NCBI RefSeq assembly: GCF_006636205.1
Contig: NZ_VIGB01000003.1
Coordinates: forward strand, 1,364,001 to 1,428,000
Direction: 5' to 3'
From: Kitasatospora acidiphila
Lineage (GTDB): Bacteria; Actinomycetota; Actinomycetes; Streptomycetales; Streptomycetaceae
DNA length: 64,000 nt
This document shows, piece after piece, positions 1 through 64,000 of this stretch (position 1 is the stretch's first letter; each line of letters starts with the position of its first letter). Under the pieces are notes generated by a model that ran no database searches, was not told the origin of the DNA, and saw only the letters and a list, made by a program, of their open reading frames with translations. The position numbers were made by a program, and so were the translations under genes.

Positions 1-5
1 CAACA

Positions 6-35
6 GCCGCCGAACCCCGTGCGGGGTCCGGCGGC
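6..35 (-). terminator. Hairpin terminator downstream of nusB
   Basis: Arms at 6-18 and 23-35 pair over 13 positions with one mismatch around a 4-base loop. The hairpin starts 18 bases beyond the nusB stop codon on the minus strand and fits an intrinsic terminator without a strong U-tract, which is usual in streptomycetes. Confidence 0.6.
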
Positions 36-52
36 CACTGCCGAAGGCTGCC

Positions 53-490
53 TCAGCGGCGGATCGAAGCCTTGTTCTCCTGGAACCGGGCCAGCATCCC
101 GTTGACGAAGCCCGGGGACTCGTCCGTGGAGTACTCCTTGGCGATCTCCACCGCCTCGTCCAGGACGACCGCGTCCGGAACGCCGTCCTCCCAGATCAGC
201 TCGTAGGCCCCGAGCCGCAGGACGTTGCGGTCCACCAGCGGCATCCGGTCCAGCGTCCAGCCCACCGCGTAGGTCGCGATCAGCTCGTCGATCCGGCGGG
301 CGTGCCGGGTGTAGCCCTCGACCAGCTGCATGGTGTACTCGGCGACCTTCGGGACGCTCTCGCCCGGCTTGGCCTCGCGGCCCCGGGCCACCCAGTCGGC
401 GAGCACCGAGAGCGGGTCGACGTCCCGGTGGTCCGCCTCGAAGAGGATCTGGAAGGCGTGCGTGCGCGCCTTGGTGCGTGCAGACGCCAC
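53..490 (-). CDS. nusB: Transcription antitermination factor NusB
   Basis: A 145-residue all-helical RNA-binding protein. In known systems NusB pairs with NusE (S10) on boxA RNA to promote processive rRNA transcription. The sequence carries typical NusB segments, including the N-terminal RTKARTHAFQILFEAD, the central RNVLRLGAYELIW and the C-terminal EIAKEYSTDESPGFVNGML. The length is normal for the family. The GTG start lies 2 bases after the efp stop, so nusB is the last gene of a pepQ-efp-nusB operon. A hairpin follows the stop codon. Confidence 0.95.
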   Translation of the reverse strand: MASARTKARTHAFQILFEADHRDVDPLSVLADWVARGREAKPGESVPKVAEYTMQLVEGYTRHARRIDELIATYAVGWTLDRMPLVDRNVLRLGAYELIWEDGVPDAVVLDEAVEIAKEYSTDESPGFVNGMLARFQENKASIRR

Positions 491-492
491 GG

Positions 493-1059
493 TTACTTGT
501 TCACCCGGCCGAGGTAGCTGCCGTCGCGGGTGTCGACCTTGATCTTCTCACCCTGGTTGATGAAGAGCGGCACCTGGATCTCGGCGCCGGTCTCCAGGCG
601 GGCCGGCTTCGAGCCACCGGTGGAGCGGTCGCCCTGCAGGCCCGGCTCGGTGAACTCGATGACCAGCTCGACGGCGGCCGGCAGCTCGATGTAGAGCGGG
701 TTGCCCTCGTAGACGGCGACCAGGGCGGTGAAGCCCTCCAGCATGTACTTGGCGGCGTCGCCGACGACGTCGCGGGAGATCGGCAGCTGGTCGTAGGTGT
801 CCATGTCCATGAACACGAACTGCTCGCCGTCCATGTACGAGAACTGCATGTCGCGCTTGTCGACGTTGGCGGTCTCGACCTTGGTGCCCGCGTTGAACGT
901 CTTGTCGACGACCTTGCCGCTCAGCACGTGCTTGAGCTTGGTGCGCACGAACGCGGGGCCCTTGCCCGGCTTGACGTGCTGGAACTCGACGACGGACCAG
1001 AGCTGGTCGTTGTCGAGCTTGAGGACCATGCCGTTCTTGAGATCGTTCGTGGAAGCCAC
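493..1059 (-). CDS. efp: Translation elongation factor P
   Basis: EF-P, 188 residues, relieves ribosome stalling at polyproline stretches. The GTG at 1059 is chosen over the longer open frame because translation from it gives [16 protein letters not shown], a typical EF-P N-terminus, and AGGAG lies 11 bases upstream. The tip loop near residues 31-37 reads PGKGPAF. This palindromic Pro-Gly-Lys-Gly-Pro loop is known from an actinobacterial EF-P subgroup that works without lysine modification. No EF-P modification gene is visible nearby, which agrees with that. The C-terminal OB domain ends in the conserved [13 protein letters not shown]. Confidence 0.96.
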
Positions 1060-1135
1060 GGGCGCACTTACTCCTGGATATAGCTTGTCAAGGAACCAAG
1101 GGGTGCGCGCCTGTCCCGACCGGGAGACCCGGCGG

Positions 1136-2242
1136 TCACAGGGCGAGGAGCTCCTTGGTGGTGATGGTGAGCAGCTCGGGCCCGCCCTCGGCAACGGGGC
1201 GCACGACGAGCGTGTCCTCGATCCGGACCCCGCCGCGGCCCGGAAGGTGAACCCCGGGACCAACGGTGACCGGCACGCGATTGTCCAGTTTACCCGTCTC
1301 GCTGGGGCCCAGTTGCGGCGCCTCCCGGACTTCCAGGCCGATACCGTGTCCGAACGGCCTGGGCCGGTCCTCCCGGTAGCCCGCCTCGCCCAGCATTTCG
1401 CGGGCCGCCCGGTCCGGCGTGCTGCACGGCACCCCCGGGGCCAGCGCCTCCCGGGCCGCCCGCTGGGCCTCGAAGACCAGCCGGTGCAGCTCCACCTGCC
1501 AGCCCGCCGGCGCCGCGCCGATCACGAAGGTCCGGGTGCTGCGCACGGTGTAGCCGCGGTACTGCGCGCCTAGCGAGACGGTCAGGAAGTCGCCCTCCTC
1601 GACCCGCCGGTCGGTGGGCCGGTGGTCGGCCTGCCCGGAGTGGCTGCCGGTGCCGACCGAGACCGGGAAGCCGGCCCGGTCCGCGCCGTGGTCCACCATC
1701 CGGCGCTCCAGCTCCATCGCCAGGTGCCGCTCGGTGCGGCCCACCAGGATCGACTCCAGCAGCTCGCCCAGCGCCTGGTCGCCGATCTCGGCGGCGATGC
1801 GCAGGTCGGCGATCTCCTGCTCGTCCTTGACCACCCGCAGCCGCTCCACGGTGCGGCCCAGGTCGTGCAGCCGCACCCCCGGGGCCCGGTCGGCGACCTC
1901 CCGGTACCGGCGCACCGTCAGATCGTGCTCCTCCACCGCCAGCTCGCCCACCCGGTCGGCGGCGGCCGCCATCGCGGCAAGCTCCGCGGTGTCCTGGTCG
2001 GCGGCCGCGCTCTGCTGCGGCAGGTCGACCGGGTAGACGAACTCGCCGTTGTCCTCCGGCGGCAGGTCGGCGGGGAGGGCCAGCAGCGCCCGCTCCCGGG
2101 TGACCAGCAGGCTGGCGCCGCAGGGGGTGCAGCCGGTCAGGTACCGGACGTTGGCCGGGCTGGTGATCAGCGCCGCGTCCATCCCGGCGGCACTGCAGTG
2201 CTCCAGGAGCCGATCCCGGCGGGCCGCGTGCGCATCGGACAT
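1136..2242 (-). CDS. M24-family (Xaa-Pro peptidase-like) protein with degenerate metal site
   Basis: 368 residues: a creatinase-type N-terminal domain (about 1-125, with NVRYLTG) and a pita-bread M24 domain (about 135-368). The position next to efp is where an Xaa-Pro aminopeptidase (pepQ) is usually annotated. The metal site is damaged. The first Asp of the V-D-x-G-A motif is Ser223, the second Asp of the Y-x-S-D-x-T-R-T motif is Arg234, and the Glu of the V-E-P-G-V motif is Gly328. His299 (GHGIG) and Glu342 (VRIED) remain, and the catalytic His of the E-V-H-E motif is Arg306. The reading frame is open throughout. I infer a non-catalytic or altered role. Confidence 0.85.
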
Positions 2243-2320
2243 GTCTTCCAGCCTACGAACCGCACCGGCCGCCCGCCCCTTGTGCTGCGCCGGGCGGGCG
2301 GCCGGTGTCGCCGGGCCTGG

Positions 2321-2731
2321 TCAGCCGCAGTGGCCGGGGCCCTCGTAGGCCCAACCGTCATCGGTGCCGCCGCCCCAGTAGATGCACTGGCCGCTGGGCG
2401 CGTCCACGTACCGGGGGCCGGCGTAGTAGCTGTAGGTGCTGTCGTCCCGGTTCTGATCCTCCAGGCCGTTGAGGTTGATGTAGGCCCAGACGTGCGTCGG
2501 AGTGCCCACGTTGGTGGTCTTGAGCGTCACCACGCAGTTGGTGTAGCCGTTGTACTCCACCGCAACAACGGCCCCTGCCACCGGGGTGTTGCCGACGTTG
2601 TAGTAGCCGGGGCCGCAAATCGCGTCGGCCGGGGAGGAGGCGGCGTTCGCCGGGGCGGCGGCCACCCCTGTTCCGGCGGCGGCCAGCGCGAGGCAGGCCG
2701 TTGTCATTCCGAGCTTTCGAGCAAGGCGCAC
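2321..2731 (-). CDS. SapA-like spore-associated secreted protein (copy 1)
   Basis: About 136 residues. The GTG at 2731 is chosen because GGGGGA lies just upstream and it opens a signal peptide: basic RLARK, then an Ala/Leu core ending near APANA. An ATG at 2773 would add 14 unlikely residues. The mature part carries ICGPGYY, NCVVTLK, GTPTHVWAYI, TYSYYAGP, QCIYWGGG and a terminal GHCG, with four Cys that could form two disulfides. The pattern matches my recollection of streptomycete spore-associated protein A. A diverged copy lies at 15165-15590 on the other strand. Function is unknown; a role on the spore or aerial hypha surface is inferred. Confidence 0.75.
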   Translation of the reverse strand: MRLARKLGMTTACLALAAAGTGVAAAPANAASSPADAICGPGYYNVGNTPVAGAVVAVEYNGYTNCVVTLKTTNVGTPTHVWAYINLNGLEDQNRDDSTYSYYAGPRYVDAPSGQCIYWGGGTDDGWAYEGPGHCG

Positions 2732-2980
2732 AGGTTCCCCCAAATCGAAACGTACGTATGCGGCGATGATCATTTCCCACTTTGCTGATCTTCGGCAAGT
2801 GCTTTGACCTTCCGATACCCGCCGCCCGGTTCAACACCGGTTCGCATGCCGTGCCCCGTCACCGGTCGGGCACCGCCGCTGATTGACGGCCCGTCAGGGC
2901 TGCTCCGGCTGCGCGAGCCCTGGCACACGCCCCCGGCGCGGTGGCCCGGGCGGCGCGGCGCAGGGTGGTGGGATGGGCGC

Positions 2981-4387
2981 GTGGAGTGGTTCACCGCGCC
3001 CGGGTACGCGCTCAGCCGGCTGGTGCTGCTGCGGCTGCTGGCCGCCGTCTACCTGGTCGGCTTCCTGGCGGCGGCCCGGCAGTTCCGGGCCCTGCTGGGC
3101 GAGCACGGCCTGCTGCCGATCCCCCGCTACCTGCGCTACCGCGGCTGGCGGGACGCGCCGAGCCTGTTCCAGTGGCACTACTCGGACCGGTTCTTCGCCG
3201 CCGTGTCCTGGGGCGGCGCGGCGCTGTCCGCCGCGATCTGCGCCGGGCTGGCCGACCTGGTGCCGCTGTGGGCCTCGATGCTGTTCTGGGCGCTGCTCTG
3301 GGTCCTCTACCTGTCGATCGTCAACGTCGGGCAGACCTGGTACTCGTTCGGGTGGGAGTCGCTGCTGCTGGAGGCCGGCTCGCTGGCGGTGTTCCTCGGC
3401 AATGCCAAGGTGGCGCCGCCGTTCACGGTGCTGCTGCTGTTCCGCTGGCTGCTGTTCCGGGTGGAGTTCGGGGCCGGGCTGATCAAGCTGCGCGGCGACC
3501 GCTGCTGGCGCGACCTCACCTGCCTCAAGTACCACCACGAGACCCAGCCGATGCCCGGCCCGTTCAGCTGGTACTTCCACCATCTGCCGCTGCCGCTGCA
3601 CAAGGTCGAGGTGGCCGCCAACCATGTCGCGCAGCTGGGCTTCCCGGTGCTGCTGTTCACCCCGCAGCCGGTGGCCTCGATCGCGGCCGGGGCCATGGTG
3701 CTGACCCAGCTCTGGCTGGTGGTCTCCGGGAACTTCGCCTGGTTGAACTGGCTGACCATCGCGCTGGCCTTCAGCGCGCTGCGGCTGCCGGGCGGGACCT
3801 CGGGGAGCCGGTCGGCGCCGATCTGGTTCGAGGTGCTGGTGCTGCTGTTCACCGCACTGGTGGTGGCGCTGAGCTGGTGGCCGGCCCGCAATCTGCTCTC
3901 CCGCGAGCAGCTGATGAACTTCTCGTTCAACCGGCTGCACCTGGTGAACACCTACGGCGCGTTCGGCAGCATCAACCGGATCCGGTTCGAGGTGGTGCTG
4001 GAGGGCACCGAGGACGCCGTGCCGACGGCCGACAGCGTCTGGCGGGAGTACGGGTTCAAGGGCAAGCCGGGGGACGTACGCCGGCGCCCGCGCCAGTACG
4101 CGCCGTACCACCTGCGGCTCGACTGGCTGATGTGGTTCGCCGGCATCTCCCCCTCCTACGCCCGCCCCTGGCTGCGCACCTTCGCCGACCGGCTGCTCGC
4201 CGGGGACCCGGCGACGCTGCGGCTGCTGCGGCACAACCCGTTCCCCGACCACCCGCCGCGCTGGGTCCGCGCGGTGCTCTACCGCTACCGGTTCACCACG
4301 CGCGCCGAGCGGCGGGCCAGCGGGGCCTGGTGGCACCGGGAGCCGCTGCGCACGTACCTTGCGCCGATGGGGTCACTGGACTCGTAG
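2981..4387 (+). CDS. Lipase maturation factor family membrane protein
   Basis: 468 residues from the GTG at 2981. The start is set where the family begins (EWFTAPGYALSRL); the upstream open frame looks non-coding. Several hydrophobic helices occupy the first 350 residues. The middle carries the family-typical GQTWYSFGWESLLLEAG, FRVEFGAGLIKLRGD and CWRDLTCLKYHHETQPMP. The C-terminal soluble part includes LVNTYGAFGSINRIR and ends with PLRTYLAP. Vertebrate LMF1 helps lipases fold in the ER, but the bacterial role is not established. The last 15 bases overlap the convergent oxidoreductase gene. Confidence 0.85.
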   Translation: MEWFTAPGYALSRLVLLRLLAAVYLVGFLAAARQFRALLGEHGLLPIPRYLRYRGWRDAPSLFQWHYSDRFFAAVSWGGAALSAAICAGLADLVPLWASMLFWALLWVLYLSIVNVGQTWYSFGWESLLLEAGSLAVFLGNAKVAPPFTVLLLFRWLLFRVEFGAGLIKLRGDRCWRDLTCLKYHHETQPMPGPFSWYFHHLPLPLHKVEVAANHVAQLGFPVLLFTPQPVASIAAGAMVLTQLWLVVSGNFAWLNWLTIALAFSALRLPGGTSGSRSAPIWFEVLVLLFTALVVALSWWPARNLLSREQLMNFSFNRLHLVNTYGAFGSINRIRFEVVLEGTEDAVPTADSVWREYGFKGKPGDVRRRPRQYAPYHLRLDWLMWFAGISPSYARPWLRTFADRLLAGDPATLRLLRHNPFPDHPPRWVRAVLYRYRFTTRAERRASGAWWHREPLRTYLAPMGSLDS

Positions 4388-5305
4388 CACCGGCTTGCCG
4401 AGCGCCGCCCGCTGCTCCAGCAGGGCCACCGCCTCGGCGGCGCGTTCCAGGGGGAACTCCACGCAGACCGGACGGACCTTGCCCGCGGCGAGCAGCCGCC
4501 ACAGCTCGGCACGCACCTCGGCGACCAACTCCGGCCTGTTTCGGGCGAGTTGCCCCATGGACAGCCCGGTGACGGTGGTCATCGAACCGAGCACCGCGCC
4601 CGCGTCCAGGGTGCCGCCGTATCCGGCCAGGGTGACCAGCCGGCCGAACGGGCGCAGCGCGGCAAGCGCCTTGGGCAGCACCGCGCCGCCGGCGCCCTCC
4701 AGCACCAGGTCGACCGGCGCTCCCCAGCCCTGCTGGTCGTAGCCGATCACCTCGTCGGCGCCCAGACTGCGCAGGAAGTCGGCCTTGCGCTCGGGCGCCG
4801 ACGTCGCGGCCACCACCCGGCTCGCGCCGAGCGCCTTGGCCAGCTGCACGATCAGGTGGCCGACCCCGCCGGCGGCGTTGGTCACCAGCACCTCCTGGCC
4901 CTGCTCGATCTCCCCGATCCGCAGCGCGGCGAGGGCCACCAGGCCGCCGTGCACCAGCCCCAACGCCTCGGCGGCGTCGGCTTCTTCGGGCACGGGGGTG
5001 ATGGCCGCCGGCATCGCCACCAGCCGGTCCGCGAACACCTCGGCCGCGATCCCGCCGACCCGCCGGCCCACCTGGTAGCCGGTCACTTCGCTGCCGACCG
5101 CCTCGATCCGCCCGACGAAGCCCCCGCCCGGCGAGCCGGGCAGCGGGGCGCCGCCGGCCGCGTCGAGCATCTTGAGGAGCATCAGGCTGACGCCTGCCAC
5201 CTCGGTGCGGACCAGCACCTCGCCGGGCCCGGGTTGCGGTGCGGCCACCTCGTCCAGCCGCAGCACCTCGGCCCCGCCGTACTGGTGAAACCTGACCTTG
5301 CGCAT
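4373..5305 (-). CDS. Zinc-type alcohol dehydrogenase-like NADPH:quinone oxidoreductase
   Basis: 310 residues of the medium-chain dehydrogenase/reductase superfamily. A GroES-like N-terminal domain (about 1-120) begins with VRFHQYGGAEVLRL. A Rossmann domain has AAGGVGHLIVQLAK near residues 143-156 for NADPH binding. No structural-zinc cysteine cluster is visible, which fits the quinone oxidoreductase branch rather than true alcohol dehydrogenases. It is divergent from the MarR gene at 5383, with two palindromic operators between them, so MarR control is likely. The substrate cannot be read from sequence. The 3' end overlaps the convergent lipase maturation factor gene by 15 bases. Confidence 0.88.
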   Translation of the reverse strand: MRKVRFHQYGGAEVLRLDEVAAPQPGPGEVLVRTEVAGVSLMLLKMLDAAGGAPLPGSPGGGFVGRIEAVGSEVTGYQVGRRVGGIAAEVFADRLVAMPAAITPVPEEADAAEALGLVHGGLVALAALRIGEIEQGQEVLVTNAAGGVGHLIVQLAKALGASRVVAATSAPERKADFLRSLGADEVIGYDQQGWGAPVDLVLEGAGGAVLPKALAALRPFGRLVTLAGYGGTLDAGAVLGSMTTVTGLSMGQLARNRPELVAEVRAELWRLLAAGKVRPVCVEFPLERAAEAVALLEQRAALGKPVLRVQ

Positions 5306-5321
5306 GGTGCGCCCCCCCTTT

Positions 5322-5366
5322 CGTTGGTGATCCCAACGATAGCAGAATTCATTGGGGCCTCCAATG
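5322..5366. promoter_or_regulatory. Two MarR-type operator palindromes
   Basis: Two inverted repeats of the form C-R-T-T-G-G, N5, C-C-A-A-Y-G lie in the 77-base gap between the divergent oxidoreductase and MarR genes. They are CGTTGG/CCAACG at 5322-5338 and CATTGG/CCAATG at 5350-5366, with starts 28 bp apart. The spacing is compatible with two regulator dimers close to both promoters. They are the obvious candidates for autoregulation by the adjacent MarR protein. Confidence 0.75.
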
Positions 5367-5382
5367 GTTTTAGGATGACCCC

Positions 5383-5844
5383 ATGGTTGACCCCGCCGCC
5401 CCCGCGACCGACGCCCCGTTCACCCGCCTGCAGACCCTCCCCAGCTGGTTCCTCGGCCGGGCCGGCGCACTCGGCCACCGCCTGGTCGCCGACGCCCTCG
5501 CCGAGGAGGAACTCAAGCTCGGCCACCACGCCGTGCTCTGCGCCGTGGCCGAGTTCGAGCCGCTCGCTCAGGCAGAGCTGTCCCGCACGGTGCGGATCGA
5601 CCCCAAGGACATGGTCGGCATCATCAACGATCTGCAGGCCCGGGGCTTGATCGTGCGCGGCAAGGACCCGCGCGACGCGCGCAAGAACGCCATCACCCTG
5701 GCACCGGAGGGCGCGGAACTGCTGGCGCGACTGCGGTCACGGACGGACGCGGCCAACGAGGAGCTGCTGGCACCGCTCGACCCGGCGGAGCGGCAGATGC
5801 TGCTGGCGCTGGTGGCCAGGGTGATCGACGGGCGCACGGGGTGA
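5383..5844 (+). CDS. MarR-family transcriptional regulator
   Basis: 153 residues with a winged-helix domain (about 45-125). A recognition-helix region reads AELSRTVRIDPKDMVGIINDL and a wing reads GLIVRGKDPRDARKNAITL, including the D-x-R-x-(R/K) pattern typical of MarR wings. The ATG at 5383 has AGGA about 7 bases upstream. It is divergent from the quinone oxidoreductase and separated from it by two near-identical palindromes. The likely role is a repressor released by a small phenolic or electrophilic ligand; the ligand itself is inference. Confidence 0.9.
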   Translation: MVDPAAPATDAPFTRLQTLPSWFLGRAGALGHRLVADALAEEELKLGHHAVLCAVAEFEPLAQAELSRTVRIDPKDMVGIINDLQARGLIVRGKDPRDARKNAITLAPEGAELLARLRSRTDAANEELLAPLDPAERQMLLALVARVIDGRTG

Positions 5845-5872
5845 GGTGGCCCGAGGCCCTGGAACAGGCCTC

Positions 5873-5918
5873 TCTCGACATCAAGTATCTTGACATCAAG
5901 AATATATTTCGACAGGCT
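5873..5918 (+). promoter_or_regulatory. Palindromic operator over a candidate MFS promoter
   Basis: TCTTGACATCAAGA at 5888-5901 is a perfect inverted repeat around a 2-base centre. An imperfect copy, beginning TCTCGACATCAAG, starts at 5873. The first contains an exact -35 hexamer TTGACA (5890-5895). CAGGCT at 5913-5918, 17 bases further on, is a plausible weak -10. The motif differs from the two CRTTGG palindromes at 5322-5366, so a regulator other than the neighbouring MarR may act here. Confidence 0.55.
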
Positions 5919-5948
5919 GCTCCGCGAACGATCTGATCGGGGGTAGCG

Positions 5949-7226
5949 ATGCGCGCTAAGAACGAAGGACTGCTGGCCCAACTGCGCCGGCCACCGGGTG
6001 GGCGGGACGCCCGGCTGATGCTGACCGCACAAGCCGTGGACCGCACCGGCACCGGCGTCTGGGCGGCCGCCTCGGTGCTCTACTTCACCTTCGTCGCCCA
6101 CTTGGACGCCCGCCAGGTCGGCCTGCTCCTCGGCGTCGCCGCGGTGGCGGGCATAGCCGGCTCCCCCATCGCCGGGCGCCTGGCCGAACGCCAGCCCGTG
6201 CGGCGGCTGTTGATGGCCGGCCACCTGCTGCGGCTGGTCACCGTGGCGCTGATGCTGGTCGCGCACAGCTTCGGCGCCCTGCTCGCCCTGGTGGCGATCA
6301 CCAGCCTGGGTGAGCGCTCGGCGAAGACCCTGGAGATGCTCTTCGCAACCCAAGTCGCGGGCGAGCAGCGGGCCGTGTACCAGGCGCTGTTCCGCAGCGT
6401 CGCCAACGCGGGCTACGCGGTGGGCGCGGGCATCGCGGCAATCGGGCTGGCGATCGGGACGGTTGGCGCCTACCGGGCGCTGATCCTCGCCGACGCGCTC
6501 TCGTTCGTGGCGGCGGCGCTGCTGGTACGACTCACCAGCCCCGTGCCGGGGGCCTTGGCCCACGCCGCACCCGCTGACCAGCCGGCGCAGGGCCCCAACC
6601 CCTGGCGCGACCGCGGCTACCTGCTCTTCGTCCTGCTCGACATCGCCATGAACCTGGACGACGCGGTGCTCAACGTCGGCCTCCCGCTCTGGCTGATCCA
6701 CCACACCCGCGCCCCGCACGCCTTCGTCCCGGCGTTCCTCATCATCAACACCGTCCTGGTGGTCGCCCTCCAACTCCGCTTCTCCACCTGGGCGTCCCGC
6801 ACCACGCGCCGCCCGGCCACCTCCGTCGCCCTCATCGGCCTTGCCATGCTGGCCTGTTGCGCCCTGATCGCGCTCACCACGGGCGCCGGCGCCTGGACCG
6901 CCGCCATCGCCCTGTCGGCGGCCGCCGTCCTCACCACCCTCGCCGAACTCCTGCGCTCCATCAGCTCCTGGGAGTTGGCCGTCTCCCTCGCCCCCACCCA
7001 GTCCCGCGCCTCCTACCTCGGCGTCGCGGGCATGTCCCAGTCCATCGAGAAGGCCGCCGGTCCGCTGCTGCTGACCGGCGCCGTCTTCGCCGGCGGCCCG
7101 GTGGGGTGGCTGGCACTGGGCGGTGCGCTCGCGGGGCTGGGCGTGCTGCAACGGCGGGTCTGCTTGCGGCGGTTGGGCGCGATGGCCGGGGTGGCGGTGG
7201 GCCGGCCCGTAGCGGTGGAGGCTTGA
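5949..7226 (+). CDS. MFS transporter
   Basis: 425 residues with about 11-12 hydrophobic segments, typical of major facilitator drug-efflux carriers. After helix 2 the loop AGRLAERQPVRRLL corresponds to the MFS motif A. A central hydrophilic loop of about 30 residues (PGALAHAAPADQPAQGPNPW) separates the halves. Substrate cannot be predicted. The gene follows a 104-base gap that carries a palindromic operator over a -35 box. It may form an accessory unit with the MarR gene upstream, but no shared operator links them. Confidence 0.85.
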   Translation: MRAKNEGLLAQLRRPPGGRDARLMLTAQAVDRTGTGVWAAASVLYFTFVAHLDARQVGLLLGVAAVAGIAGSPIAGRLAERQPVRRLLMAGHLLRLVTVALMLVAHSFGALLALVAITSLGERSAKTLEMLFATQVAGEQRAVYQALFRSVANAGYAVGAGIAAIGLAIGTVGAYRALILADALSFVAAALLVRLTSPVPGALAHAAPADQPAQGPNPWRDRGYLLFVLLDIAMNLDDAVLNVGLPLWLIHHTRAPHAFVPAFLIINTVLVVALQLRFSTWASRTTRRPATSVALIGLAMLACCALIALTTGAGAWTAAIALSAAAVLTTLAELLRSISSWELAVSLAPTQSRASYLGVAGMSQSIEKAAGPLLLTGAVFAGGPVGWLALGGALAGLGVLQRRVCLRRLGAMAGVAVGRPVAVEA

Positions 7227-7315
7227 CGGCGAGTTCGCGCGGGTGCGGCGGGATGACCGGATGCTGCATGATCGAACACTGCTGGCCACGGTAGCGACGG
7301 GGAGGGCCGACGGGC

Positions 7316-8275
7316 ATGACCACTGGCATGGACAGCGCCACCGAGCAAGCGTCGGCGGAGCCCGCCGATCGCGCGGTGTCGCGGCGGCGGGCGCTGCGGC
7401 TCGGGGGCGGCGTGGTGGGCGGCGCTGTGCTGCTCGGGGCCGCCGCCGGGGGCGGGATGCTCGCCGGGTGGCTGCCCGGCGGGGTGGCGCTGAAGAGGGT
7501 GCTGGGGCTGACCGGGACGGACGGCACGGTGCCGGACGTGGCGCCGGGGCCGGTGCACATCGAGCAGGTGCGCTCGGCGGCCCGGAGTCGGGAGGTCACG
7601 ATGGTGACGATGCTGCCGCCCGGCACCGCGGCGAGCACCGACCTGCCGGTCTGCGTGATGCTGCACGGGCGTGGGAACGACGCGCGGGGCATGGTGGCGC
7701 TGGGGACGCCGCGCTTCCTGGCGGCCGCGGTCAAGGCCGGCGTGCCGCCGTTCGCCGTCGTCGCACTGGACGGCGGGGACGCCGGCTACTGGCACCAGCG
7801 CTCCCCGGGCGACGGCGACGACCCGCAGGCGATGCTCCGCGAGGAGCTCCCCGGCTGGCTGCACGCCCGTCAACTGCCCACGCCGCGCGCCGCGTTGGGC
7901 ATCTCCATGGGCGGCTCGGGCGCCCTGCAGTACGCCATCGGGCGCACCGCGGGCGGCCGCAACCTCGACGCCGTGGCACTGCTCAGCCCGGCCGTCTTCC
8001 GCACCTGGGCGGACGCCCGCACCACCGGCGGGTACGCCGACGAGGCGGACTGGCGAGCCCACGAGCCGACGCTCCGCCTCGACGGGATGCGCACCGGTTC
8101 GCTCGGCGTGTGGTGCGGCCAGGAGGACCCGTTCTGCCCGGCCGCCCGCGAGGTCGCACGGCAGGCCCGAGCCCGCGAGGGGCACTTCCCCGACGGGGAG
8201 CACACGGACGGCTTCTGGCGGCGGGTGCTGCCCGACGCGCTGACGCTGCTGGGGCACACCCTCGCCACCGCCTAG
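7316..8275 (+). CDS. Tat-exported alpha/beta hydrolase (esterase)
   Basis: 319 residues. A twin-arginine signal is visible (SRRRALRLGGG followed by a hydrophobic stretch to about residue 55), so export in folded form is likely. The hydrolase domain shows CVMLHGRGNDARG as an oxyanion-hole segment, the nucleophile elbow LGISMGGSG with Ser as the G-x-S-x-G nucleophile, and a C-terminal GEHTDGFWRR with the probable catalytic His. This resembles the esterase D/feruloyl esterase group. Substrate is unknown. The stop overlaps the convergent azlD stop by 4 bases. Confidence 0.85.
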   Translation: MTTGMDSATEQASAEPADRAVSRRRALRLGGGVVGGAVLLGAAAGGGMLAGWLPGGVALKRVLGLTGTDGTVPDVAPGPVHIEQVRSAARSREVTMVTMLPPGTAASTDLPVCVMLHGRGNDARGMVALGTPRFLAAAVKAGVPPFAVVALDGGDAGYWHQRSPGDGDDPQAMLREELPGWLHARQLPTPRAALGISMGGSGALQYAIGRTAGGRNLDAVALLSPAVFRTWADARTTGGYADEADWRAHEPTLRLDGMRTGSLGVWCGQEDPFCPAAREVARQARAREGHFPDGEHTDGFWRRVLPDALTLLGHTLATA

Positions 8276-8604
8276 GGCGCGAAGAGGGTGCTGGCCAGGG
8301 CCACGCTGACGGCGGTGCCACCGGCGATGCTCAGCAGGGCGTTGCGGCGCCACAGGTGCAGCGCGACGGTGACGGCCAGGGCCGCCAGGGGTGCGGCGGC
8401 GGCATGCGGCCGGGACAGCGGAACGTCGCGCAGGCAGTAGACGAAGAGGATCACCATGACACCGGCGGGCATCCGGGCGCTGAGGTACCGGACGATCGCG
8501 CTGGCGCGCAAGGGTGCCAGGACGGTGAAGGGCAGGGCCCGCAGCGCCCAGGTGATGGCGGCCGGGACGGCGACGGCCAGCAGCAGGTAACGGGTGTCAG
8601 GCAT
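8272..8604 (-). CDS. azlD: AzlD-family branched-chain amino acid exporter subunit
   Basis: 110 residues from the ATG at 8604, with about four transmembrane helices. AITWALRALPFTVL and LSARMPAGVMVILFVYCL are typical AzlD segments. The start overlaps the azlC stop by 8 bases, so the two are translationally coupled. AzlD is the small subunit of the AzlCD (BrnFE-like) permease that exports Leu, Ile, Val and related compounds. The divergent Lrp gene upstream of azlC is the likely regulator. The longer open frame upstream of 8604 is azlC read in another frame and is rejected. Confidence 0.88.
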   Translation of the reverse strand: MPDTRYLLLAVAVPAAITWALRALPFTVLAPLRASAIVRYLSARMPAGVMVILFVYCLRDVPLSRPHAAAAPLAALAVTVALHLWRRNALLSIAGGTAVSVALASTLFAP

Positions 8605-9346
8605 CGGAGGGCCTCCGGCGGGTGGCGAGGTGTCGGACCAGGAGAGCGGCGGTGAACAGGGCGAAGGCCAGCGGCAGCATCTGCCCGGGGAGCACCAGTC
8701 GGGCAGCCAGCGCGCTGAGCAGCGCGAGGACGGGCGTGGGCAGGTCACCGCGCTGCTCCTTGACGGCGTCGAGGGCCAGCACGGTGAACAGCGCGGTCAG
8801 GGCGAATCCCAGTCCGGTGACGCTGTCGGGCACCACTGAGCCGAGCAGTGCGCCGACGGCGGCGCCGCCGGCCCAGTACACCTGCATGAACAGTTGCAGC
8901 CACAGCAGGCGCGCGCCGGACCAGGAACGGGCCTGCGGGCCGGTGGCCAGGGCGTACGCCTCGTCGGTGAGGGCGAAGGTGCTGTAGCCCCTGGCCAGGC
9001 GCCCGCGGACGCGGTCGAGCGGGAAGGACAGCGCGTAGAACACGTGGCGCACGTTGACCAGCAGGGCGGTCAGCGCGACCGTCGCCAGGGGCGCCGCCGC
9101 GAGCACCAGGCCGACCAGGAGGAACTCGAACGAGCCGGCGTAGACGACAGCGGTGGACAGGCTCGCGAACCACCACGGCAGGCCGGCGTGGGTGATGAGC
9201 ACGCCGAGCGCGAGGCCGAGCGGCAGCAGGCCCAGTCCCACGGAGGTGGAGTCCTTCAGCGCGGCCACGGCCTCGGACCGCCGTCGGGGCGGTGGAGCGG
9301 GAGCCGGACGAGAGGGATCGCATGCAGCTACCGGGAACGCGGTCAT
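8597..9346 (-). CDS. azlC: AzlC-family branched-chain amino acid exporter subunit
   Basis: 249 residues with about seven hydrophobic helices. Family-typical segments include GLGLLPLGLALGVLITHAGLP, STAVVYAGSFEFL, LLVNVRHVFYALSF and STFALTDEAYAL. It is the large subunit of the two-component AzlCD exporter and is coupled to azlD by an 8-base overlap. The gene is divergent from an Lrp/AsnC regulator across a 62-base gap. That arrangement matches known brnFE-lrp loci, where intracellular branched-chain amino acids or Met switch on export. Confidence 0.9.
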   Translation of the reverse strand: MTAFPVAACDPSRPAPAPPPRRRSEAVAALKDSTSVGLGLLPLGLALGVLITHAGLPWWFASLSTAVVYAGSFEFLLVGLVLAAAPLATVALTALLVNVRHVFYALSFPLDRVRGRLARGYSTFALTDEAYALATGPQARSWSGARLLWLQLFMQVYWAGGAAVGALLGSVVPDSVTGLGFALTALFTVLALDAVKEQRGDLPTPVLALLSALAARLVLPGQMLPLAFALFTAALLVRHLATRRRPSDA

Positions 9347-9408
9347 ACTGAAACTTTAGACGGATTTACGCCACATATGGTTGCTGATTGTTCCCGTAAT
9401 ATGGGCCT
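9347..9408. promoter_or_regulatory. azlC/lrp divergent control region
   Basis: A 62-base gap, clearly richer in A/T than the surrounding coding DNA, separates the two divergent starts. It contains CCACATATGG at 9371-9380, a near-palindrome. Lrp proteins recognise degenerate A/T-rich sites, so this is the likely Lrp binding region for both genes. I could not define exact half-sites. Confidence 0.45.
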
Positions 9409-9867
9409 GTGAGCAATGAAATCAGCCTTGACGCGATCGACAAGGACATTTTGTTTCACCTGCGCCAGGACGGGCGGCTGACCAACGTGGAACTGGCCAA
9501 GCGGGTCGGCCTGACCCCGCCGCCCTGCCTGCGCCGGCTCAAGCGGCTGGAGGACGCCGGGGTCATCAGCGGCTACCGCGCCGTCATCAACCCGGAGGCC
9601 GTCGGCCGCGGCCTGGAGGTCATGGTGGACGTCGAGGTCTATGCCAACGACCTCAAGACCATCGAGACGCTGGAGGAGACGCTGGCCTCCTACGAAGAGG
9701 TCACCGAGCTGCGCCGGATGTTCGGCCGCCCCGACTACTGCCTCCGGGTCGCCGTCGCCGACCACGCCGCCTACAACGCCTTCCTCACCAGCAAGCTCAC
9801 CGGCCTCCCCGGCATCCTGCGCGTCGAATCCCACCTGACCATGAAGAAGGTCAAGAGCAGCGACTGA
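9409..9867 (+). CDS. Lrp/AsnC-family transcriptional regulator
   Basis: 152 residues. An AsnC-type helix-turn-helix occupies about 6-65: LDAIDKDILFHLRQDGRLTNVELAKRVGLTPPPCLRRLKRLEDAGVISGY in outline. A RAM ligand-binding domain follows (about 75-145) with VTELRRMFGRPDYCLRVAV. The GTG at 9409 lacks a strong ribosome site and could be near-leaderless. Divergence from azlCD suggests it senses branched-chain amino acids or Met and activates their export. Confidence 0.92.
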   Translation: MSNEISLDAIDKDILFHLRQDGRLTNVELAKRVGLTPPPCLRRLKRLEDAGVISGYRAVINPEAVGRGLEVMVDVEVYANDLKTIETLEETLASYEEVTELRRMFGRPDYCLRVAVADHAAYNAFLTSKLTGLPGILRVESHLTMKKVKSSD

Positions 9868-9917
9868 CCGCTGCCCCTGAAGGCAGCTGCCCGCCGCGAC
9901 CCGTCACCCGTCACCCG

Positions 9918-11264
9918 TCACCCGGGCAGCGAGTCCATGAACGAACTCACCGAGAACACCGCCTTCCCCGCCCCCGCCGGCCCGTAGCCGGGCGGCGAGG
10001 AGAGGCCGAACTCCGCCAGCGTCGCCCGGTAGGTCTGCAGCAGGCGGATGTGGTACTCCAGCGGCGCGCCCTGCGGGTTGGCCTTGCCCAGCGGGGTGGT
10101 GGGCTCGGGGCACCAGGTGGTGAAGCGCGGGACGATGCCGTGGGACATGAAGAACCGCAGCCCCTCCCGGGTGGAGGCGATCGCCTCGTCGACCGTCGTG
10201 AAACCGAAGGGCTGGGCCATCTCCACGCCCGCGACGAAGTTGGGGATCACATTGGCGGCGCCGAACACCTCGGCCGAGTCGAGGATGCGGCGGTGCCACT
10301 CCGCCCGGCCGACGTAGCGCTCCTTGCCGGGGCAGTACAGCTCGAACAGCCGCTTGTCCCACACCTCGAAGTTCGGGTGGTAGATCCGCACCCCGTAGTC
10401 GTGGAACCGCTGGACGTCGTCGCGCGGCAGCGCCTGCGCGACCACCTTGCCGATCCACCGCCCGGGGAAGCGGGATTCGATCGCCTCGGCGTACTGACCG
10501 TAGAAGTCGGCCTCGTCGCGGCCGCCGACCTGGGAGGTGATCGCACCGCCGGTGAGGGTGTACGCCTGCGAGGTGCGGCCGGTGTCGTGGCGGTCGATCA
10601 ACTCCAGGGCCTCCAGCACCTCTTCGACCGGCTTGACGCCTGTGTAGGGGCGGCCGGCCGCCTTGTGCTGGCGCCAGTTGTGGTTGATGTCGCAGTACTG
10701 GCACTCCTCCTTGGCGCCGAAGTACTGGCAGACCCGGAAGACCGTCAGGTAGATCAGGTAGCCCCACTGGATGGTCGGGGCCACCTCCATCACGGACTTG
10801 CCGTTGGCCAGGGTGTGCCGGTAGTAGTCCGGCATCGGGGGCAGGCCCACGTCCGCGATCCGCACGCCGTCGAGGTGGAGGCCGAGCGTGCCGTCCTCCC
10901 CCGCGCCCACCCGGTAGGGCGAGTCCGGGTTCACCCGCACCGACACCACCGTGCGGCGCAGCTCGTACGGCCCGCCGGTGAGCACGATCTCCTCGGGCGG
11001 CCGGTTGAGCGCGGCCGCACCCAGCTCGGGCAGGGTGCGGTGGTCGAAGGAGAAGATGAAGTACGACTTCGGCTTCACCTCGCCCGCGCCGCCGCCGTCC
11101 GTGCTGCCGCTGAGCGCCGACTCGTCGAAGGCCATGCCGCCGCGCAGCAGGTCCTCCTTGATGACGGCCTCCCGGGGCACCTCCGGGTACCGCTCCATCA
11201 GGTCCTCGACCAGCTCGGTACGGCTGCGGCCCTGCTCCTCCGGGATCCCCAGGCGGATCTCCAT
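9918..11264 (-). CDS. Radical SAM protein with CX8CX2C cysteine motif
   Basis: 448 residues. The start at 11264 has GGGGAG at good spacing. The presumed iron-sulfur site is Cys179, Cys188, Cys191 (VCQYFGAKEECQYCDINHN), giving CX8CX2C instead of the canonical CX3CX2C. The DNA supports this reading unambiguously. Downstream, YTLTGGAI sits where a GGE-like SAM motif would be, and GVRIYHPNFEVWDKRLFELYCPGK resembles the substrate strand of BioB/HydE-like enzymes. An N-terminal extension of about 165 residues precedes the barrel. I do not recognise a named family, and substrate is unknown. The neighbours are amino-acid exporters. Confidence 0.75.
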   Translation of the reverse strand: MEIRLGIPEEQGRSRTELVEDLMERYPEVPREAVIKEDLLRGGMAFDESALSGSTDGGGAGEVKPKSYFIFSFDHRTLPELGAAALNRPPEEIVLTGGPYELRRTVVSVRVNPDSPYRVGAGEDGTLGLHLDGVRIADVGLPPMPDYYRHTLANGKSVMEVAPTIQWGYLIYLTVFRVCQYFGAKEECQYCDINHNWRQHKAAGRPYTGVKPVEEVLEALELIDRHDTGRTSQAYTLTGGAITSQVGGRDEADFYGQYAEAIESRFPGRWIGKVVAQALPRDDVQRFHDYGVRIYHPNFEVWDKRLFELYCPGKERYVGRAEWHRRILDSAEVFGAANVIPNFVAGVEMAQPFGFTTVDEAIASTREGLRFFMSHGIVPRFTTWCPEPTTPLGKANPQGAPLEYHIRLLQTYRATLAEFGLSSPPGYGPAGAGKAVFSVSSFMDSLPG

Positions 11265-11362
11265 GCGCTGAACTCCCCACTCACGGAACTTGGTTCATCC
11301 TGCCGACCAGGTGCCCCGCGACGCCTCGGCCCGTGGTCCCGAACCACGCTACGCCTGCGGTC

Positions 11363-11974
11363 CTAGGCACCCGCGGCCAGGGACACGCCGGCGAGCAGCA
11401 TCGTCGTCGCGACCACGCCGTCCAGGACGCGCCAGGACGACGCGCGGCGGAAGAAGCCGGCGAGCAGGCGGGCGCCGAAGCCCAGCGCGGCGAACCAGCA
11501 GAGGCTGGCCAGCGCGGCGCCGATCGCGAACTGCCAGCGGTGCGCGCCGTAACCGGCGGCGACCGCGCCGAGCAGCAGGACGGTGTCGAGGTAGACGTGC
11601 GGGTTGAGCCAGGTCATCGCCAGGCAGCTCAGCACCGCGCGGCGACGGGAGTGGACGGCCGGGCCGCCGCTGTCCAGGCTGGCGGCGCGGAGCACCCGGC
11701 GGGCGGCGAGCAGCGCGTAGCAGAGCAGGAAGGCCGCGCCCACCGCGCGCACCGCCGTCAGCGCCGCCGGCCAGGCCGTGACGACGGCGCCGAGCCCGCC
11801 CACCCCGCAGGCGATCAGCACCGCGTCGGAGGCCGCGCAGATCGCGACGACCGGCAGCACCGCCTCCCGTCGTACGCCCTGGCGCAGCACGAAGGCGTTC
11901 TGCGCTCCGATGGCGACGATGAGTGACATGCCGGTCCCGAATCCGGCCGCGGCGGCGGTGAGTGCGCTTCCCAT
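11363..11974 (-). CDS. LysE/ArgO-family amino acid exporter
   Basis: About 203 residues from the ATG at 11974; a GTG at 11995 in the same frame is possible. Six hydrophobic helices are visible. The family signature GMSLIVAIGAQNAFVLRQGV lies near the N-terminus, and MTWLNPHVYLDTVLLLG lies in the middle with the conserved Asn-Pro-(H/Y)-(V/A)-Tyr-x-Asp. LysE/ArgO exporters expel basic amino acids. Divergence from a LysR gene of the LysG/ArgP type supports Lys or Arg as substrate, by analogy with Corynebacterium LysEG. Confidence 0.9.
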   Translation of the reverse strand: MGSALTAAAAGFGTGMSLIVAIGAQNAFVLRQGVRREAVLPVVAICAASDAVLIACGVGGLGAVVTAWPAALTAVRAVGAAFLLCYALLAARRVLRAASLDSGGPAVHSRRRAVLSCLAMTWLNPHVYLDTVLLLGAVAAGYGAHRWQFAIGAALASLCWFAALGFGARLLAGFFRRASSWRVLDGVVATTMLLAGVSLAAGA

Positions 11975-12002
11975 GCGGGCCACCGTAGGGAGCACCCAGC
12001 GC

Positions 12003-12040
12003 TAAGGCCAGATAAAGATTTTTACGTATCATTAGCACCC
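12003..12040. promoter_or_regulatory. LysE/LysG intergenic operator region
   Basis: The gap between the divergent exporter and LysR genes contains an A/T-rich island at about 12009-12034 (GATAAAGATTTTTACG and on), striking against the GC-rich flanks. LysG/ArgP regulators bind A/T-rich T-N11-A type sites in such gaps. The exact box was not resolved. Confidence 0.45.
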
Positions 12041-12940
12041 GTGAAGACCGAGCTGCCGTACGACCTGGTCCGCACCCTGCTCGCGGTGGTCGACGAGGGC
12101 ACCTTCGACGCCGCAGCGGCCGCGCTGCACGTGACGCCGTCCGCCGTGAGCCAGCGGATCAAGGCGCTGGAGCAGCGCACCGGGCGGGTCCTGCTCACCC
12201 GGAGCAAGCCGGTGCGGCCGACCGGGTCCGGGCAGATCGTGGTGCGGTTCGGCCGCCAGCTGGCCCGCCTGGAGGGCGACGCCCGGAGCGCCCTGGGGAT
12301 GGATGCCGAGGGGGTGGGCCCGTCGTGGCTGCCGATCGCGGTCAACGCCGACTCGCTGGCCACCTGGTTCGTGCCGGCGCTGGCCGCGCTCGCCCGGGAG
12401 GCCCGGATCCACGTCGACCTGCGGCGGGAGGACGAGGCGCACACGACCACCCTGCTGCGCGCGGGTGAGGTGATGGCGGCGGTCACCTCCTCGCCGGACC
12501 CGGTGGCGGGCTGCTCGGTGCGCCGGCTCGGCGCGATGGAGTACCTTCCGCTGGCCACACCGGAGTTCGCCGCCCGCCGGCTCGACGGCGACCCGGCACT
12601 GCTGCTGCCCCAGGCACCGGTGGTCGTCTTCGACCGCCGCGACGATCTGCAGGATGCCTTCGTCCGTGAGTTGACGGGCGGTCAACCGGCCAGCGCGCTG
12701 CGGCACTTCGTGCCGTCCTGCGAGGGGTTCACGGACGCGGTCACGGCCGGGCTGGGCTGGGGCCTGGTGCCGCGCAGCCACGCCACTGCCCGGCTGGGCA
12801 GCGGCGCGCTCGTGGAGTTCCTGCCGGGCCGCACGGTCGAGGTCCCGCTCTACTGGCAGCAGTGGCGCCTCGATTCGCCCGCCCTGGCCACCGTCGCCGC
12901 GGCGGTCGCGGCGGAGGCGGCCCGGGCGCTCCTGGCTTAG
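12041..12940 (+). CDS. LysR-family regulator, ArgP/LysG type
   Basis: 299 residues. The N-terminal helix-turn-helix (about 1-60) reads LVRTLLAVVDEGTFDAAAAALHVTPSAVSQRIKALE in outline and is characteristic of the ArgP/LysG group. A LysR effector domain follows, with PIAVNADSLATWFVPAL and LGWGLVPRS. The GTG start at 12041 directly follows an A/T-rich region. It most likely activates the divergent LysE-type exporter in response to basic amino acids; the ligand is inferred from gene pairing. Confidence 0.92.
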   Translation: MKTELPYDLVRTLLAVVDEGTFDAAAAALHVTPSAVSQRIKALEQRTGRVLLTRSKPVRPTGSGQIVVRFGRQLARLEGDARSALGMDAEGVGPSWLPIAVNADSLATWFVPALAALAREARIHVDLRREDEAHTTTLLRAGEVMAAVTSSPDPVAGCSVRRLGAMEYLPLATPEFAARRLDGDPALLLPQAPVVVFDRRDDLQDAFVRELTGGQPASALRHFVPSCEGFTDAVTAGLGWGLVPRSHATARLGSGALVEFLPGRTVEVPLYWQQWRLDSPALATVAAAVAAEAARALLA

Positions 12941-13367
12941 CGAAGGCAGCGCCGAGGCGGCGCGGGCGGGTTCACCACTGCCCGAAAGGGACGTTCGTGC
13001 GCGCCGCAGTGGCGGGGCGCGGGTACCGCGGGCATGCTGGCCCCCTTCACGCAACCCACCGCCCGAGGAGCCGAGTTGTCCCTGCTGTCCACCCACCGCA
13101 CGCTCACGTCCGCAGCCGTGGCCGTCGCCGCGCTGGCGATCTCCTGCGGCGCGGCCACGCTCCTGAGAGCGATCGTTCGAGAGTTCCCCGCAGGCGGGTC
13201 AGGCGCAACCCGTTAGATTCACTTCTTGAAGGCTCAACTGACGAGAGCATCCGGTTTTCCCGGCTATGCTCACTTCGATCAGTTGATAGGAACAACGGTG
13301 TTGCCTGTTGCGTTCACTGTCTGAACGACAAGCGCACCCATATGTTCGTCAGGCACAAGGAGTTCAG
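12941..13367. other. Gap between lysG-like gene and glcP, with a possible lipoprotein remnant
   Basis: 427 bases without an accepted gene. A short frame at 13076-13216 starts at TTG after GAGGAG and reads like a lipoprotein signal (basic start, Ala/Val/Leu core, LAISCG), then ends after 46 residues with no mature domain. An inverted repeat CGTTCA-N5-TGAACG at 13311-13327, about 40 bases upstream of glcP, could be a regulator site. No clear sigma-factor boxes were found. Confidence 0.4.
13076..13216 (+). pseudogene. Possible truncated lipoprotein N-terminus
   Basis: 46 residues from the TTG at 13076, preceded by GAGGAG at 5-base spacing. It encodes a charged N-terminus, a hydrophobic core AAVAVAALAIS and Cys-Gly, resembling a lipoprotein lipobox, and stops 20 residues later. 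No continuation was recognised in the other frames. It may be a decayed secreted-protein gene or chance coding of GC-rich DNA. Confidence 0.25.
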
Positions 13368-14789
13368 GTGACCACCAGCAGCGCTCCGGTGCGGTCGGCC
13401 GGCAGGCCCGCCGCATCGGACCACCTCGGCCACGTCATCTTCATCACGGCGGCAGCCGCGATGGGCGGGTTCCTGTTCGGCTACGACAGCTCCGTGATCA
13501 ACGGTGCGGTGGCCGCGATCCGCGAGAAGTACAGCGTCGGCTCCGGCGAGCTCGCCCAGGTGGTCGCCGTCGCGCTGATCGGCAGCGCGATCGGTGCCGC
13601 CCTGGCCGGCCGGATGGCCGACCGACTGGGCCGGATCCGGGTGATGCAGATCGCCGCGGCGCTGTTCACCGTGAGCGCGGTCGGCTCCGCGGTGCCGTTC
13701 GCGCTCTGGGACCTCGCCCTCTGGCGGGTGCTGGGCGGCATCGGCATCGGCATGGCCTCGGTGATCGGCCCCGCCTACATCGCGGAGGTGGCACCGCCCG
13801 CCTACCGCGGCCGGCTCGGCTCGTTCCAGCAGGCCGCGATCGTGATCGGCATCGCCGTCTCGCAGCTCGCCAACTACGGCATCCTGCAGGCCGCCGGCGG
13901 CAACCAGCGCGGCCATGTGCTGGGCCTGGAGGCCTGGCAGCTGATGCTCGGGGTGATGGTGATCCCGGCCGTGCTCTACGGCCTGCTCTCCTTCGCCATC
14001 CCCGAGTCGCCGCGGTTCCTGATCTCCACCGGCCGGATCGACCGCGCCAAGGCCGTCATCGCCGAGGTCGAGGGCGCCGGCGGCGACCTGGACGCCCGGG
14101 TCGCCGAGATCGAGCACGCGATGCGCAGCGAGCACCGCTCCACCTTCCGGGACCTGATCGGCGGGCGCTTCGGCCTGCTGCCGATCGTCTGGGTGGGCAT
14201 CGGGCTGTCGGTCTTCCAGCAGCTGGTCGGCATCAACGTCGCCTTCTACTACTCCTCGACGCTGTGGCAGTCGGTGGGCATCAACCCGAGCTCGTCGTTC
14301 CTGTACTCCTTCACCACTTCGATCATCAACATCGTCGGCACCGTGGTCGCGATGATCTTCGTCGACCGGATCGGGCGCAAGCCGCTGGCGGTGGTCGGCT
14401 CCGCGGGCATGGCGATCTCGCTCGCCCTGGAGGCGTGGGCGTTCTCGTACCGCACCGGCGCCGACTCCGCGCTGCCGCACGGTCAGGGCATGCTGGCGCT
14501 GATCGCGGCGCACGCCTTCGTGTTCTTCTTCGCGCTCTCCTGGGGCGTGGTGGTCTGGGTGATGCTCGGCGAGATGTTCCCCAACCGGGTGCGCGCCGCC
14601 GCGCTCGGGGTCGCCGCGGCTGCCCAGTGGATCGCCAACTGGCTGATCACGGTGACCTTCCCGACGCTGTCGGACTGGAACCTGTCGGGCACCTACGTCA
14701 TCTACGCCGTCTTCGCGGTGCTCTCGATCCCGTTCGTGCTGCGGTTCGTGCGGGAGACCAAGGGCAAGTCGCTGGAGGAGATGGGCTGA
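13368..14789 (+). CDS. glcP: GlcP-type glucose/proton symporter (sugar porter MFS)
   Basis: 473 residues. The GTG at 13368 has AAGGAG upstream; the longer frame to 13308 is rejected. Sugar-porter signatures are complete: GGFLFGYDSSVINGA (helix 1), GRMADRLGRIRVM (motif A), PESPRFLI after helix 6, QQLVGINVAFYYSSTLW (helix 7), DRIGRKPL, WVMLGEMFPNRVRAAALG and a C-terminal RETKGKSLEEMG. Overall similarity to my recollection of S. coelicolor GlcP is very high across the length. GlcP is the main glucose uptake system of streptomycetes and is linked to carbon catabolite repression. A very strong terminator follows. Confidence 0.92.
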   Translation: MTTSSAPVRSAGRPAASDHLGHVIFITAAAAMGGFLFGYDSSVINGAVAAIREKYSVGSGELAQVVAVALIGSAIGAALAGRMADRLGRIRVMQIAAALFTVSAVGSAVPFALWDLALWRVLGGIGIGMASVIGPAYIAEVAPPAYRGRLGSFQQAAIVIGIAVSQLANYGILQAAGGNQRGHVLGLEAWQLMLGVMVIPAVLYGLLSFAIPESPRFLISTGRIDRAKAVIAEVEGAGGDLDARVAEIEHAMRSEHRSTFRDLIGGRFGLLPIVWVGIGLSVFQQLVGINVAFYYSSTLWQSVGINPSSSFLYSFTTSIINIVGTVVAMIFVDRIGRKPLAVVGSAGMAISLALEAWAFSYRTGADSALPHGQGMLALIAAHAFVFFFALSWGVVVWVMLGEMFPNRVRAAALGVAAAAQWIANWLITVTFPTLSDWNLSGTYVIYAVFAVLSIPFVLRFVRETKGKSLEEMG

Positions 14790-14793
14790 TCGC

Positions 14794-14853
14794 CCACGGA
14801 ATGCAGGGGCGCCCCGGGGCGGATTCGGCCCGGGGCGCCCCTGCATTCCGTGG
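14794..14853 (+). terminator. Strong rho-independent terminator after glcP
   Basis: Two perfect 25-base arms (14794-14818 and 14829-14853) flank a 10-base loop and begin 5 bases after the glcP stop. The stem is entirely matched, with no U-tract. Confidence 0.85.
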
Positions 14854-15164
14854 ACCGGGCCGACTGCCCGACCGTGCGTCACCCGCCTGGCTCGCTGAAG
14901 GATGTGAGGGCAGGTCAGCCCGGCAAGTTGGTGCCCGAACTCAAGATCAACTGGTAGCCGACGTTCCGCTATGATCACCGCACGTCAGCGAGGAAGTCGG
15001 CTGACGGGGGACGGAGACGTTCCGTCGGTGCTGTTCGCCATGGTGCGGAGAGTCGTGTGGTCAGGTCCGTCGATGCCCGCCACACGCCGTACGTGGTCGC
15101 CGAGAACACCGACACCGACCGAGCGGTTCCGAGTCCTACCTCGTACCTCCAGAAAGGCACCACC
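14854..15164. other. Upstream region of the SapA-like gene
   Basis: 311 bases between the glcP terminator and the second SapA-like gene. TATGAT at 14970-14975 could be a -10 box, but no -35 matches at 16-18 bases. GAAAGG just before 15165 is the ribosome binding site. No other gene or repeat was seen. Confidence 0.4.
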
Positions 15165-15590
15165 ATGCGCGCGCGCAAGGCCATATCGTCCCTCGTGATC
15201 ACCGGGCTCACCACCCTGGGCATGGCCGTGGCGGCCCCGGCCGCCCACGCCGGAGGCTACGGCTGCGTCGGCAGCGAGACGTCCGCGAGCCCGCTCACTG
15301 TGCCGGACCGCTACGGGAACGTGGCGGGATACATCCACGAGTACTTCGACGGCACCGACAACTGCGCCGTCTTCGTGAAGTCGCAGTACTACGGCACGCC
15401 GACCTACATGGAGCTCACGCTCTACAACGCCTCCGGCCCCGGCAAGCCCGACAACGGCACCTACAGCTACTACGCCGGCCCGGTCAAGGTCAACGGCGTT
15501 GGCTCGTGCGTCCAGGAGTTGATCGTGGAGGACTACCCGGGCAGCTCCTATGACGTCAACTACTGGACCCCGCAGCACTCCTGCGGATGA
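15165..15590 (+). CDS. SapA-like spore-associated secreted protein (copy 2)
   Basis: 141 residues from the ATG at 15165, preceded by GAAAGG. A signal peptide of about 28 residues (MRARKAISSLVITG, then an Ala-rich end at APAAHA) leads to a mature domain with GCVGS, DNCAVFV, YYGTPTYMEL, GTYSYYAGPVKV, GSCVQEL and a terminal HSCG. The TYSYYAGP block and four Cys are shared with the protein at 2321-2731. Copy 2 lacks the C-I-x-W-G-G element, having CVQELIVED instead. Surface or spore association is inferred from the family. Confidence 0.72.
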   Translation: MRARKAISSLVITGLTTLGMAVAAPAAHAGGYGCVGSETSASPLTVPDRYGNVAGYIHEYFDGTDNCAVFVKSQYYGTPTYMELTLYNASGPGKPDNGTYSYYAGPVKVNGVGSCVQELIVEDYPGSSYDVNYWTPQHSCG

Positions 15591-15775
15591 CGGCCACGGC
15601 CGGTCGAGGCACCTCCCACGATGAACCCGCGGGCGGTGCCGCCCGGCAGTGCCGAGGTCCGGCACGGACCGCACGGCCGGGGCCGGCCCGCTGAGCCGTC
15701 TGGCGGCTCGGTGACCGGCGCGCCCGTGCGGGTGCGGTGCGTCCCGGGGGCGGCCACGAACGCGTGAACTCGTAG

Positions 15776-15813
15776 ACGGCGGTGGCGATCCGGCAGCGGA
15801 TCGCCACCGCCGT
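15776..15813. terminator. Bidirectional terminator between SapA-like gene and nei
   Basis: Perfect 16-base arms at 15776-15791 and 15798-15813 with a 6-base loop, placed between two convergent genes. Confidence 0.75.
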
Positions 15814-15855
15814 TCGCTTCTGCGATTGAACGCCTGGACCGCATCTAGGCGTTCA

Positions 15856-16662
15856 TCAGCGCTGCTGGCAGTTGGGGCACCAGAAGAGGTTGCGGGCCGC
15901 ATGCGCCTCGGTGCGCACCTCGGTGCCGCAGACCAGGCAGGCTCGGCCGGCCCGGCGGTAGACGTAGACCTCGCCGCCGTGGTCGTCGACCCGGGGCGGC
16001 CGGCCCATCGCCTCGGGGGTGTGGTCGGGGCGGACGGTGTCGATCCGGCCGATCGCCGCACCCTGGCGCATCAGCTCGACCAGGTCGCCCCAGATCAGCT
16101 CCCACTCGGCGCGGGTCAGGTCGCGCCCCGCGCGGAACGGGCTGACGGTGTGCCGGAACAGCACCTCGGCGCGGTAGACGTTGCCCACGCCCGCGAGGAT
16201 CTTCTGGTCCATCAGCAGGGCGGCTATCGTGCTGCGGCTGCGGGCGATCCGCTGCCAGGCCCGCTCCGGGTCGGCGTCGGTGCGCAGCGGGTCCGGGCCG
16301 AGCCGGGCGTGCACCGCGTCCTTCTCGGCCGGGGTGAGCAGCTCGCAGGTGGTGGGGCCGCGCAGGTCGGCGTAGTGGTCGTCGTTCACCAGCCGCAGCC
16401 GCACCATGCCGACCGGCTCCGGGGCCGGCGCCGCGCCGAAGGTGAAGCCGCCGTAGAGGCCCAGGTGGATGTGCAGCCAGCCGGCCGGGAACCCGAGGAA
16501 GAGGTGCTTGCCGTCGGCCTCGGCCTGCTCCAGCGGCTGGCCGTCGAGCAGCTTGGCGCCGTCGGCGAACCGCCCCTGCGGGCTGGAGACGTCGACCGGG
16601 CGCCCGCCGAACAGCCGCCGGTTCTCGGCGGCGAGGCGGTGCAGGATGTGGCCTTCGGGCAT
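15856..16662 (-). CDS. Fpg/Nei-family DNA glycosylase (endonuclease VIII type)
   Basis: 268 residues. The mature N-terminus after Met removal is Pro-Glu-Gly-His (MPEGHILHRL), the Nei-type signature, rather than the PELPE of Fpg. Pro2 is the Schiff-base nucleophile and Glu3 the proton donor. LLMDQKILAGVGNVYRAEVLF is the conserved helix-two-turn-helix with the binding Asn. The C-terminus has a Cys4 zinc finger: CLVCGTE and FWCPNCQ. It removes oxidised bases and cuts the strand at the resulting site. It is followed by a shared terminator at 15776-15813. Confidence 0.9.
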   Translation of the reverse strand: MPEGHILHRLAAENRRLFGGRPVDVSSPQGRFADGAKLLDGQPLEQAEADGKHLFLGFPAGWLHIHLGLYGGFTFGAAPAPEPVGMVRLRLVNDDHYADLRGPTTCELLTPAEKDAVHARLGPDPLRTDADPERAWQRIARSRSTIAALLMDQKILAGVGNVYRAEVLFRHTVSPFRAGRDLTRAEWELIWGDLVELMRQGAAIGRIDTVRPDHTPEAMGRPPRVDDHGGEVYVYRRAGRACLVCGTEVRTEAHAARNLFWCPNCQQR

Positions 16663-16696
16663 GACGGGCAGGGCTCTTTCGGTCGACGAGTGGCGG

Positions 16697-18094
16697 TCAG
16701 CGAACCGGCTGGCCGGCCAGGCGGGCCGAGATCGCCCGGTCCAGGGCGGCGGCCGTGGCGGTCACGTCCAGCTGGGAGTTGTCGATGATCGGCAGGCCGG
16801 AGTTGAACCAGCCCGCCATCCGGCCGTGGATCAGCGCCACCTGCTCGTCGCTCAACCGCCGGGTGCCGGAGCGCCGGGCGTTGCGGGCCAGCACGGTGTC
16901 GAGGCTGGGCAGCAGCACCACCGGGATCATGCCCGGGCCGATGTGCCGCTTCCAGCCGCCGAGCCCGATCGCCGGCCGGTCCGGGAAGACCGCGTCGTCG
17001 ATGATGCACGAGATGCCGTTGGCCAGGTAGTTGCGGCAGGCGAAGCCGCAGGTGCGGCGGGCCAGCCGGTACTGTGCCTCGGTGGCGCTGCTCCAACCGG
17101 ACTGCGGGTTGGCGAAGCCCGCCTGCACCCACTCGCGGACGTCGTCCAGGCTGATGTGCGCGGTCGGCATCGCCCGGCGCTCGGCCCAGTGCCGGGCCAC
17201 CGTGGTCTTGCCGGCGCCGGCCGGCCCGATCAGCAGCACGGCGAGTGGCCCCGCGCTCTGCGCCAGGCTGTGCGCCGGGAGTTGCACGGGGGCGCCGGTG
17301 GGCATCACGAAGTGCCCGGTGCTGCCCGGCGGCACCGCGACGCTGGGCGCGGTGGGGCGGCGGGCGGGGGTGAGCGCCGGGGCGGCGGCGTGGGCGGGCG
17401 CGAAGGCGCGGGCGGGCACGGGGGCGAGCGCCGCGCCACGGGTGGGCGCGGGGGCGGCGACCCGGGCCAGGGCAGCGGGGGGCGCGGCGGGGGTGGGTGC
17501 CGGGGCAGCGGCCGGGGCTGGTCCTGGAGCTGGGGCAGCAACGGGAGCCTGGGGTGCGGCGGGAGCCGGGGCCGGAGCAGCAACGGGCACCGGAGCAGCC
17601 GACGGTGGCTGGGGCGCAGCGGGAGCAGGCGCCGGGGCCGGAGCAGCAACGGGCACCTGGGGCACGGCGGGAGCCGGAGCAGCCGACGCCGGGGCCGCCG
17701 GCGGCGGCGCGGCGGGACTCTCGGGCGGGCTCGCGGGCGTGGCCGGCGCCGTGCTCGGCGGGGGCGGCACCGGCGGCTGACCCACCGTCAGGCCTCTGGG
17801 GTCCGACGGCAGTGCGCCGACCACCGGCGGCACGGTCGGGGCCACCGGCGGGGCGGGGGGAACCGCGGGAGCAGCAGGCACGGGAGCCAGGCCCTCGTCA
17901 CCTGCGCCGGCGGGCGCCAGGGGCAGGACCGGGAGGTCGCGCACCGTGGGCGGCCCCTCGTCACCGGCGACTGCGGGCGCCGACTGCGGCGGGCTGCTAG
18001 GGGCCGGCGGCTGGGGTTCGGCATCCTGGCGCGGCGGCATCGGCGGCGGACTCGCCGGGCGCGGGGGCACTCCCCCGCCGTACTGCTGCGACAC
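16697..18094 (-). CDS. Pro/Ala-rich protein with C-terminal P-loop ATPase/kinase domain
   Basis: About 465 residues from the GTG at 18094, which has GGGAGG at 8 bases; a GTG 9 bases further upstream overlaps that site. Roughly residues 1-285 are low-complexity Pro/Ala/Val. The last 178 residues form a P-loop domain with Walker A GPAGAGKTT, SLDDVREWV, an ISCIIDDAVFPDR segment like a Walker B region and RNARRSGTRRLSDEQV. This resembles AAA_33-type nucleotide or polynucleotide kinases. Substrate is unknown. It lies 34 bases upstream of nei. Confidence 0.75.
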   Translation of the reverse strand: MSQQYGGGVPPRPASPPPMPPRQDAEPQPPAPSSPPQSAPAVAGDEGPPTVRDLPVLPLAPAGAGDEGLAPVPAAPAVPPAPPVAPTVPPVVGALPSDPRGLTVGQPPVPPPPSTAPATPASPPESPAAPPPAAPASAAPAPAVPQVPVAAPAPAPAPAAPQPPSAAPVPVAAPAPAPAAPQAPVAAPAPGPAPAAAPAPTPAAPPAALARVAAPAPTRGAALAPVPARAFAPAHAAAPALTPARRPTAPSVAVPPGSTGHFVMPTGAPVQLPAHSLAQSAGPLAVLLIGPAGAGKTTVARHWAERRAMPTAHISLDDVREWVQAGFANPQSGWSSATEAQYRLARRTCGFACRNYLANGISCIIDDAVFPDRPAIGLGGWKRHIGPGMIPVVLLPSLDTVLARNARRSGTRRLSDEQVALIHGRMAGWFNSGLPIIDNSQLDVTATAAALDRAISARLAGQPVR

Positions 18095-18279
18095 GACACG
18101 CACCTCCCGTTGGGGAGACTACACGGCGTCACGGCGGCGAGCCCAGTCCGCCTCCGGGCCGCCGCCGGCCCGCGGCGGCCGACGGCTCGCGCGTCCGCCC
18201 AGCTCAACGCCGACCGACCGCTCCCCGCCGCGCCGCCCGAGCACCGCGCCTCGGCGTCGGCGTCGCGCCAACTCCCCCG

Positions 18280-21516
<3,237 letters not shown>

Positions 21517-21854
21517 GGGTGCTCCTTCATCAGCGATCCGAGCCCGAGACCTACGCCCGGCCGGGCTCCTGTGGGCTCCTGCTCCGAGCCCCGGCTCCGA
21601 TCCTTTCACGTTCGCGAACGCGGAAGTGCGCAGGTCCGGGTGGCGGACGCGTTGTCCGGGTGACGGACACCGCGGCGCTCATTCCGTGATCGCGGCGCTC
21701 CTTCGGTGATCAAAGCGGGGCGTCCGTGCCGAAAGCCCCTGGCGTTCGTCGAATCATCGGGCAAAATGGAAGGCGGACCGCCATCCTGCGGCCACCGGAC
21801 GAGACGCGCCGTACCCGGACTGACAAGACGACGCAGCCGTCAGGAGGATGCCGT
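21517..21854. other. Divergent control region of aroC and small membrane gene, with short repeats
   Basis: 338 bases. A 12-base palindrome CGTTCGCGAACG sits at 21609-21620. Two 14-base near-copies beginning TCCGGGTG start at 21635 and 21655. Two 20-base near-copies beginning CGCGGCGCTC follow at 21671-21690 and 21691-21710, with 18 of 20 bases matching. Both pairs have a 20-bp period. The CAGGAGG at 21841 is the ribosome site for the next gene. Confidence 0.6.
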
Positions 21855-22106
21855 ATGGAACAGGCCGTTCAGATCTTCGGGTCGATCCTGATCCTGATCC
21901 CGTTCGCCCTCGCCCAGTGGGGCCGGATCAGCGCGCGTTCCAAGCCCTATCTGCTGCTCAACCTGTGCGGCTCGGCGATCCTCGCCGTTCTCGCCGCGCT
22001 CACCTCGCAGTGGGGGTTCCTGCTGCTGGAGGGCGTCTGGGCGATCGTCTCCGCGCACAGCCTGGTGGCCTTGGTGCGCGGCCGGGAACCGCGCGCCACG
22101 CACTGA
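21855..22106 (+). CDS. Small integral membrane protein (CBU_0592-like)
   Basis: 83 residues from the ATG at 21855, preceded by CAGGAGG; the longer frame from 21726 is non-coding. It has hydrophobic helices at about 5-22 (IFGSILILIPFALAQWG), 33-50 and 52-70. YLLLNLCGSAILAVLAAL followed by WGFLLLEGVWAIVS matches a widespread small membrane family of unknown function. It is convergent with aroE with 35 bases between. Confidence 0.72.
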   Translation: MEQAVQIFGSILILIPFALAQWGRISARSKPYLLLNLCGSAILAVLAALTSQWGFLLLEGVWAIVSAHSLVALVRGREPRATH

Positions 22107-22141
22107 CCGCCGCGCTGGTGGCGCCCCCCAGCGCCGCGCCG

Positions 22142-22972
22142 TCAGCGCTCCCCCAGCGCCGCCTCGCCGGCCGCCCGCATCGCCGCGAGCGGACCCTGCG
22201 GCACCCCGGTGAACCGCTCGAACTGCAGCACCGCCTGATGCACCAGCAGGTCGAGCCCACCCAGCACGGTCCCGCCGCGGGCCGCGCAGGCCGCGGCCAG
22301 CGGGGTCGGCCACGGGTGGTAGAGCACGTCGAAGAGCGCGCCCGGGGTGGCGGTCAGCTGCTCGGCGAAGGCGTCGGTGGCACCCACCGGGGTGGTGGAC
22401 ACGGTCAGCGGGGACTCCAGTGCCGCCGCGCTGTCCGCCCAGTCCGCGGTCTCCACCGCGACCCCGATCCGCTCCCCCAACTCCCGCATCTCCCGGGCTC
22501 GTTCGGGCGAGCGCAGATACACGGTCAGCGGGCCGTCGGTCAGTTGGGCGAGCGCGGCCAGCGCCGAGGAGGCGGTGGCGCCCGCGCCCAGCACGGCGGC
22601 CCGCTCCACCTTCTCGATGCCGCGCTCCCGCAGCGCCGCGACCAGTCCGGGCACATCGGTGTTGTCCCCGGTGCGCCGCCCGTCGGCCTCGAACACCAGG
22701 GTGTTCACGGCGTCCACCGCCAGCGCCGTCTCGCTCACCTCGTCCAGCAGCGGGATCACCGCCCGCTTGAGCGGCATGGTGAGCGAGAACCCGGCCCAGC
22801 CCCCGGGCTCCAGCCCCGCCACGAACCCGGGGAGCCCCGCCTCGTCCACCTCGAACCGCTCGTACCGCCAGTCGTCCAGCCCGAGCGCCCGGTAGCCGGC
22901 GTTGTGCAGCACCGGGGAGAGCGAGTGCGCGATCGGCGAGCCGAGCACGGCGGCGCGGTGGCGGATGGTCAC
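22142..22972 (-). CDS. aroE: Shikimate dehydrogenase
   Basis: 276 residues. It reduces 3-dehydroshikimate to shikimate with NADPH. The N-terminal domain has GSPIAHSLSPVLHNAGY (shikimate binding) and SLTMPLKRAV with the catalytic Lys. NTDVPG supplies the partner Asp, and GAGATASSALAAL is the nucleotide-binding loop. The C-terminus has GGLDLLVHQAVLQFERFTG. It lies 28 bases downstream of mltG and is probably co-transcribed, as in other actinobacteria (mltG-aroE pair). Confidence 0.95.
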   Translation of the reverse strand: MTIRHRAAVLGSPIAHSLSPVLHNAGYRALGLDDWRYERFEVDEAGLPGFVAGLEPGGWAGFSLTMPLKRAVIPLLDEVSETALAVDAVNTLVFEADGRRTGDNTDVPGLVAALRERGIEKVERAAVLGAGATASSALAALAQLTDGPLTVYLRSPERAREMRELGERIGVAVETADWADSAAALESPLTVSTTPVGATDAFAEQLTATPGALFDVLYHPWPTPLAAACAARGGTVLGGLDLLVHQAVLQFERFTGVPQGPLAAMRAAGEAALGER

Positions 22973-23000
22973 GGTGTGCCCACTTCTGTTCCGGCGTTTG

Positions 23001-24923
23001 CTACTTGGACTTGCAGGTGGTGTGTACCGCGTCGAAGGCCATGTTGTTCTGGGCGCAGTACTGCTTCACGTTGTTCGCGAAGTCGTCCTTGTTGGCGGAG
23101 AACCGGGTGTCGGTCGAACTCATCGCGATCCAGTACACCCAGTCGCCCTGCGGCGGGTTGAGCACCGCCTTGAGCGCGTCCTCACCGGGGTTGGAGATCG
23201 GCGTCGGCGGCAGGCCCGGGTTGACGTAGGTGTTGTACTTGTTGGAGCCGTCGCGGATCTGCGCGTCGGTGAGCTGCTTGGAGCCGACCGAGTACTGCAG
23301 CGTGGTGTCCAGCCCCAGGGTGTGGTTGGTGACGCTGGTGGTCAGGCGGTTGTACATGGCCCGGGCCATCTTGCCGAAGTCGGCCGTGTTGTTGCCCTCG
23401 GCCTGCACGATGCTGGCCTCGGTGATCACGTCGTAGGCGGTCTTCAGGCCGATCTTCTGGGCGCCCGCGTCCAGGCCCAGCTGGTTGTACTCGTTGACCG
23501 CGTTGGTCACCATCTGCTTCAGCAGGTCCTCGGGCTTCATGCCCTGGCTGACCGAGTAGCGGGTCGGCCAGAGGAAGCCCTCGATGTTGCCGTTGGCGTA
23601 CTGCGGCAGGCCGAAGTTGTTCATGTTCGCCTTGGCCGCGGCCGCGGTGGTGCCGTCGGCCAGCTTCAGCTTCTTGTCGACCAGCTTGTAGGTCTCGGCG
23701 GCGGTCTTGCCCTCCGGAATGATCAGGGAGTCACCGCCCGCCTCGCTGACCATCTGCGCCACGGCGGCGTCGCCGGACATCTGGCTCGCCATGATGTAGT
23801 AGCCGGGCTGCAGCATCTTGCCGGCCCGGTTGTACGCCGCGGTGAACGCGCCGACGCTCTTCACCACACCCGCATCCTGGAGCACCTTGCCCATGTCGGA
23901 GGCGGTGGCGCCGTCCTGGATCTGGACCTGCACCTTGCCGCTGCCGCTGCCCGTGTAGTCCGCCGGCGGGCCGAAGTTGCTCTGGTAGAAGCCGTAGCCC
24001 CACCAGCCGGCGCCGCCCAGGCCGCCGAGCAGCACCAGGGCGACCAGCAGGCAGGCACCGCCGTTGCGGCGGCCGGACTTCTTGCCCTTCGCCTTGCGCT
24101 TGGCTGCATCCTCGTCGCTGTCGTCCCGGTCGCCGAGGAACGACGAGCGCTCCCCGTCCTGCTCCTCGGACTCCGCGTCGACGTACTCGTCCTCGGCGTA
24201 CTCGCCCCCGGAGTACGCGGCGGACTCGTCGACGTACTCGTCCTCGGCGTAGTCGCCGGTCCCGGCCGGGTTGTCCAGGGCGGCGGCTTCGGCCTCCCAG
24301 TCGATGCCGTCCGGGCCCGGGCCCGCGGGTACGGTCTGCTGCTGGGCCGGCTGGCCCGGCATGGTCTGCCGGCCGGGCATCCCCTGCGGGTGCGGCTGCT
24401 GCGGGTAGCCGCCCTGCTGGGGCGGCATCGGCTGCTGCGGGAACGAATCCTGCGGCGGCAGCCCACCCTGGTGCATGCCCCCCTGCTGGGGCATGGCACC
24501 CCGGTGCGGCATCCCGCCCTGCTGGGGCATGACGTCCTGGTGCGGCATCCCGCCCTGTTCGGCATAACCCGCTTGCTCGGGATAGCCCGCCTGCTCCGGG
24601 TACCCCGTCTGCTGCGGGTAGCCCGCCTGCTGGGGGTATCCGGGGACCTGCTGGTACTGCTGGTAGCCGCCCTGCTGCTGCGCCCACTGCTGTTGCTGCT
24701 GGGCGTGCGCGTACGGATCCATCGGCACGTAGGCCTGCTGCTGCCCGTACGGGTCGGCCCCCTGAACGGGGTACTGGCCGCCCTGGCCGTACGGCTGCTG
24801 CTGCTCCGGCTGGCCCGGGTAGGCCACCCCGTCCTGGGCGATCGGCTGCTGCGGTTGCTCGCCGTAACCGGGATCCCCGGAGTGCCACGGCTGGGAGCCG
24901 TAGCCCCGCCCCAGATCAGTCAT
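23001..24923 (-). CDS. mltG: Endolytic transglycosylase MltG with long Gln-rich cytoplasmic tail
   Basis: 640 residues. Residues 1-200 are Gln/Gly/Pro/Tyr/Met-rich with repeated GYPQQ/GYPEQ and PQQGGMPH units. About 205-275 is acidic, followed by a Lys/Arg patch and one membrane helix (about 289-310). The rest is a YceG domain outside the cell with SLIIPEGKTAAETY, WPTRYSV and EASIVQAEGNN, which holds the presumed catalytic Glu. MltG cuts nascent peptidoglycan strands near the synthase. The tail is much longer than in E. coli MltG (about 340 residues in total). Confidence 0.9.
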   Translation of the reverse strand: MTDLGRGYGSQPWHSGDPGYGEQPQQPIAQDGVAYPGQPEQQQPYGQGGQYPVQGADPYGQQQAYVPMDPYAHAQQQQQWAQQQGGYQQYQQVPGYPQQAGYPQQTGYPEQAGYPEQAGYAEQGGMPHQDVMPQQGGMPHRGAMPQQGGMHQGGLPPQDSFPQQPMPPQQGGYPQQPHPQGMPGRQTMPGQPAQQQTVPAGPGPDGIDWEAEAAALDNPAGTGDYAEDEYVDESAAYSGGEYAEDEYVDAESEEQDGERSSFLGDRDDSDEDAAKRKAKGKKSGRRNGGACLLVALVLLGGLGGAGWWGYGFYQSNFGPPADYTGSGSGKVQVQIQDGATASDMGKVLQDAGVVKSVGAFTAAYNRAGKMLQPGYYIMASQMSGDAAVAQMVSEAGGDSLIIPEGKTAAETYKLVDKKLKLADGTTAAAAKANMNNFGLPQYANGNIEGFLWPTRYSVSQGMKPEDLLKQMVTNAVNEYNQLGLDAGAQKIGLKTAYDVITEASIVQAEGNNTADFGKMARAMYNRLTTSVTNHTLGLDTTLQYSVGSKQLTDAQIRDGSNKYNTYVNPGLPPTPISNPGEDALKAVLNPPQGDWVYWIAMSSTDTRFSANKDDFANNVKQYCAQNNMAFDAVHTTCKSK

Positions 24924-25139
24924 CGATTCCCTTAGGCCGACGGAGACGGACGGTTCTGATCGGTGATCGGACCGGCCGTCCGGGACGGCGTCCCGGCAGT
25001 ACCTCGAACCGGCGTGCTAGCGCAACGCCTGAGGGGAGACGTTACCGTACCGCACTGGTCACCCGAATTTCCGTGCGCGCGGCCATCTTTCGATGTGAGT
25101 GCCATGTGTCGGTTGTGATCAACTTCCGTCGGGTCGCGC

Positions 25140-25185
25140 GGACGGATTGTGTGCCCACCGAAGGACGGATTGTGTGCCCACCGAA
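25140..25185. repeat. Perfect 23-bp tandem duplication
   Basis: Two adjacent identical 23-base copies, 25140-25162 and 25163-25185, lie between ruvX and mltG in non-coding DNA. Confidence 0.9.
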
Positions 25186-25245
25186 AGGCGTGAATTTCGC
25201 CGAGACCCCACCGCTTTCACTCACTGTCCGTGAAGCGCGAAAGAG

Positions 25246-25275
25246 GGGCCCGGCCGGACGCGTCCGGCCGGGCCC
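25246..25275 (-). terminator. Terminator after ruvX
   Basis: A 30-base perfect palindrome built of two 15-base arms without spacer, 26 bases beyond the ruvX stop. It folds into a GC-only stem with a small loop. Confidence 0.75.
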
Positions 25276-25301
25276 TCACCCAGCACCTTACGGCACGATG
25301 A

Positions 25302-25781
25302 TCAGCTGATCGGGTCGACACTCTCACCGGGCGGGCGACCGCTCACCCGTTCGGTCTCCAGCGCGGCCTGCAGGATCACCACGGCGGCGGCCTGGTCGAT
25401 CGCCGAGCGGCCCTTCTTGGCCTTCACCCCGGAGGCCCGCATGCCGGCGGCCGCGGTGACCGTGGTCATCCGCTCGTCCACCAGCCGCACCGGCACCGGC
25501 GCCAGCAGCGCCGCCAGCCGGCCCGCGTAGCCGCGCACCTTGGCGGCGGCCGGCCCCTCCTTGCCGCTCAGCGAGCGGGGCAGGCCGACCACCACCTCCA
25601 GGGCGTCGTACTCCTCGACGATCTGCTTGAGGCGCGCCTGGGAGCGGCCCCCGGCGGGGACCGTCTCCACGGGCGTCGCGATCAGCCCGTCCGGGTCGCA
25701 GCTGGCGACCCCGATCCGGGCGTCACCGACGTCGACGGCGATCCGCCGCCCGCGCCGGAAGACCCGCTCCTGCTCCTCCAT
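25302..25781 (-). CDS. ruvX: RuvX/YqgF Holliday junction resolvase-like nuclease
   Basis: 159 residues of the RNase H-like fold. RRIAVDVGDARIGVA carries the first catalytic Asp, VVGLPRSLSGKEG is the family motif, LVDERMTT carries the Glu and SAIDQAAAVVILQ carries the last Asp. The family processes pre-16S rRNA 5' ends and has been linked to recombination. The ATG at 25781 overlaps the alaS stop by one base (TGATG), so it is coupled to alaS. Confidence 0.92.
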   Translation of the reverse strand: MEEQERVFRRGRRIAVDVGDARIGVASCDPDGLIATPVETVPAGGRSQARLKQIVEEYDALEVVVGLPRSLSGKEGPAAAKVRGYAGRLAALLAPVPVRLVDERMTTVTAAAGMRASGVKAKKGRSAIDQAAAVVILQAALETERVSGRPPGESVDPIS

Positions 25782-28450
25782 CAGCTGGCGCGCTCCGCGA
25801 CCAGGGCCCGCACGGCCGCGATCGCCTCGCCGACGGCAGCCGGGTTGGAGCCACCGCCCTGGGCGACGTCGTCCTTGCCGCCACCGCCGCCGCCGAGCGT
25901 CTTGGCCGCGGTGCGGACCAGCTCGCCGGCCTTGATGCCGCGGGCCCGGGCGTCCTCGTTGGTGGCGATGACGGTGAGCGGGCGGTCGTTCGCCACGGTG
26001 AAGGCGGCGACCACGGCCGGGCGCGAGCCCAGCCGGCCACGGATGTCGAGCACCAGCTTGCGCAGCTCGTCCGCGCCGGTGCCGTCAGCCACCTGGGCGG
26101 CGACCAGGGCCACGCCCCGGACGTCCTCCGCCGCGTCGGCCAGGCCCGCGGCGGCGGCCAGCACCTTCTCGGCGCGGAACTTCTCGATCTCCTTCTCGGC
26201 GTCCTTGAGCTTGGCGAGCATCCCGGAGATCTTCTCCGGCAGCTCCTCCGGACGGCCCTTGACCAGCTCGGTCAGCTGGGAGACCACGGTGTGCTCGCGG
26301 GCCAGGAACTTGTAGGCGTCCACGCCGACCAGCGCCTCGACCCGGCGCACGCCGGAACCGATCGACGACTCGCCGAGCAGCTTCACCAGGCCCAGCTGGG
26401 CGGTGTTGCCGACGTGCGTGCCACCGCAGAGCTCCTTGGAGAAGTCACCGATGGTGACCACCCGGACCTGGTCGCCGTACTTCTCGCCGAACATCGCGAT
26501 GGCGCCCTGCTTGCGCGCCTCGTCCATCGTCATCACCTCGGCGGTGACGTCGAGTTCGCGGGTGAGCACCTCGTTGATCTTCTGCTCGACGTCGGTCAGC
26601 ACGCTGCCGGGCACGGCGGACGGCGAGCCGAAGTCGAAGCGGAAGCGGCCGGGCGCGTTCTCCGAACCGGCCTGGGCGGCGGTCGGGCCGAGCGCGTCAC
26701 GCAGCGCCTGGTGGGTCAGGTGGGTGGCCGAGTGGGCGCGCGAGACGGCGCGGCGGCGGTCGGCGTCGATGGTGGCGTACGCGGCGGCGCCGAGCACCAC
26801 CTCGCCGAAGAGCACCCCGCCGGAGTGCACGATCACGCCCGGCACCGGCTGCTGCACGTCGCGGACCTCGACGACCGCGCCGGAGTCCAGCCGGATCCGG
26901 CCGTGGTCGGCGAGCTGGCCACCGCCCTCGGCGTAGAACGGGGTGCGGTCGAGGATCAGCTCGACCTCGTCGCCCTCGGTCGCGGCCGGGGCCGGCGAGC
27001 CGTTCACCAGCAGGCCGACCACGGTGGCCTCGCCCTCGGTGGCGGCGTAGCCGGTGAAGACGGACGCACCGGCCCGGTCCGCCACCTCGCGGTAGGCGGC
27101 AACGTCGGCGTGGCCCATCTTCTTGGCCTTGGCGTCGGCCTTGGCCCGGTCCCGCTGCTCCTGCATCAGGCGGCGGAAGCCGGCCTCGTCGACGGCCAGG
27201 CCCTGCTCCTCGGCCATCTCCAGGGTCAGGTCGATCGGGAAGCCGTAGGTGTCGTGCAGCTTGAACGCCTGCTCGCCGCTGAGCGCGGCGTGGCCGCCCT
27301 GCTTGGCCTCGGTGACCGCGGCGTCCAGCAGGTTGGTGCCGCTGCGCAGGGTCTGCAGGAAGGCCGCTTCCTCGGCGACCACGACGGTCTCGATGCGCTT
27401 GCGCTCGGCCTCCAGCTCCGGGTACTGCGGAGCCATGGCCTTGATGGCGACGTCGATGAGCTCCTTGGCCACCGGCTCGGTGGCGCCCAGCAGCCGCATG
27501 TTGCGGATCGCGCGGCGCAGGATGCGGCGCAGCACGTAGCCGCGGCCCTCGTTGCCGGGGGTGACGCCGTCGCCGACCAGCATCAGCGCGGTGCGGATGT
27601 GGTCGGTGACCACGCGCAGCGAGATGTCCGCCTTGTGGTCGTCGCCGTAGGTGTGGCCGGTCAGCTCGGCGGCCCGGTCCAGGATCATCCGGCTGGTGTC
27701 GATCTCGAAGAGGTTGTCGACGCCCTGCAGGATGGCGGCGAGGCGCTCCAGGCCGAGGCCGGTGTCGATGTTCTTACTCGGCAGGTCGCCGAGGATCTCG
27801 AAGCCGTCCTTGCCGTCGCCGTGGCCGCGCTCGTACTGCATGAAGACCAGGTTCCAGATCTCCAGGTAGCGCTCGCCGTTGACCGCCGGGCCGCCCTCCT
27901 CGCCGTAGGCCGGGCCGCGGTCGTAGTTGATCTCGGAGCACGGGCCGCAGGGGCCGGGCACGCCCATCGACCAGAAGTTGTCCTTCATGCCGAGGCGCTG
28001 GATGCGCTCCGACGGCACGCCGATGACGTCCCGCCAGATCAGCTCGGCCTCGTCATCGTCCTGGTAGACGGTGATCCAGAGCTTCTCCTTCTCCAGGCCG
28101 TAACCGCCGTCCGCCACGGGGCTGGTGAGCAGCTCCCAGGCGAACTTGATGGCGCCTTCCTTGAAGTAGTCGCCGAAGGAGAAGTTGCCGCACATCTGGA
28201 AGAAGGAGCCGTGCCGAGTGGTCTTGCCGACCTCCTCGATGTCCAGCGTGCGCACGCACTTCTGCACGCTGGTGGCACGCGAGAACTGCGGCTTGACCTC
28301 GCCCAGGAAGTACGGCTTGAACGGCACCATGCCGGCGTTGACCAGCAGCAGGGTGGGGTCGTCGGCGACCAGGGACGCCGAGGGAACGACGGTGTGGCCG
28401 CGCTCCTCGAAGAAGCGCAGCCAGCGGCGGCGGATCTCTGCCGACTCCAT
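25781..28450 (-). CDS. alaS: Alanyl-tRNA synthetase
   Basis: 889 residues, full length. The class II catalytic domain begins with [22 protein letters not shown]. The editing domain carries the [15 protein letters not shown] zinc/His motif and [17 protein letters not shown]-terminal C-Ala domain ends with [18 protein letters not shown]. The start at 28450 has GGAAGGA upstream. It is followed by ruvX with a 1-base overlap and preceded by two small membrane-protein genes on the same strand, forming one transcription unit. Confidence 0.97.
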
Positions 28451-28465
28451 GAGTGGTCCTTCCGG

Positions 28466-28876
28466 TTAAGGGTGCTGGCCCCGGCGCTGTTCCAGCTGGC
28501 GGGGCGTTGACGCGATGATCTGGGGGGTGGGGGTGGTACGCGACGGAGGCAGGGCGGCCGCAGGCGAGCCTGGGGCCGCCTTGATAGCTCGGCCCGCGAT
28601 CGGCCGGCGGGTGTTCCCGGCCGCTCGGCGCGGCGGCTCCACCACCGCGGTGCCCTCCAGGCCGAGGTCGGCCCGCAGCTGGTCCTCGCGCTCGGCCATG
28701 CCGGCGCGCACGTCCTGGGCGAACCGGCGGGCGGCGTCGCCGAGCTGCAGGGCGCCGCGCGCGGCGGTGCCCGACAGGCTGTCAGGGGTGAGCCGGTGGG
28801 CGGCCTCGTTGGCCTTGTTCATGGCCCAGACGGCGGCGCCGGCGCCGACCGTCATCCAGAAGATGCGTCGTACCAC
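28466..28876 (-). CDS. DUF6167-like small membrane-associated protein
   Basis: 136 residues. A hydrophobic N-terminal segment (IFWMTVGAGAAVWAMNKANEAA) is followed by a helical region and a Pro/Arg/Ala-rich C-terminus. It matches a small protein conserved directly upstream of alaS in streptomycetes, known only as a DUF. It lies 6 bases after the DUF948 gene and 15 bases before alaS, so it is in the same operon. Function unknown. Confidence 0.75.
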   Translation of the reverse strand: MVRRIFWMTVGAGAAVWAMNKANEAAHRLTPDSLSGTAARGALQLGDAARRFAQDVRAGMAEREDQLRADLGLEGTAVVEPPRRAAGNTRRPIAGRAIKAAPGSPAAALPPSRTTPTPQIIASTPRQLEQRRGQHP

Positions 28877-28882
28877 GGTGTG

Positions 28883-29359
28883 TCAGCCCTTCACCGCTCG
28901 GCGGACCCGGCTCAGCAGCCCGCGCTTGGGGGCCGTGGCGGCCTTCACCTCGGCGCGGATCAGCCGGGCCAACTCCTCGCGCTCCGAGCCCTGTTGAGGC
29001 AGCGACAGACCGGTCTGCTGCCGGCTGACGGCCTTGCGGACGCCGTAGCTGAAGGCGGCCATCTTCACCAGCGGGCCACCCAGGGTGGCGGCGACGGTGG
29101 AGGAGAGCGCATTGGCGTTGGCGGCGGCGTCCTGCACATTGGCGGTGATGTCGTCGACCCGGACGAGCTGCTCCTGGGCGCTGTGCACCGCGTCGGCGGC
29201 GTCGTGCAGCAGCGGGACCGCCTGCTCGGTGACGGCGCTGACCAGCACCGTGGCCTCGCGGAGCACCTTGGACAGGCGCACCAGCACGACGGCCAGCAGC
29301 GTCACCAGGACGACCCAGCCGACGGCCACCAGCAGCCCGGCCAGCTCTGAGACGGACAC
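28883..29359 (-). CDS. DUF948-domain membrane protein
   Basis: 158 residues. One N-terminal membrane helix (LAGLLVAVGWVVLVTLLAVVL) is followed by a long amphipathic helical region with chemoreceptor-like heptads (VLVSAVTEQAVPLLHDAADAV). The C-terminus is basic (KRGLLSRVRRAVKG). The GTG start at 29359 has GGGAG upstream. It heads the DUF948-DUF6167-alaS-ruvX unit. Function is not established. Confidence 0.8.
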   Translation of the reverse strand: MSVSELAGLLVAVGWVVLVTLLAVVLVRLSKVLREATVLVSAVTEQAVPLLHDAADAVHSAQEQLVRVDDITANVQDAAANANALSSTVAATLGGPLVKMAAFSYGVRKAVSRQQTGLSLPQQGSEREELARLIRAEVKAATAPKRGLLSRVRRAVKG

Positions 29360-29537
29360 CGCGTGCTCCCTTCACTCCTCAGATGGAAACCCTATCGCGC
29401 CCGGGCGCCGGTTCCCGACCGGTATATGCACTGGCGAGGCGCTTTGGGCCCGACCCGGGCGGCGTAACCTACCGGCCGGTCACCTCGTTGGGCCGCCCGG
29501 GGCACCGGACGGCGGGCCCAGCACACTTGGAGGGCCG

Positions 29538-31697
29538 GTGGCACAGCAGAGCACGCTGCGGCGTGGGAACCTGCCCGCGGAACTGACCAGCTTCATCGGA
29601 CGGCACGCCGAACTGGCCGCCCTGGCAGCGCTGTTGACCGGCCCGCGGCTGGTCACCGTGACCGGCCCCGGCGGCGTCGGCAAGACCCGGCTGGCGCTGC
29701 GCGCGGCGGCCACCGCGGCCGAGGACGCCTACCTGGTGGAGATCGGCGAGCTGCAGGATCCGCTGCTGCTGGGCCACGCGGTGCTGGAGGCGCTGGGGCT
29801 GACCGACGGCACTGCCCGCCCGCCGCTGGAGGTGCTGGTGGAGCAGCTGGACGGGCGGCGGCTGCTGCTGGTGCTGGACGGCTGCGAGCATCTGGTGGCG
29901 GCCTGCGCGGAGTTGGCGGGCACGCTGCTGCGGGCGCTGCCGGGGCTGCGGGTGCTGGCGACCAGCCGGGAGGCGCTGCGGATCGGCGGCGAGCACCTGC
30001 TGCCGGTGGTGCCGCTGCCGGTGACCGCGCCGCCGGGGACGCTGCCGGCGGCGGTGCGGCTGTTCTGCGACCGGGCGGCGGCGGTGCTGCCCGGCTTCGA
30101 GCCGCGCGGCGAGCGGCAGCGGGCCGAGGTGGGCACGCTCTGCCGACGCCTGGACGGCATCCCGCTGGCGCTGGAGCTGGCGGCGGGCCGGCTGCGCTCG
30201 CTCTCGGTGGGGCAGATCGCGCTGCGCCTGGACGACCGGTTCGAGCTGCTGACCGACGGGGATCGCGGCGCGCTGCCGCGGCACCGGACGCTGCGCACCG
30301 CGATCGGTTGGAGCCATGAGCTCTGCACCATGCAGGAACGTTTGCTCTGGGCCCGGCTCTCGGTCTTCGCCGGCTCCTTCGACCTGGAGGCCGCCGAGCA
30401 CATCTGCGCAGGCGACGGGATCGAGGCCGACGAGGTGGTCGACCTGCTCCGCGAGCTGGTCGCCAAGTCGGTGCTGCTCCGCGAGGAATACGCGGGCGCG
30501 GTCCGCTACCGGCTGCTGGACACCCTGCGCGACTACGGCGCCGGCTGGCTGCGCGGCAGCGGCGCCGAGTACGGGCTGCGCCGCAGACACCGGGACTGGT
30601 ACCTGGGGCTGGCCTCCTGGGGCGAGGTCGAGTGGTTCGGGCCGCGCCAGGCGGAGACCGCCGAGCGGACCGCGCTGGCACACAGCAACCTGCGGGCCGC
30701 GCTGGAGTTCTGCCTGGGCGAGCCGGGCGAGGAGCAGGTGGCGCTGCTGCTGGCCGGCACCCTCTGGTACTTCTGGGTCGGCTGCGGGCACCTCGGCGAG
30801 GGCCGGCACTGGCTGGAACGGGCGCTGGCCCTGGACCGGGCGCCCACCGCGGCCCGGGCCAAGGCGCTCTGGGTGACCGGCTACACCGCCACCCTGCAGG
30901 GCGACCGGGCCCGCGCGGAGCCGCTGCTGCAGGAGTGCCGCAGCCAGGCGCTGGCCACCGGCGACGACCGGGCGCTGGCGTATGCGCTGCACCGGCTCGG
31001 CTGCTCGGCGCTGATCGGCGACGAACCGGCCCGGGCCGCCGAGCTGTTCGAGCAGGCGCTGCGGCACTACGAGACGGCCGGCGAGCTGAACAGCAATGTG
31101 CTGATGGCGATGTTCGAACTGGGCCTGGCCCAGCTCTTCCAGGGCCGGGTGACCGAGGGCGAGGAGTACATGGCCCGGGTCCGGGAGATCTGCGAGGAGC
31201 ACGGCGAGCAGTGGGCCTACGCCTACGGCCTCTATGCGCGGGCCTACTCGCAGTGGCTGGTCGGCGAGGCCCGGCAGGCGCGGGCCTTCGCCCGGGAGAG
31301 CGTCCGGCTGCACTACGGCTTCCGCGACCTGGTCGGGCTGGTGCTCGGCCTGGAGCTGCTGGCGCTGCTGGAGGCGGACCGCGGCGAGCTGGTGGAGGCC
31401 CGGGTGCTGCAAGGCGCGGCGCACCGGATCTGGCAGGCCGTGGGGGTGCCGCTGTTCGGCTCGGCGGACTTCAACGCCCCGCACCACGAGTGCGCGCGGC
31501 GGGCCCGGGCGGGGCTGAGCGAGCAGGAGTTCCGCGCGGCGTTCGAGCGCGGTGCCCGGCTGGAGCTGGCGCAGGCGGTGCACCGGGCGCTGGACCGGGC
31601 CGCGGAGCTGCCGACCGAGCGGGACGACGACGGCGACGGCGAGTCGGACTGCGTGCTGCTCGACCGGGTGAGCGGGCTGGGCCGCCACCAGGCCTGA
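29538..31697 (+). CDS. STAND-class NTPase with TPR-like repeats, no recognisable DNA-binding domain
   Basis: 719 residues from the GTG at 29538 (AGGG upstream); the frame extending to 29085 overlaps the divergent DUF948 gene. Walker A is VTGPGGVGKTRLALRAA near residue 40. LLLVLDGCEHLV is the Walker B region, and VLATSREALRIGGEHLLPV and GIPLALELAAGRLRSL are typical NB-ARC/STAND elements. The C-terminal half is helical repeats (ALHRLGCSALIGDEPARAAELFEQAL). Most homologues carry a SARP or LuxR DNA-binding domain; none is visible here, so it may be a stand-alone switch. Confidence 0.82.
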   Translation: MAQQSTLRRGNLPAELTSFIGRHAELAALAALLTGPRLVTVTGPGGVGKTRLALRAAATAAEDAYLVEIGELQDPLLLGHAVLEALGLTDGTARPPLEVLVEQLDGRRLLLVLDGCEHLVAACAELAGTLLRALPGLRVLATSREALRIGGEHLLPVVPLPVTAPPGTLPAAVRLFCDRAAAVLPGFEPRGERQRAEVGTLCRRLDGIPLALELAAGRLRSLSVGQIALRLDDRFELLTDGDRGALPRHRTLRTAIGWSHELCTMQERLLWARLSVFAGSFDLEAAEHICAGDGIEADEVVDLLRELVAKSVLLREEYAGAVRYRLLDTLRDYGAGWLRGSGAEYGLRRRHRDWYLGLASWGEVEWFGPRQAETAERTALAHSNLRAALEFCLGEPGEEQVALLLAGTLWYFWVGCGHLGEGRHWLERALALDRAPTAARAKALWVTGYTATLQGDRARAEPLLQECRSQALATGDDRALAYALHRLGCSALIGDEPARAAELFEQALRHYETAGELNSNVLMAMFELGLAQLFQGRVTEGEEYMARVREICEEHGEQWAYAYGLYARAYSQWLVGEARQARAFARESVRLHYGFRDLVGLVLGLELLALLEADRGELVEARVLQGAAHRIWQAVGVPLFGSADFNAPHHECARRARAGLSEQEFRAAFERGARLELAQAVHRALDRAAELPTERDDDGDGESDCVLLDRVSGLGRHQA

Positions 31698-31763
31698 GCA
31701 CCAAAGCGCCGACACCAGGCCTGGGCGAAAGAGCGCCGGCACCAAGCCTCGACGAAAAAGCGG

Positions 31764-31797
31764 CGGACCCCCGCCGCCCGAAGGCGACAGGGGTCCG
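31764..31797. terminator. Terminator between STAND gene and rpsD
   Basis: Arms CGGACCCC and GGGGTCCG with an internal GCC/GGC pairing form a hairpin between two convergent genes, 26 bases beyond the rpsD stop. Confidence 0.6.
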
Positions 31798-31822
31798 TGG
31801 CGCGAAGGGCGCTACCCGCGGA

Positions 31823-32437
31823 TCAACGCGAGTAGTACTCGACGACCAGCTGCTCGTCGCAGATCACGGGGACCTCACGACGCTGCGGCAGACGGTCCAG
31901 GCGGAAGGCCAGGGCCTTGAGGTTGACCTCGAGGTACTTCGGGGTCTGGCCCTCACCCGCGTAGCCACCCTCACGGGCGACCTGGAACGGGACCTTCTCC
32001 TTGGACTTGTCCTTGACCGTGACGACGTAGCCCGGCTTCATCTGGAACGACGGCTTGTTGACCTTGCTGCCGTTGACCTGGATGTGGCCGTGCACGACCA
32101 TCTGGCGGGCCTGGTAGATGGTCCGGGCGATGCCCGAACGCAGCACCAGAGCGTCGAGACGGGTCTCGAGCTCGGCAACCAGGACCTCACCGGTCTTGCC
32201 CTCGGCCTTGCGGGCACGGTCGAAGGCGCGGGCCATCTGCTTCTCGCTCAGGTCGTACTGGGCGCGCAGACGCTGCTTCTCGAGCAGACGGACCTTGTAG
32301 TCCGAGTTCTGCTTGCGGCCACGGCCGTGCTGGCCGGGCGGGTACGGGCGGGCCTCGAAGTACTTGACGGACTTCGGGGTCAGCGGAACGCCAAGAGCGC
32401 GAGCGATCTTGACCTTCGGGCGCTTCTGGTTCGCCAT
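31823..32437 (-). CDS. rpsD: 30S ribosomal protein S4
   Basis: 204 residues. It binds 16S rRNA early in 30S assembly. The N-terminus MANQKRPKVKIARALGVPL lacks the zinc Cys cluster, so this is the zinc-independent (C-minus) form. YPPGQHGRGRKQNSDYKVRLLEKQRLRAQY and the S4 RNA-binding domain (RLDALVLRSGIARTIYQARQMVVHGHI) are typical. It is monocistronic and outside the main ribosomal operons, as in other streptomycetes. A long leader with hairpins precedes it. Confidence 0.96.
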   Translation of the reverse strand: MANQKRPKVKIARALGVPLTPKSVKYFEARPYPPGQHGRGRKQNSDYKVRLLEKQRLRAQYDLSEKQMARAFDRARKAEGKTGEVLVAELETRLDALVLRSGIARTIYQARQMVVHGHIQVNGSKVNKPSFQMKPGYVVTVKDKSKEKVPFQVAREGGYAGEGQTPKYLEVNLKALAFRLDRLPQRREVPVICDEQLVVEYYSR

Positions 32438-32749
32438 GGAACCGGAACCTCTTTCGTTCTGTGAATACGGCTGTCACCAGGTGTTGACGGAGGTCGCCTC
32501 TCGCGGCCCGGAGAAAACCATCCGGGGATGGTCAGCCGCCTCCGGGAGCCGGGCACGATGTGCTTGCACACGTAGCACTGGGTGCTACGTGACACCGAAA
32601 ACGGTGCGCGACGCTCCTGGTGGCTCCGCGAACGGAGCCACTGGCCACTGCCCCGCTGGTGCGGCCGGTCGACACGATGGCCGCCGGACCCGGGACATGG
32701 CACTTCGAGCGAGTATACCCGGTGGTCGATCACCCGTCGGACCGGGCGG
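32438..32749 (-). promoter_or_regulatory. rpsD promoter and structured leader
   Basis: 312 bases between rarA and rpsD. On the minus strand a TATACT hexamer lies at 32717-32712. Downstream come two hairpins: a 9-bp stem with TTCG loop (32620-32641) and a 9-bp perfect stem with 5-base loop (32569-32591). A CCATCC/GGATGG stem lies at 32518-32531. If transcription starts near 32705, the leader is about 265 bases long. S4 autoregulates through its mRNA leader in other bacteria, so the same is possible here; no -35 box was found. Confidence 0.5.
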
Positions 32750-34099
32750 TCACTCACCCTTCAGCTTGCCCCTGGTCCACTCCACGACGTCCGCGTAGCG
32801 GGCCTCGCCGCCGTTCCTGGTCGGGTGGTAGTAGGCCTTGCCGTGCACCGTGTCGGGGGCGTACTGCTGGGCGGCGATCGAGCCGGGCAGGTCGTGCGGG
32901 TACTGGTAGCCCTTGCCGTGGCCGAGCTTGCCGGCGCCGCCGTAGTGCGCGTCCCGCAGGTGCGGCGGAACCGGGCCCGCCAGGCCCTGCCGCACATCGG
33001 CCAGGGCGCTGTCGATGGCCAGGTAGGCGGCGTTGGACTTGGGGGCCAGGGCCAGCGCGATGGCGGCCTGGGCCAGGATGATCCGGGCCTCCGGGAAGCC
33101 GATCATGGCCACCGCCTGGGCGGCCGCCACCGCGGTGGGCAGCGCGGTGGGGTCGGCCAGGCCGATGTCCTCACTCGCCGAGATCATCAGCCGGCGGGCG
33201 ATGAACCGCGGGTCCTCCCCCGCCTCGACCATCCGGGCCAGGTAGTGCAGGGTGGCGTCCACATCGCTGCCGCGGATCGACTTGATCAGCGCGCTGGCCA
33301 CGTCGTAGTGCTGGTCGCCGTCCTTGTCGTAGCGGACCGCGGCCTGGTTGACGGCGGTCTCGGTGACCGCGAGGGTGATCTCGGCCAGGCCCTGCTCCAG
33401 CGCGGCGCCGGCCGCCGCCTCCAGCGTGGTCAGGGCCCGCCGGGCGTCACCGCCGGCCAGGCGCACCAAGTGGTCCTCGGCCTCCTGCCCCAGCGCCACC
33501 GAACCGTCGAGGCCGCGCTCGTCGGCCACCGCGCGGCGCAGCAGGGCCCGGATGTCGTCATCGGTGAGCGACTGCAGGGTGAGCAGCAGCGAGCGGGAGA
33601 GCAGCGGGGAGATCACCGAGAAGTAGGGGTTCTCGGTGGTGGCGGCGATCAGGGTGACCCAGCGGTTCTCCACGGCGGGCAGCAGCGAGTCCTGCTGGGC
33701 CTTGGAGAAGCGGTGGATCTCGTCCAGGAAGAGCACGGTCTCCTTGCCGCTCATCCCGACCGCCCGGCGAGCGCCCTCGATCACCGCCCGGACCTCCTTG
33801 ACCCCGGCGGTGATCGCGGAGAGCTCGACGAACCGGCCCTCGACGGCCTGGCTGATCACATGCGCCAGGGTGGTCTTGCCGGTGCCGGGCGGGCCCCAGA
33901 GGATCACCGAACTGGTCGCCGCCGGGCCCTTGGCGCCGGCCACCAGGCGGCGCAGCGGTGAGCCGTCCTTGAGCAGCTGGCGCTGGCCCGCCACCTCGTC
34001 CAGGGTGCGCGGCCGCATCCGCACGGCCAGCGGCGCCCGGCCCGGCTCGGCGGCCTGGTGCTGCTCGGCGGCGGCGGTGAAGAGGTCCGGTTCGTCCAC
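32750..34099 (-). CDS. rarA: Replication-associated recombination protein RarA (MgsA)
   Basis: 449 residues of the clamp-loader AAA+ group. Walker A is [17 protein letters not shown], Walker B is [23 protein letters not shown], sensor 1 is [20 protein letters not shown], and [11 protein letters not shown] is the sensor 2 region. The C-terminal tetramerisation domain has [16 protein letters not shown] and [24 protein letters not shown]. It acts at stalled replication forks. The gene is independent of rpsD, which lies 312 bases downstream. Confidence 0.94.
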
Positions 34100-34144
34100 C
34101 CCGCCACCCTAATGCGCGCCACCGACAGGGCGCGGGGACGACCG

Positions 34145-34509
34145 CTACTGGCCGCCCTGGGAGCTGTAGAGCGCCAGCAGGATCAGAACGAGGACGATGA
34201 GCACCGCCTCGGCGAGCGCCGGCCCGGCGACATAGCCGGTAGCCACCCAGGGCCGGGCCTACTCGGTGTCCGCGTCCAGCACCGGCGCCGTCCAGCTGCC
34301 GCCGACCTCCGGGCCGCCGCCACCTCGCGCCGGAACCGGCCCAGGAACTCGGCGTCGGCCGCCAGTTCCGCCTTCACCCGCTTGACCGCCACGGTCCGCC
34401 CGCCCGGGCTGCGCCCGAGGTACACCTGCCCCATCCCGCCGGCGCCCAGCCGCCCCAGCAGCCGGTACGGCCCGACCGTCGCCGGATCCCCCGCAACCAA
34501 CGGTTGCAT
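34145..34509 (-). pseudogene. Truncated Ser/Thr protein kinase (Pkn-type) remnant
   Basis: Starting at the ATG at 34509, the frame encodes a clear kinase N-lobe: VGPYRLLGRLGAGGMGQVYL (glycine-rich loop), VAVKRVKAEL (catalytic Lys) and EFLGRFRREVAAAR. Near 34310 the frame shifts by one base; the shifted frame continues as GGSWTAPVLDADTE, stop, ARPWVATGYVAGPALAEAVL, which is kinase-like up to about residue 105. It then changes to IVLVLILLALYSSQGGQ and stops at 34145. The catalytic loop, DFG motif and the rest of the kinase are absent. This gene is broken even if the one-base shift is a sequencing error. Confidence 0.8.
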
Positions 34510-34592
34510 CCGCCCTGTCCCCCGTGAACGGCCCGAGTGCCGGGCACGATCATCTCGGCGGGCCATCCTCGGCACAAGTCGGCAGGTGGCGC

Positions 34593-35419
34593 TCAGCGTC
34601 GGCCCCGCCGCTCCAGCTCGGCGGCGTGGTCCGGGACGTACTTCTGCAGGTCGCGGGGCGGGCGCTGGTAACCCTCGGAAGCCGGTCGGGGCGGCAGCGA
34701 CACCGGCGGCTTGGTCACGTCGGTGTAGGGCAGGGTGGAGAGCAAGTGGGAGATCATGTTGATCCGGGCCCGCCGCTTGTCGTCGCTTTCCACCACGTAC
34801 CAGGGCGAGCGGGGCGTGTCGGTGTGGATGAACATGGTGTCCTTGGCCCGGGAGTAGTCCTCCCAGTGGTTGATCGACTCGGTGTCCATCGGGGAGAGCT
34901 TCCAGCGGCGCATCGGGTCGTTCAGCCGGGAGTGGAAGCGGCGCTCCTGCTCGGTGTCGCTGACCGAGAACCAGTACTTGCGCAGCTCGATGCCGGCCTC
35001 GATGAGCATCAGCTCGAAGATCGGGCACTGGTGCAGGAACTGCCAGTACTCCTCGTCGCTGCAGAAGCCCATCACCCGTTCGACGCCGGCGCGGTTGTAC
35101 CAGCTGCGGTCGAACAGCACGATCTCGCCGGCGGCCGGCAGCTGCTCCACGTACCGCTGGAAGTACCACTGTCCGCGCTGCCGCTCGGTCGGCGCGGGCA
35201 GCGCCACGATCCGCGCGACCCGGGGGTTGAGGTACTGGGTGACCCGTTTGATGGCCCCACCCTTGCCGGCCGCGTCCCGCCCCTCGAAGACCACCACCAG
35301 CCGCACCCCTCGGCCCGCACCCACTCCTGGAGCTTCACCAACTCCTCCTGGAGGTACAGCAGTTCGCCCTCATAGAGCTTCCTGGGGAGGCGGGGCCGCT
35401 GGGCGGGGGCTTCGCTCAC
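34593..35419 (-). pseudogene. ppk2: Polyphosphate kinase 2, frameshifted
   Basis: The PPK2 reading is split. From the GTG at 35419 (GGAGA upstream) one frame gives SEAPAQRPRLPRKLYEGELL and LVKLQEWVRAEG. The adjacent frame continues with VRLVVVFEGRDAAGKGGAIK (Walker A), IVLFDRSWYNRAG (Walker B) and a normal C-terminus to 34593. The switch lies in the C4 run at 35306-35309; one extra C restores EWVRAEG-VRLVVVFEGRD and a 275-residue protein. PPK2 transfers phosphate between polyphosphate and nucleotides. Either a sequencing error or a recent inactivation. A downstream GTG at 35324 could still give the catalytic core without the N-terminal helix. Confidence 0.85.
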
Positions 35420-35498
35420 GTGGCGTCTCCAGGGGAACCGGTGCTGATGATCCCTCAGATTAAGCCGGATCATCGGCTCCCGCCTGTTGGCTGCCCGC

Positions 35499-36061
35499 TC
35501 AGCCCCGCAGCAGCCTCCCGGGGTCGAGGTCCAGCGGGAACGGGTCCGCCAGGCCGGTGCTCTCGCCGACCTGGACCAGGCGGTCGCGGTAGGCACCGAG
35601 CTCCAGCCGCCCCAGGTAGAGGCGCGGCGCGGGATCGAGCTCGACCCGCCAGTAGTGGGGGATGCCGGCGGCGGCGTACAGCGAGGGCTTGAGCCGCTTG
35701 TCGGCGACCCGGGTGGACGGCGAGGCGATCTCGATGGCCACCGCGACGTCGTGGGCGCTCAGCGTGGTTCCGGCCCTGTCGGCCGCGGCAGCATCGGCGA
35801 TGACCAGGTCGGGGGTGAGCAGGCCGTCGGGGATGACGACGTTGACCGCCTGAAGTACCTCGAAGGGGGCACCGGCCCTCTTGATGGCCGCGACCAGGAG
35901 CATGGCGAGGCTCAGGTTGGTGCGCTGGTGCGGAACACCGGGGTTCGGGCTCATCAGCAACGCCCCCCGACGAGCTCGATCCGGTTTCGGGAGTCCTCGG
36001 GCAGCGCCAGAACGTCATCCACGGTCCAGGGCCCGCTGTGGTCAGCGGCCGCAACGCTCAC
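35499..36061 (-). pseudogene. Uma2-family (DUF820) putative endonuclease, frameshifted
   Basis: From the GTG at 36061 (AAAGGA upstream) one frame encodes SVAAADHSGPWTVDDVLALP and EDSRNRIELVGG, then stops. The next frame resumes MSPNPGVPHQRTNLSLAMLL, with TPDLVIADA, VAIEIASPSTR and KPSLYAAAGIPHYWRVE. These are the PD-(D/E)XK-like motifs of the Uma2 family (D, then E-x-x-S-P-S-T-R, then K). One extra C in the C6 run at 35963-35968 would join them into about 187 residues, the normal length. Function of Uma2 proteins is unknown. Confidence 0.82.
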
Positions 36062-36154
36062 GGTCCTTTCACCTCCTCCGAGTACCTACCCACACTGTCC
36101 CCTGGACGGGGCCCGAGGCGGTACCGGCTCACAGTGCCACCTCGATAACGACAA

Positions 36155-36193
36155 CTGGTGATGACCCGTCACGGTCGGACGGGTCATCACCAG
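36155..36193 (-). terminator. Terminator after aspS
   Basis: Perfect 16-base arms (36155-36170 and 36178-36193) with a 7-base loop lie 22 bases downstream of the aspS stop. Confidence 0.8.
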
Positions 36194-36215
36194 CAGTGGA
36201 TCAAGCGAACGCGGA

Positions 36216-38006
36216 TCAGCCCTCGGCGCCGCCCGCCTTGGCCTCGGCGGCGGCCGCCTTCGGCTGGGCGTCCACGCCGGCCTCCTTGCGCTGGGCGGGC
36301 GTGATCGGGGTGGGCGCGCCGGTCAGCGGGTCACCGCCGGTGGACGTCTTCGGGAAGGCGATGACGTCGCGGATGGTGTCGTAGCCGCCGAGCAGCGTGA
36401 CGATCCGGTCCAGGCCGAAGGCGACACCGCCGTGCGGCGGCGGGCCGTAGTTGAAGGCGTCCAGCAGGAAGCCGAACTGCGAGGCCGCCTCCTCCTCGGA
36501 GAGGCCGATCGCGTCGAACGCCCGCTTCTGCACCTCGCGCTGGTGGATACGGATCGAACCGCCGCCCAGCTCCGAGCCGTTGAGCACCAGGTCGTAGGCG
36601 TTGGACAGGGCGCTGCCCGGGTCGGTGTCGAAGGTGGCCAGCGACTCGGCGGTGGGCGCGGTGAACGGGTGGTGCACCGCGTGCCAGCCCTGGAACTCGC
36701 CCTTCTCGTCCTCGATCGGCTCGAACATCGGGAAGTCGACCACCCAGAGGAAGGCCCACTGCGACTCGTCGATCAGGTCGCAGCGGCGGCCGATCTCCAG
36801 GCGGGCGGCGCCCAGCAGCTCCTGGGAGGCGGTGCGCTTGCCGGCCGCGAAGAAGATCGCGTCACCGTTCTTGGCGCCCGCGGCGGCGGCCAGGCCGGCC
36901 AGGTGCTCCTCGGAGAGGTTCTTGGCGACCGGGCCGCGCAGCTCGCCGGTCTCGGCGTCGATCAGCACGTAGGCCAGGCCCTTGGCGCCGCGCGCCTTGG
37001 CCCAGTCCTGCCAGGCGTCCAGCTGCTTGCGCGGCTGCGAGGCGCCGCCCGGCATCACCACGGCGCCGACGTACGGAGCCTGGAAGACCCGGAACGAGGT
37101 GCCCTTGAAGTACTCGGTGAGGTCGGTGAGTTCCTGGCCGAACCGGACGTCCGGCTTGTCGGAGCCGTAGCGCGACATCGCGTCGGCGTAGCTCAGGCGC
37201 GGCAGCGGGTTGGGGAGCTCGTAGCCGTGAACCTCGCGCCAGATGGAACCGACGATCTTCTCGCCGAGGGCCAGGATGTCCTCCTGGTCGACGAACGAGG
37301 CCTCGATGTCCAGCTGGGTGAACTCCGGCTGCCGGTCGGCGCGGAAGTCCTCGTCGCGGAAGCAGCGGGCGATCTGGTAGTAGCGCTCCATGCCGGCCAC
37401 CATCAGCAGCTGCTTGAACAGCTGGGGCGACTGCGGCAGGGCGTACCAGGAGCCGGGCTGCAGGCGGACCGGGACCAGGAAGTCGCGGGCGCCCTCGGGA
37501 GTGGAGCGGGTGAGGTACGGCGTCTCGATGTCGAGGAAGTCGTTCTCCTCCATCACCCGGCGGATGATGTTGTTGACCTTGGAGCGCAGCCGCAGCGCCT
37601 TGGCCGGGCCCTCGCGGCGCAGGTCCAGGTAGCGGTAGCGGAGCCGGACCTCCTCGTTGACGGTGCCCGGCTCGTACTCGGCGACCTGGAACGGCAGCGG
37701 CGCGGCCTCGGAGAGCACCTCGATCTCGCTGACCACGACCTCGACGGCGCCGGTCGGGATCTCCGGGTTCTCGTTGCCCTCGGGGCGGACCCGGACGTCG
37801 CCGACCACCTTGACGCAGTACTCGGCGCGCAGGCCGTGCACCGAGTCGAGGTCGCGGACCACGACCTGCACGGTGCCGGAGGCATCGCGCAGGTCGATGA
37901 AGGCCACCCCGCCGTGGTCGCGGCGGCGGGCGACCCAGCCGGCCAGGGTGACGGTCGCTCCGGCGTGCTCCGCGCGGAGGGTGCCCGCGTCGTGCGTGCG
38001 GATCAC
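36216..38006 (-). CDS. aspS: Aspartyl-tRNA synthetase
   Basis: 596 residues. The N-terminal OB fold reads [23 protein letters not shown]. The class II core has [37 protein letters not shown] (motif 2 area) and the C-terminal [19 protein letters not shown] (motif 3). The GAD domain is present. The GTG start overlaps the hisS stop by 4 bases, so aspS is the last gene of the MBL-hisS-aspS unit. The C-terminus has an Ala/Lys-rich extension. Confidence 0.97.
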
Positions 38007-39280
38007 AGCTGCTTCTCCTTCAGGGTGGTGACGAGTGCTTCGAGTGCGACGGCGGTCTGCTCGCCGGTGGTCAGGTCCTTCAACTGCACGACGCCCTCGG
38101 CGAGGTCGCGGTCGCCCGCGATCAGGGCGAACCGGGCGCCGGAGCGGTCGGCGGACTTCATGGCGTTCTTGATGCCCTTGACGCCGAAGGCCAGGTCGGT
38201 GGCGACGCCGGCCCGGCGCAGCTCGGTCACCTTGGCGAAGAGCAGGTTCTTGGCCTCCTCGCCGAGCGCCACGGCGTAGACCGAGGTGGCCGGGGGCACG
38301 TCCAGGGTGATCCCCTCGGCCTCCAGGGCCAGGTAGATCCGGTCCACTCCCAGGCCCCAGCCGACCGACGGCAGGGCCGGGCCGCCGAGCATCTCCGACA
38401 GGCCGTCATAGCGGCCGCCGCCACCGATCGCGGACTGCGCGCCGAGGCCGTTGTGCACGAACTCGAAGGTGGTGCGGGTGTAGTAGTCCAGGCCGCGGAC
38501 CAGCTTGGGGTCGTCGGTGAAGGCCACCCCGGCGGCGGTCAGCAGCGAGCGGACCTGCTCGTCGTAGGCCTTGCAGTCCTCGCACAGGAAGTCGCGCAGC
38601 AGCGGGGCGCCGGTCAGCTGGGCCTGCACGGCCTCGCGCTTGTCGTCCAGCACCCGCAGCGGGTTGATCTCGGCGCGGTTGCGGGTGTCCTCGTCCAGGT
38701 CGAGGCCGCGCAGGAACTCCTGCAGCGCGGCCCGGTAGACCGGGCGGCACTGCTTGTCGCCCAGGCTGTTGATCAGCAGCCGGTAGTCGGACAGGCCCAG
38801 CGCCTTGAACGCGTCGTCGGCCAGGATGATCAGCTCGGCGTCCAGCGCCGGGTCCTCGGCGCCCAGCGCCTCGGCACCGACCTGGGAGAACTGCCGGTAG
38901 CGGCCCTTCTGCGGGCGCTCATAACGGTAGAAGTTGCCCGAGTACCACGCCTTGACCGGCAGGTTGCCGGCCTTGTGCAGGTTGCCCTGGAGCACCGCGC
39001 GGACCACCGAGGCGGTGCCCTCGGGGCGCAGTGCCAGCTCCTCCTTGCCGCGCTTGGTGAGGGTGAACATCTCCTTGGTGACGATGTCGGTGGACTCGCC
39101 GACGCCGCGGGAGAAGAGCTTCAGGTCCTCGAAGACCGGGGTCTCGATGTAGCCGTAGCCGGCCCGGCGCAGCGGGGCGGCCAGCGCCTGACGGACCGCC
39201 AGGAAGGTCGCCGACTCGGGCGGGAGCAGGTCGTAGGTGCCCTTGGGGGCGGTGAAGGTGCTCAACGTCTTTTCCGTCAC
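38003..39280 (-). CDS. hisS: Histidyl-tRNA synthetase
   Basis: 425 residues. Family segments are [60 protein letters not shown], the signature [15 protein letters not shown] and [16 protein letters not shown]. The GTG start overlaps the stop of the upstream MBL gene by 4 bases, and the stop overlaps the aspS start by 4 bases, so the three genes are translationally coupled. Confidence 0.97.
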
Positions 39281-39984
39281 ATTCCTCGTCGCGGGGCCGC
39301 GGACGGCGGCGCCGCCTCCGCTGCCTGCCTGAGGTAGGGGTTGGCGGCGCGCTCGCGGCCGATGGTGGTCTGGGCGCCGTGGCCGGACAGCACCACGGTC
39401 GAGTCGTCGAGGGGCAGGCAGACCCGGGCCAGCGACCGCATGATGTCGGTCAGGCTGCCGCCCGGGAGGTCCGTGCGCCCGATGGAGCCGGCGAACAGCA
39501 GGTCGCCCGAGAAGAGGACTGGCGGGACCTCTTCGGTGGCGGGCGTCCGGAACGTCACCGACCCCTTGGTATGGCCGGGCGCATGGTCGACGGTGAACTT
39601 CAGGCCGGCCAGCTCCAGTTCGGTGCCGTCGCCGAGCAGCCGCAGGTCGTCCGGCTCACCGATGGTCAGCTCGCCCATCAGCGGCATCCCGATGGAGCGG
39701 CCGAGCGCCTTCTCCGGATCGGTGAGCATGTACCGGTCGTCGGGGTGGATGTAGGCCGGCACGCCCTTGGCGTCGCAGACCGGGACCACCGAGGCCACGT
39801 GGTCGATGTGCCCGTGGGTGAGGACCACGGCGACGGGCTTCAGCCGGTATTCGCGGATCATGTCCTCGACGCCGGCCGCCGCCTGGTGCCCCGGGTCGAC
39901 GATCACGCACTCCTCGCCCGCCGCGGGCGCCACCAGGTAGCAGTTGGTGCCCCAGGCTCCGGCGGGGAATCCGGCGATCAACAC
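39277..39984 (-). CDS. MBL-fold metallo-hydrolase (glyoxalase II-like)
   Basis: 235 residues from the GTG at 39984 (GAGGAC upstream), giving [19 protein letters not shown]; the longer frame is non-coding. Metal motifs are [10 protein letters not shown] (H-x-H-x-D-H), [30 protein letters not shown] and [20 protein letters not shown], as in glyoxalase II and its relatives. It probably hydrolyses a thioester. Its coupling to hisS-aspS is conserved in streptomycetes, but the link to tRNA charging is unexplained. Confidence 0.88.
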
Positions 39985-40280
39985 GGCTGTCCTCAGGTCG
40001 TGGGGTCCCCCCGGCCGGAGGCTGGGGGCGGGCAAGGGGGCGGAAACTCCGTCACCGCAGCCTACCGGCGGTAAGGCGCCCGTTGCGAACCGGATTGGCG
40101 CCGCGCCGCGAAGGCGGTGCTCCGAAGGCGCCGAGGAGGTGGTTCGTGGGCGGCGCTGCGCGCTTCTCACGGGGTTCTTAGCCTTCGGGTCCCTACACTT
40201 GGCGGCTGGTGGATGCGATGATCCGCCCGACACATCCACACTTCCCGTGCAGCACGGCATCCCCTAGGAGAGACGGCTCG
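39985..40280. other. Divergent control region of MBL-hisS-aspS and the isomerase gene
   Basis: 296 bases between divergent starts. AGGAGA at 40266-40271 is the ribosome site of the isomerase. TACACT near 40194 could be a -10 box, without a matching -35. No gene or strong repeat was seen. Confidence 0.4.
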
Positions 40281-41057
40281 GTGGTCACCAGCGAACAGCG
40301 GCGGCGGCAGCTCGCCCGCGAGAAGTACGAGCGGCAGCAGGAGAACCGGGCCGCGGCCGCGGCGGCGACCAAGCGCCGCAACGCCATCATCGCCGGCTCG
40401 GTGGCCGTGGTGGTGATCGCCGGCGCCAGCCTGGCGGCCTCCGGCGCCTTCTCGTCGGACCCGAAGAAGCCCTCCGCCGCGCCCGCCGCCGTCAAGGGCT
40501 GCACCAGCCCGGCGCCCGGCGCGCCGAACAACAAGCAGTGGTCGACCGAGCCGACGATGAACATCGACCAGAAGGCGACCTACACCGCCTCCCTGGACAC
40601 CAACTGCGGCGCGGTCACCTTCACCATGGACGCGTCCAAGGCTCCGCACACGGTCAACTCGTTCGTCTTCCTGGCCGGGCAGAACTACTTCGACCACACC
40701 AAGTGCCACCGGCTCACCACCCAGGGCATCTACGTGCTGCAGTGCGGTGACCCGACCGCGAGCGGCTCCGGCAGCCCGGGCTACAAGTTCACCGACGAGA
40801 ACCTGACCGGCGCCACCTACCCGGCGGGCACCGTGGCGATGGCCAACTCCGGCCCGAACACCAACGGCAGCCAGTTCTTCCTGGTCTACAAGGACACCCA
40901 GCTGCCGCCGAACTACACCCCGTTCGGCAAGATCACCGGCGGCCTGGACCTGCTGAACAAGATCGCCGGTGCCGGAGAGAACGACGCCAACGGCCCGGGC
41001 GACGGCTCGCCCGACCAGACCGTGGTCTTCAACACGGTGACCACCACCAAGAGCTGA
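40281..41057 (+). CDS. Membrane-anchored peptidyl-prolyl cis-trans isomerase (cyclophilin type)
   Basis: 258 residues from the GTG at 40281. A charged N-terminal helix (EQRRRQLAREKYERQQENR) is followed by one membrane segment (NAIIAGSVAVVVIAGASLAA), a linker and a cyclophilin domain with APHTVNSFVFLAGQNYFD, CHRLTTQGIYVLQCGDPT, GTVAMANSGPNTNGSQFFL and PNYTPFGKITGGLDLLNKI. The PPIase domain is predicted to be outside the membrane and to help extracytoplasmic folding. The catalytic Arg region normally reads F-H-R-V; here it is C-H-R-L, with the Arg kept. Confidence 0.9.
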   Translation: MVTSEQRRRQLAREKYERQQENRAAAAAATKRRNAIIAGSVAVVVIAGASLAASGAFSSDPKKPSAAPAAVKGCTSPAPGAPNNKQWSTEPTMNIDQKATYTASLDTNCGAVTFTMDASKAPHTVNSFVFLAGQNYFDHTKCHRLTTQGIYVLQCGDPTASGSGSPGYKFTDENLTGATYPAGTVAMANSGPNTNGSQFFLVYKDTQLPPNYTPFGKITGGLDLLNKIAGAGENDANGPGDGSPDQTVVFNTVTTTKS

Positions 41058-41111
41058 GACCGGCGGCGGGAAATCGACCCGGCCCGGATGCGGACAGCAC
41101 CGGGCCTGGTC

Positions 41112-41134
41112 CCCTATGTTGCTGTTGTATAGGG
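41112..41134. promoter_or_regulatory. CCCTAT-N11-ATAGGG inverted repeat upstream of the DUF349 gene
   Basis: Six-base arms at 41112-41117 and 41129-41134 lie 149 bases before the DUF349 start. A dyad with this spacing could be an operator; no regulator is known to me for it. Confidence 0.3.
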
Positions 41135-41282
41135 TTCCCTGACCCGCTTGCCGTCACCCGCGGCAGCACCGCGAGCACTCAGGGCGGGCAGGAACGGCGG
41201 ACCATCGGTCCGCCGCACATTCAACTGTGGACGACGGACCCGCGCCCCAGGCGGTGGCGGGACGTCATGTGGAGGAGGCGCT

Positions 41283-42511
41283 GTGAGCAGCGACCCGTGG
41301 GGCCGTGTCGACGAGCAGGGGACCGTCTACGTCAGGACGGCCGAGGGCGAACGCGTCGTCGGCTCCTGGCAGGCAGGCTCCCCGAGGAGGCTCTCGCCTA
41401 CTTCGAGCGCAAGTACCAGGGCCTGTCCGCCGAGATCGGCCTGCTGGAGCACCGGGTCCGCAAGACGGACCTGGCCGCCAAGGAGGCCCTGACCGCCCTG
41501 GACCACCTGCGTTCCCAGGTGGCCGAGCACCACGCGGTCGGCGACCTGGACGCGCTCGCCAAGCGGCTGGACACGCTGGCCGGAGAGATCGAGTCCCGCC
41601 AGGTGGAGCGCAAGGCGGCCCGGGCCAAGGCCGCCGACGAGACCCGGTCGGCCAAGGAGGCGCTGGTCGCCGAGGCCGAGCAGCTCGCCGAGTCCACCCA
41701 GTGGCGCGAGGCCGGCGACCGGCTGCGGGCCCTGGTGGACACCTGGAAGGGCCTGCCCCGGCTGGACCGCAAGAGCGACGACGAGCTGTGGCACCGCTTC
41801 TCGCACGCCCGCTCGGTCTTCTCCAAGCACCGCAAGGCGCACTTCGCGCAGCTGGACTCGGAGCGCGAGCAGGCCCGGCAGATCAAGGAGCGGCTGGTCG
41901 CCGAGGCCGAGGCGCTCTCGGACTCCACCGACTGGGGCGACACCGCGGCCCGCTACCGCGACCTGATGGCGCAGTGGAAGGCCGCCGGGCGCGCCCAGCG
42001 GGACGCCGAGGACGAGCTGTGGGCGCGGTTCCGCGGCGCCCAGGACGTCTTCTTCCAGGCCCGCTCGGCGGTCTTCACCGAGCGGGACGCCGAGCAGTCG
42101 GCCAACCAGAAGCTCAAGGAGGCGCTGGCGACCGAGGCGGAGGCGATCCTGCCGATCACCGACCTCAAGGCGGCCAAGGCGGCACTGCGTGACGTCAGCG
42201 AGCGCTGGGAGGCGATCGGCCATGTGCCGCGCGACGCCAAGCCGAAGCTGGACGGCCGGCTGAACGCGGTGGAGCGGGCCGTCCGCGAGGCCGAGGAGGC
42301 CGAGTGGCAGCGCTCCAACCCGGAGGCCAGGGCGCGGGCCACCTGCATGACCAGTCTGCTGCAGGCGGCCGTGGACAAGCTGCAGGGCGAGCTGGACAAG
42401 GCCCGCGCCGCGGGCAACGCCGGCAAGGTCGCCAAGCTGGAGGGTGAGCTGGCGGGCCGTCAGGCGCTGCTGGACCAGGCGCTCAAGAGCCTGCAGGAGT
42501 TCAGCGACTGA
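41283..42511 (+). pseudogene. DUF349-domain protein, frameshifted (probably intact in the organism)
   Basis: From the GTG at 41283 (GGAGG upstream) one frame gives [20 protein letters not shown] and [12 protein letters not shown]. The next frame continues [20 protein letters not shown] through three DUF349 repeats (such as DWGDTAARYRDLMAQWKAAG) to 42511. One extra C in the C4 run at 41380-41383 joins them into about 409 residues, the normal length. The protein is predicted coiled-coil and helical. DUF349 proteins are of unknown function. The gene is conserved next to rel in streptomycetes, so a sequencing error is the simplest explanation. Confidence 0.85.
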
Positions 42512-42526
42512 CGTCGCGTCAGCGGT

Positions 42527-42566
42527 TGACGAGAGGGGCCCCGCCGCGGCGGGGCCCCTCTCGTCA
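42527..42566. terminator. Bidirectional terminator between the DUF349 gene and rel
   Basis: A 40-base perfect palindrome: two 20-base arms with no spacer, GC-rich centre and a less GC-rich base. It lies 15 bases after the DUF349 stop and 27 bases after the rel stop, serving both convergent genes. Confidence 0.85.
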
Positions 42567-42593
42567 TGCGGTCACCGGTTGCTCGTGCGGTCG

Positions 42594-45047
<2,454 letters not shown>

Positions 45048-45129
45048 GGACACTCCTCGGTACGACCGGATGAACCTTCATGGTACCGAGCGCGCCGGGC
45101 CGATGTTCGGTCGGCCGAGCCCGGACATG

Positions 45130-45168
45130 CCGAGAGCGGCGACCGCTCGTCGCGGTCGCCGCTCTCGG
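45130..45168 (-). terminator. Hairpin between apt and rel
   Basis: Perfect 17-base arms (45130-45146, 45152-45168) with a 5-base loop, 13 bases after the apt stop. It should reduce read-through from the secD-secF-apt unit into rel. Confidence 0.75.
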
Positions 45169-45181
45169 TCACACGGGTGTG

Positions 45182-45730
45182 TCAGACCGTGACCAGGGTG
45201 TCCAGCGGAGCGCCCCCCAGGTGCGGGGTGAGCCGCTCGCGCCCGTCCAGGAAGCCGAGCTCCATCAGCACCACCACGCCGACCAGCCGGGCACCGGCCT
45301 GCTGGACCAGGTCCAGCGAGGCGCCGATGGTGCCACCGGTGGCCAGCACGTCGTCCACCACCAGCACCGGCTCGCCGGGCTCGAAGGCGTCGCACTGCAC
45401 CTCGAGGGTGGCTGAGCCGTACTCCAGGTCGTAGGACTTCTGGAAGACCTCGCCGGGCAGCTTGCCCTTCTTGCGGATCGGCACGAAGCCCAGCCCGGCC
45501 GCGAAGGCCGCCGGGGCGGCCAGCACGAAGCCGCGCGCCTCCAGGCCCACCACCTTGGTCGCCCCCAGCTCCTTGGCCCGCTCCGCCAGCGCCCGGGTGA
45601 GCGCGCCGAAGGCCTCGGCGTCGGCGAGCAGCGGGGCGATGTCCTTGAACAGCACCCCGGGCTTCGGGTAGTCGGGGACGTCCCTGATCCGGCTGTTGAG
45701 CAGGTCGGCCAGGGCGGCGATGTCGGTCAC
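45182..45730 (-). CDS. apt: Adenine phosphoribosyltransferase
   Basis: 182 residues from the GTG at 45730 (AGGAAC upstream). It salvages adenine with PRPP to AMP. Motifs are DYPKPGVLFKDIAPLLAD, VVGLEARGFVLAAPAA, RKKGKLPGEV and the PRPP loop VLVVDDVLATGGTIGA. Order secD-secF-apt-rel is typical of actinobacteria. The long open frame upstream to 46018 is a shadow of secF. Confidence 0.95.
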   Translation of the reverse strand: MTDIAALADLLNSRIRDVPDYPKPGVLFKDIAPLLADAEAFGALTRALAERAKELGATKVVGLEARGFVLAAPAAFAAGLGFVPIRKKGKLPGEVFQKSYDLEYGSATLEVQCDAFEPGEPVLVVDDVLATGGTIGASLDLVQQAGARLVGVVVLMELGFLDGRERLTPHLGGAPLDTLVTV

Positions 45731-45749
45731 GGGGGTTCCTCTTCGCGAT

Positions 45750-46877
45750 TCAGCGCTTGCCGGACGGCCGGCCCTTGCCACGGGCCCGGCTGACCGGCTG
45801 GTTACGCTGACCGACCATACCGGCCGCGGCGACACTGTCCTCGACCGCCTCGTCGGCCTGCTCCTCCACCGCATCGGCGGTGCTGCCGACCGCGGCGGCC
45901 GCCTTGGCGTCGGCCGCGCGCCGCTGGGCGACGCGCTTGGCCAGCGCCCGCATCTGCGGGGTCTGCTCCTTGAGCTGCGCCAGCAGCGGGGTGGCGACGC
46001 AGATCGAGGAGTAGGCACCGGCCGACAGACCGATGAACAGCGCCAGCGAGATGTCGTTCAGGGTGCCGGCGCCGAGCAGGCCACCGCCGATGAAGAGCAG
46101 CGCCGCCACCGGCAGCAGGGCCACCACGGTGGTGTTGAGCGAGCGGACCAGGGTCTGGTTGAGGCCCGCGTTGGCCGCCTCGCTGTAGGTGCGCTTGTTC
46201 TGCTTCTCGAGGTCCTTGGTGTTCTCCTTCACGGTGTCGAAGACGACGACCGTGTCGTAGAGGGAGTAACCGAGGATGGTGAGGAAGCCGATCACGGTAC
46301 CGGGGCTGACCTCGAAGCCGACCACCGCGTAGACGCCGATGGTGATCACCAGGTCGTGGATCAGCGCGACCAGTGCGGCCAGCGCCATCCGCCACTCGAA
46401 GGCGATCGCCAGGTAGGCGGTGACCAGGACCATGAAGATGACCAGGCCGAGCAGCGCCTTCTGGGAGATCTCGTGGCCCCAGCTCGGGCCGACCACCTGG
46501 GCGTCGATGTTGGCGGCCGGCACGTCCAGGTCGCTGGAGAGCTGCTTGACGACGGCGTCCGAGGACGCCTTCTCCTGGGCGCTGACCTGGATCCTGATCT
46601 TGCCGTCACCGGTGGACTGCACCTGCGAGGTGGAGTCACCGATGATCTTGTTGATGTCGTCCTGCGCCTGGCTGACCGTCAGGCCGGGCTTGGCGACGGT
46701 GTAGACCGAGCCGCCCTTGAACTCGATGCCCAGGTGCAGCCCGACCGTCGACAGTCCGACGATCGCCACCAGGGCGATGACCCCGGAGATGCTGTACCAG
46801 AGCTTGCGGCGGCCGACGAAGTCGAAGCTGACCTCGCCCTGGTAGAGACGGTGGCCGAGGTTGCTGAAGCGTGACAT
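45750..46877 (-). CDS. secF: Protein translocase subunit SecF
   Basis: 375 residues with six membrane helices. Typical segments are LGIEFKGGSVYTV (the D-x-x-G-G-like region, here with Glu), FEVSPGTVIGFLTILGYSLYDTVVVFDTVKEN and LNQTLVRSLNTTVVALLPVAALL. It works with SecD using the proton gradient to pull secreted proteins. The C-terminus is a basic tail (RARGKGRPSGKR). It starts 4 bases after the secD stop. Confidence 0.95.
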   Translation of the reverse strand: MSRFSNLGHRLYQGEVSFDFVGRRKLWYSISGVIALVAIVGLSTVGLHLGIEFKGGSVYTVAKPGLTVSQAQDDINKIIGDSTSQVQSTGDGKIRIQVSAQEKASSDAVVKQLSSDLDVPAANIDAQVVGPSWGHEISQKALLGLVIFMVLVTAYLAIAFEWRMALAALVALIHDLVITIGVYAVVGFEVSPGTVIGFLTILGYSLYDTVVVFDTVKENTKDLEKQNKRTYSEAANAGLNQTLVRSLNTTVVALLPVAALLFIGGGLLGAGTLNDISLALFIGLSAGAYSSICVATPLLAQLKEQTPQMRALAKRVAQRRAADAKAAAAVGSTADAVEEQADEAVEDSVAAAGMVGQRNQPVSRARGKGRPSGKR

Positions 46878-46881
46878 TGCG

Positions 46882-48702
46882 TCAGGCCTCCTTGACGGCG
46901 GCGGAGGTGGTGGAGCGACGACGGCTGCTGCGCAGCGGCGGGCGGGCGCCCAGGCGCTTCGGGTCGAGGCCGGACCACGGGTGGCCGTTGGCGAAGAACT
47001 TCCGCCGCGCCAGCAGGGTGATCAGCGGCTTGGTGAAGAGGAAGATCACCACGACGTCCAGCAGGGTGGTCAGGCCCAGTGTGAACGCGAAGCCCTGGAC
47101 CTTGCCGACCGACACGACGTAGAGCACCGCGGCACACAGGAACGAGACGAAGTCCGAGACCAGGATGGTGCGCCGGGCCCGCGGCCAGGCACGCTGCACG
47201 GCCGGGCGCAGCTGGGCGCCCTCGCGGACCTCGTCGCGGATCCGTTCGAAGTAGACGATGAACGAGTCCGCTGTGATGCCGATCGCGACGATGGCACCGC
47301 AGACCGCCGGCAGGTCGAGCGCGAAGCCGATGCTGGCGCCGAGCAGCGTCATGATCGAGTAGGTCAGGATGGCGGAGACCACCAGACCGGCGATCGAGAC
47401 CAGGCCCAGGCCGCGGTAGTAGACCAGCGAGTAGAGCACCACCAGGGCCAGGCCGATCGCGCCGGCCAGCAGGCCCGCGTGCAGCTGGTCGCCGCCGAGC
47501 GCGGCGGAGACGGTGGTGACGTCGCTCTTGGTGAAGTCCAGCGGCAGCGCGCCGTAGCTGAGCACGTTGGCCAGGCTGCTGGCCTGCTCCTGGGTGAAGG
47601 AGCCGGAGATCACCGCGTTGCCGCCGGTGATCGACTGCTGCACGTAGGGGTGCGAGACGACCTTGCCGTCCAGCACGATGGCGAACTGGTTGGCCGGCGC
47701 CTGCATGCCGGCCAGGGTGCCGGTGGTGGTGGCGAAGTCCTTGGAGCCCTTGTCGTTGAAGGTCAGCTGTACCTCCCAGCCCTGGGCGCGCTGGGTGTCG
47801 TAGCCGGCCTGGGCCTTGGAGACGTCGGCGCCCTTGACCGCGACCGGGCCGAGGGCGAACTTGTACCAGATCTTCTGCTCGGCGTCGTAGGAGCAGGCGA
47901 CCGCGTTCTTGGTCTCGTCGGTCTGGTAGTCCTGGCGCTGGCCCGCCTGCGAGCAGTCGAGCGCGGCGAACTGCTGCTGCAGCTCCGGCGGGACGGTGCC
48001 CTCGGTCGGGGTGGTCGGCACCGGCGGCAGGGCCGGGGCGCTGGCGGCGGCCGAGCCCGAGGCGGCGGCCGACGGGGCGGCGGAGCCGGAGCCGGTGGCG
48101 GCAGCGGACGGGTCGGCGGCCTTCAGGGCGTCGGAGACGGCCCGGCCGGCCTTGGTGGCACTGGCGCTCGGGGAGGCGCTGCCGCCGGCGGAGGCGCTGG
48201 CACTGCCACTCGCGCTCGGCGAGGCGCTACCGCTCGGCGAGGCGCTGCCGCTCGGGGAAGCGCTGCCGGAGGGGTTGGCGCTGGGGCTGGCCGGCGGCAC
48301 CTGGACACCGGTCGGCGCGAGCGCCAGCACCGGGCGGAAGTAGAGCTTGGCCGTGGTGCCGACCTGCTCGGCGGCCTGCTGGCTGTTGGTGCCCTTGGGG
48401 ATGTTGACAATGATGTTGTTGTTCCCCTGGGTCTGCACCTCAGCCTCGGAGACACCGAAGGCGTTGACCCGCTTCTGGATGATCCCGACCGCGATGTCCA
48501 TGTTGGACTGGTTGATCGCGTTCTTGTCCTTGGAGCTGGCGGTCAGCGTGATGCTGGTGCCACCGGCGAGATCGATCCCGAGGCGAGGCGTCCTGTGGCC
48601 CGTCCCGAACATGAGGGCGACCAATGCGACGGTGACCACCAGGATGAGGGCCAGAGCCCGCCCCGGATAACCGTCGCGCGGACGCGACTTGGGTGTTGCC
48701 AC
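46882..48702 (-). CDS. secD: Protein translocase subunit SecD with Ser/Ala/Pro-rich insertion
   Basis: About 606 residues from the GTG at 48702, which gives ATPKSRPRDGYPGRALALIL; an ATG at 48726 adds 8 residues without a ribosome site. The N-terminal helix is followed by TPRLGIDLAGGTSITL (the D-L-x-G-G-x motif). Between about residues 136 and 237 there is a low-complexity insertion with SASPSG repeats in the extracytoplasmic P1 domain. The rest is canonical: GNAVISGSFTQEQASSLANV, GLALVVLYSLVYYRGLG and AIGITADSFIVYFERIRDE. It partners SecF. Confidence 0.93.
   Translation of the reverse strand: MATPKSRPRDGYPGRALALILVVTVALVALMFGTGHRTPRLGIDLAGGTSITLTASSKDKNAINQSNMDIAVGIIQKRVNAFGVSEAEVQTQGNNNIIVNIPKGTNSQQAAEQVGTTAKLYFRPVLALAPTGVQVPPASPSANPSGSASPSGSASPSGSASPSASGSASASAGGSASPSASATKAGRAVSDALKAADPSAAATGSGSAAPSAAASGSAAASAPALPPVPTTPTEGTVPPELQQQFAALDCSQAGQRQDYQTDETKNAVACSYDAEQKIWYKFALGPVAVKGADVSKAQAGYDTQRAQGWEVQLTFNDKGSKDFATTTGTLAGMQAPANQFAIVLDGKVVSHPYVQQSITGGNAVISGSFTQEQASSLANVLSYGALPLDFTKSDVTTVSAALGGDQLHAGLLAGAIGLALVVLYSLVYYRGLGLVSIAGLVVSAILTYSIMTLLGASIGFALDLPAVCGAIVAIGITADSFIVYFERIRDEVREGAQLRPAVQRAWPRARRTILVSDFVSFLCAAVLYVVSVGKVQGFAFTLGLTTLLDVVVIFLFTKPLITLLARRKFFANGHPWSGLDPKRLGARPPLRSSRRRSTTSAAVKEA
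48177..48276. repeat. 18-bp imperfect repeats encoding SASPSG in secD
   Basis: Units of 18 bases such as 48223-48240 and 48241-48258 repeat imperfectly, with degenerate copies on both sides. They encode a Ser/Ala/Pro/Gly run in SecD, and copy number could vary between strains. Confidence 0.65.
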
Positions 48703-48831
48703 CTTGCTCGTTTCTCCCTGTCCCATGCCGCTGATCAGCGCCGCCCGCCTGCCGTGCGGGCAGGTGGGCGGAGCCGGTCGCGGACAACCGTGAAGTGGTG
48801 CAGCCCGTCGGTGCTGCGAGGGGTGGTGGTG

Positions 48832-49251
48832 CTACTTGGCTGCGGCCTGGTCGCCGGCCTTCTCCAGGCTGACGCTCTCCTCCGCAGCCTCCTCGGCGGC
48901 CTCGTCCGTGACGACCGCGTCGGCCACGGCCTCGGCGTCATCGGCCTCGTCGGCCGCCGCGGCCTCGTCCTCGGCGGGACGGCCGTTGATGATCTCGTCG
49001 TACTCCTGGGCGTCGATCACCGCTGCAACCGCGCTCTTGGCGAAGTGGGTGAAGACACCCGGGGCAATCTCCAGCTCGACGGTGGAGTCACCAATCGACT
49101 TCACGGTGGCGTACAGGCCACCGATGGTGCGGACCGCGGCGCCCGGCTCCATGCTCGACTGCATGTGCTGGGACTGCTGCTGGCGCTTCTTCTGCGACCG
49201 GAACAGCAGGAACATCACGGCGATCGGGAGGACGAGGATGATGAGGCTCAC
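48832..49251 (-). CDS. yajC: Preprotein translocase subunit YajC
   Basis: 139 residues. One membrane helix (LIILVLPIAVMFLLFRSQKKRQQQ) precedes a small domain with EPGAAVRTIGGLYATVKSIG and a long Glu/Ala-rich acidic tail. YajC associates with SecDF. AAGGA is upstream of the GTG start. It lies 130 bases upstream of secD on the same strand and 161 bases downstream of ruvB. Confidence 0.93.
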   Translation of the reverse strand: MSLIILVLPIAVMFLLFRSQKKRQQQSQHMQSSMEPGAAVRTIGGLYATVKSIGDSTVELEIAPGVFTHFAKSAVAAVIDAQEYDEIINGRPAEDEAAAADEADDAEAVADAVVTDEAAEEAAEESVSLEKAGDQAAAK

Positions 49252-49412
49252 AGCAGAAAAGTCCTTCTATTGCCCGGCCGATGGGCTGGCCAGTGGCGTG
49301 GTCGGCCCGCCAGGCAAGGCGGGACGGTCCGGCGAAGTCTAGGAGACCCGCTGAGATCGGACAACGCCAAGCATCGCATCCTGCCGCCAAAGGTGGCGAG
49401 TCTGTGACAAGG

Positions 49413-50516
49413 TCAGTTCTGCGTGCCGCCTTCGGCGGCTCGGTCCTCCCCGAGGAACTGCTGCTGTCCCGGCACCGCGCCGCGTCCCCCCAGCGGCTGG
49501 ACCGGCGGGGTCAGGCCCAGGTGCTGCCAGGCGGCGACGGTGGCGATCCGCCCGCGCGGGGTCCGGGCCAGCAGGCCCTCGCGGACCAGGAACGGCTCGG
49601 CCACCTCCTCGACCGTCTCCGCCTCCTCCCCCACCGCGACCGCCAGCGTCGACAGACCGACCGGCCCGCCACCGAACAACCGCAGCAGCGCGTCCAGCAC
49701 GGCCCGGTCCAACCGGTCCAGACCGCGCTCGTCCACCTCGTAGACCTGCAGCGCGCGGGCCGCGATCCGCTGGTCGACCACCCCGTCGTGCTCGACCTGG
49801 GCGTAGTCGCGCACCCGGCGCAGCAGCCGGTTGGCGATCCGCGGGGTGCCCCGGGAGCGGCCGGCGATCTCGGCGGCACCGGCCGGGTCGATCTCCACGT
49901 CGAGCAGCGCGGCCGAGCGGTGCACCACCCGCTGCAGCTCGGCGGGGGCGTAGAACTCCATGTGGCCGGTGAAGCCGAACCGGTCGCGCAGCGGCGGGGG
50001 CAGCAGGCCGGCCCGGGTGGTCGCGCCGACCAGGGTGAACGGCGGCAGCTCCAGCGGGATCGCGGTGGCGCCGGGGCCCTTGCCGACGATCACGTCGACC
50101 CGGAAGTCCTCCATCGCCATGTAGAGCATCTCCTCGGCGGGCCGCGACATCCGGTGGATCTCGTCGAGGAAGAGCACCTCGCCCTCGGTGAGCGAGGAGA
50201 GGATCGCCGCCAGGTCGCCGGCATGCTGGATGGCCGGTCCGGAGGTGATCCGGATCGGCGCGTTCAGCTCGGCCGCGATGATCATCGACAGGGTGGTCTT
50301 GCCGAGGCCGGGCGGGCCGGAGAGCAGCACGTGGTCCGGAGCCGCACCCCGCATGCGGGCGGCCCGCAGCACCAGCGACAGCTGCTCGCGGACCCGCTCC
50401 TGGCCGATGAACTCGTCGAGCAGTTTGGGGCGCAGCGCCGCCTCCACCGCCTGCTCCGCGTCATCGGCGACGGCGCCCACCAGGCGGTCCGCGGGGTCGG
50501 AGTCATACGGGGTCAT
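49413..50516 (-). CDS. ruvB: Holliday junction helicase RuvB
   Basis: About 367 residues from the ATG at 50516; a GTG at 50540 in frame is an alternative. Core motifs are [20 protein letters not shown], Walker [18 protein letters not shown], Walker [18 protein letters not shown], sensor [21 protein letters not shown] and the C-terminal winged helix [21 protein letters not shown]. It drives branch migration with RuvA. It is downstream of ruvC and ruvA in the usual order. Confidence 0.95.
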
Positions 50517-50565
50517 CGGAATGCGGCTCCATGTCGACACATTGACGAATGCTCAGATCGCTTTT

Positions 50566-51180
50566 TCAGCGGGCCTTGCTGAGGCTGCGCAGCGCGGACT
50601 TCAGCAGGGCGCCGACATCGGTGCGCTGCTGGGCCTCGGCCTCCGGGGTGACCGCGGCCACCGCCTCGTCGGCCTCGCGCGGCGCGTAGCCGAGGCCGAC
50701 CAGCGCGGCGTGCAGCTGCTCGCTCCACGGCGCGGGTGCGGCGGCGACCGGGGCGTGCTGGGTGGGCACGGTGCCGTGCGGGGCGCCCAGCTTGTCCTTG
50801 TACTCCAGCAGCAGCTTGGCGGCCTTGGCCTTGCCGATCCCGGGCACCTTGATCAGCGCCCGCTCGTCGCCCTGCGCGACCGCGACCCGCAGCGCCTCGG
50901 GGCTGTGCACCCCGAGCATCGCCTGCGCCAGTCGCGGACCGACCCCGGGGGCGGCCTGCAGGACCTCGAAGGTGGCCCGCTCGTCGTCGTCGGCGAAGCC
51001 GTAGAGGGTGAGCGAATCCTCCCGGACCACCAGCGAGGTGGCGAGCCGGGCCGGCTCGCCGAGGCGCAGGGTGGCGAGGGTGGTCGGGGTGCACTGCACC
51101 GCCATGCCGACCCCGCCGACCTCCACCACGGCCAGCCCGGGCGTGAGGGCCGCCACCGGGCCCTGGACGAACGCGATCAC
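50566..51180 (-). CDS. ruvA: Holliday junction branch migration protein RuvA
   Basis: 204 residues from the GTG at 51180 (AAGGAG upstream), overlapping the ruvC stop by 4 bases. Domains are an OB fold ([22 protein letters not shown]), helix-hairpin-helix segments ([32 protein letters not shown]) and a C-terminal RuvB-binding domain ([19 protein letters not shown]). It holds the four-way junction. The open frame extended upstream to 51453 is not coding. Confidence 0.95.
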
Positions 51181-51725
51181 GGGCGGTACTCCTTGGATGC
51201 TTTGGTGGTCGGGGTGGTGCGGTTGGCCAGGGCCGCGGCTATCCGGCCGTCGGCACTGCCGCGCCAGATGTGGCAGATCGCCAGCGCCAGCGCGTCCGCC
51301 GCATCGGCGGGCTTGGGCGGTTCGGCGAGCCGCAGCAGCCTGGTGACCATGGTGGTGACCTGGGCCTTGTCGGCCCGGCCCGACCCGGTGACGGCGGCCT
51401 TGACCTCGCTGGGCGTGTGCAGCACCACCGGCAGCCCGCGCCGGGTGGCGCACAGCATGGCGACCGCGCTGGCCTGCGCGGTGCCCATCACGGTGCTCAC
51501 ATTGTGCTGGGCGAAGACCCGCTCGATGGCGACCAGGTCGGGGCGGTGCTCATCGAGCCAGCGCTCCAGGCCGTCTTCGATGGCGAGCAGCCGGCGCGGC
51601 ACCTCGTCCTCGGCGGGGGTGCGCACCACGCCCACCCCCAGCATCCGCAGCGGGCGGCCCGGCGCGCCCTCGACCACCCCGACCCCGCACCTGGTCAGCC
51701 CCGGGTCCACGCCCAGTACCCGCAC
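51177..51725 (-). CDS. ruvC: Holliday junction resolvase RuvC
   Basis: 182 residues. Catalytic acids lie in [15 protein letters not shown] (Asp7), [20 protein letters not shown] (Glu) and [16 protein letters not shown] (Asp, Asp). It cuts junctions held by RuvAB. The GTG start at 51725 has GGGAGT upstream. It is the first gene of ruvC-ruvA-ruvB and the 3' end is coupled to ruvA. Confidence 0.95.
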
Positions 51726-51792
51726 ACTCCCACCCTTCAGTTCATGCCTGCTCAGACCCTAACGAACGGCACTGACAGGCCGCACAACGACA

Positions 51793-51827
51793 CCGGCCCG
51801 GCGGTCCGTCGGGGACCACCGGGCCGG
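51793..51827 (-). terminator. Terminator after yebC
   Basis: 15-base arms at 51793-51807 and 51813-51827 with one mismatch and a 5-base loop. The hairpin lies 16 bases past the yebC stop and before ruvC. Confidence 0.7.
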
Positions 51828-51843
51828 AAGGACCGTCAGCTCA

Positions 51844-52608
51844 TCACTCGGCGTCGAGCTGCGCGCCGACCTCGTCCGGGATGTCGAAGTTGGCGAAGAC
51901 GTTCTGCACGTCGTCGCTGTCCTCGAGGGCGTCGATCAGCTTGAGGATCTTGCGGGCCCCGTCGATGTCCAGCTCGACCTGCATGCTGGGCACGAAGTTG
52001 GCCTCGGCCGAGTCGTAGTCCAGGCCGGCGTCGACCAGCGCGGAGCGGACCGCGACCAGGTCGGAGGCCTCGGAGAGCACCTCCAGGGTGTCGCCGAGGT
52101 CGTTGACCTCCTCGACGTCCAGACCGGCCTCGAGCACGACCTCGAGGACCTTGTCCTCGTCCACGCCGTCGGCCTTGGGAACGATCACCTGGCCCTTGCG
52201 GGAGAACAGGTAGGAGACCGAGCCCGGGTCGGCCATCGAGCCGCCGTTGCGGGTCATCGCGACCCGCACGTCGGAGGCGGCGCGGTTGCGGTTGTCGGTG
52301 AGGCACTCGATCAGCACCGCAACGCCGTTCGGGCCGTAGCCCTCGTACATGATCGTGGAGTAGTCGGCGCCGCCGGCCTCGAGACCGCCACCGCGCTTGA
52401 CGGCGCGGTTGATGTTGTCGATCGGGACGGAGCTCTTCTTGGCCTTCTGGATGGCGTCGTAGAGCGTCGGGTTGCCGGACGGGTCGGGCCCGCCGGTCTT
52501 CGCCGCCACCTCGATGTTCTTGATCATCTTGGCGAAGAGCTTGCCGCGCTTGGCGTCGATCACGGCCTTCTTGTGCTTGGTGGTAGCCCACTTAGAGTGG
52601 CCGGACAT
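51844..52608 (-). CDS. YebC/PmpR-family transcriptional and translational regulator
   Basis: 254 residues from the ATG at 52608 (AAGGAGCTGGTG upstream). The N-terminus [25 protein letters not shown] and the central [19 protein letters not shown] are diagnostic. Recent work links members of this family to ribosome function at polyproline sequences as well as DNA binding. It is next to pdxT on the same strand, with a 79-base gap. Confidence 0.93.
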
Positions 52609-52687
52609 CACCAGCTCCTTTACGTCGCCAACGGGAAATGAAACAGGGGAGATCTTACCGGTGTCGGGGCAGCGCTCCCGGCACCGG

Positions 52688-53314
52688 TCAGGCCCGGGCG
52701 CGGACCGCTTCCTCGACCATCCGCACGAAGAGCGCGTGCACCCGGTGATCACCCGTCAGCTCCGGGTGGAACGAGGTGGCCAGCAGGTTGCCCTGGCGCA
52801 CCGCCACGATCCGGGACTCGGCACCGTCGGCGGCCGGCAGCTCGGCCAGCACCTCGACGCTCGCGCCGACCGACTCCACCCAGGGGGCGCGGATGAAGAC
52901 GCCGTGCACCGGCTCGTCCTCGAAGCCCTTGAAGGCGATCTCCGACTCGAAGGACTCGTTCTGCCGGCCGAACGCGTTGCGGCGCACCACCATGTCGATG
53001 CCGCCGACGGTCTGCTGGTCGTCCCGGCCGTCCAGGATCTTGTCGGCCAGCATGATCATGCCCGCGCAGGAGCCGTAGACCGGCATGCCCGCCGCCACCC
53101 GGGCCCGCAGCGGCTCCATCAGGTCGAAGGCCAGTGCCAGGTTGGACATGGTGGTGGACTCGCCACCGGGGATCACCAGGCCGTCGACCTCGGCCAGCTC
53201 CTCGGCCCGGCGGACCGGGCGGGCCAGCGCGTCAGCCTCGGCGAGCGCTATCTGGTGCTCGCGGACGTCGCCCTGCAGGGCCAGGACGCCGATGGTGGGG
53301 ATGCTGGTGGACAA
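52688..53314 (-). CDS. pdxT: Pyridoxal 5'-phosphate synthase glutaminase subunit PdxT
   Basis: 208 residues of the class I glutaminase family. [15 protein letters not shown] and [18 protein letters not shown] lead to the catalytic Cys in [16 protein letters not shown], and [13 protein letters not shown] holds the His/Glu pair. It feeds ammonia to PdxS. It lies 95 bases downstream of pdxS, with a hairpin in the gap. Confidence 0.95.
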
Positions 53315-53358
53315 GGGTGACTACCTCTTCTACTCAGTAGGGCTGAGGGAAAGCAGGG

Positions 53359-53393
53359 CGGCCCGTCGCGCCGTGGGTGCGCGCGACGGGCCG
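53359..53393 (-). terminator. Hairpin between pdxS and pdxT
   Basis: Perfect 13-base arms (53359-53371, 53381-53393) with a 9-base loop, 16 bases after the pdxS stop and upstream of pdxT. It may be a partial terminator that adjusts PdxS to PdxT ratio. Confidence 0.6.
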
Positions 53394-53409
53394 ACGGAGC
53401 GCGGGCTGG

Positions 53410-54324
53410 TTACCAGCCGCGGTTGGCGTAGCGCTCGGTCTCCGGCAGGGTGTCGCAGTTGATGCCGACCATGGCCTCACCCAGACCGCGGGAGACGTCC
53501 GCGATGATCTTCGGGTCGTCGAAGAAGGTGGTGGCCTTGACGACGGCGGCGGCGCGCTTGGCCGGGTCGCCGGACTTGAAGATCCCCGAGCCGACGAAGA
53601 CGCCCTCGGCGCCCAGCTGCATCATCAGCGCGGCGTCGGCCGGGGTGGCCACGCCACCGGCGGAGAACAGCACGACCGGGAGCTTGCCCAGCTGCGCGAC
53701 CTCCTTGACCAGCTCGTACGGGGCCTGCAGGTTCTTGGCCGCGACGTAGAGCTCGTTCTCGTCCAGGGTGGTGAGGCGGCGGATGTCGGCGTTGATCTGG
53801 CGCATGTGGCGAACGGCCTCGACCACGTTGCCGGTGCCGGCCTCGCCCTTGGAGCGGATCATGGCCGCGCCCTCGGCGATCCGGCGCAGCGCCTCACCGA
53901 GGTTGGTGGCACCGCAGACGAACGGGGTGGTGAAGGCCCACTTGTCGGAGTGGTTGACCTCGTCGGCCGGGGTGAGGACCTCGGACTCGTCGATGTAGTC
54001 GACACCGAGCGCCTGCAGGACCTGGGCCTCGACGAAGTGGCCGATGCGGGACTTGGCCATGACCGGGATCGAGACGGCGTTGATGATGCCCTCGATCATG
54101 TCCGGGTCGGACATCCGGGCCACGCCGCCGTCCTTGCGGATGTCGGCGGGGACCCGCTCCAGCGCCATGACGGCGACGGCACCGGCATCCTCCGCGATCT
54201 TGGCCTGCTCGGCGTTGACCACGTCCATGATCACACCGCCCTTGAGCTGCTCGGCCATGCCGCGCTTGACCCGGGCGGTACCGATCTGCGGCTGGTCGGC
54301 GGAAGCGGGAGTGCTGGTGGACAC
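53410..54324 (-). CDS. pdxS: Pyridoxal 5'-phosphate synthase lyase subunit PdxS
   Basis: 304 residues from the GTG at 54324 (GAGG upstream). It makes PLP from ribose 5-phosphate, glyceraldehyde 3-phosphate and ammonia. [56 protein letters not shown] (catalytic Lys) and [20 protein letters not shown] are diagnostic. It is upstream of pdxT and on the same strand. Confidence 0.96.
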
Positions 54325-54454
54325 GTAAGACCTCACTCGAAGACGAACCGGTGTGCTATCGCCCTATGGTAGGCGGTTCACTCGGCGTGTTGATGTGCCA
54401 CCCAGTCCAGGCCGCACACCTGCAACCTTACAAAGAGGCCGGTACTGACCGGCA

Positions 54455-55000
54455 CTACGCGGGCGAACCTTGCGGCACCAGGGCCGCGGGGGCCTCGTCG
54501 TCCATCTCGAAGGCCATCGGGAACGGCGCCCGGCCGGCCAGCCGGAAGTAGCGGACGATCCGGTGCGTGCGCAGGGCACGGGCCGCCCGCACCGCGTCGT
54601 TGTGGAACCGCCTGGCCATCGGCACCCGGCGGATCGCCGAGGTCAGATCGCGCAGCACCTCCTCGCCGCCCGGCACCGCGCGCAGCTCCGCCACCTGAAC
54701 CGGCTCGCCGAAGACCGCGCGCAGCGCCTGGCTGAGCTCGCTCTCCGCCACCTCGCGGTGCTCCTCGTCGGCCTGCCGGGCCGCGTGCGAGGCCTCGTAG
54801 AGCAGGATCGAGGCGGCCGGGTCGAGCAGCGAGGAGGTGGCCAGCTCCTGCGCCACCGAGGCCCGGCGCAGCAGCTGGGCGTCCAGCGCCGCCCGGGCGG
54901 TGTCCAGCCGCGTGTGCAGGCGGTCCAGCCGCCCGGCCGTCCAGCTCAGATAGACGGCGAACAGCACCACGGCCACACCGGCCCAGATCCAGTCAGTCAC
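54455..55000 (-). CDS. LemA-like membrane-anchored conserved protein
   Basis: 181 residues. One N-terminal membrane helix (WIWAGVAVVLFAVYLSW) is followed by a helical region LDRLHTRLDTARAALDAQLLRR, like the first helix of LemA. RRFHNDAVRAARALRTHRIVR echoes the LemA F/Y-N-D-x-V motif. LemA family proteins have no settled biochemical function. It is divergent from the cupredoxin-like gene at 55133 and upstream of pdxS on the same strand by 130 bases. Confidence 0.7.
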   Translation of the reverse strand: MTDWIWAGVAVVLFAVYLSWTAGRLDRLHTRLDTARAALDAQLLRRASVAQELATSSLLDPAASILLYEASHAARQADEEHREVAESELSQALRAVFGEPVQVAELRAVPGGEEVLRDLTSAIRRVPMARRFHNDAVRAARALRTHRIVRYFRLAGRAPFPMAFEMDDEAPAALVPQGSPA

Positions 55001-55132
55001 GAGGGGCCACGCTACCCGCCGCCCACCGGCCGCTACGCCATCCGTGGCGGTTCGCCCGGATGGCGTCTGGCTGATGATCCGTCAATCTGATGATCTGTGA
55101 GAGGGGTCACACATAAGACAGAGAGGATCCGC

Positions 55133-56056
55133 ATGAGCACCGCTCTGCTCCGCCGCGGCGCGATCAGTGGCGTGCGGAGTGCCGCCGTCGCCGCGCTCGC
55201 CTTCGCCACCGCGCTCGGCGGCGCCGTCGCCGCACACGCCGACGCACCCGGACACAAGGGGTTCGTCGTCAACGTCAAACTCAGCGCCTCCGGGGTCGTC
55301 GAGGCACCCGACGAGCATCCCGGCGGCACCGTCACCTTCCGGGTCGCCACCGACGATCCGAACGGCCGCCAGCTGCAGATCTTCCGTCCGCACGCCGGCG
55401 TCACCATCGACCAGGTCCTCAAGGACCTCGGCAACGCCGTCAGCCAGGACCCGCCCACCGCCGCCGCCGGGATCACCGCGGTCACCAACGAGGCCGAGGC
55501 GCTCGGCGGTGCGCTGACCACGCCCAGCATTCCGATGATCGTCACCGAGGACATCAAGCCCGGCCCGATCTACCTGCTCGACTTCACGGCCTTCCTCGCC
55601 CACCCGACCACCCCGCCGCCGGTCAAGGAGATCGACCTCTGCGAGGACGCGGGCTTCCACATCCCGCACTTCCCGCACGAGATCGTCATCCAGAAGGACA
55701 CCCCGGACGGCCCGCGCTTCCAGACCGAGAACGTCGACAGCGCGGGCGGTGCGTTCTTCGTCCACAACGCCGCCACCGAGCTGCACGAGATGCAGATCCA
55801 GCCGGTCGTCCCCGGCACCACCGACGACCAGATCCAGGCGTACTTCAACGCCATCGCCAGCGGTCAGACCCCGCCGCCCTCGCCCTTCACCGGCCTGCCG
55901 GTCGGCCTCGGCGCCATCTCCCCCAACCACGACGCGGTGGTCCACGCGGACAAGCTGCCGCCCGGCGACTACGCGCTGCTCTGCTTCATCCCCGACGACA
56001 AGACCGGTGTGCCGCACGCCTTCCTCGGCATGCACAAGGTGGTCCACCTGGCCTGA
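55133..56056 (+). CDS. Secreted protein with duplicated cupredoxin-like domain
   Basis: 307 residues from the ATG at 55133 (GAGAGG upstream). Signal peptide to about residue 37 (HADAPG). The second half has FFVHNAATELHEMQIQPV and PPGDYALLCFIPDDKTGVPH ahead of LGMHKVV. His218, Cys284, His295 and Met300 match the order of type 1 copper ligands. The first half (about 40-165) has the same layout but lacks these ligands (LQIFRP, IYLLD). I infer tandem domain duplication, with copper binding only in copy 2. Function is unknown. Confidence 0.68.
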   Translation: MSTALLRRGAISGVRSAAVAALAFATALGGAVAAHADAPGHKGFVVNVKLSASGVVEAPDEHPGGTVTFRVATDDPNGRQLQIFRPHAGVTIDQVLKDLGNAVSQDPPTAAAGITAVTNEAEALGGALTTPSIPMIVTEDIKPGPIYLLDFTAFLAHPTTPPPVKEIDLCEDAGFHIPHFPHEIVIQKDTPDGPRFQTENVDSAGGAFFVHNAATELHEMQIQPVVPGTTDDQIQAYFNAIASGQTPPPSPFTGLPVGLGAISPNHDAVVHADKLPPGDYALLCFIPDDKTGVPHAFLGMHKVVHLA

Positions 56057-56074
56057 CCCGACTCGACGCAACGC

Positions 56075-56118
56075 CGGCGGCCCGGCCCTGGATTCGGCGA
56101 TCCCGGGCCGGGCCGCCG
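56075..56118. terminator. Bidirectional terminator between cupredoxin-like gene and pimA
   Basis: Perfect 14-base arms (56075-56088 and 56105-56118) with a 16-base loop, between convergent genes. Confidence 0.7.
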
Positions 56119-56126
56119 CATCGGGC

Positions 56127-57290
56127 TCAGGTGAAGCGCGAACCGCGGTCGTCCTCGCGCACCTTCGGCGCGGCGCCTATGGTGCCGGCCATGCCGTCCG
56201 CCACCGTCTCGTAGACCGCCAGGATGTCCGCCCCCACGACCGACCAGTCGAACCGCGTCACATGCTCCGAGGCCGCCGTCCGCAGTTCGGCGAGCCGGGC
56301 CGGATCGTCCAGCAGCCGCACCGCCGCCCGGGCCAGCGCCGCCGCGTCGCCCACCGGGAACAGCTCCCCGGCCCGCCCGCCGTCCAGCACCTGCGCGAAC
56401 GCGTCCAGATCGCTGGCCAGCACCGCGGCCGCCGCCGACATCGCCTCCACCAGGATGATCCCGAAGCTCTCGCCACCGGTGTTCGGCGCCACGTACAGGT
56501 CCACGCTGCGCAGCAGCCGGGCCTTCTCCTCGTCACTCACCATGCCGAGGAACTCCACCCGGTCCCGCACCTCGGGTGCCAGCGCGGCGGCGGCCTCCGC
56601 CTCGTCGCCCTTGCCGGCCACCAGCAGCCGCACGTCCGGATGCGCCGCCAGGATCTCCGGCAGCGCCGACAGCAGCACCGGCAGGCCCTTGCGCGGCTCG
56701 TTGATCCGCCCGATGAACCCGATGGTCCGGCCGGACTGCCAGCGCTGCTCCGGCTGGGCCTCGGCGAAGAACGCGACGTCCACCCCGTTCGGGATCACCA
56801 CCGCGTCACCGCCCAGGTGCTCGACCAGGGTGCGCCGGGCGTACTCGCTGACCGCGACCCGGGCGCTGATCTTCTCGAAGATCGGCTGCAGGATCGGCGA
56901 GGCCGCGATCATCACCCGGGAGCGCGGGTTGGAGGTGTGGAAGGTCGCCACCATCGGGCCGGTCGCCGCCCAGCCCGCCAGCATCGACAGGCTCGGCGAG
57001 GCCGGCTCGTGCACGTGCAGGATGTCGAACTCGCCGTCGCGCAGCCAGCGCCGCACCCGGGTCGCCGAGATGATCCCGAAGCTCAGCCGGGCCACCGACC
57101 CGTTGTACGGCACCGCCACCGCCCGGCCGGCCGACACCACGTAGGACGGCAACCGCGAGTCGTCCTCGGCCGGCGCCAGCACCGAGACCTTGTGCCCCAA
57201 CTCGATCAGGTGCTCGGCCAGATCGCGGATGTGGAACTGCACCCCGCCGGGCACGTCCCAGTCGTACGGGCAGACGATCCCGATCCTCAC
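56127..57290 (-). CDS. pimA: Phosphatidylinositol mannosyltransferase PimA
   Basis: 387 residues of a GT-B glycosyltransferase (GT4). The N-terminus RIGIVCPYDWDVPGGVQFHI contains the Gly-Gly of the GDP-mannose site. FDILHVHEPASPSLS, VVIPNGVDVAFF, GRINEPRKGLPVLL and the C-terminal EX7E-like region ESFGIILVEAM are characteristic. It adds the first mannose to phosphatidylinositol. The GTG start overlaps the patA stop by 4 bases (GTGA), so it is the last gene of pgsA-patA-pimA. Confidence 0.94.
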   Translation of the reverse strand: MRIGIVCPYDWDVPGGVQFHIRDLAEHLIELGHKVSVLAPAEDDSRLPSYVVSAGRAVAVPYNGSVARLSFGIISATRVRRWLRDGEFDILHVHEPASPSLSMLAGWAATGPMVATFHTSNPRSRVMIAASPILQPIFEKISARVAVSEYARRTLVEHLGGDAVVIPNGVDVAFFAEAQPEQRWQSGRTIGFIGRINEPRKGLPVLLSALPEILAAHPDVRLLVAGKGDEAEAAAALAPEVRDRVEFLGMVSDEEKARLLRSVDLYVAPNTGGESFGIILVEAMSAAAAVLASDLDAFAQVLDGGRAGELFPVGDAAALARAAVRLLDDPARLAELRTAASEHVTRFDWSVVGADILAVYETVADGMAGTIGAAPKVREDDRGSRFT

Positions 57291-58261
57291 GACGCGGCCT
57301 CCCCCGCCGCCTCGGGCGCCGCGGACGGCTTGGGCCGGCGCGGCAGGTCGGCCACCCAGAACTTCTGCAGCATGTGCCAGTCCTGCGGGTGCGCCGCGAT
57401 CTCGGCGGCCCAGATGTCGGCCATCGCCTGCGTCATCTCGGCCTTCTGCGCCTGGCGGTCCGCACCCTCCGGCACCTCGATCGGCGGGTGGATCCGGGCC
57501 CGCATCACCGGGCCCTCGTACCAGAGCGAGACCGGCAGCAGCGCCGCCCCGGTCCGCTGCGCCAGCGCCGCCGGGCCGGCCGGCATCCGGGTGGCCTCAC
57601 CGAAGAACCGCACCGGCAGGCCGGCCTCCGACAGGTCCCGGTCGCCGACCAGGCAGACCAGCTTGCCCGCCCGCAGCCGCTTCGCCAGCGTCGCGACCAC
57701 CGACAGGTCGCTGCCGGTCAGCGCCAGCACCTCCATGCCCAGGCCCTCGCGGTAGGCCACGAACCGGTCGAACAGCGACTCCGGCTTCAGCCGCTCCGCC
57801 ACGGTGGTGAACTTGTAGCCGAGGTGCCGCACCACCCAGGCGCCGGCCAGATCCCAGTTGGCCATGTGCGGCAGCGCCAGGATCGCCCCCCGGTTCGCCT
57901 CCATCGCGGTGACCAGGTGCTCGATGCCCTCCACCCGCATGCTGTCGGCGATCTTCCGGTCGTTCCAGGCCGGCAGCCGGAACGCCTCCATCCAGTAGCG
58001 CAGGTAGGAGCGCATGCCGGCCCGGGACAGCTCGCGCAGCTCCAGCAACGAGGCCTGCGGCCGGACCCGGGCCAGGTTCGCCTCCAGCTGCCGCACCCCC
58101 TTGCCCTGCCGCCGCCAGGTGAAGTCGGCCAGTGCGTCGCCCAGCCGCTTCACCAGCGGCTCGGGCAGCACCTTCAGCACCGCCCAGCCCGCCGCGAACC
58201 CACCGTCGACCAACCGCTCCCGCAGCTGCGGGGCCCGCTGCGCCTGGGACACCTCGGCCAC
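57287..58261 (-). CDS. patA: Phosphatidylinositol mannoside acyltransferase (PatA, HtrB/LpxL family)
   Basis: 324 residues. The acyltransferase motif H-x4-D is HMANWDLAG, and VCLVGDRDLSEAGLPVRFFGE with PAALAQRTGAALLPVSLWY are family segments. It acylates a mannose of PIM on the cytoplasmic face. It starts 3 bases after the pgsA stop and overlaps pimA at its end, indicating tight coupling. Confidence 0.92.
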   Translation of the reverse strand: MAEVSQAQRAPQLRERLVDGGFAAGWAVLKVLPEPLVKRLGDALADFTWRRQGKGVRQLEANLARVRPQASLLELRELSRAGMRSYLRYWMEAFRLPAWNDRKIADSMRVEGIEHLVTAMEANRGAILALPHMANWDLAGAWVVRHLGYKFTTVAERLKPESLFDRFVAYREGLGMEVLALTGSDLSVVATLAKRLRAGKLVCLVGDRDLSEAGLPVRFFGEATRMPAGPAALAQRTGAALLPVSLWYEGPVMRARIHPPIEVPEGADRQAQKAEMTQAMADIWAAEIAAHPQDWHMLQKFWVADLPRRPKPSAAPEAAGEAAS

Positions 58262-58264
58262 CCG

Positions 58265-58912
58265 TCAGCCCTCCCGATCAGCTGCGGCCGCCTCGAAGGC
58301 CTCCCGCCGCACCGTCAGCATCCGCTGCAGCACCGTCACCAGGCTGCCTGCCGCGACCAGCCACAGCGCGATCGGCAGCAGCCACTCGATGTACGGCACC
58401 CCGAACTTGTGCAGGCCCGCGAAACCGGCCGCCACCAGGCTGATCACCAGCCGCTCGGCCCGCTCCACCAGCCCCGACACGTCACACGGCAACCCCAGGC
58501 TCTCGGCCCGCGCCTTGGTGTACGAGACCACCTGCCCGCTCGCCAGGCAGAACACCGCCACCGCGCACAGCAGGTTGTTGTTGCCCGAACCCGAGTACCA
58601 GAGCGCCAGACCGCCGAAGATCGCCGCGTCCGCCACCCGGTCCAGCGTCGAGTCCAGGAACGCCCCCCACTTGTTGGAGGTGCCCGCCTGCCGGGCCATG
58701 TTCCCGTCCACCAGGTCCGAGAAGATGAACAGGGTGACGGTGACCGTGCCCCAGAAGAACTCCCCGCGCGGGAAGAACACCAGCGCACCCGCCACCGACC
58801 CGGCCGTGCCGATCAGGGTCACCGCGTCCGGGCTCACCCCCCAGCGCAGCAGCAGCGCGGCGAACGGGGTCAGAACACGTGTGAAGAAGGCACGCGCGTA
58901 TTTGTTGAGCAT
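58265..58912 (-). CDS. pgsA: Phosphatidylinositol phosphate synthase PgsA (CDP-alcohol phosphatidyltransferase)
   Basis: 215 residues from the ATG at 58912 (GGAAGG upstream), the known start of the family (MLNKYARAFFTRVLTPF). The CDP-alcohol motif is complete: DLVDGNMARQAGTSNKWGAF with LDSTLDR, i.e. D-x2-D-G-x2-A-R-x8-G-x3-D-x3-D. Several membrane helices follow. It makes phosphatidylinositol phosphate, the lipid base of PIMs. First gene of the PIM operon. Confidence 0.93.
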   Translation of the reverse strand: MLNKYARAFFTRVLTPFAALLLRWGVSPDAVTLIGTAGSVAGALVFFPRGEFFWGTVTVTLFIFSDLVDGNMARQAGTSNKWGAFLDSTLDRVADAAIFGGLALWYSGSGNNNLLCAVAVFCLASGQVVSYTKARAESLGLPCDVSGLVERAERLVISLVAAGFAGLHKFGVPYIEWLLPIALWLVAAGSLVTVLQRMLTVRREAFEAAAADREG

Positions 58913-59081
58913 GGCCTTCCCGACCGCTCCGATCTCACTACCGAGTTCGAGCACCGGCGGCCATCAGCGGCGCGCCGGGCGGCCGGGCGGATCAGCCCAC
59001 CCGGCGTGACCCATGGTATCCAGCCCGACGACACCGCTCGGCCGCCCCGGTCATGATCGGCGGGGCGGCCGAGCGTGCGCC

Positions 59082-59474
59082 TCAACCGCGGCGCGGCAGC
59101 GCACATGCCGGGGTACCGCCCGGCATCCGGTGCCGGTTGGCCGCCACCCAGCGGTAGACCACCGCCGCCACCGGCCGCACCGGCGCCAACCGGAGCGCCC
59201 CGCCCAGGTAGGCCCAACCGCCCCCGGCGCGCAGCAGCAACTTCGCCACCGCCTGCGCGCCGCCGTACACCTCCCCCGACGGAGTGATCCACAACACCTC
59301 GCGGACCGCCTGCTCCTCGGTCACCCCCAGCCCGGCCAGATCGGCGAACTGGAACGGCTCGGCCCTCCACCCGCCGGCCCGCGAACCGCGCAGCCACCGA
59401 TCGGCGGCCCGCTCACAGGTGCTGCAGAACGCGCAGTCCCCGTCGAAGACCAACACCGGTTCTGAAAAGCTCAT
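59082..59474 (-). CDS. DCC-family thiol-disulfide oxidoreductase-like protein (DUF393)
   Basis: 130 residues. The diagnostic motif VFDGDCAFCSTCERAADRWL (D-G-x-C-x-x-C) lies at the N-terminus, followed by FADLAGLGVTEEQAVREVLW and a C-terminal VYRWVAANRHRMPGG. The fold is thioredoxin-like. Redox function is inferred from the Cys pair. It is transcribed on the minus strand and separated from pgsA by 169 bases. Confidence 0.85.
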   Translation of the reverse strand: MSFSEPVLVFDGDCAFCSTCERAADRWLRGSRAGGWRAEPFQFADLAGLGVTEEQAVREVLWITPSGEVYGGAQAVAKLLLRAGGGWAYLGGALRLAPVRPVAAVVYRWVAANRHRMPGGTPACALPRRG

Positions 59475-59635
59475 CTGACTGATCCCCTCCCACCTGGATC
59501 GAAGCCGGTCGCCCCGGGGAATGAATCCTGGCGTAAACCGTCACCGCCAGGTGACGGTACTTCAGACGATCATCGCCGCAAGGGCCTACGAGCACGGTAA
59601 CCTGCCGCTGACACGGAGGGAGAGGGGAGGCTGCC

Positions 59636-61282
59636 ATGGCAAAGCTCGACATGACTCCGGGGGCACAGATACCCCTTACGGACGGCGCCGGGCCGCAGAG
59701 CGCGGTCACCCAGGCGCTCTCGTCGGTTGCCTACCGCGACACCGAGCTGGACGAGTTCATCGAAAAGGTGGAGGGCGTCAGCAGGAAGACCGGCTGGCAC
59801 GACCTCTTCCGGCCGAATCTCGGCGAGGCCTGGAGCAAGGCCATCATCACGCGCACCCTCGGTGCCAAACGCAAGCCACTGGTGCCCGCGTTCGGCACCG
59901 AGCCCCGGATGGTGGTCGAACACTGCCTCGCCGCCGAGGAGTTGCGCGCCACCCGGGACAAGCGGCTGATGCTGGTCACGCTGGTCTTCGGCCTGCTCTT
60001 CCTGCCCGGCACGGTGATCTGGCTGGCCGGCTACGAGCTGCGTCGGCGGACCCAGAACGGCAAGTGGGACAAGGTGTTCGGCCCGCTGATCTGGCTGATC
60101 CCGGCCGCGCTGACCCTCTTCCTCGCCTGGAAGCCGCCTTTCAACGGGTTCTGGGGGCTCTACACCCGCATCGTCATGCTCGCCCCGATCGCCGGCTGGT
60201 TCATCGCCAAGCAGATCGTGATCAGGTCGGTCAAGGACCTGCGGGCCCGCTGGGCCGACGTGCTCGACGGCAACCTCGGCGCCGCCGTGCTGCCCACCGC
60301 CGTCCCCAAGAGCGAGAACGACAAGAAGGCCACCGCGCTCAAGCAGGGCCTCACCCAGCTGATGATGGAGCAGGACACCAACGTCCTGCACTACGCCGGG
60401 GTCAAGGGCATACTCGGCCTCGGCCGCCGCTTCTGCTCCTGGGAGATGGTGGAGGACCTCAAGCCCGCCGAGGGCTTCGAGGAGTTCCGCACCTTCCACG
60501 TCTGGGACCTGGTCAAGAAGATCACCGACCGGATCAACGGCACCATGGGGCGCAGCCATGTCGCCAACGGCGCCGTGCCGGGCGCCTCGGTCGAGCAGTG
60601 GGTGATCCAGGCCATCGGCGCCGGCGCCGACGAGATCAGCCGCCCCAGCGGCCCCGACATGGACGGGCCCCGGATGCGCGACCACGCCGTGGTCAGCATC
60701 GCCAACCAGCAGGACTTCGGCAAGGGCGGGCTGCGCCACTACCTGGGCACCCAGTTCGTGCTCAACAGCGGCCAGTTGATCGTCAGCGTCACGGTCACCG
60801 TCACCGTGCTTGCCAACACCCTGCGGGTCTCGGTCGCCGGGCACACCCTGCCGCCGCTCGATGGCCCGTTCGGCGACAAGCCCAAGGCGAGGGAGAAGTC
60901 GGTGCCCAAGCCCGGCAAGTTCTGGGAGGAGCGCACCGTCCAACTCCCGCTGGTGGACAACATCGAGGTGGTCCGCCAGGCACTGCGGGCACCGTTCCTG
61001 TGGGCCCCCGGGCTGCTCAACTGGCTCGGCGGCACCCTGAAGCTCCCGGAGCCGTTCGGCCTGCGCACCGCATGGGTCAGCCGGACCTGGGGCAACCGGT
61101 TCATGGCCGACGACTCGATTCGGATCGCCAGCCCCGTGGTCAGCGCGGTGCTGAGCGCCACCCTGGACTTCCTGGCGGACCACGACGTCAACATCGATCG
61201 CTTCACCAACCGCGGCCTGATCCTCAAGTCCGAGATGCAGGGCGCCCGGCCGTTCGACGCGGACGAGTACAGCGCCTCGTGA
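59636..61282 (+). CDS. Large membrane protein of unknown function
   Basis: 548 residues from the ATG at 59636 (GGGAGG upstream). Residues 1-100 are soluble. Membrane helices lie near 107-130 (LMLVTLVFGLLFLPGTVIWLAG), 145-165 (VFGPLIWLIPAALTLFLAW) and 170-190 (IVMLAPIAGWFIAKQI). The C-terminal 350 residues are soluble with no motif I can name. A run IVSVTVTVTVLANTLRVSVAG suggests a beta-rich segment. It lies between the PIM genes and the HIT gene. I believe it is conserved in streptomycetes but cannot name a family. Confidence 0.75.
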   Translation: MAKLDMTPGAQIPLTDGAGPQSAVTQALSSVAYRDTELDEFIEKVEGVSRKTGWHDLFRPNLGEAWSKAIITRTLGAKRKPLVPAFGTEPRMVVEHCLAAEELRATRDKRLMLVTLVFGLLFLPGTVIWLAGYELRRRTQNGKWDKVFGPLIWLIPAALTLFLAWKPPFNGFWGLYTRIVMLAPIAGWFIAKQIVIRSVKDLRARWADVLDGNLGAAVLPTAVPKSENDKKATALKQGLTQLMMEQDTNVLHYAGVKGILGLGRRFCSWEMVEDLKPAEGFEEFRTFHVWDLVKKITDRINGTMGRSHVANGAVPGASVEQWVIQAIGAGADEISRPSGPDMDGPRMRDHAVVSIANQQDFGKGGLRHYLGTQFVLNSGQLIVSVTVTVTVLANTLRVSVAGHTLPPLDGPFGDKPKAREKSVPKPGKFWEERTVQLPLVDNIEVVRQALRAPFLWAPGLLNWLGGTLKLPEPFGLRTAWVSRTWGNRFMADDSIRIASPVVSAVLSATLDFLADHDVNIDRFTNRGLILKSEMQGARPFDADEYSAS

Positions 61283-61304
61283 CGGACGTGGGGTGAACGA
61301 TCGA

Positions 61305-61332
61305 AAGGGCCCGCTCCTCGGAGCGGGCCCTT
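61305..61332. terminator. Terminator between the membrane protein and HIT genes
   Basis: 13-base arms at 61305-61317 and 61320-61332 with a short loop, starting 22 bases after the stop of the membrane protein gene and shared with the convergent HIT gene. Confidence 0.75.
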
Positions 61333-61344
61333 CGGCTTGGCGTC

Positions 61345-61896
61345 TCAGGCCTGCTGCGGCCAGGCCTCGGCGAGCATCTTGCGGGTGTCGGCGAGCAGCT
61401 GCGGCAGCACCTTGGTGTGGCCGACCACCGGCATGAAGTTGGTGTCCCCGCCCCAGCGCGGCACCACGTGCTGGTGCAGGTGCGCGGCGATCCCGGCGCC
61501 GGCCGCCCCGCCCTGGTTCATGCCGATGTTGAACCCGTGGGCACCCGAGGCCGCCCGCAGCGCGGTCATCGCCTGCTTGGTGAGCGCCGCCAGCTCGACG
61601 GTCTCCTCGTCGGTCAGCTCGGTGTAGTCGGCCACGTGCCGGTACGGGACCACCATCAGGTGGCCGCCGTTGTACGGGTACAGGTTGAGCACCGCGAAGA
61701 CGTGCTGGCCGCGGGTGATGATCAGCCCGTCCTCGTCGCTCAGCGAGGGGATCGTGCAGAACGGGCAGCCGTCGTCCGGGGCGGGCCCGGTCGGCTTGTT
61801 CTCGCCCTGGATGTACGCCATCCGATGGGGGGTCCACAAACGCCGGAAGCCGTCCGGCTCCCCGACTCCCTGCTGCAGTACCGGCTCACTCGTCAT
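61345..61896 (-). CDS. HIT-family protein (Ap4A phosphorylase-like)
   Basis: 183 residues from the ATG at 61896; the ribosome site is weak and a longer start at 61908 is possible. DDGCPFCTIPS is an N-terminal Cys pair found in this subfamily. NLYPYNGGHLMVVPYRH and GIAAHLHQHVVPRWGGD hold the His triad (H-x-H-x-H). Mycobacterial relatives act as Ap4A phosphorylases. It is directly downstream of thrS, and such a pairing with a tRNA synthetase that releases Ap4A is suggestive. Confidence 0.9.
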   Translation of the reverse strand: MTSEPVLQQGVGEPDGFRRLWTPHRMAYIQGENKPTGPAPDDGCPFCTIPSLSDEDGLIITRGQHVFAVLNLYPYNGGHLMVVPYRHVADYTELTDEETVELAALTKQAMTALRAASGAHGFNIGMNQGGAAGAGIAAHLHQHVVPRWGGDTNFMPVVGHTKVLPQLLADTRKMLAEAWPQQA

Positions 61897-62001
61897 GCTG
61901 ATCAGCATATTCGTCCGGAGCACCGGACAGACAGGCATGGGCCGGACTCCCGGAAGGAAGCCCGGCCCCACACCTCAGTACTCGACTCGGTACCGGACTG
62001 C

Positions 62002-63981
62002 TCAGACCTGGATCCGGCGCTGCACCGCGTCCACGATCTCGGCGACGGCCTCGGCCGTCGGCACACCGTTCTTCTGCTCACCGTTGCGGTAGCGGAAGCT
62101 CACCGCGCCGGCCTCGACGTCGTCGTTGCCCGCGATCAGCATGAACGGGATCTTGGCCTTCTGGGCGTTGCGGATCTTCTTCTGCATCCGGTCGTCCGAG
62201 GCGTCCACCTCGACCCGGATGCCGTGCTTCTTCAGCTCCGCCGCGACCTCCTGGAGGTACGGCACGTGCTCGTCGGTGATCGGGATGCCGACCACGGTGA
62301 CCGGGGCCAGCCAGGGCGGCATCGCACCCGCGTAGTGCTCCAGCAGCACGGCGAAGAACCGCTCGATCGAGCCGAACAGCGCGCGGTGGATCATCACCGG
62401 ACGCTGGCGGTTGCCGTCCGCGCCCTGGAACTCCAGGTCGAAGCGCTGCGGCAGCTGGAAGTCGACCTGGATGGTGGACATCTGCCAGGTGCGGCCGATC
62501 GCGTCCCGCGCCTGCACCGAGATCTTCGGACCGTAGAACGCGGCACCGGCCTCGTCCAGCACGAGCTCGAGGTTCTGCTTCTCGGCCGCCTTGCGCAGCG
62601 TCTCGGTGGCCTCTTCCCACTCCTCGTCCGAGCCGATGAACTTCTCCGGGTCCTTGGTGGAGAGCTCCAGGTAGAAGTCGGTCAGGCCGTAGTCGCGCAG
62701 CAGGTCCAGCACGAAGGTGAGCAGCGAGTCCAGCTCGCCGGCCATCTGCTCCTTGGTGCAGTAGATGTGCGCGTCGTCCTGGGTGAAGCCGCGGGCGCGG
62801 GTCAGGCCGTGCACCACACCCGACTTCTCGTACCGGTAGACCGTGCCGAACTCGAAGAGCCGCAGGGGCAGTTCGCGGTACGACCGACCGCGCGAGCGGA
62901 AGATCAGGTTGTGCATCGGGCAGTTCATCGGCTTGAGGTAGTAGTCGTTCTCGCCGTCGAGCTGCATGGGCGGGTACATGCCGTCGGCGTACCAGTCCAG
63001 GTGACCGGAGAGCTCGAACAGGGTGCCCTTGGTCGCGTGCGGGGTGTAGACGAACTCGTAGCCCGCCTCCTCGTGCCGCTTGCGCGAGTAGTCCTCCATC
63101 GCCCGGCGCATCACGCCGCCCTTGGGGTGGAAGACGGCCAGGCCGGAGCCGATCTCCTCGGGGATGGAGAAGAGGTCGAGCTCGGTGCCCAGCTTGCGGT
63201 GGTCGCGCTTGGCGGCCTCCTCCAGGAACTCCAGGTGGGCCTTCAGCTCGTCCTTGGTCGGCCAGGCGGTGCCGTAGATGCGCTGCAGCATCGGGTTCTT
63301 CTCGCTGCCGCGCCAGTAGGCGCCGGCCGAGCGCATGATCTTGAACGCCGGGATCATCCGGGTGCTGGGCAGGTGCGGGCCGCGGCAGAGGTCGCCCCAG
63401 CAGGTGTCGCCGGTCTTGGCGTCCAGGTTGTCGTAGATGGTCAGCTCGCCGCTGCCCACCTCGACGTCGGCACCCTCGCCGGCGGTGGCCGCGGAGCCCT
63501 TGAGGCCGATCAGCTCCAGCTTGTACGGCTCCTTGGCCAGCTCCTCGCGGGCCGCCTCGTCGGTGACCACGCGGCGGGAGAACTTCTGACCCTTCTTGAT
63601 GATCTCCTGCATCCGCTTCTCGATGGCCTTCAGGTCATCGGGGTGGAACGGCTTCTCGACGTCGAAGTCGTAGTAGAAGCCGTCCTTGATCGGCGGACCG
63701 ATGCCGAGCTTGGCCTCGGGGAAGATCTCCTGCACGGCCTGGGCCATCACATGGGCGGTCGAGTGGCGCAGGATGTTCAGGCCGTCCGGGCTGGCGATCT
63801 CGACCGGCTCGACCTCGTCGCCGTCCTGGAGCTGGTAGCCGAGGTCCTTGAGGGCCCCGGCCACCCGGGCGGCGATCACGCTGCGGTTGTCGGCGAACAG
63901 CTCGGCGGCGGTAGTGCCCGTGGTCACCACGCGCTCTTCCCGATCGGGTTCGCGGTTGATGATTACCCGGACGTCCGTCAC
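62002..63981 (-). CDS. thrS: Threonyl-tRNA synthetase
   Basis: 659 residues. The TGS domain is [18 protein letters not shown]. The editing domain carries [18 protein letters not shown]. The class II core has [20 protein letters not shown] (Cys zinc ligand), [10 protein letters not shown] and the C-terminal anticodon-binding domain ending [15 protein letters not shown]. The GTG start at 63981 has GGAGAG upstream. It is complete within the window and lies near the right edge. Confidence 0.97.
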
Positions 63982-64000
63982 CGGTCTCTCCTGACGTGCT

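Follow-up and report, generated by a model that had tools for sequence, protein, structure and literature searches.

A conserved, apparently stand-alone radical SAM gene of the NF045502 family in Kitasatospora acidiphila

A stretch of 64,000 nucleotides from the genome of the soil actinomycete Kitasatospora acidiphila (the window) contains a gene whose product, judged by its profile score, is a member of an already catalogued variant radical SAM family, and no chemistry was found assigned to that family. The protein is probably, if far from certainly, a functional NF045502 radical SAM enzyme whose barrel resembles those of biotin synthase, HydE and lipoyl synthase; this enzyme would be self-contained, hold a single cluster and act on a small molecule. 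The gene and the residues considered here lie at the following window positions.

9918..11264, minus strand: radical SAM protein gene (P0001), 448 aa, ATG start, stop included; identified by NF045502, fold matches and orthologues
10728..10730, minus strand: codon of Cys179, first putative cluster cysteine; invariant in 81/81 orthologues and 15/15 subfamily representatives
10701..10703, minus strand: codon of Cys188, second putative cluster cysteine; invariant in 81/81 orthologues and 15/15 subfamily representatives
10692..10694, minus strand: codon of Cys191, third putative cluster cysteine; invariant in 81/81 orthologues and 15/15 subfamily representatives
10539..10553, minus strand: TGGAI (residues 238-242), a GGE-like motif that follows the second barrel strand (modelled at 234-238); putative SAM contact
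10323..10334, minus strand: C311-PGK314; PGK is invariant across subfamilies, C311 is common to only some of them
10110..10112, minus strand: codon of Cys385 (FTTWCPEPT); found in the window's orthologue group and in no other row compared

Family assignment and modelled fold

The window protein scores 163 bits (E 9.3e-48) against the NCBIfam model NF045502 'variant_rSAM', passing its curated cut-off of 125 bits. Against the MSMEG_0568/Nit1C equivalog TIGR04043 it scores 25.8 bits, below the cut-off of 303.7. The gathering score of Pfam PF04055 Radical_SAM (29.5) is not reached (23.4 bits, E 7.7e-5); among the relatives, L162, L165 and L172 do reach it. Within the window genome, the gene is the sole match to itself at E <= 0.001. 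An earlier note had identified a radical SAM protein with Cys179-X8-Cys188-X2-Cys191 in place of CX3CX2C and with TGGAI as its GGE-like motif. Both motifs are present as described, and the radical SAM identity is borne out by the NF045502 score and by a modelled fold that best matches radical SAM enzymes. The accompanying statement that this is not a named family holds only in part: NF045502 'variant_rSAM' exists and its members share CX8CX2C, but no assigned activity was found for the window gene or the family in the open-access literature, as far as its sources were accessible.

NF045502 is a broad domain model named only 'radical SAM protein'. At E <= 1e-15 it matches proteins in 41 of 296 genomes of the phylum (38 over the cut-off) and in two of 14 control genomes (one over the cut-off). 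The window protein resembles its members in the curated score, the CX8CX2C spacing and the PGK motif, whereas the C-terminal CYxCDGNS of the best members, which score about 350-360 bits, is absent from the window group.

An AlphaFold2 model of the window protein was built from 55 sequences (mean pLDDT 71.1, pTM 0.78), with pLDDT under 50 for residues 1-11, 53-88, 178-196 (the cluster loop) and 424-448. In this model the three cysteines sit, on the low-confidence loop, between strand 170-174 and helix 192-202, and TGGAI follows strand 234-238. Radical SAM cluster loops are normally located at such a site, after the first strand. Radical SAM enzymes, including biotin synthase, AprD4, HydE, lipoyl synthase and NifB, fill the first 14 Foldseek rows, at E 5.9e-6 to 6.5e-5 and with TM by query of only 0.30-0.38; other TIM barrels appear from rank 15 on. 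In VIA-align, NifB is the best match (Z 14.1, 3.1 Å, 211 aligned residues), with HydE, MqnE and biotin synthase also near the top; each of the 50 listed rows is a protein that we take to be a radical SAM enzyme from its title or from what is known of it. The model thus supports a predicted radical SAM barrel in which a three-cysteine loop follows the first strand, although likeness of fold does not by itself give function.

Biotin synthase, HydE, NifB, MqnE and lipoyl synthase, as seen in their solved structures, share the barrel with the window protein at about 10-16% identity, and function is not transferable from them. Most of these enzymes have the CX3CX2C spacing. The Elp3 cluster motif, CX9CX2C, likewise has a long first gap before CX2C, one residue longer than that of the window protein; Elp3 was not among the matches returned for the window protein in Pfam, NCBIfam and PDB sequence searches. 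The PDB search returned 14 rows to E 10, the best of which, cyclic-nucleotide-gated channels at E 0.033, were read as chance matches. One paper in the open-access literature, where accessible, places 'CX8CX2C' beside 'radical SAM', and the motif there is that of anamorsin (PMC6205161).

Conservation and distribution

Conservation was assessed in 81 orthologues, comprising the window gene and the best 80 of at least 570 confirmed relatives (82-96% identical). All five cysteines of the window protein (179, 188, 191, 311 and 385) are invariant in 81/81, as are E218, E300, P312, G313, K314 and G346, and the CX8CX2C spacing is kept throughout the set. The median pairwise dN/dS over 3240 pairs is 0.189 (dN 0.096, dS 0.485). 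Across 15 representatives of six subfamilies, C179, C188, C191, E218, G291, E300, P312, G313, K314, V339 and G346 are invariant. These subfamily groups were read by gene context, and gene names given here without a family call are a reading of the translations. In the wider family, CX8CX2C is found in 34 of 35 loci, the exception being L153. For this count, reading frames were chosen by a script in a way that favoured the motif, three of the places are duplicates, and the window itself is among the loci. Because the motif is found in 34 of the 35 family loci and is invariant across subfamilies, CX8CX2C can be regarded as a family signature. All 11 window-group rows lack tail cysteines, as do the sulfate- and BGC-type relatives, whereas 2-5 are present in rows of the Nit1C, Met and Yko types. 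As far as sequence comparison can establish it, these results confirm that the gene is real, under purifying selection and conserved by more than chance.

Within the window's genus, 13 of 37 genomes have an orthologue, and so do 10 of 14 genomes (57-59% identical) in a second family of the order that we guess to be Catenulisporaceae; the search that included both groups found it in 23 of 61 genomes overall. Another genus of the window's own family, probably Streptomyces, has the gene in 33 of 61 genomes, among which G474 holds a fragment only and the frame is split in G479. Matches at E <= 1e-20 occur in 16 of 396 genomes across the phylum; in the class, there are matches in 25 of 394 genomes at E <= 1e-12, from two of 138 genera. 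The best 80 of the at least 570 relatives come mainly from Streptomyces and Kitasatospora, with one Streptacidiphilus, one Actinacidiphila, two Actinoplanes and one record named Streptosporangium. Two full-length copies (83.6 and 85.5%) lie on Streptomyces plasmids, and plasmid records also contain a partial match and two distant relatives. Phage and defence libraries gave no match. In G410, an extra partial C-terminus is found besides the full gene: a second copy of the last 43 residues only (G410:C19:269221-269349, L190), about 130 bases behind it.

This patchy record could be read as that of a decaying, dispensable gene without present function, considering that the gene is missing from 24 of 37 and 28 of 61 genomes and that G474, G479 and G410 contain a fragment, a split frame and an extra partial C-terminus, respectively. 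However, the low median dN/dS and the invariance of the putative catalytic residues in every orthologue compared argue against decay, to which we give very little credence.

Gene neighbourhood and flanking reading frames

In the window, the neighbours of the radical SAM gene are AzlC/AzlD genes (minus strand) with an Lrp-type gene (plus strand) and a LysE gene (minus strand) with an ArgP/LysG-type gene (plus strand), so that the two flanking amino-acid exporter/regulator pairs described in the earlier note are real. From these pairs, amino-acid-related chemistry had been proposed. Such chemistry could be tied to the adjacent LysE exporter, whose gene lies 98 bp upstream on the same strand. A LysE gene is also the upstream neighbour in Kitasatospora humi (L044), the only locus besides the window for which the Pfam scan shows this, and one plasmid copy is followed, about 1.7 kb downstream, by a LysE-type gene. 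However, across the 81 loci, for which neighbours were called with a simple GC3-based gene caller, loci of the same lineage share neighbourhoods and those of different lineages do not. The same gene cluster is found next to the radical SAM gene in 20 of 81 loci, and two others are found there in 11 and 10. Among 78 dereplicated immediate neighbours of 80 loci there are 105 Pfam families, the commonest in four, and LysE accounts for at most one of the 78. The AzlCD/Lrp and LysE/ArgP pairs thus lack conservation beside the gene and give no support to the amino-acid idea, and a link to LysE is very improbable. The window gene behaves as a stand-alone accessory gene, with the neighbouring exporters probably a coincidence of lineage.

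Several candidate partners or signals were considered around the gene. A coupled downstream partner, with a gap of -4 to 0 bases, is seen in three loci and is of two unrelated kinds, with a third kind on one plasmid copy; it was therefore rejected as not recurrent. The search for a shared regulator site dropped the 29 of 81 loci that could not be anchored. The commonest words in 27 dereplicated upstream regions are rich in G+C and hardly more frequent than in mononucleotide shuffles (12 versus 11 for 7 bases, 9 versus 8 for 8 bases), and known regulator patterns matched in 0-2 of 52 upstream regions. A terminator scan gave one site, near the shuffle mean of 0.6.

A stand-alone gene of this kind might also encode an enzyme that acts in trans to modify a peptide, a protein, RNA or another macromolecule of these kinds, in the manner of solitary radical SAM enzymes of the RlmN/Cfr or RiPP type. 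Solitary genes can also serve RNA or protein modification, and gene context says little about substrate size. The missing fixed partner gene and the plasmid copies are frequent features of self-sufficient modifiers. In addition, residues 12-40 of the window protein give a PqqD-like match, although this is weak and not significant (E 0.12, below cut-off), and a short uncalled reading frame in the upstream 500 bases is conserved in one lineage of eight loci (L054, L056, L059, L060, L063, L065, L085 and L090). Flanking sequences were compared for a peptide precursor among reading frames of at least 20 codons. The 25 most recurrent matches of a first comparison all came from one neighbouring gene, and among the 30 most recurrent of 273 flank matches outside called genes, no peptide reading frame is common to lineages. 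The most recurrent one, with an ACQLC... motif, is confined to one lineage and was rejected as a peptide. Because it is equally conserved at all codon positions (0.81, 0.82 and 0.79) and precedes the next gene, it reads as a DNA element, about 110-160 bases before that gene (alignment of 16 loci; pattern present in 17 of 80). The downstream flanks of these 17 loci (e.g. L118 and L123) carry an element with repeated CAACT/AGTTG arms before the cluster 2 gene. Tail cysteines of the SPASM type are absent from the window protein, and its relatives occur in small-molecule gene runs. Taken with the lack of a cross-lineage peptide among the recurrent flank matches, this makes modification of a macromolecule unlikely, if still worth keeping in mind.

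For the preferred reading of a one-cluster enzyme acting on a small molecule, a mechanism can be proposed by analogy with the superfamily. The three cysteines would hold a single [4Fe-4S] cluster for the reductive cleavage of SAM, and the resulting 5'-deoxyadenosyl radical would abstract a hydrogen from the substrate. More tentatively, the substrate may be a small, widely available metabolite and not a dedicated peptide, since the gene travels alone. Also tentatively, because the C-terminal tail has no cysteines able to hold an auxiliary cluster, C311 and C385 become candidates for a hydrogen-atom donor or a substrate ligand.

Relatives and the ykoFEDC-linked sister clade

Judged by gene context, relatives of the window protein are found in several kinds of gene runs: Nit1C-type clusters (L166-L169, with TIGR04043 run on L166 only), a cysteine/methionine gene run (L163-L165, with MetW run on L163), sulfate assimilation genes (around L172 and L173) and a natural-product-like cluster (L162). 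The last of these, in a genome of the window's genus, encodes a second CX8CX2C radical SAM protein (L162:9267-10334, G004) that is 26% identical. The MSMEG_0568/Nit1C protein (TIGR04043; NitD) has in common with the window protein CX8CX2C, PGK and equivalents of E300 and G346, but Nit1C-type rows have 3-4 tail cysteines where the window group has none. No Nit1C gene cluster surrounds the window gene, whose immediate neighbours are the AzlCD, Lrp-type, LysE and ArgP-type genes.

The accessible part of a 2005 paper describes the Nit1C radical SAM gene as closest to the 'biotin synthase-related' COG2516 (PMC1199592), and this is the only paper found for COG2516 or 'biotin synthase-related' in the open-access literature. 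Where accessible, later papers give NitD only as the radical SAM protein of a cyanide-assimilation cluster (PMC8567248, PMC6368324, PMC10138600). The open-access literature yielded nothing that links MSMEG_0568 to radical SAM, or YkoF to both radical SAM and thiamin.

In a tree of 35 rows, the window group stands beside the L140/L147 clade with 96/90 support. They are joined by very long branches, of 1.97 and 1.68 changes per column, and the tree program warns that this join may be false. This sister clade belongs to another class of the phylum, which we guess to be Coriobacteriia; a search of that class with the L160 protein found the clade in five of 396 genomes from three genera. In all five loci (L160, L161, L196, L197 and L198), a TPP riboswitch scoring above the gathering threshold stands first, YkoF-, YkoE-, YkoD- and YkoC-like genes come next, and the radical SAM gene comes after them; the letters E, D and C are the customary gene names. 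Pfam identifies the four L160 genes as YKOF, ABC_cobalt, ABC transporter and CbiQ. Of the other assignments, the YkoE-like gene of L196 was called by Pfam and the remainder by likeness of translations, and the YkoC-like gene was found in 5/5 loci by tblastn (72-100% identical). The radical SAM proteins of these loci have no Pfam match in the Pfam scan. In L160 the gap between the last transporter gene and the radical SAM gene is about 320 bases, and the two are likely on one transcript. A further protein, termed X, is encoded after the radical SAM gene or fused to it (L197 and L198), and has no Pfam match.

Neither ThiC nor TMP synthase was detected in the five sister-clade genomes. Four of the five have short ThiG-like matches of 19-32 bits, three or four of them at or above the 23-bit Pfam cut-off. 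In the window genome, a similar partial ThiG match falls inside a PdxS (SOR/SNZ) gene, and so the ThiG-like matches of the ykoFEDC genomes are probably PdxS as well. That PdxS gene (window 53410-54258, minus strand) is a trap for ThiG counts by Pfam. These gene arrangements suggest that the sister-clade radical SAM protein may have a role in the salvage of an imported thiamin-like compound.

The window enzyme could itself act on a thiamin-like compound. The ykoFEDC-linked clade is the nearest outside the orthologue group in our sample, and its proteins are about 28-36% identical to the window protein and share with it CX8CX2C, C311 and an N-terminal K...G...A segment. They differ in their thiamin-regulated gene run, the extra protein X and their tail cysteines. 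Besides the long branches and the flagged join, several results speak against extending the thiamin role to the window group. Of its 228 invariant columns, 59 are common to the Yko type, hardly above the 52 common to the Met type. The 64-kb window has no TPP riboswitch, YkoF occurs in 0/61 genomes of the second genus, where 33 hold the radical SAM gene, and the window genome has both ThiC and ThiG. Action of the window enzyme on a thiamin-like compound is therefore improbable. A broader form of the idea would make the window group and the sister clade undescribed radical enzymes for the salvage or repair of thiamin-like heteroaromatic compounds, with the solitary form acting on a related soil compound. 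This is a long shot; if true, the sister form, with protein X fused or adjacent and with thiamin-type uptake genes before it, and the solitary window form would share the same chemistry on related compounds.

A riboswitch of another class is present in the window: a Guanidine-III riboswitch at 21772-21837 (plus strand; 58 bits, cut-off 36) lies 17 bases before an 83-aa hydrophobic reading frame (21855-22106) with no Pfam match, a candidate guanidine-regulated small membrane protein.

Within the NF045502 family, the window branch is of moderate interest, because no family chemistry was found and the branch is conserved, solitary and testable. The gene is carried by 46 of 98 genomes of two genera that are intensively mined for chemistry (one as a fragment and one as a split frame), and the window protein offers a single-gene, expressible target with invariant candidate catalytic cysteines. 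With relatives lying near sulfur, nitrile, thiamin and natural-product genes, one solved member could open a functionally blank family.
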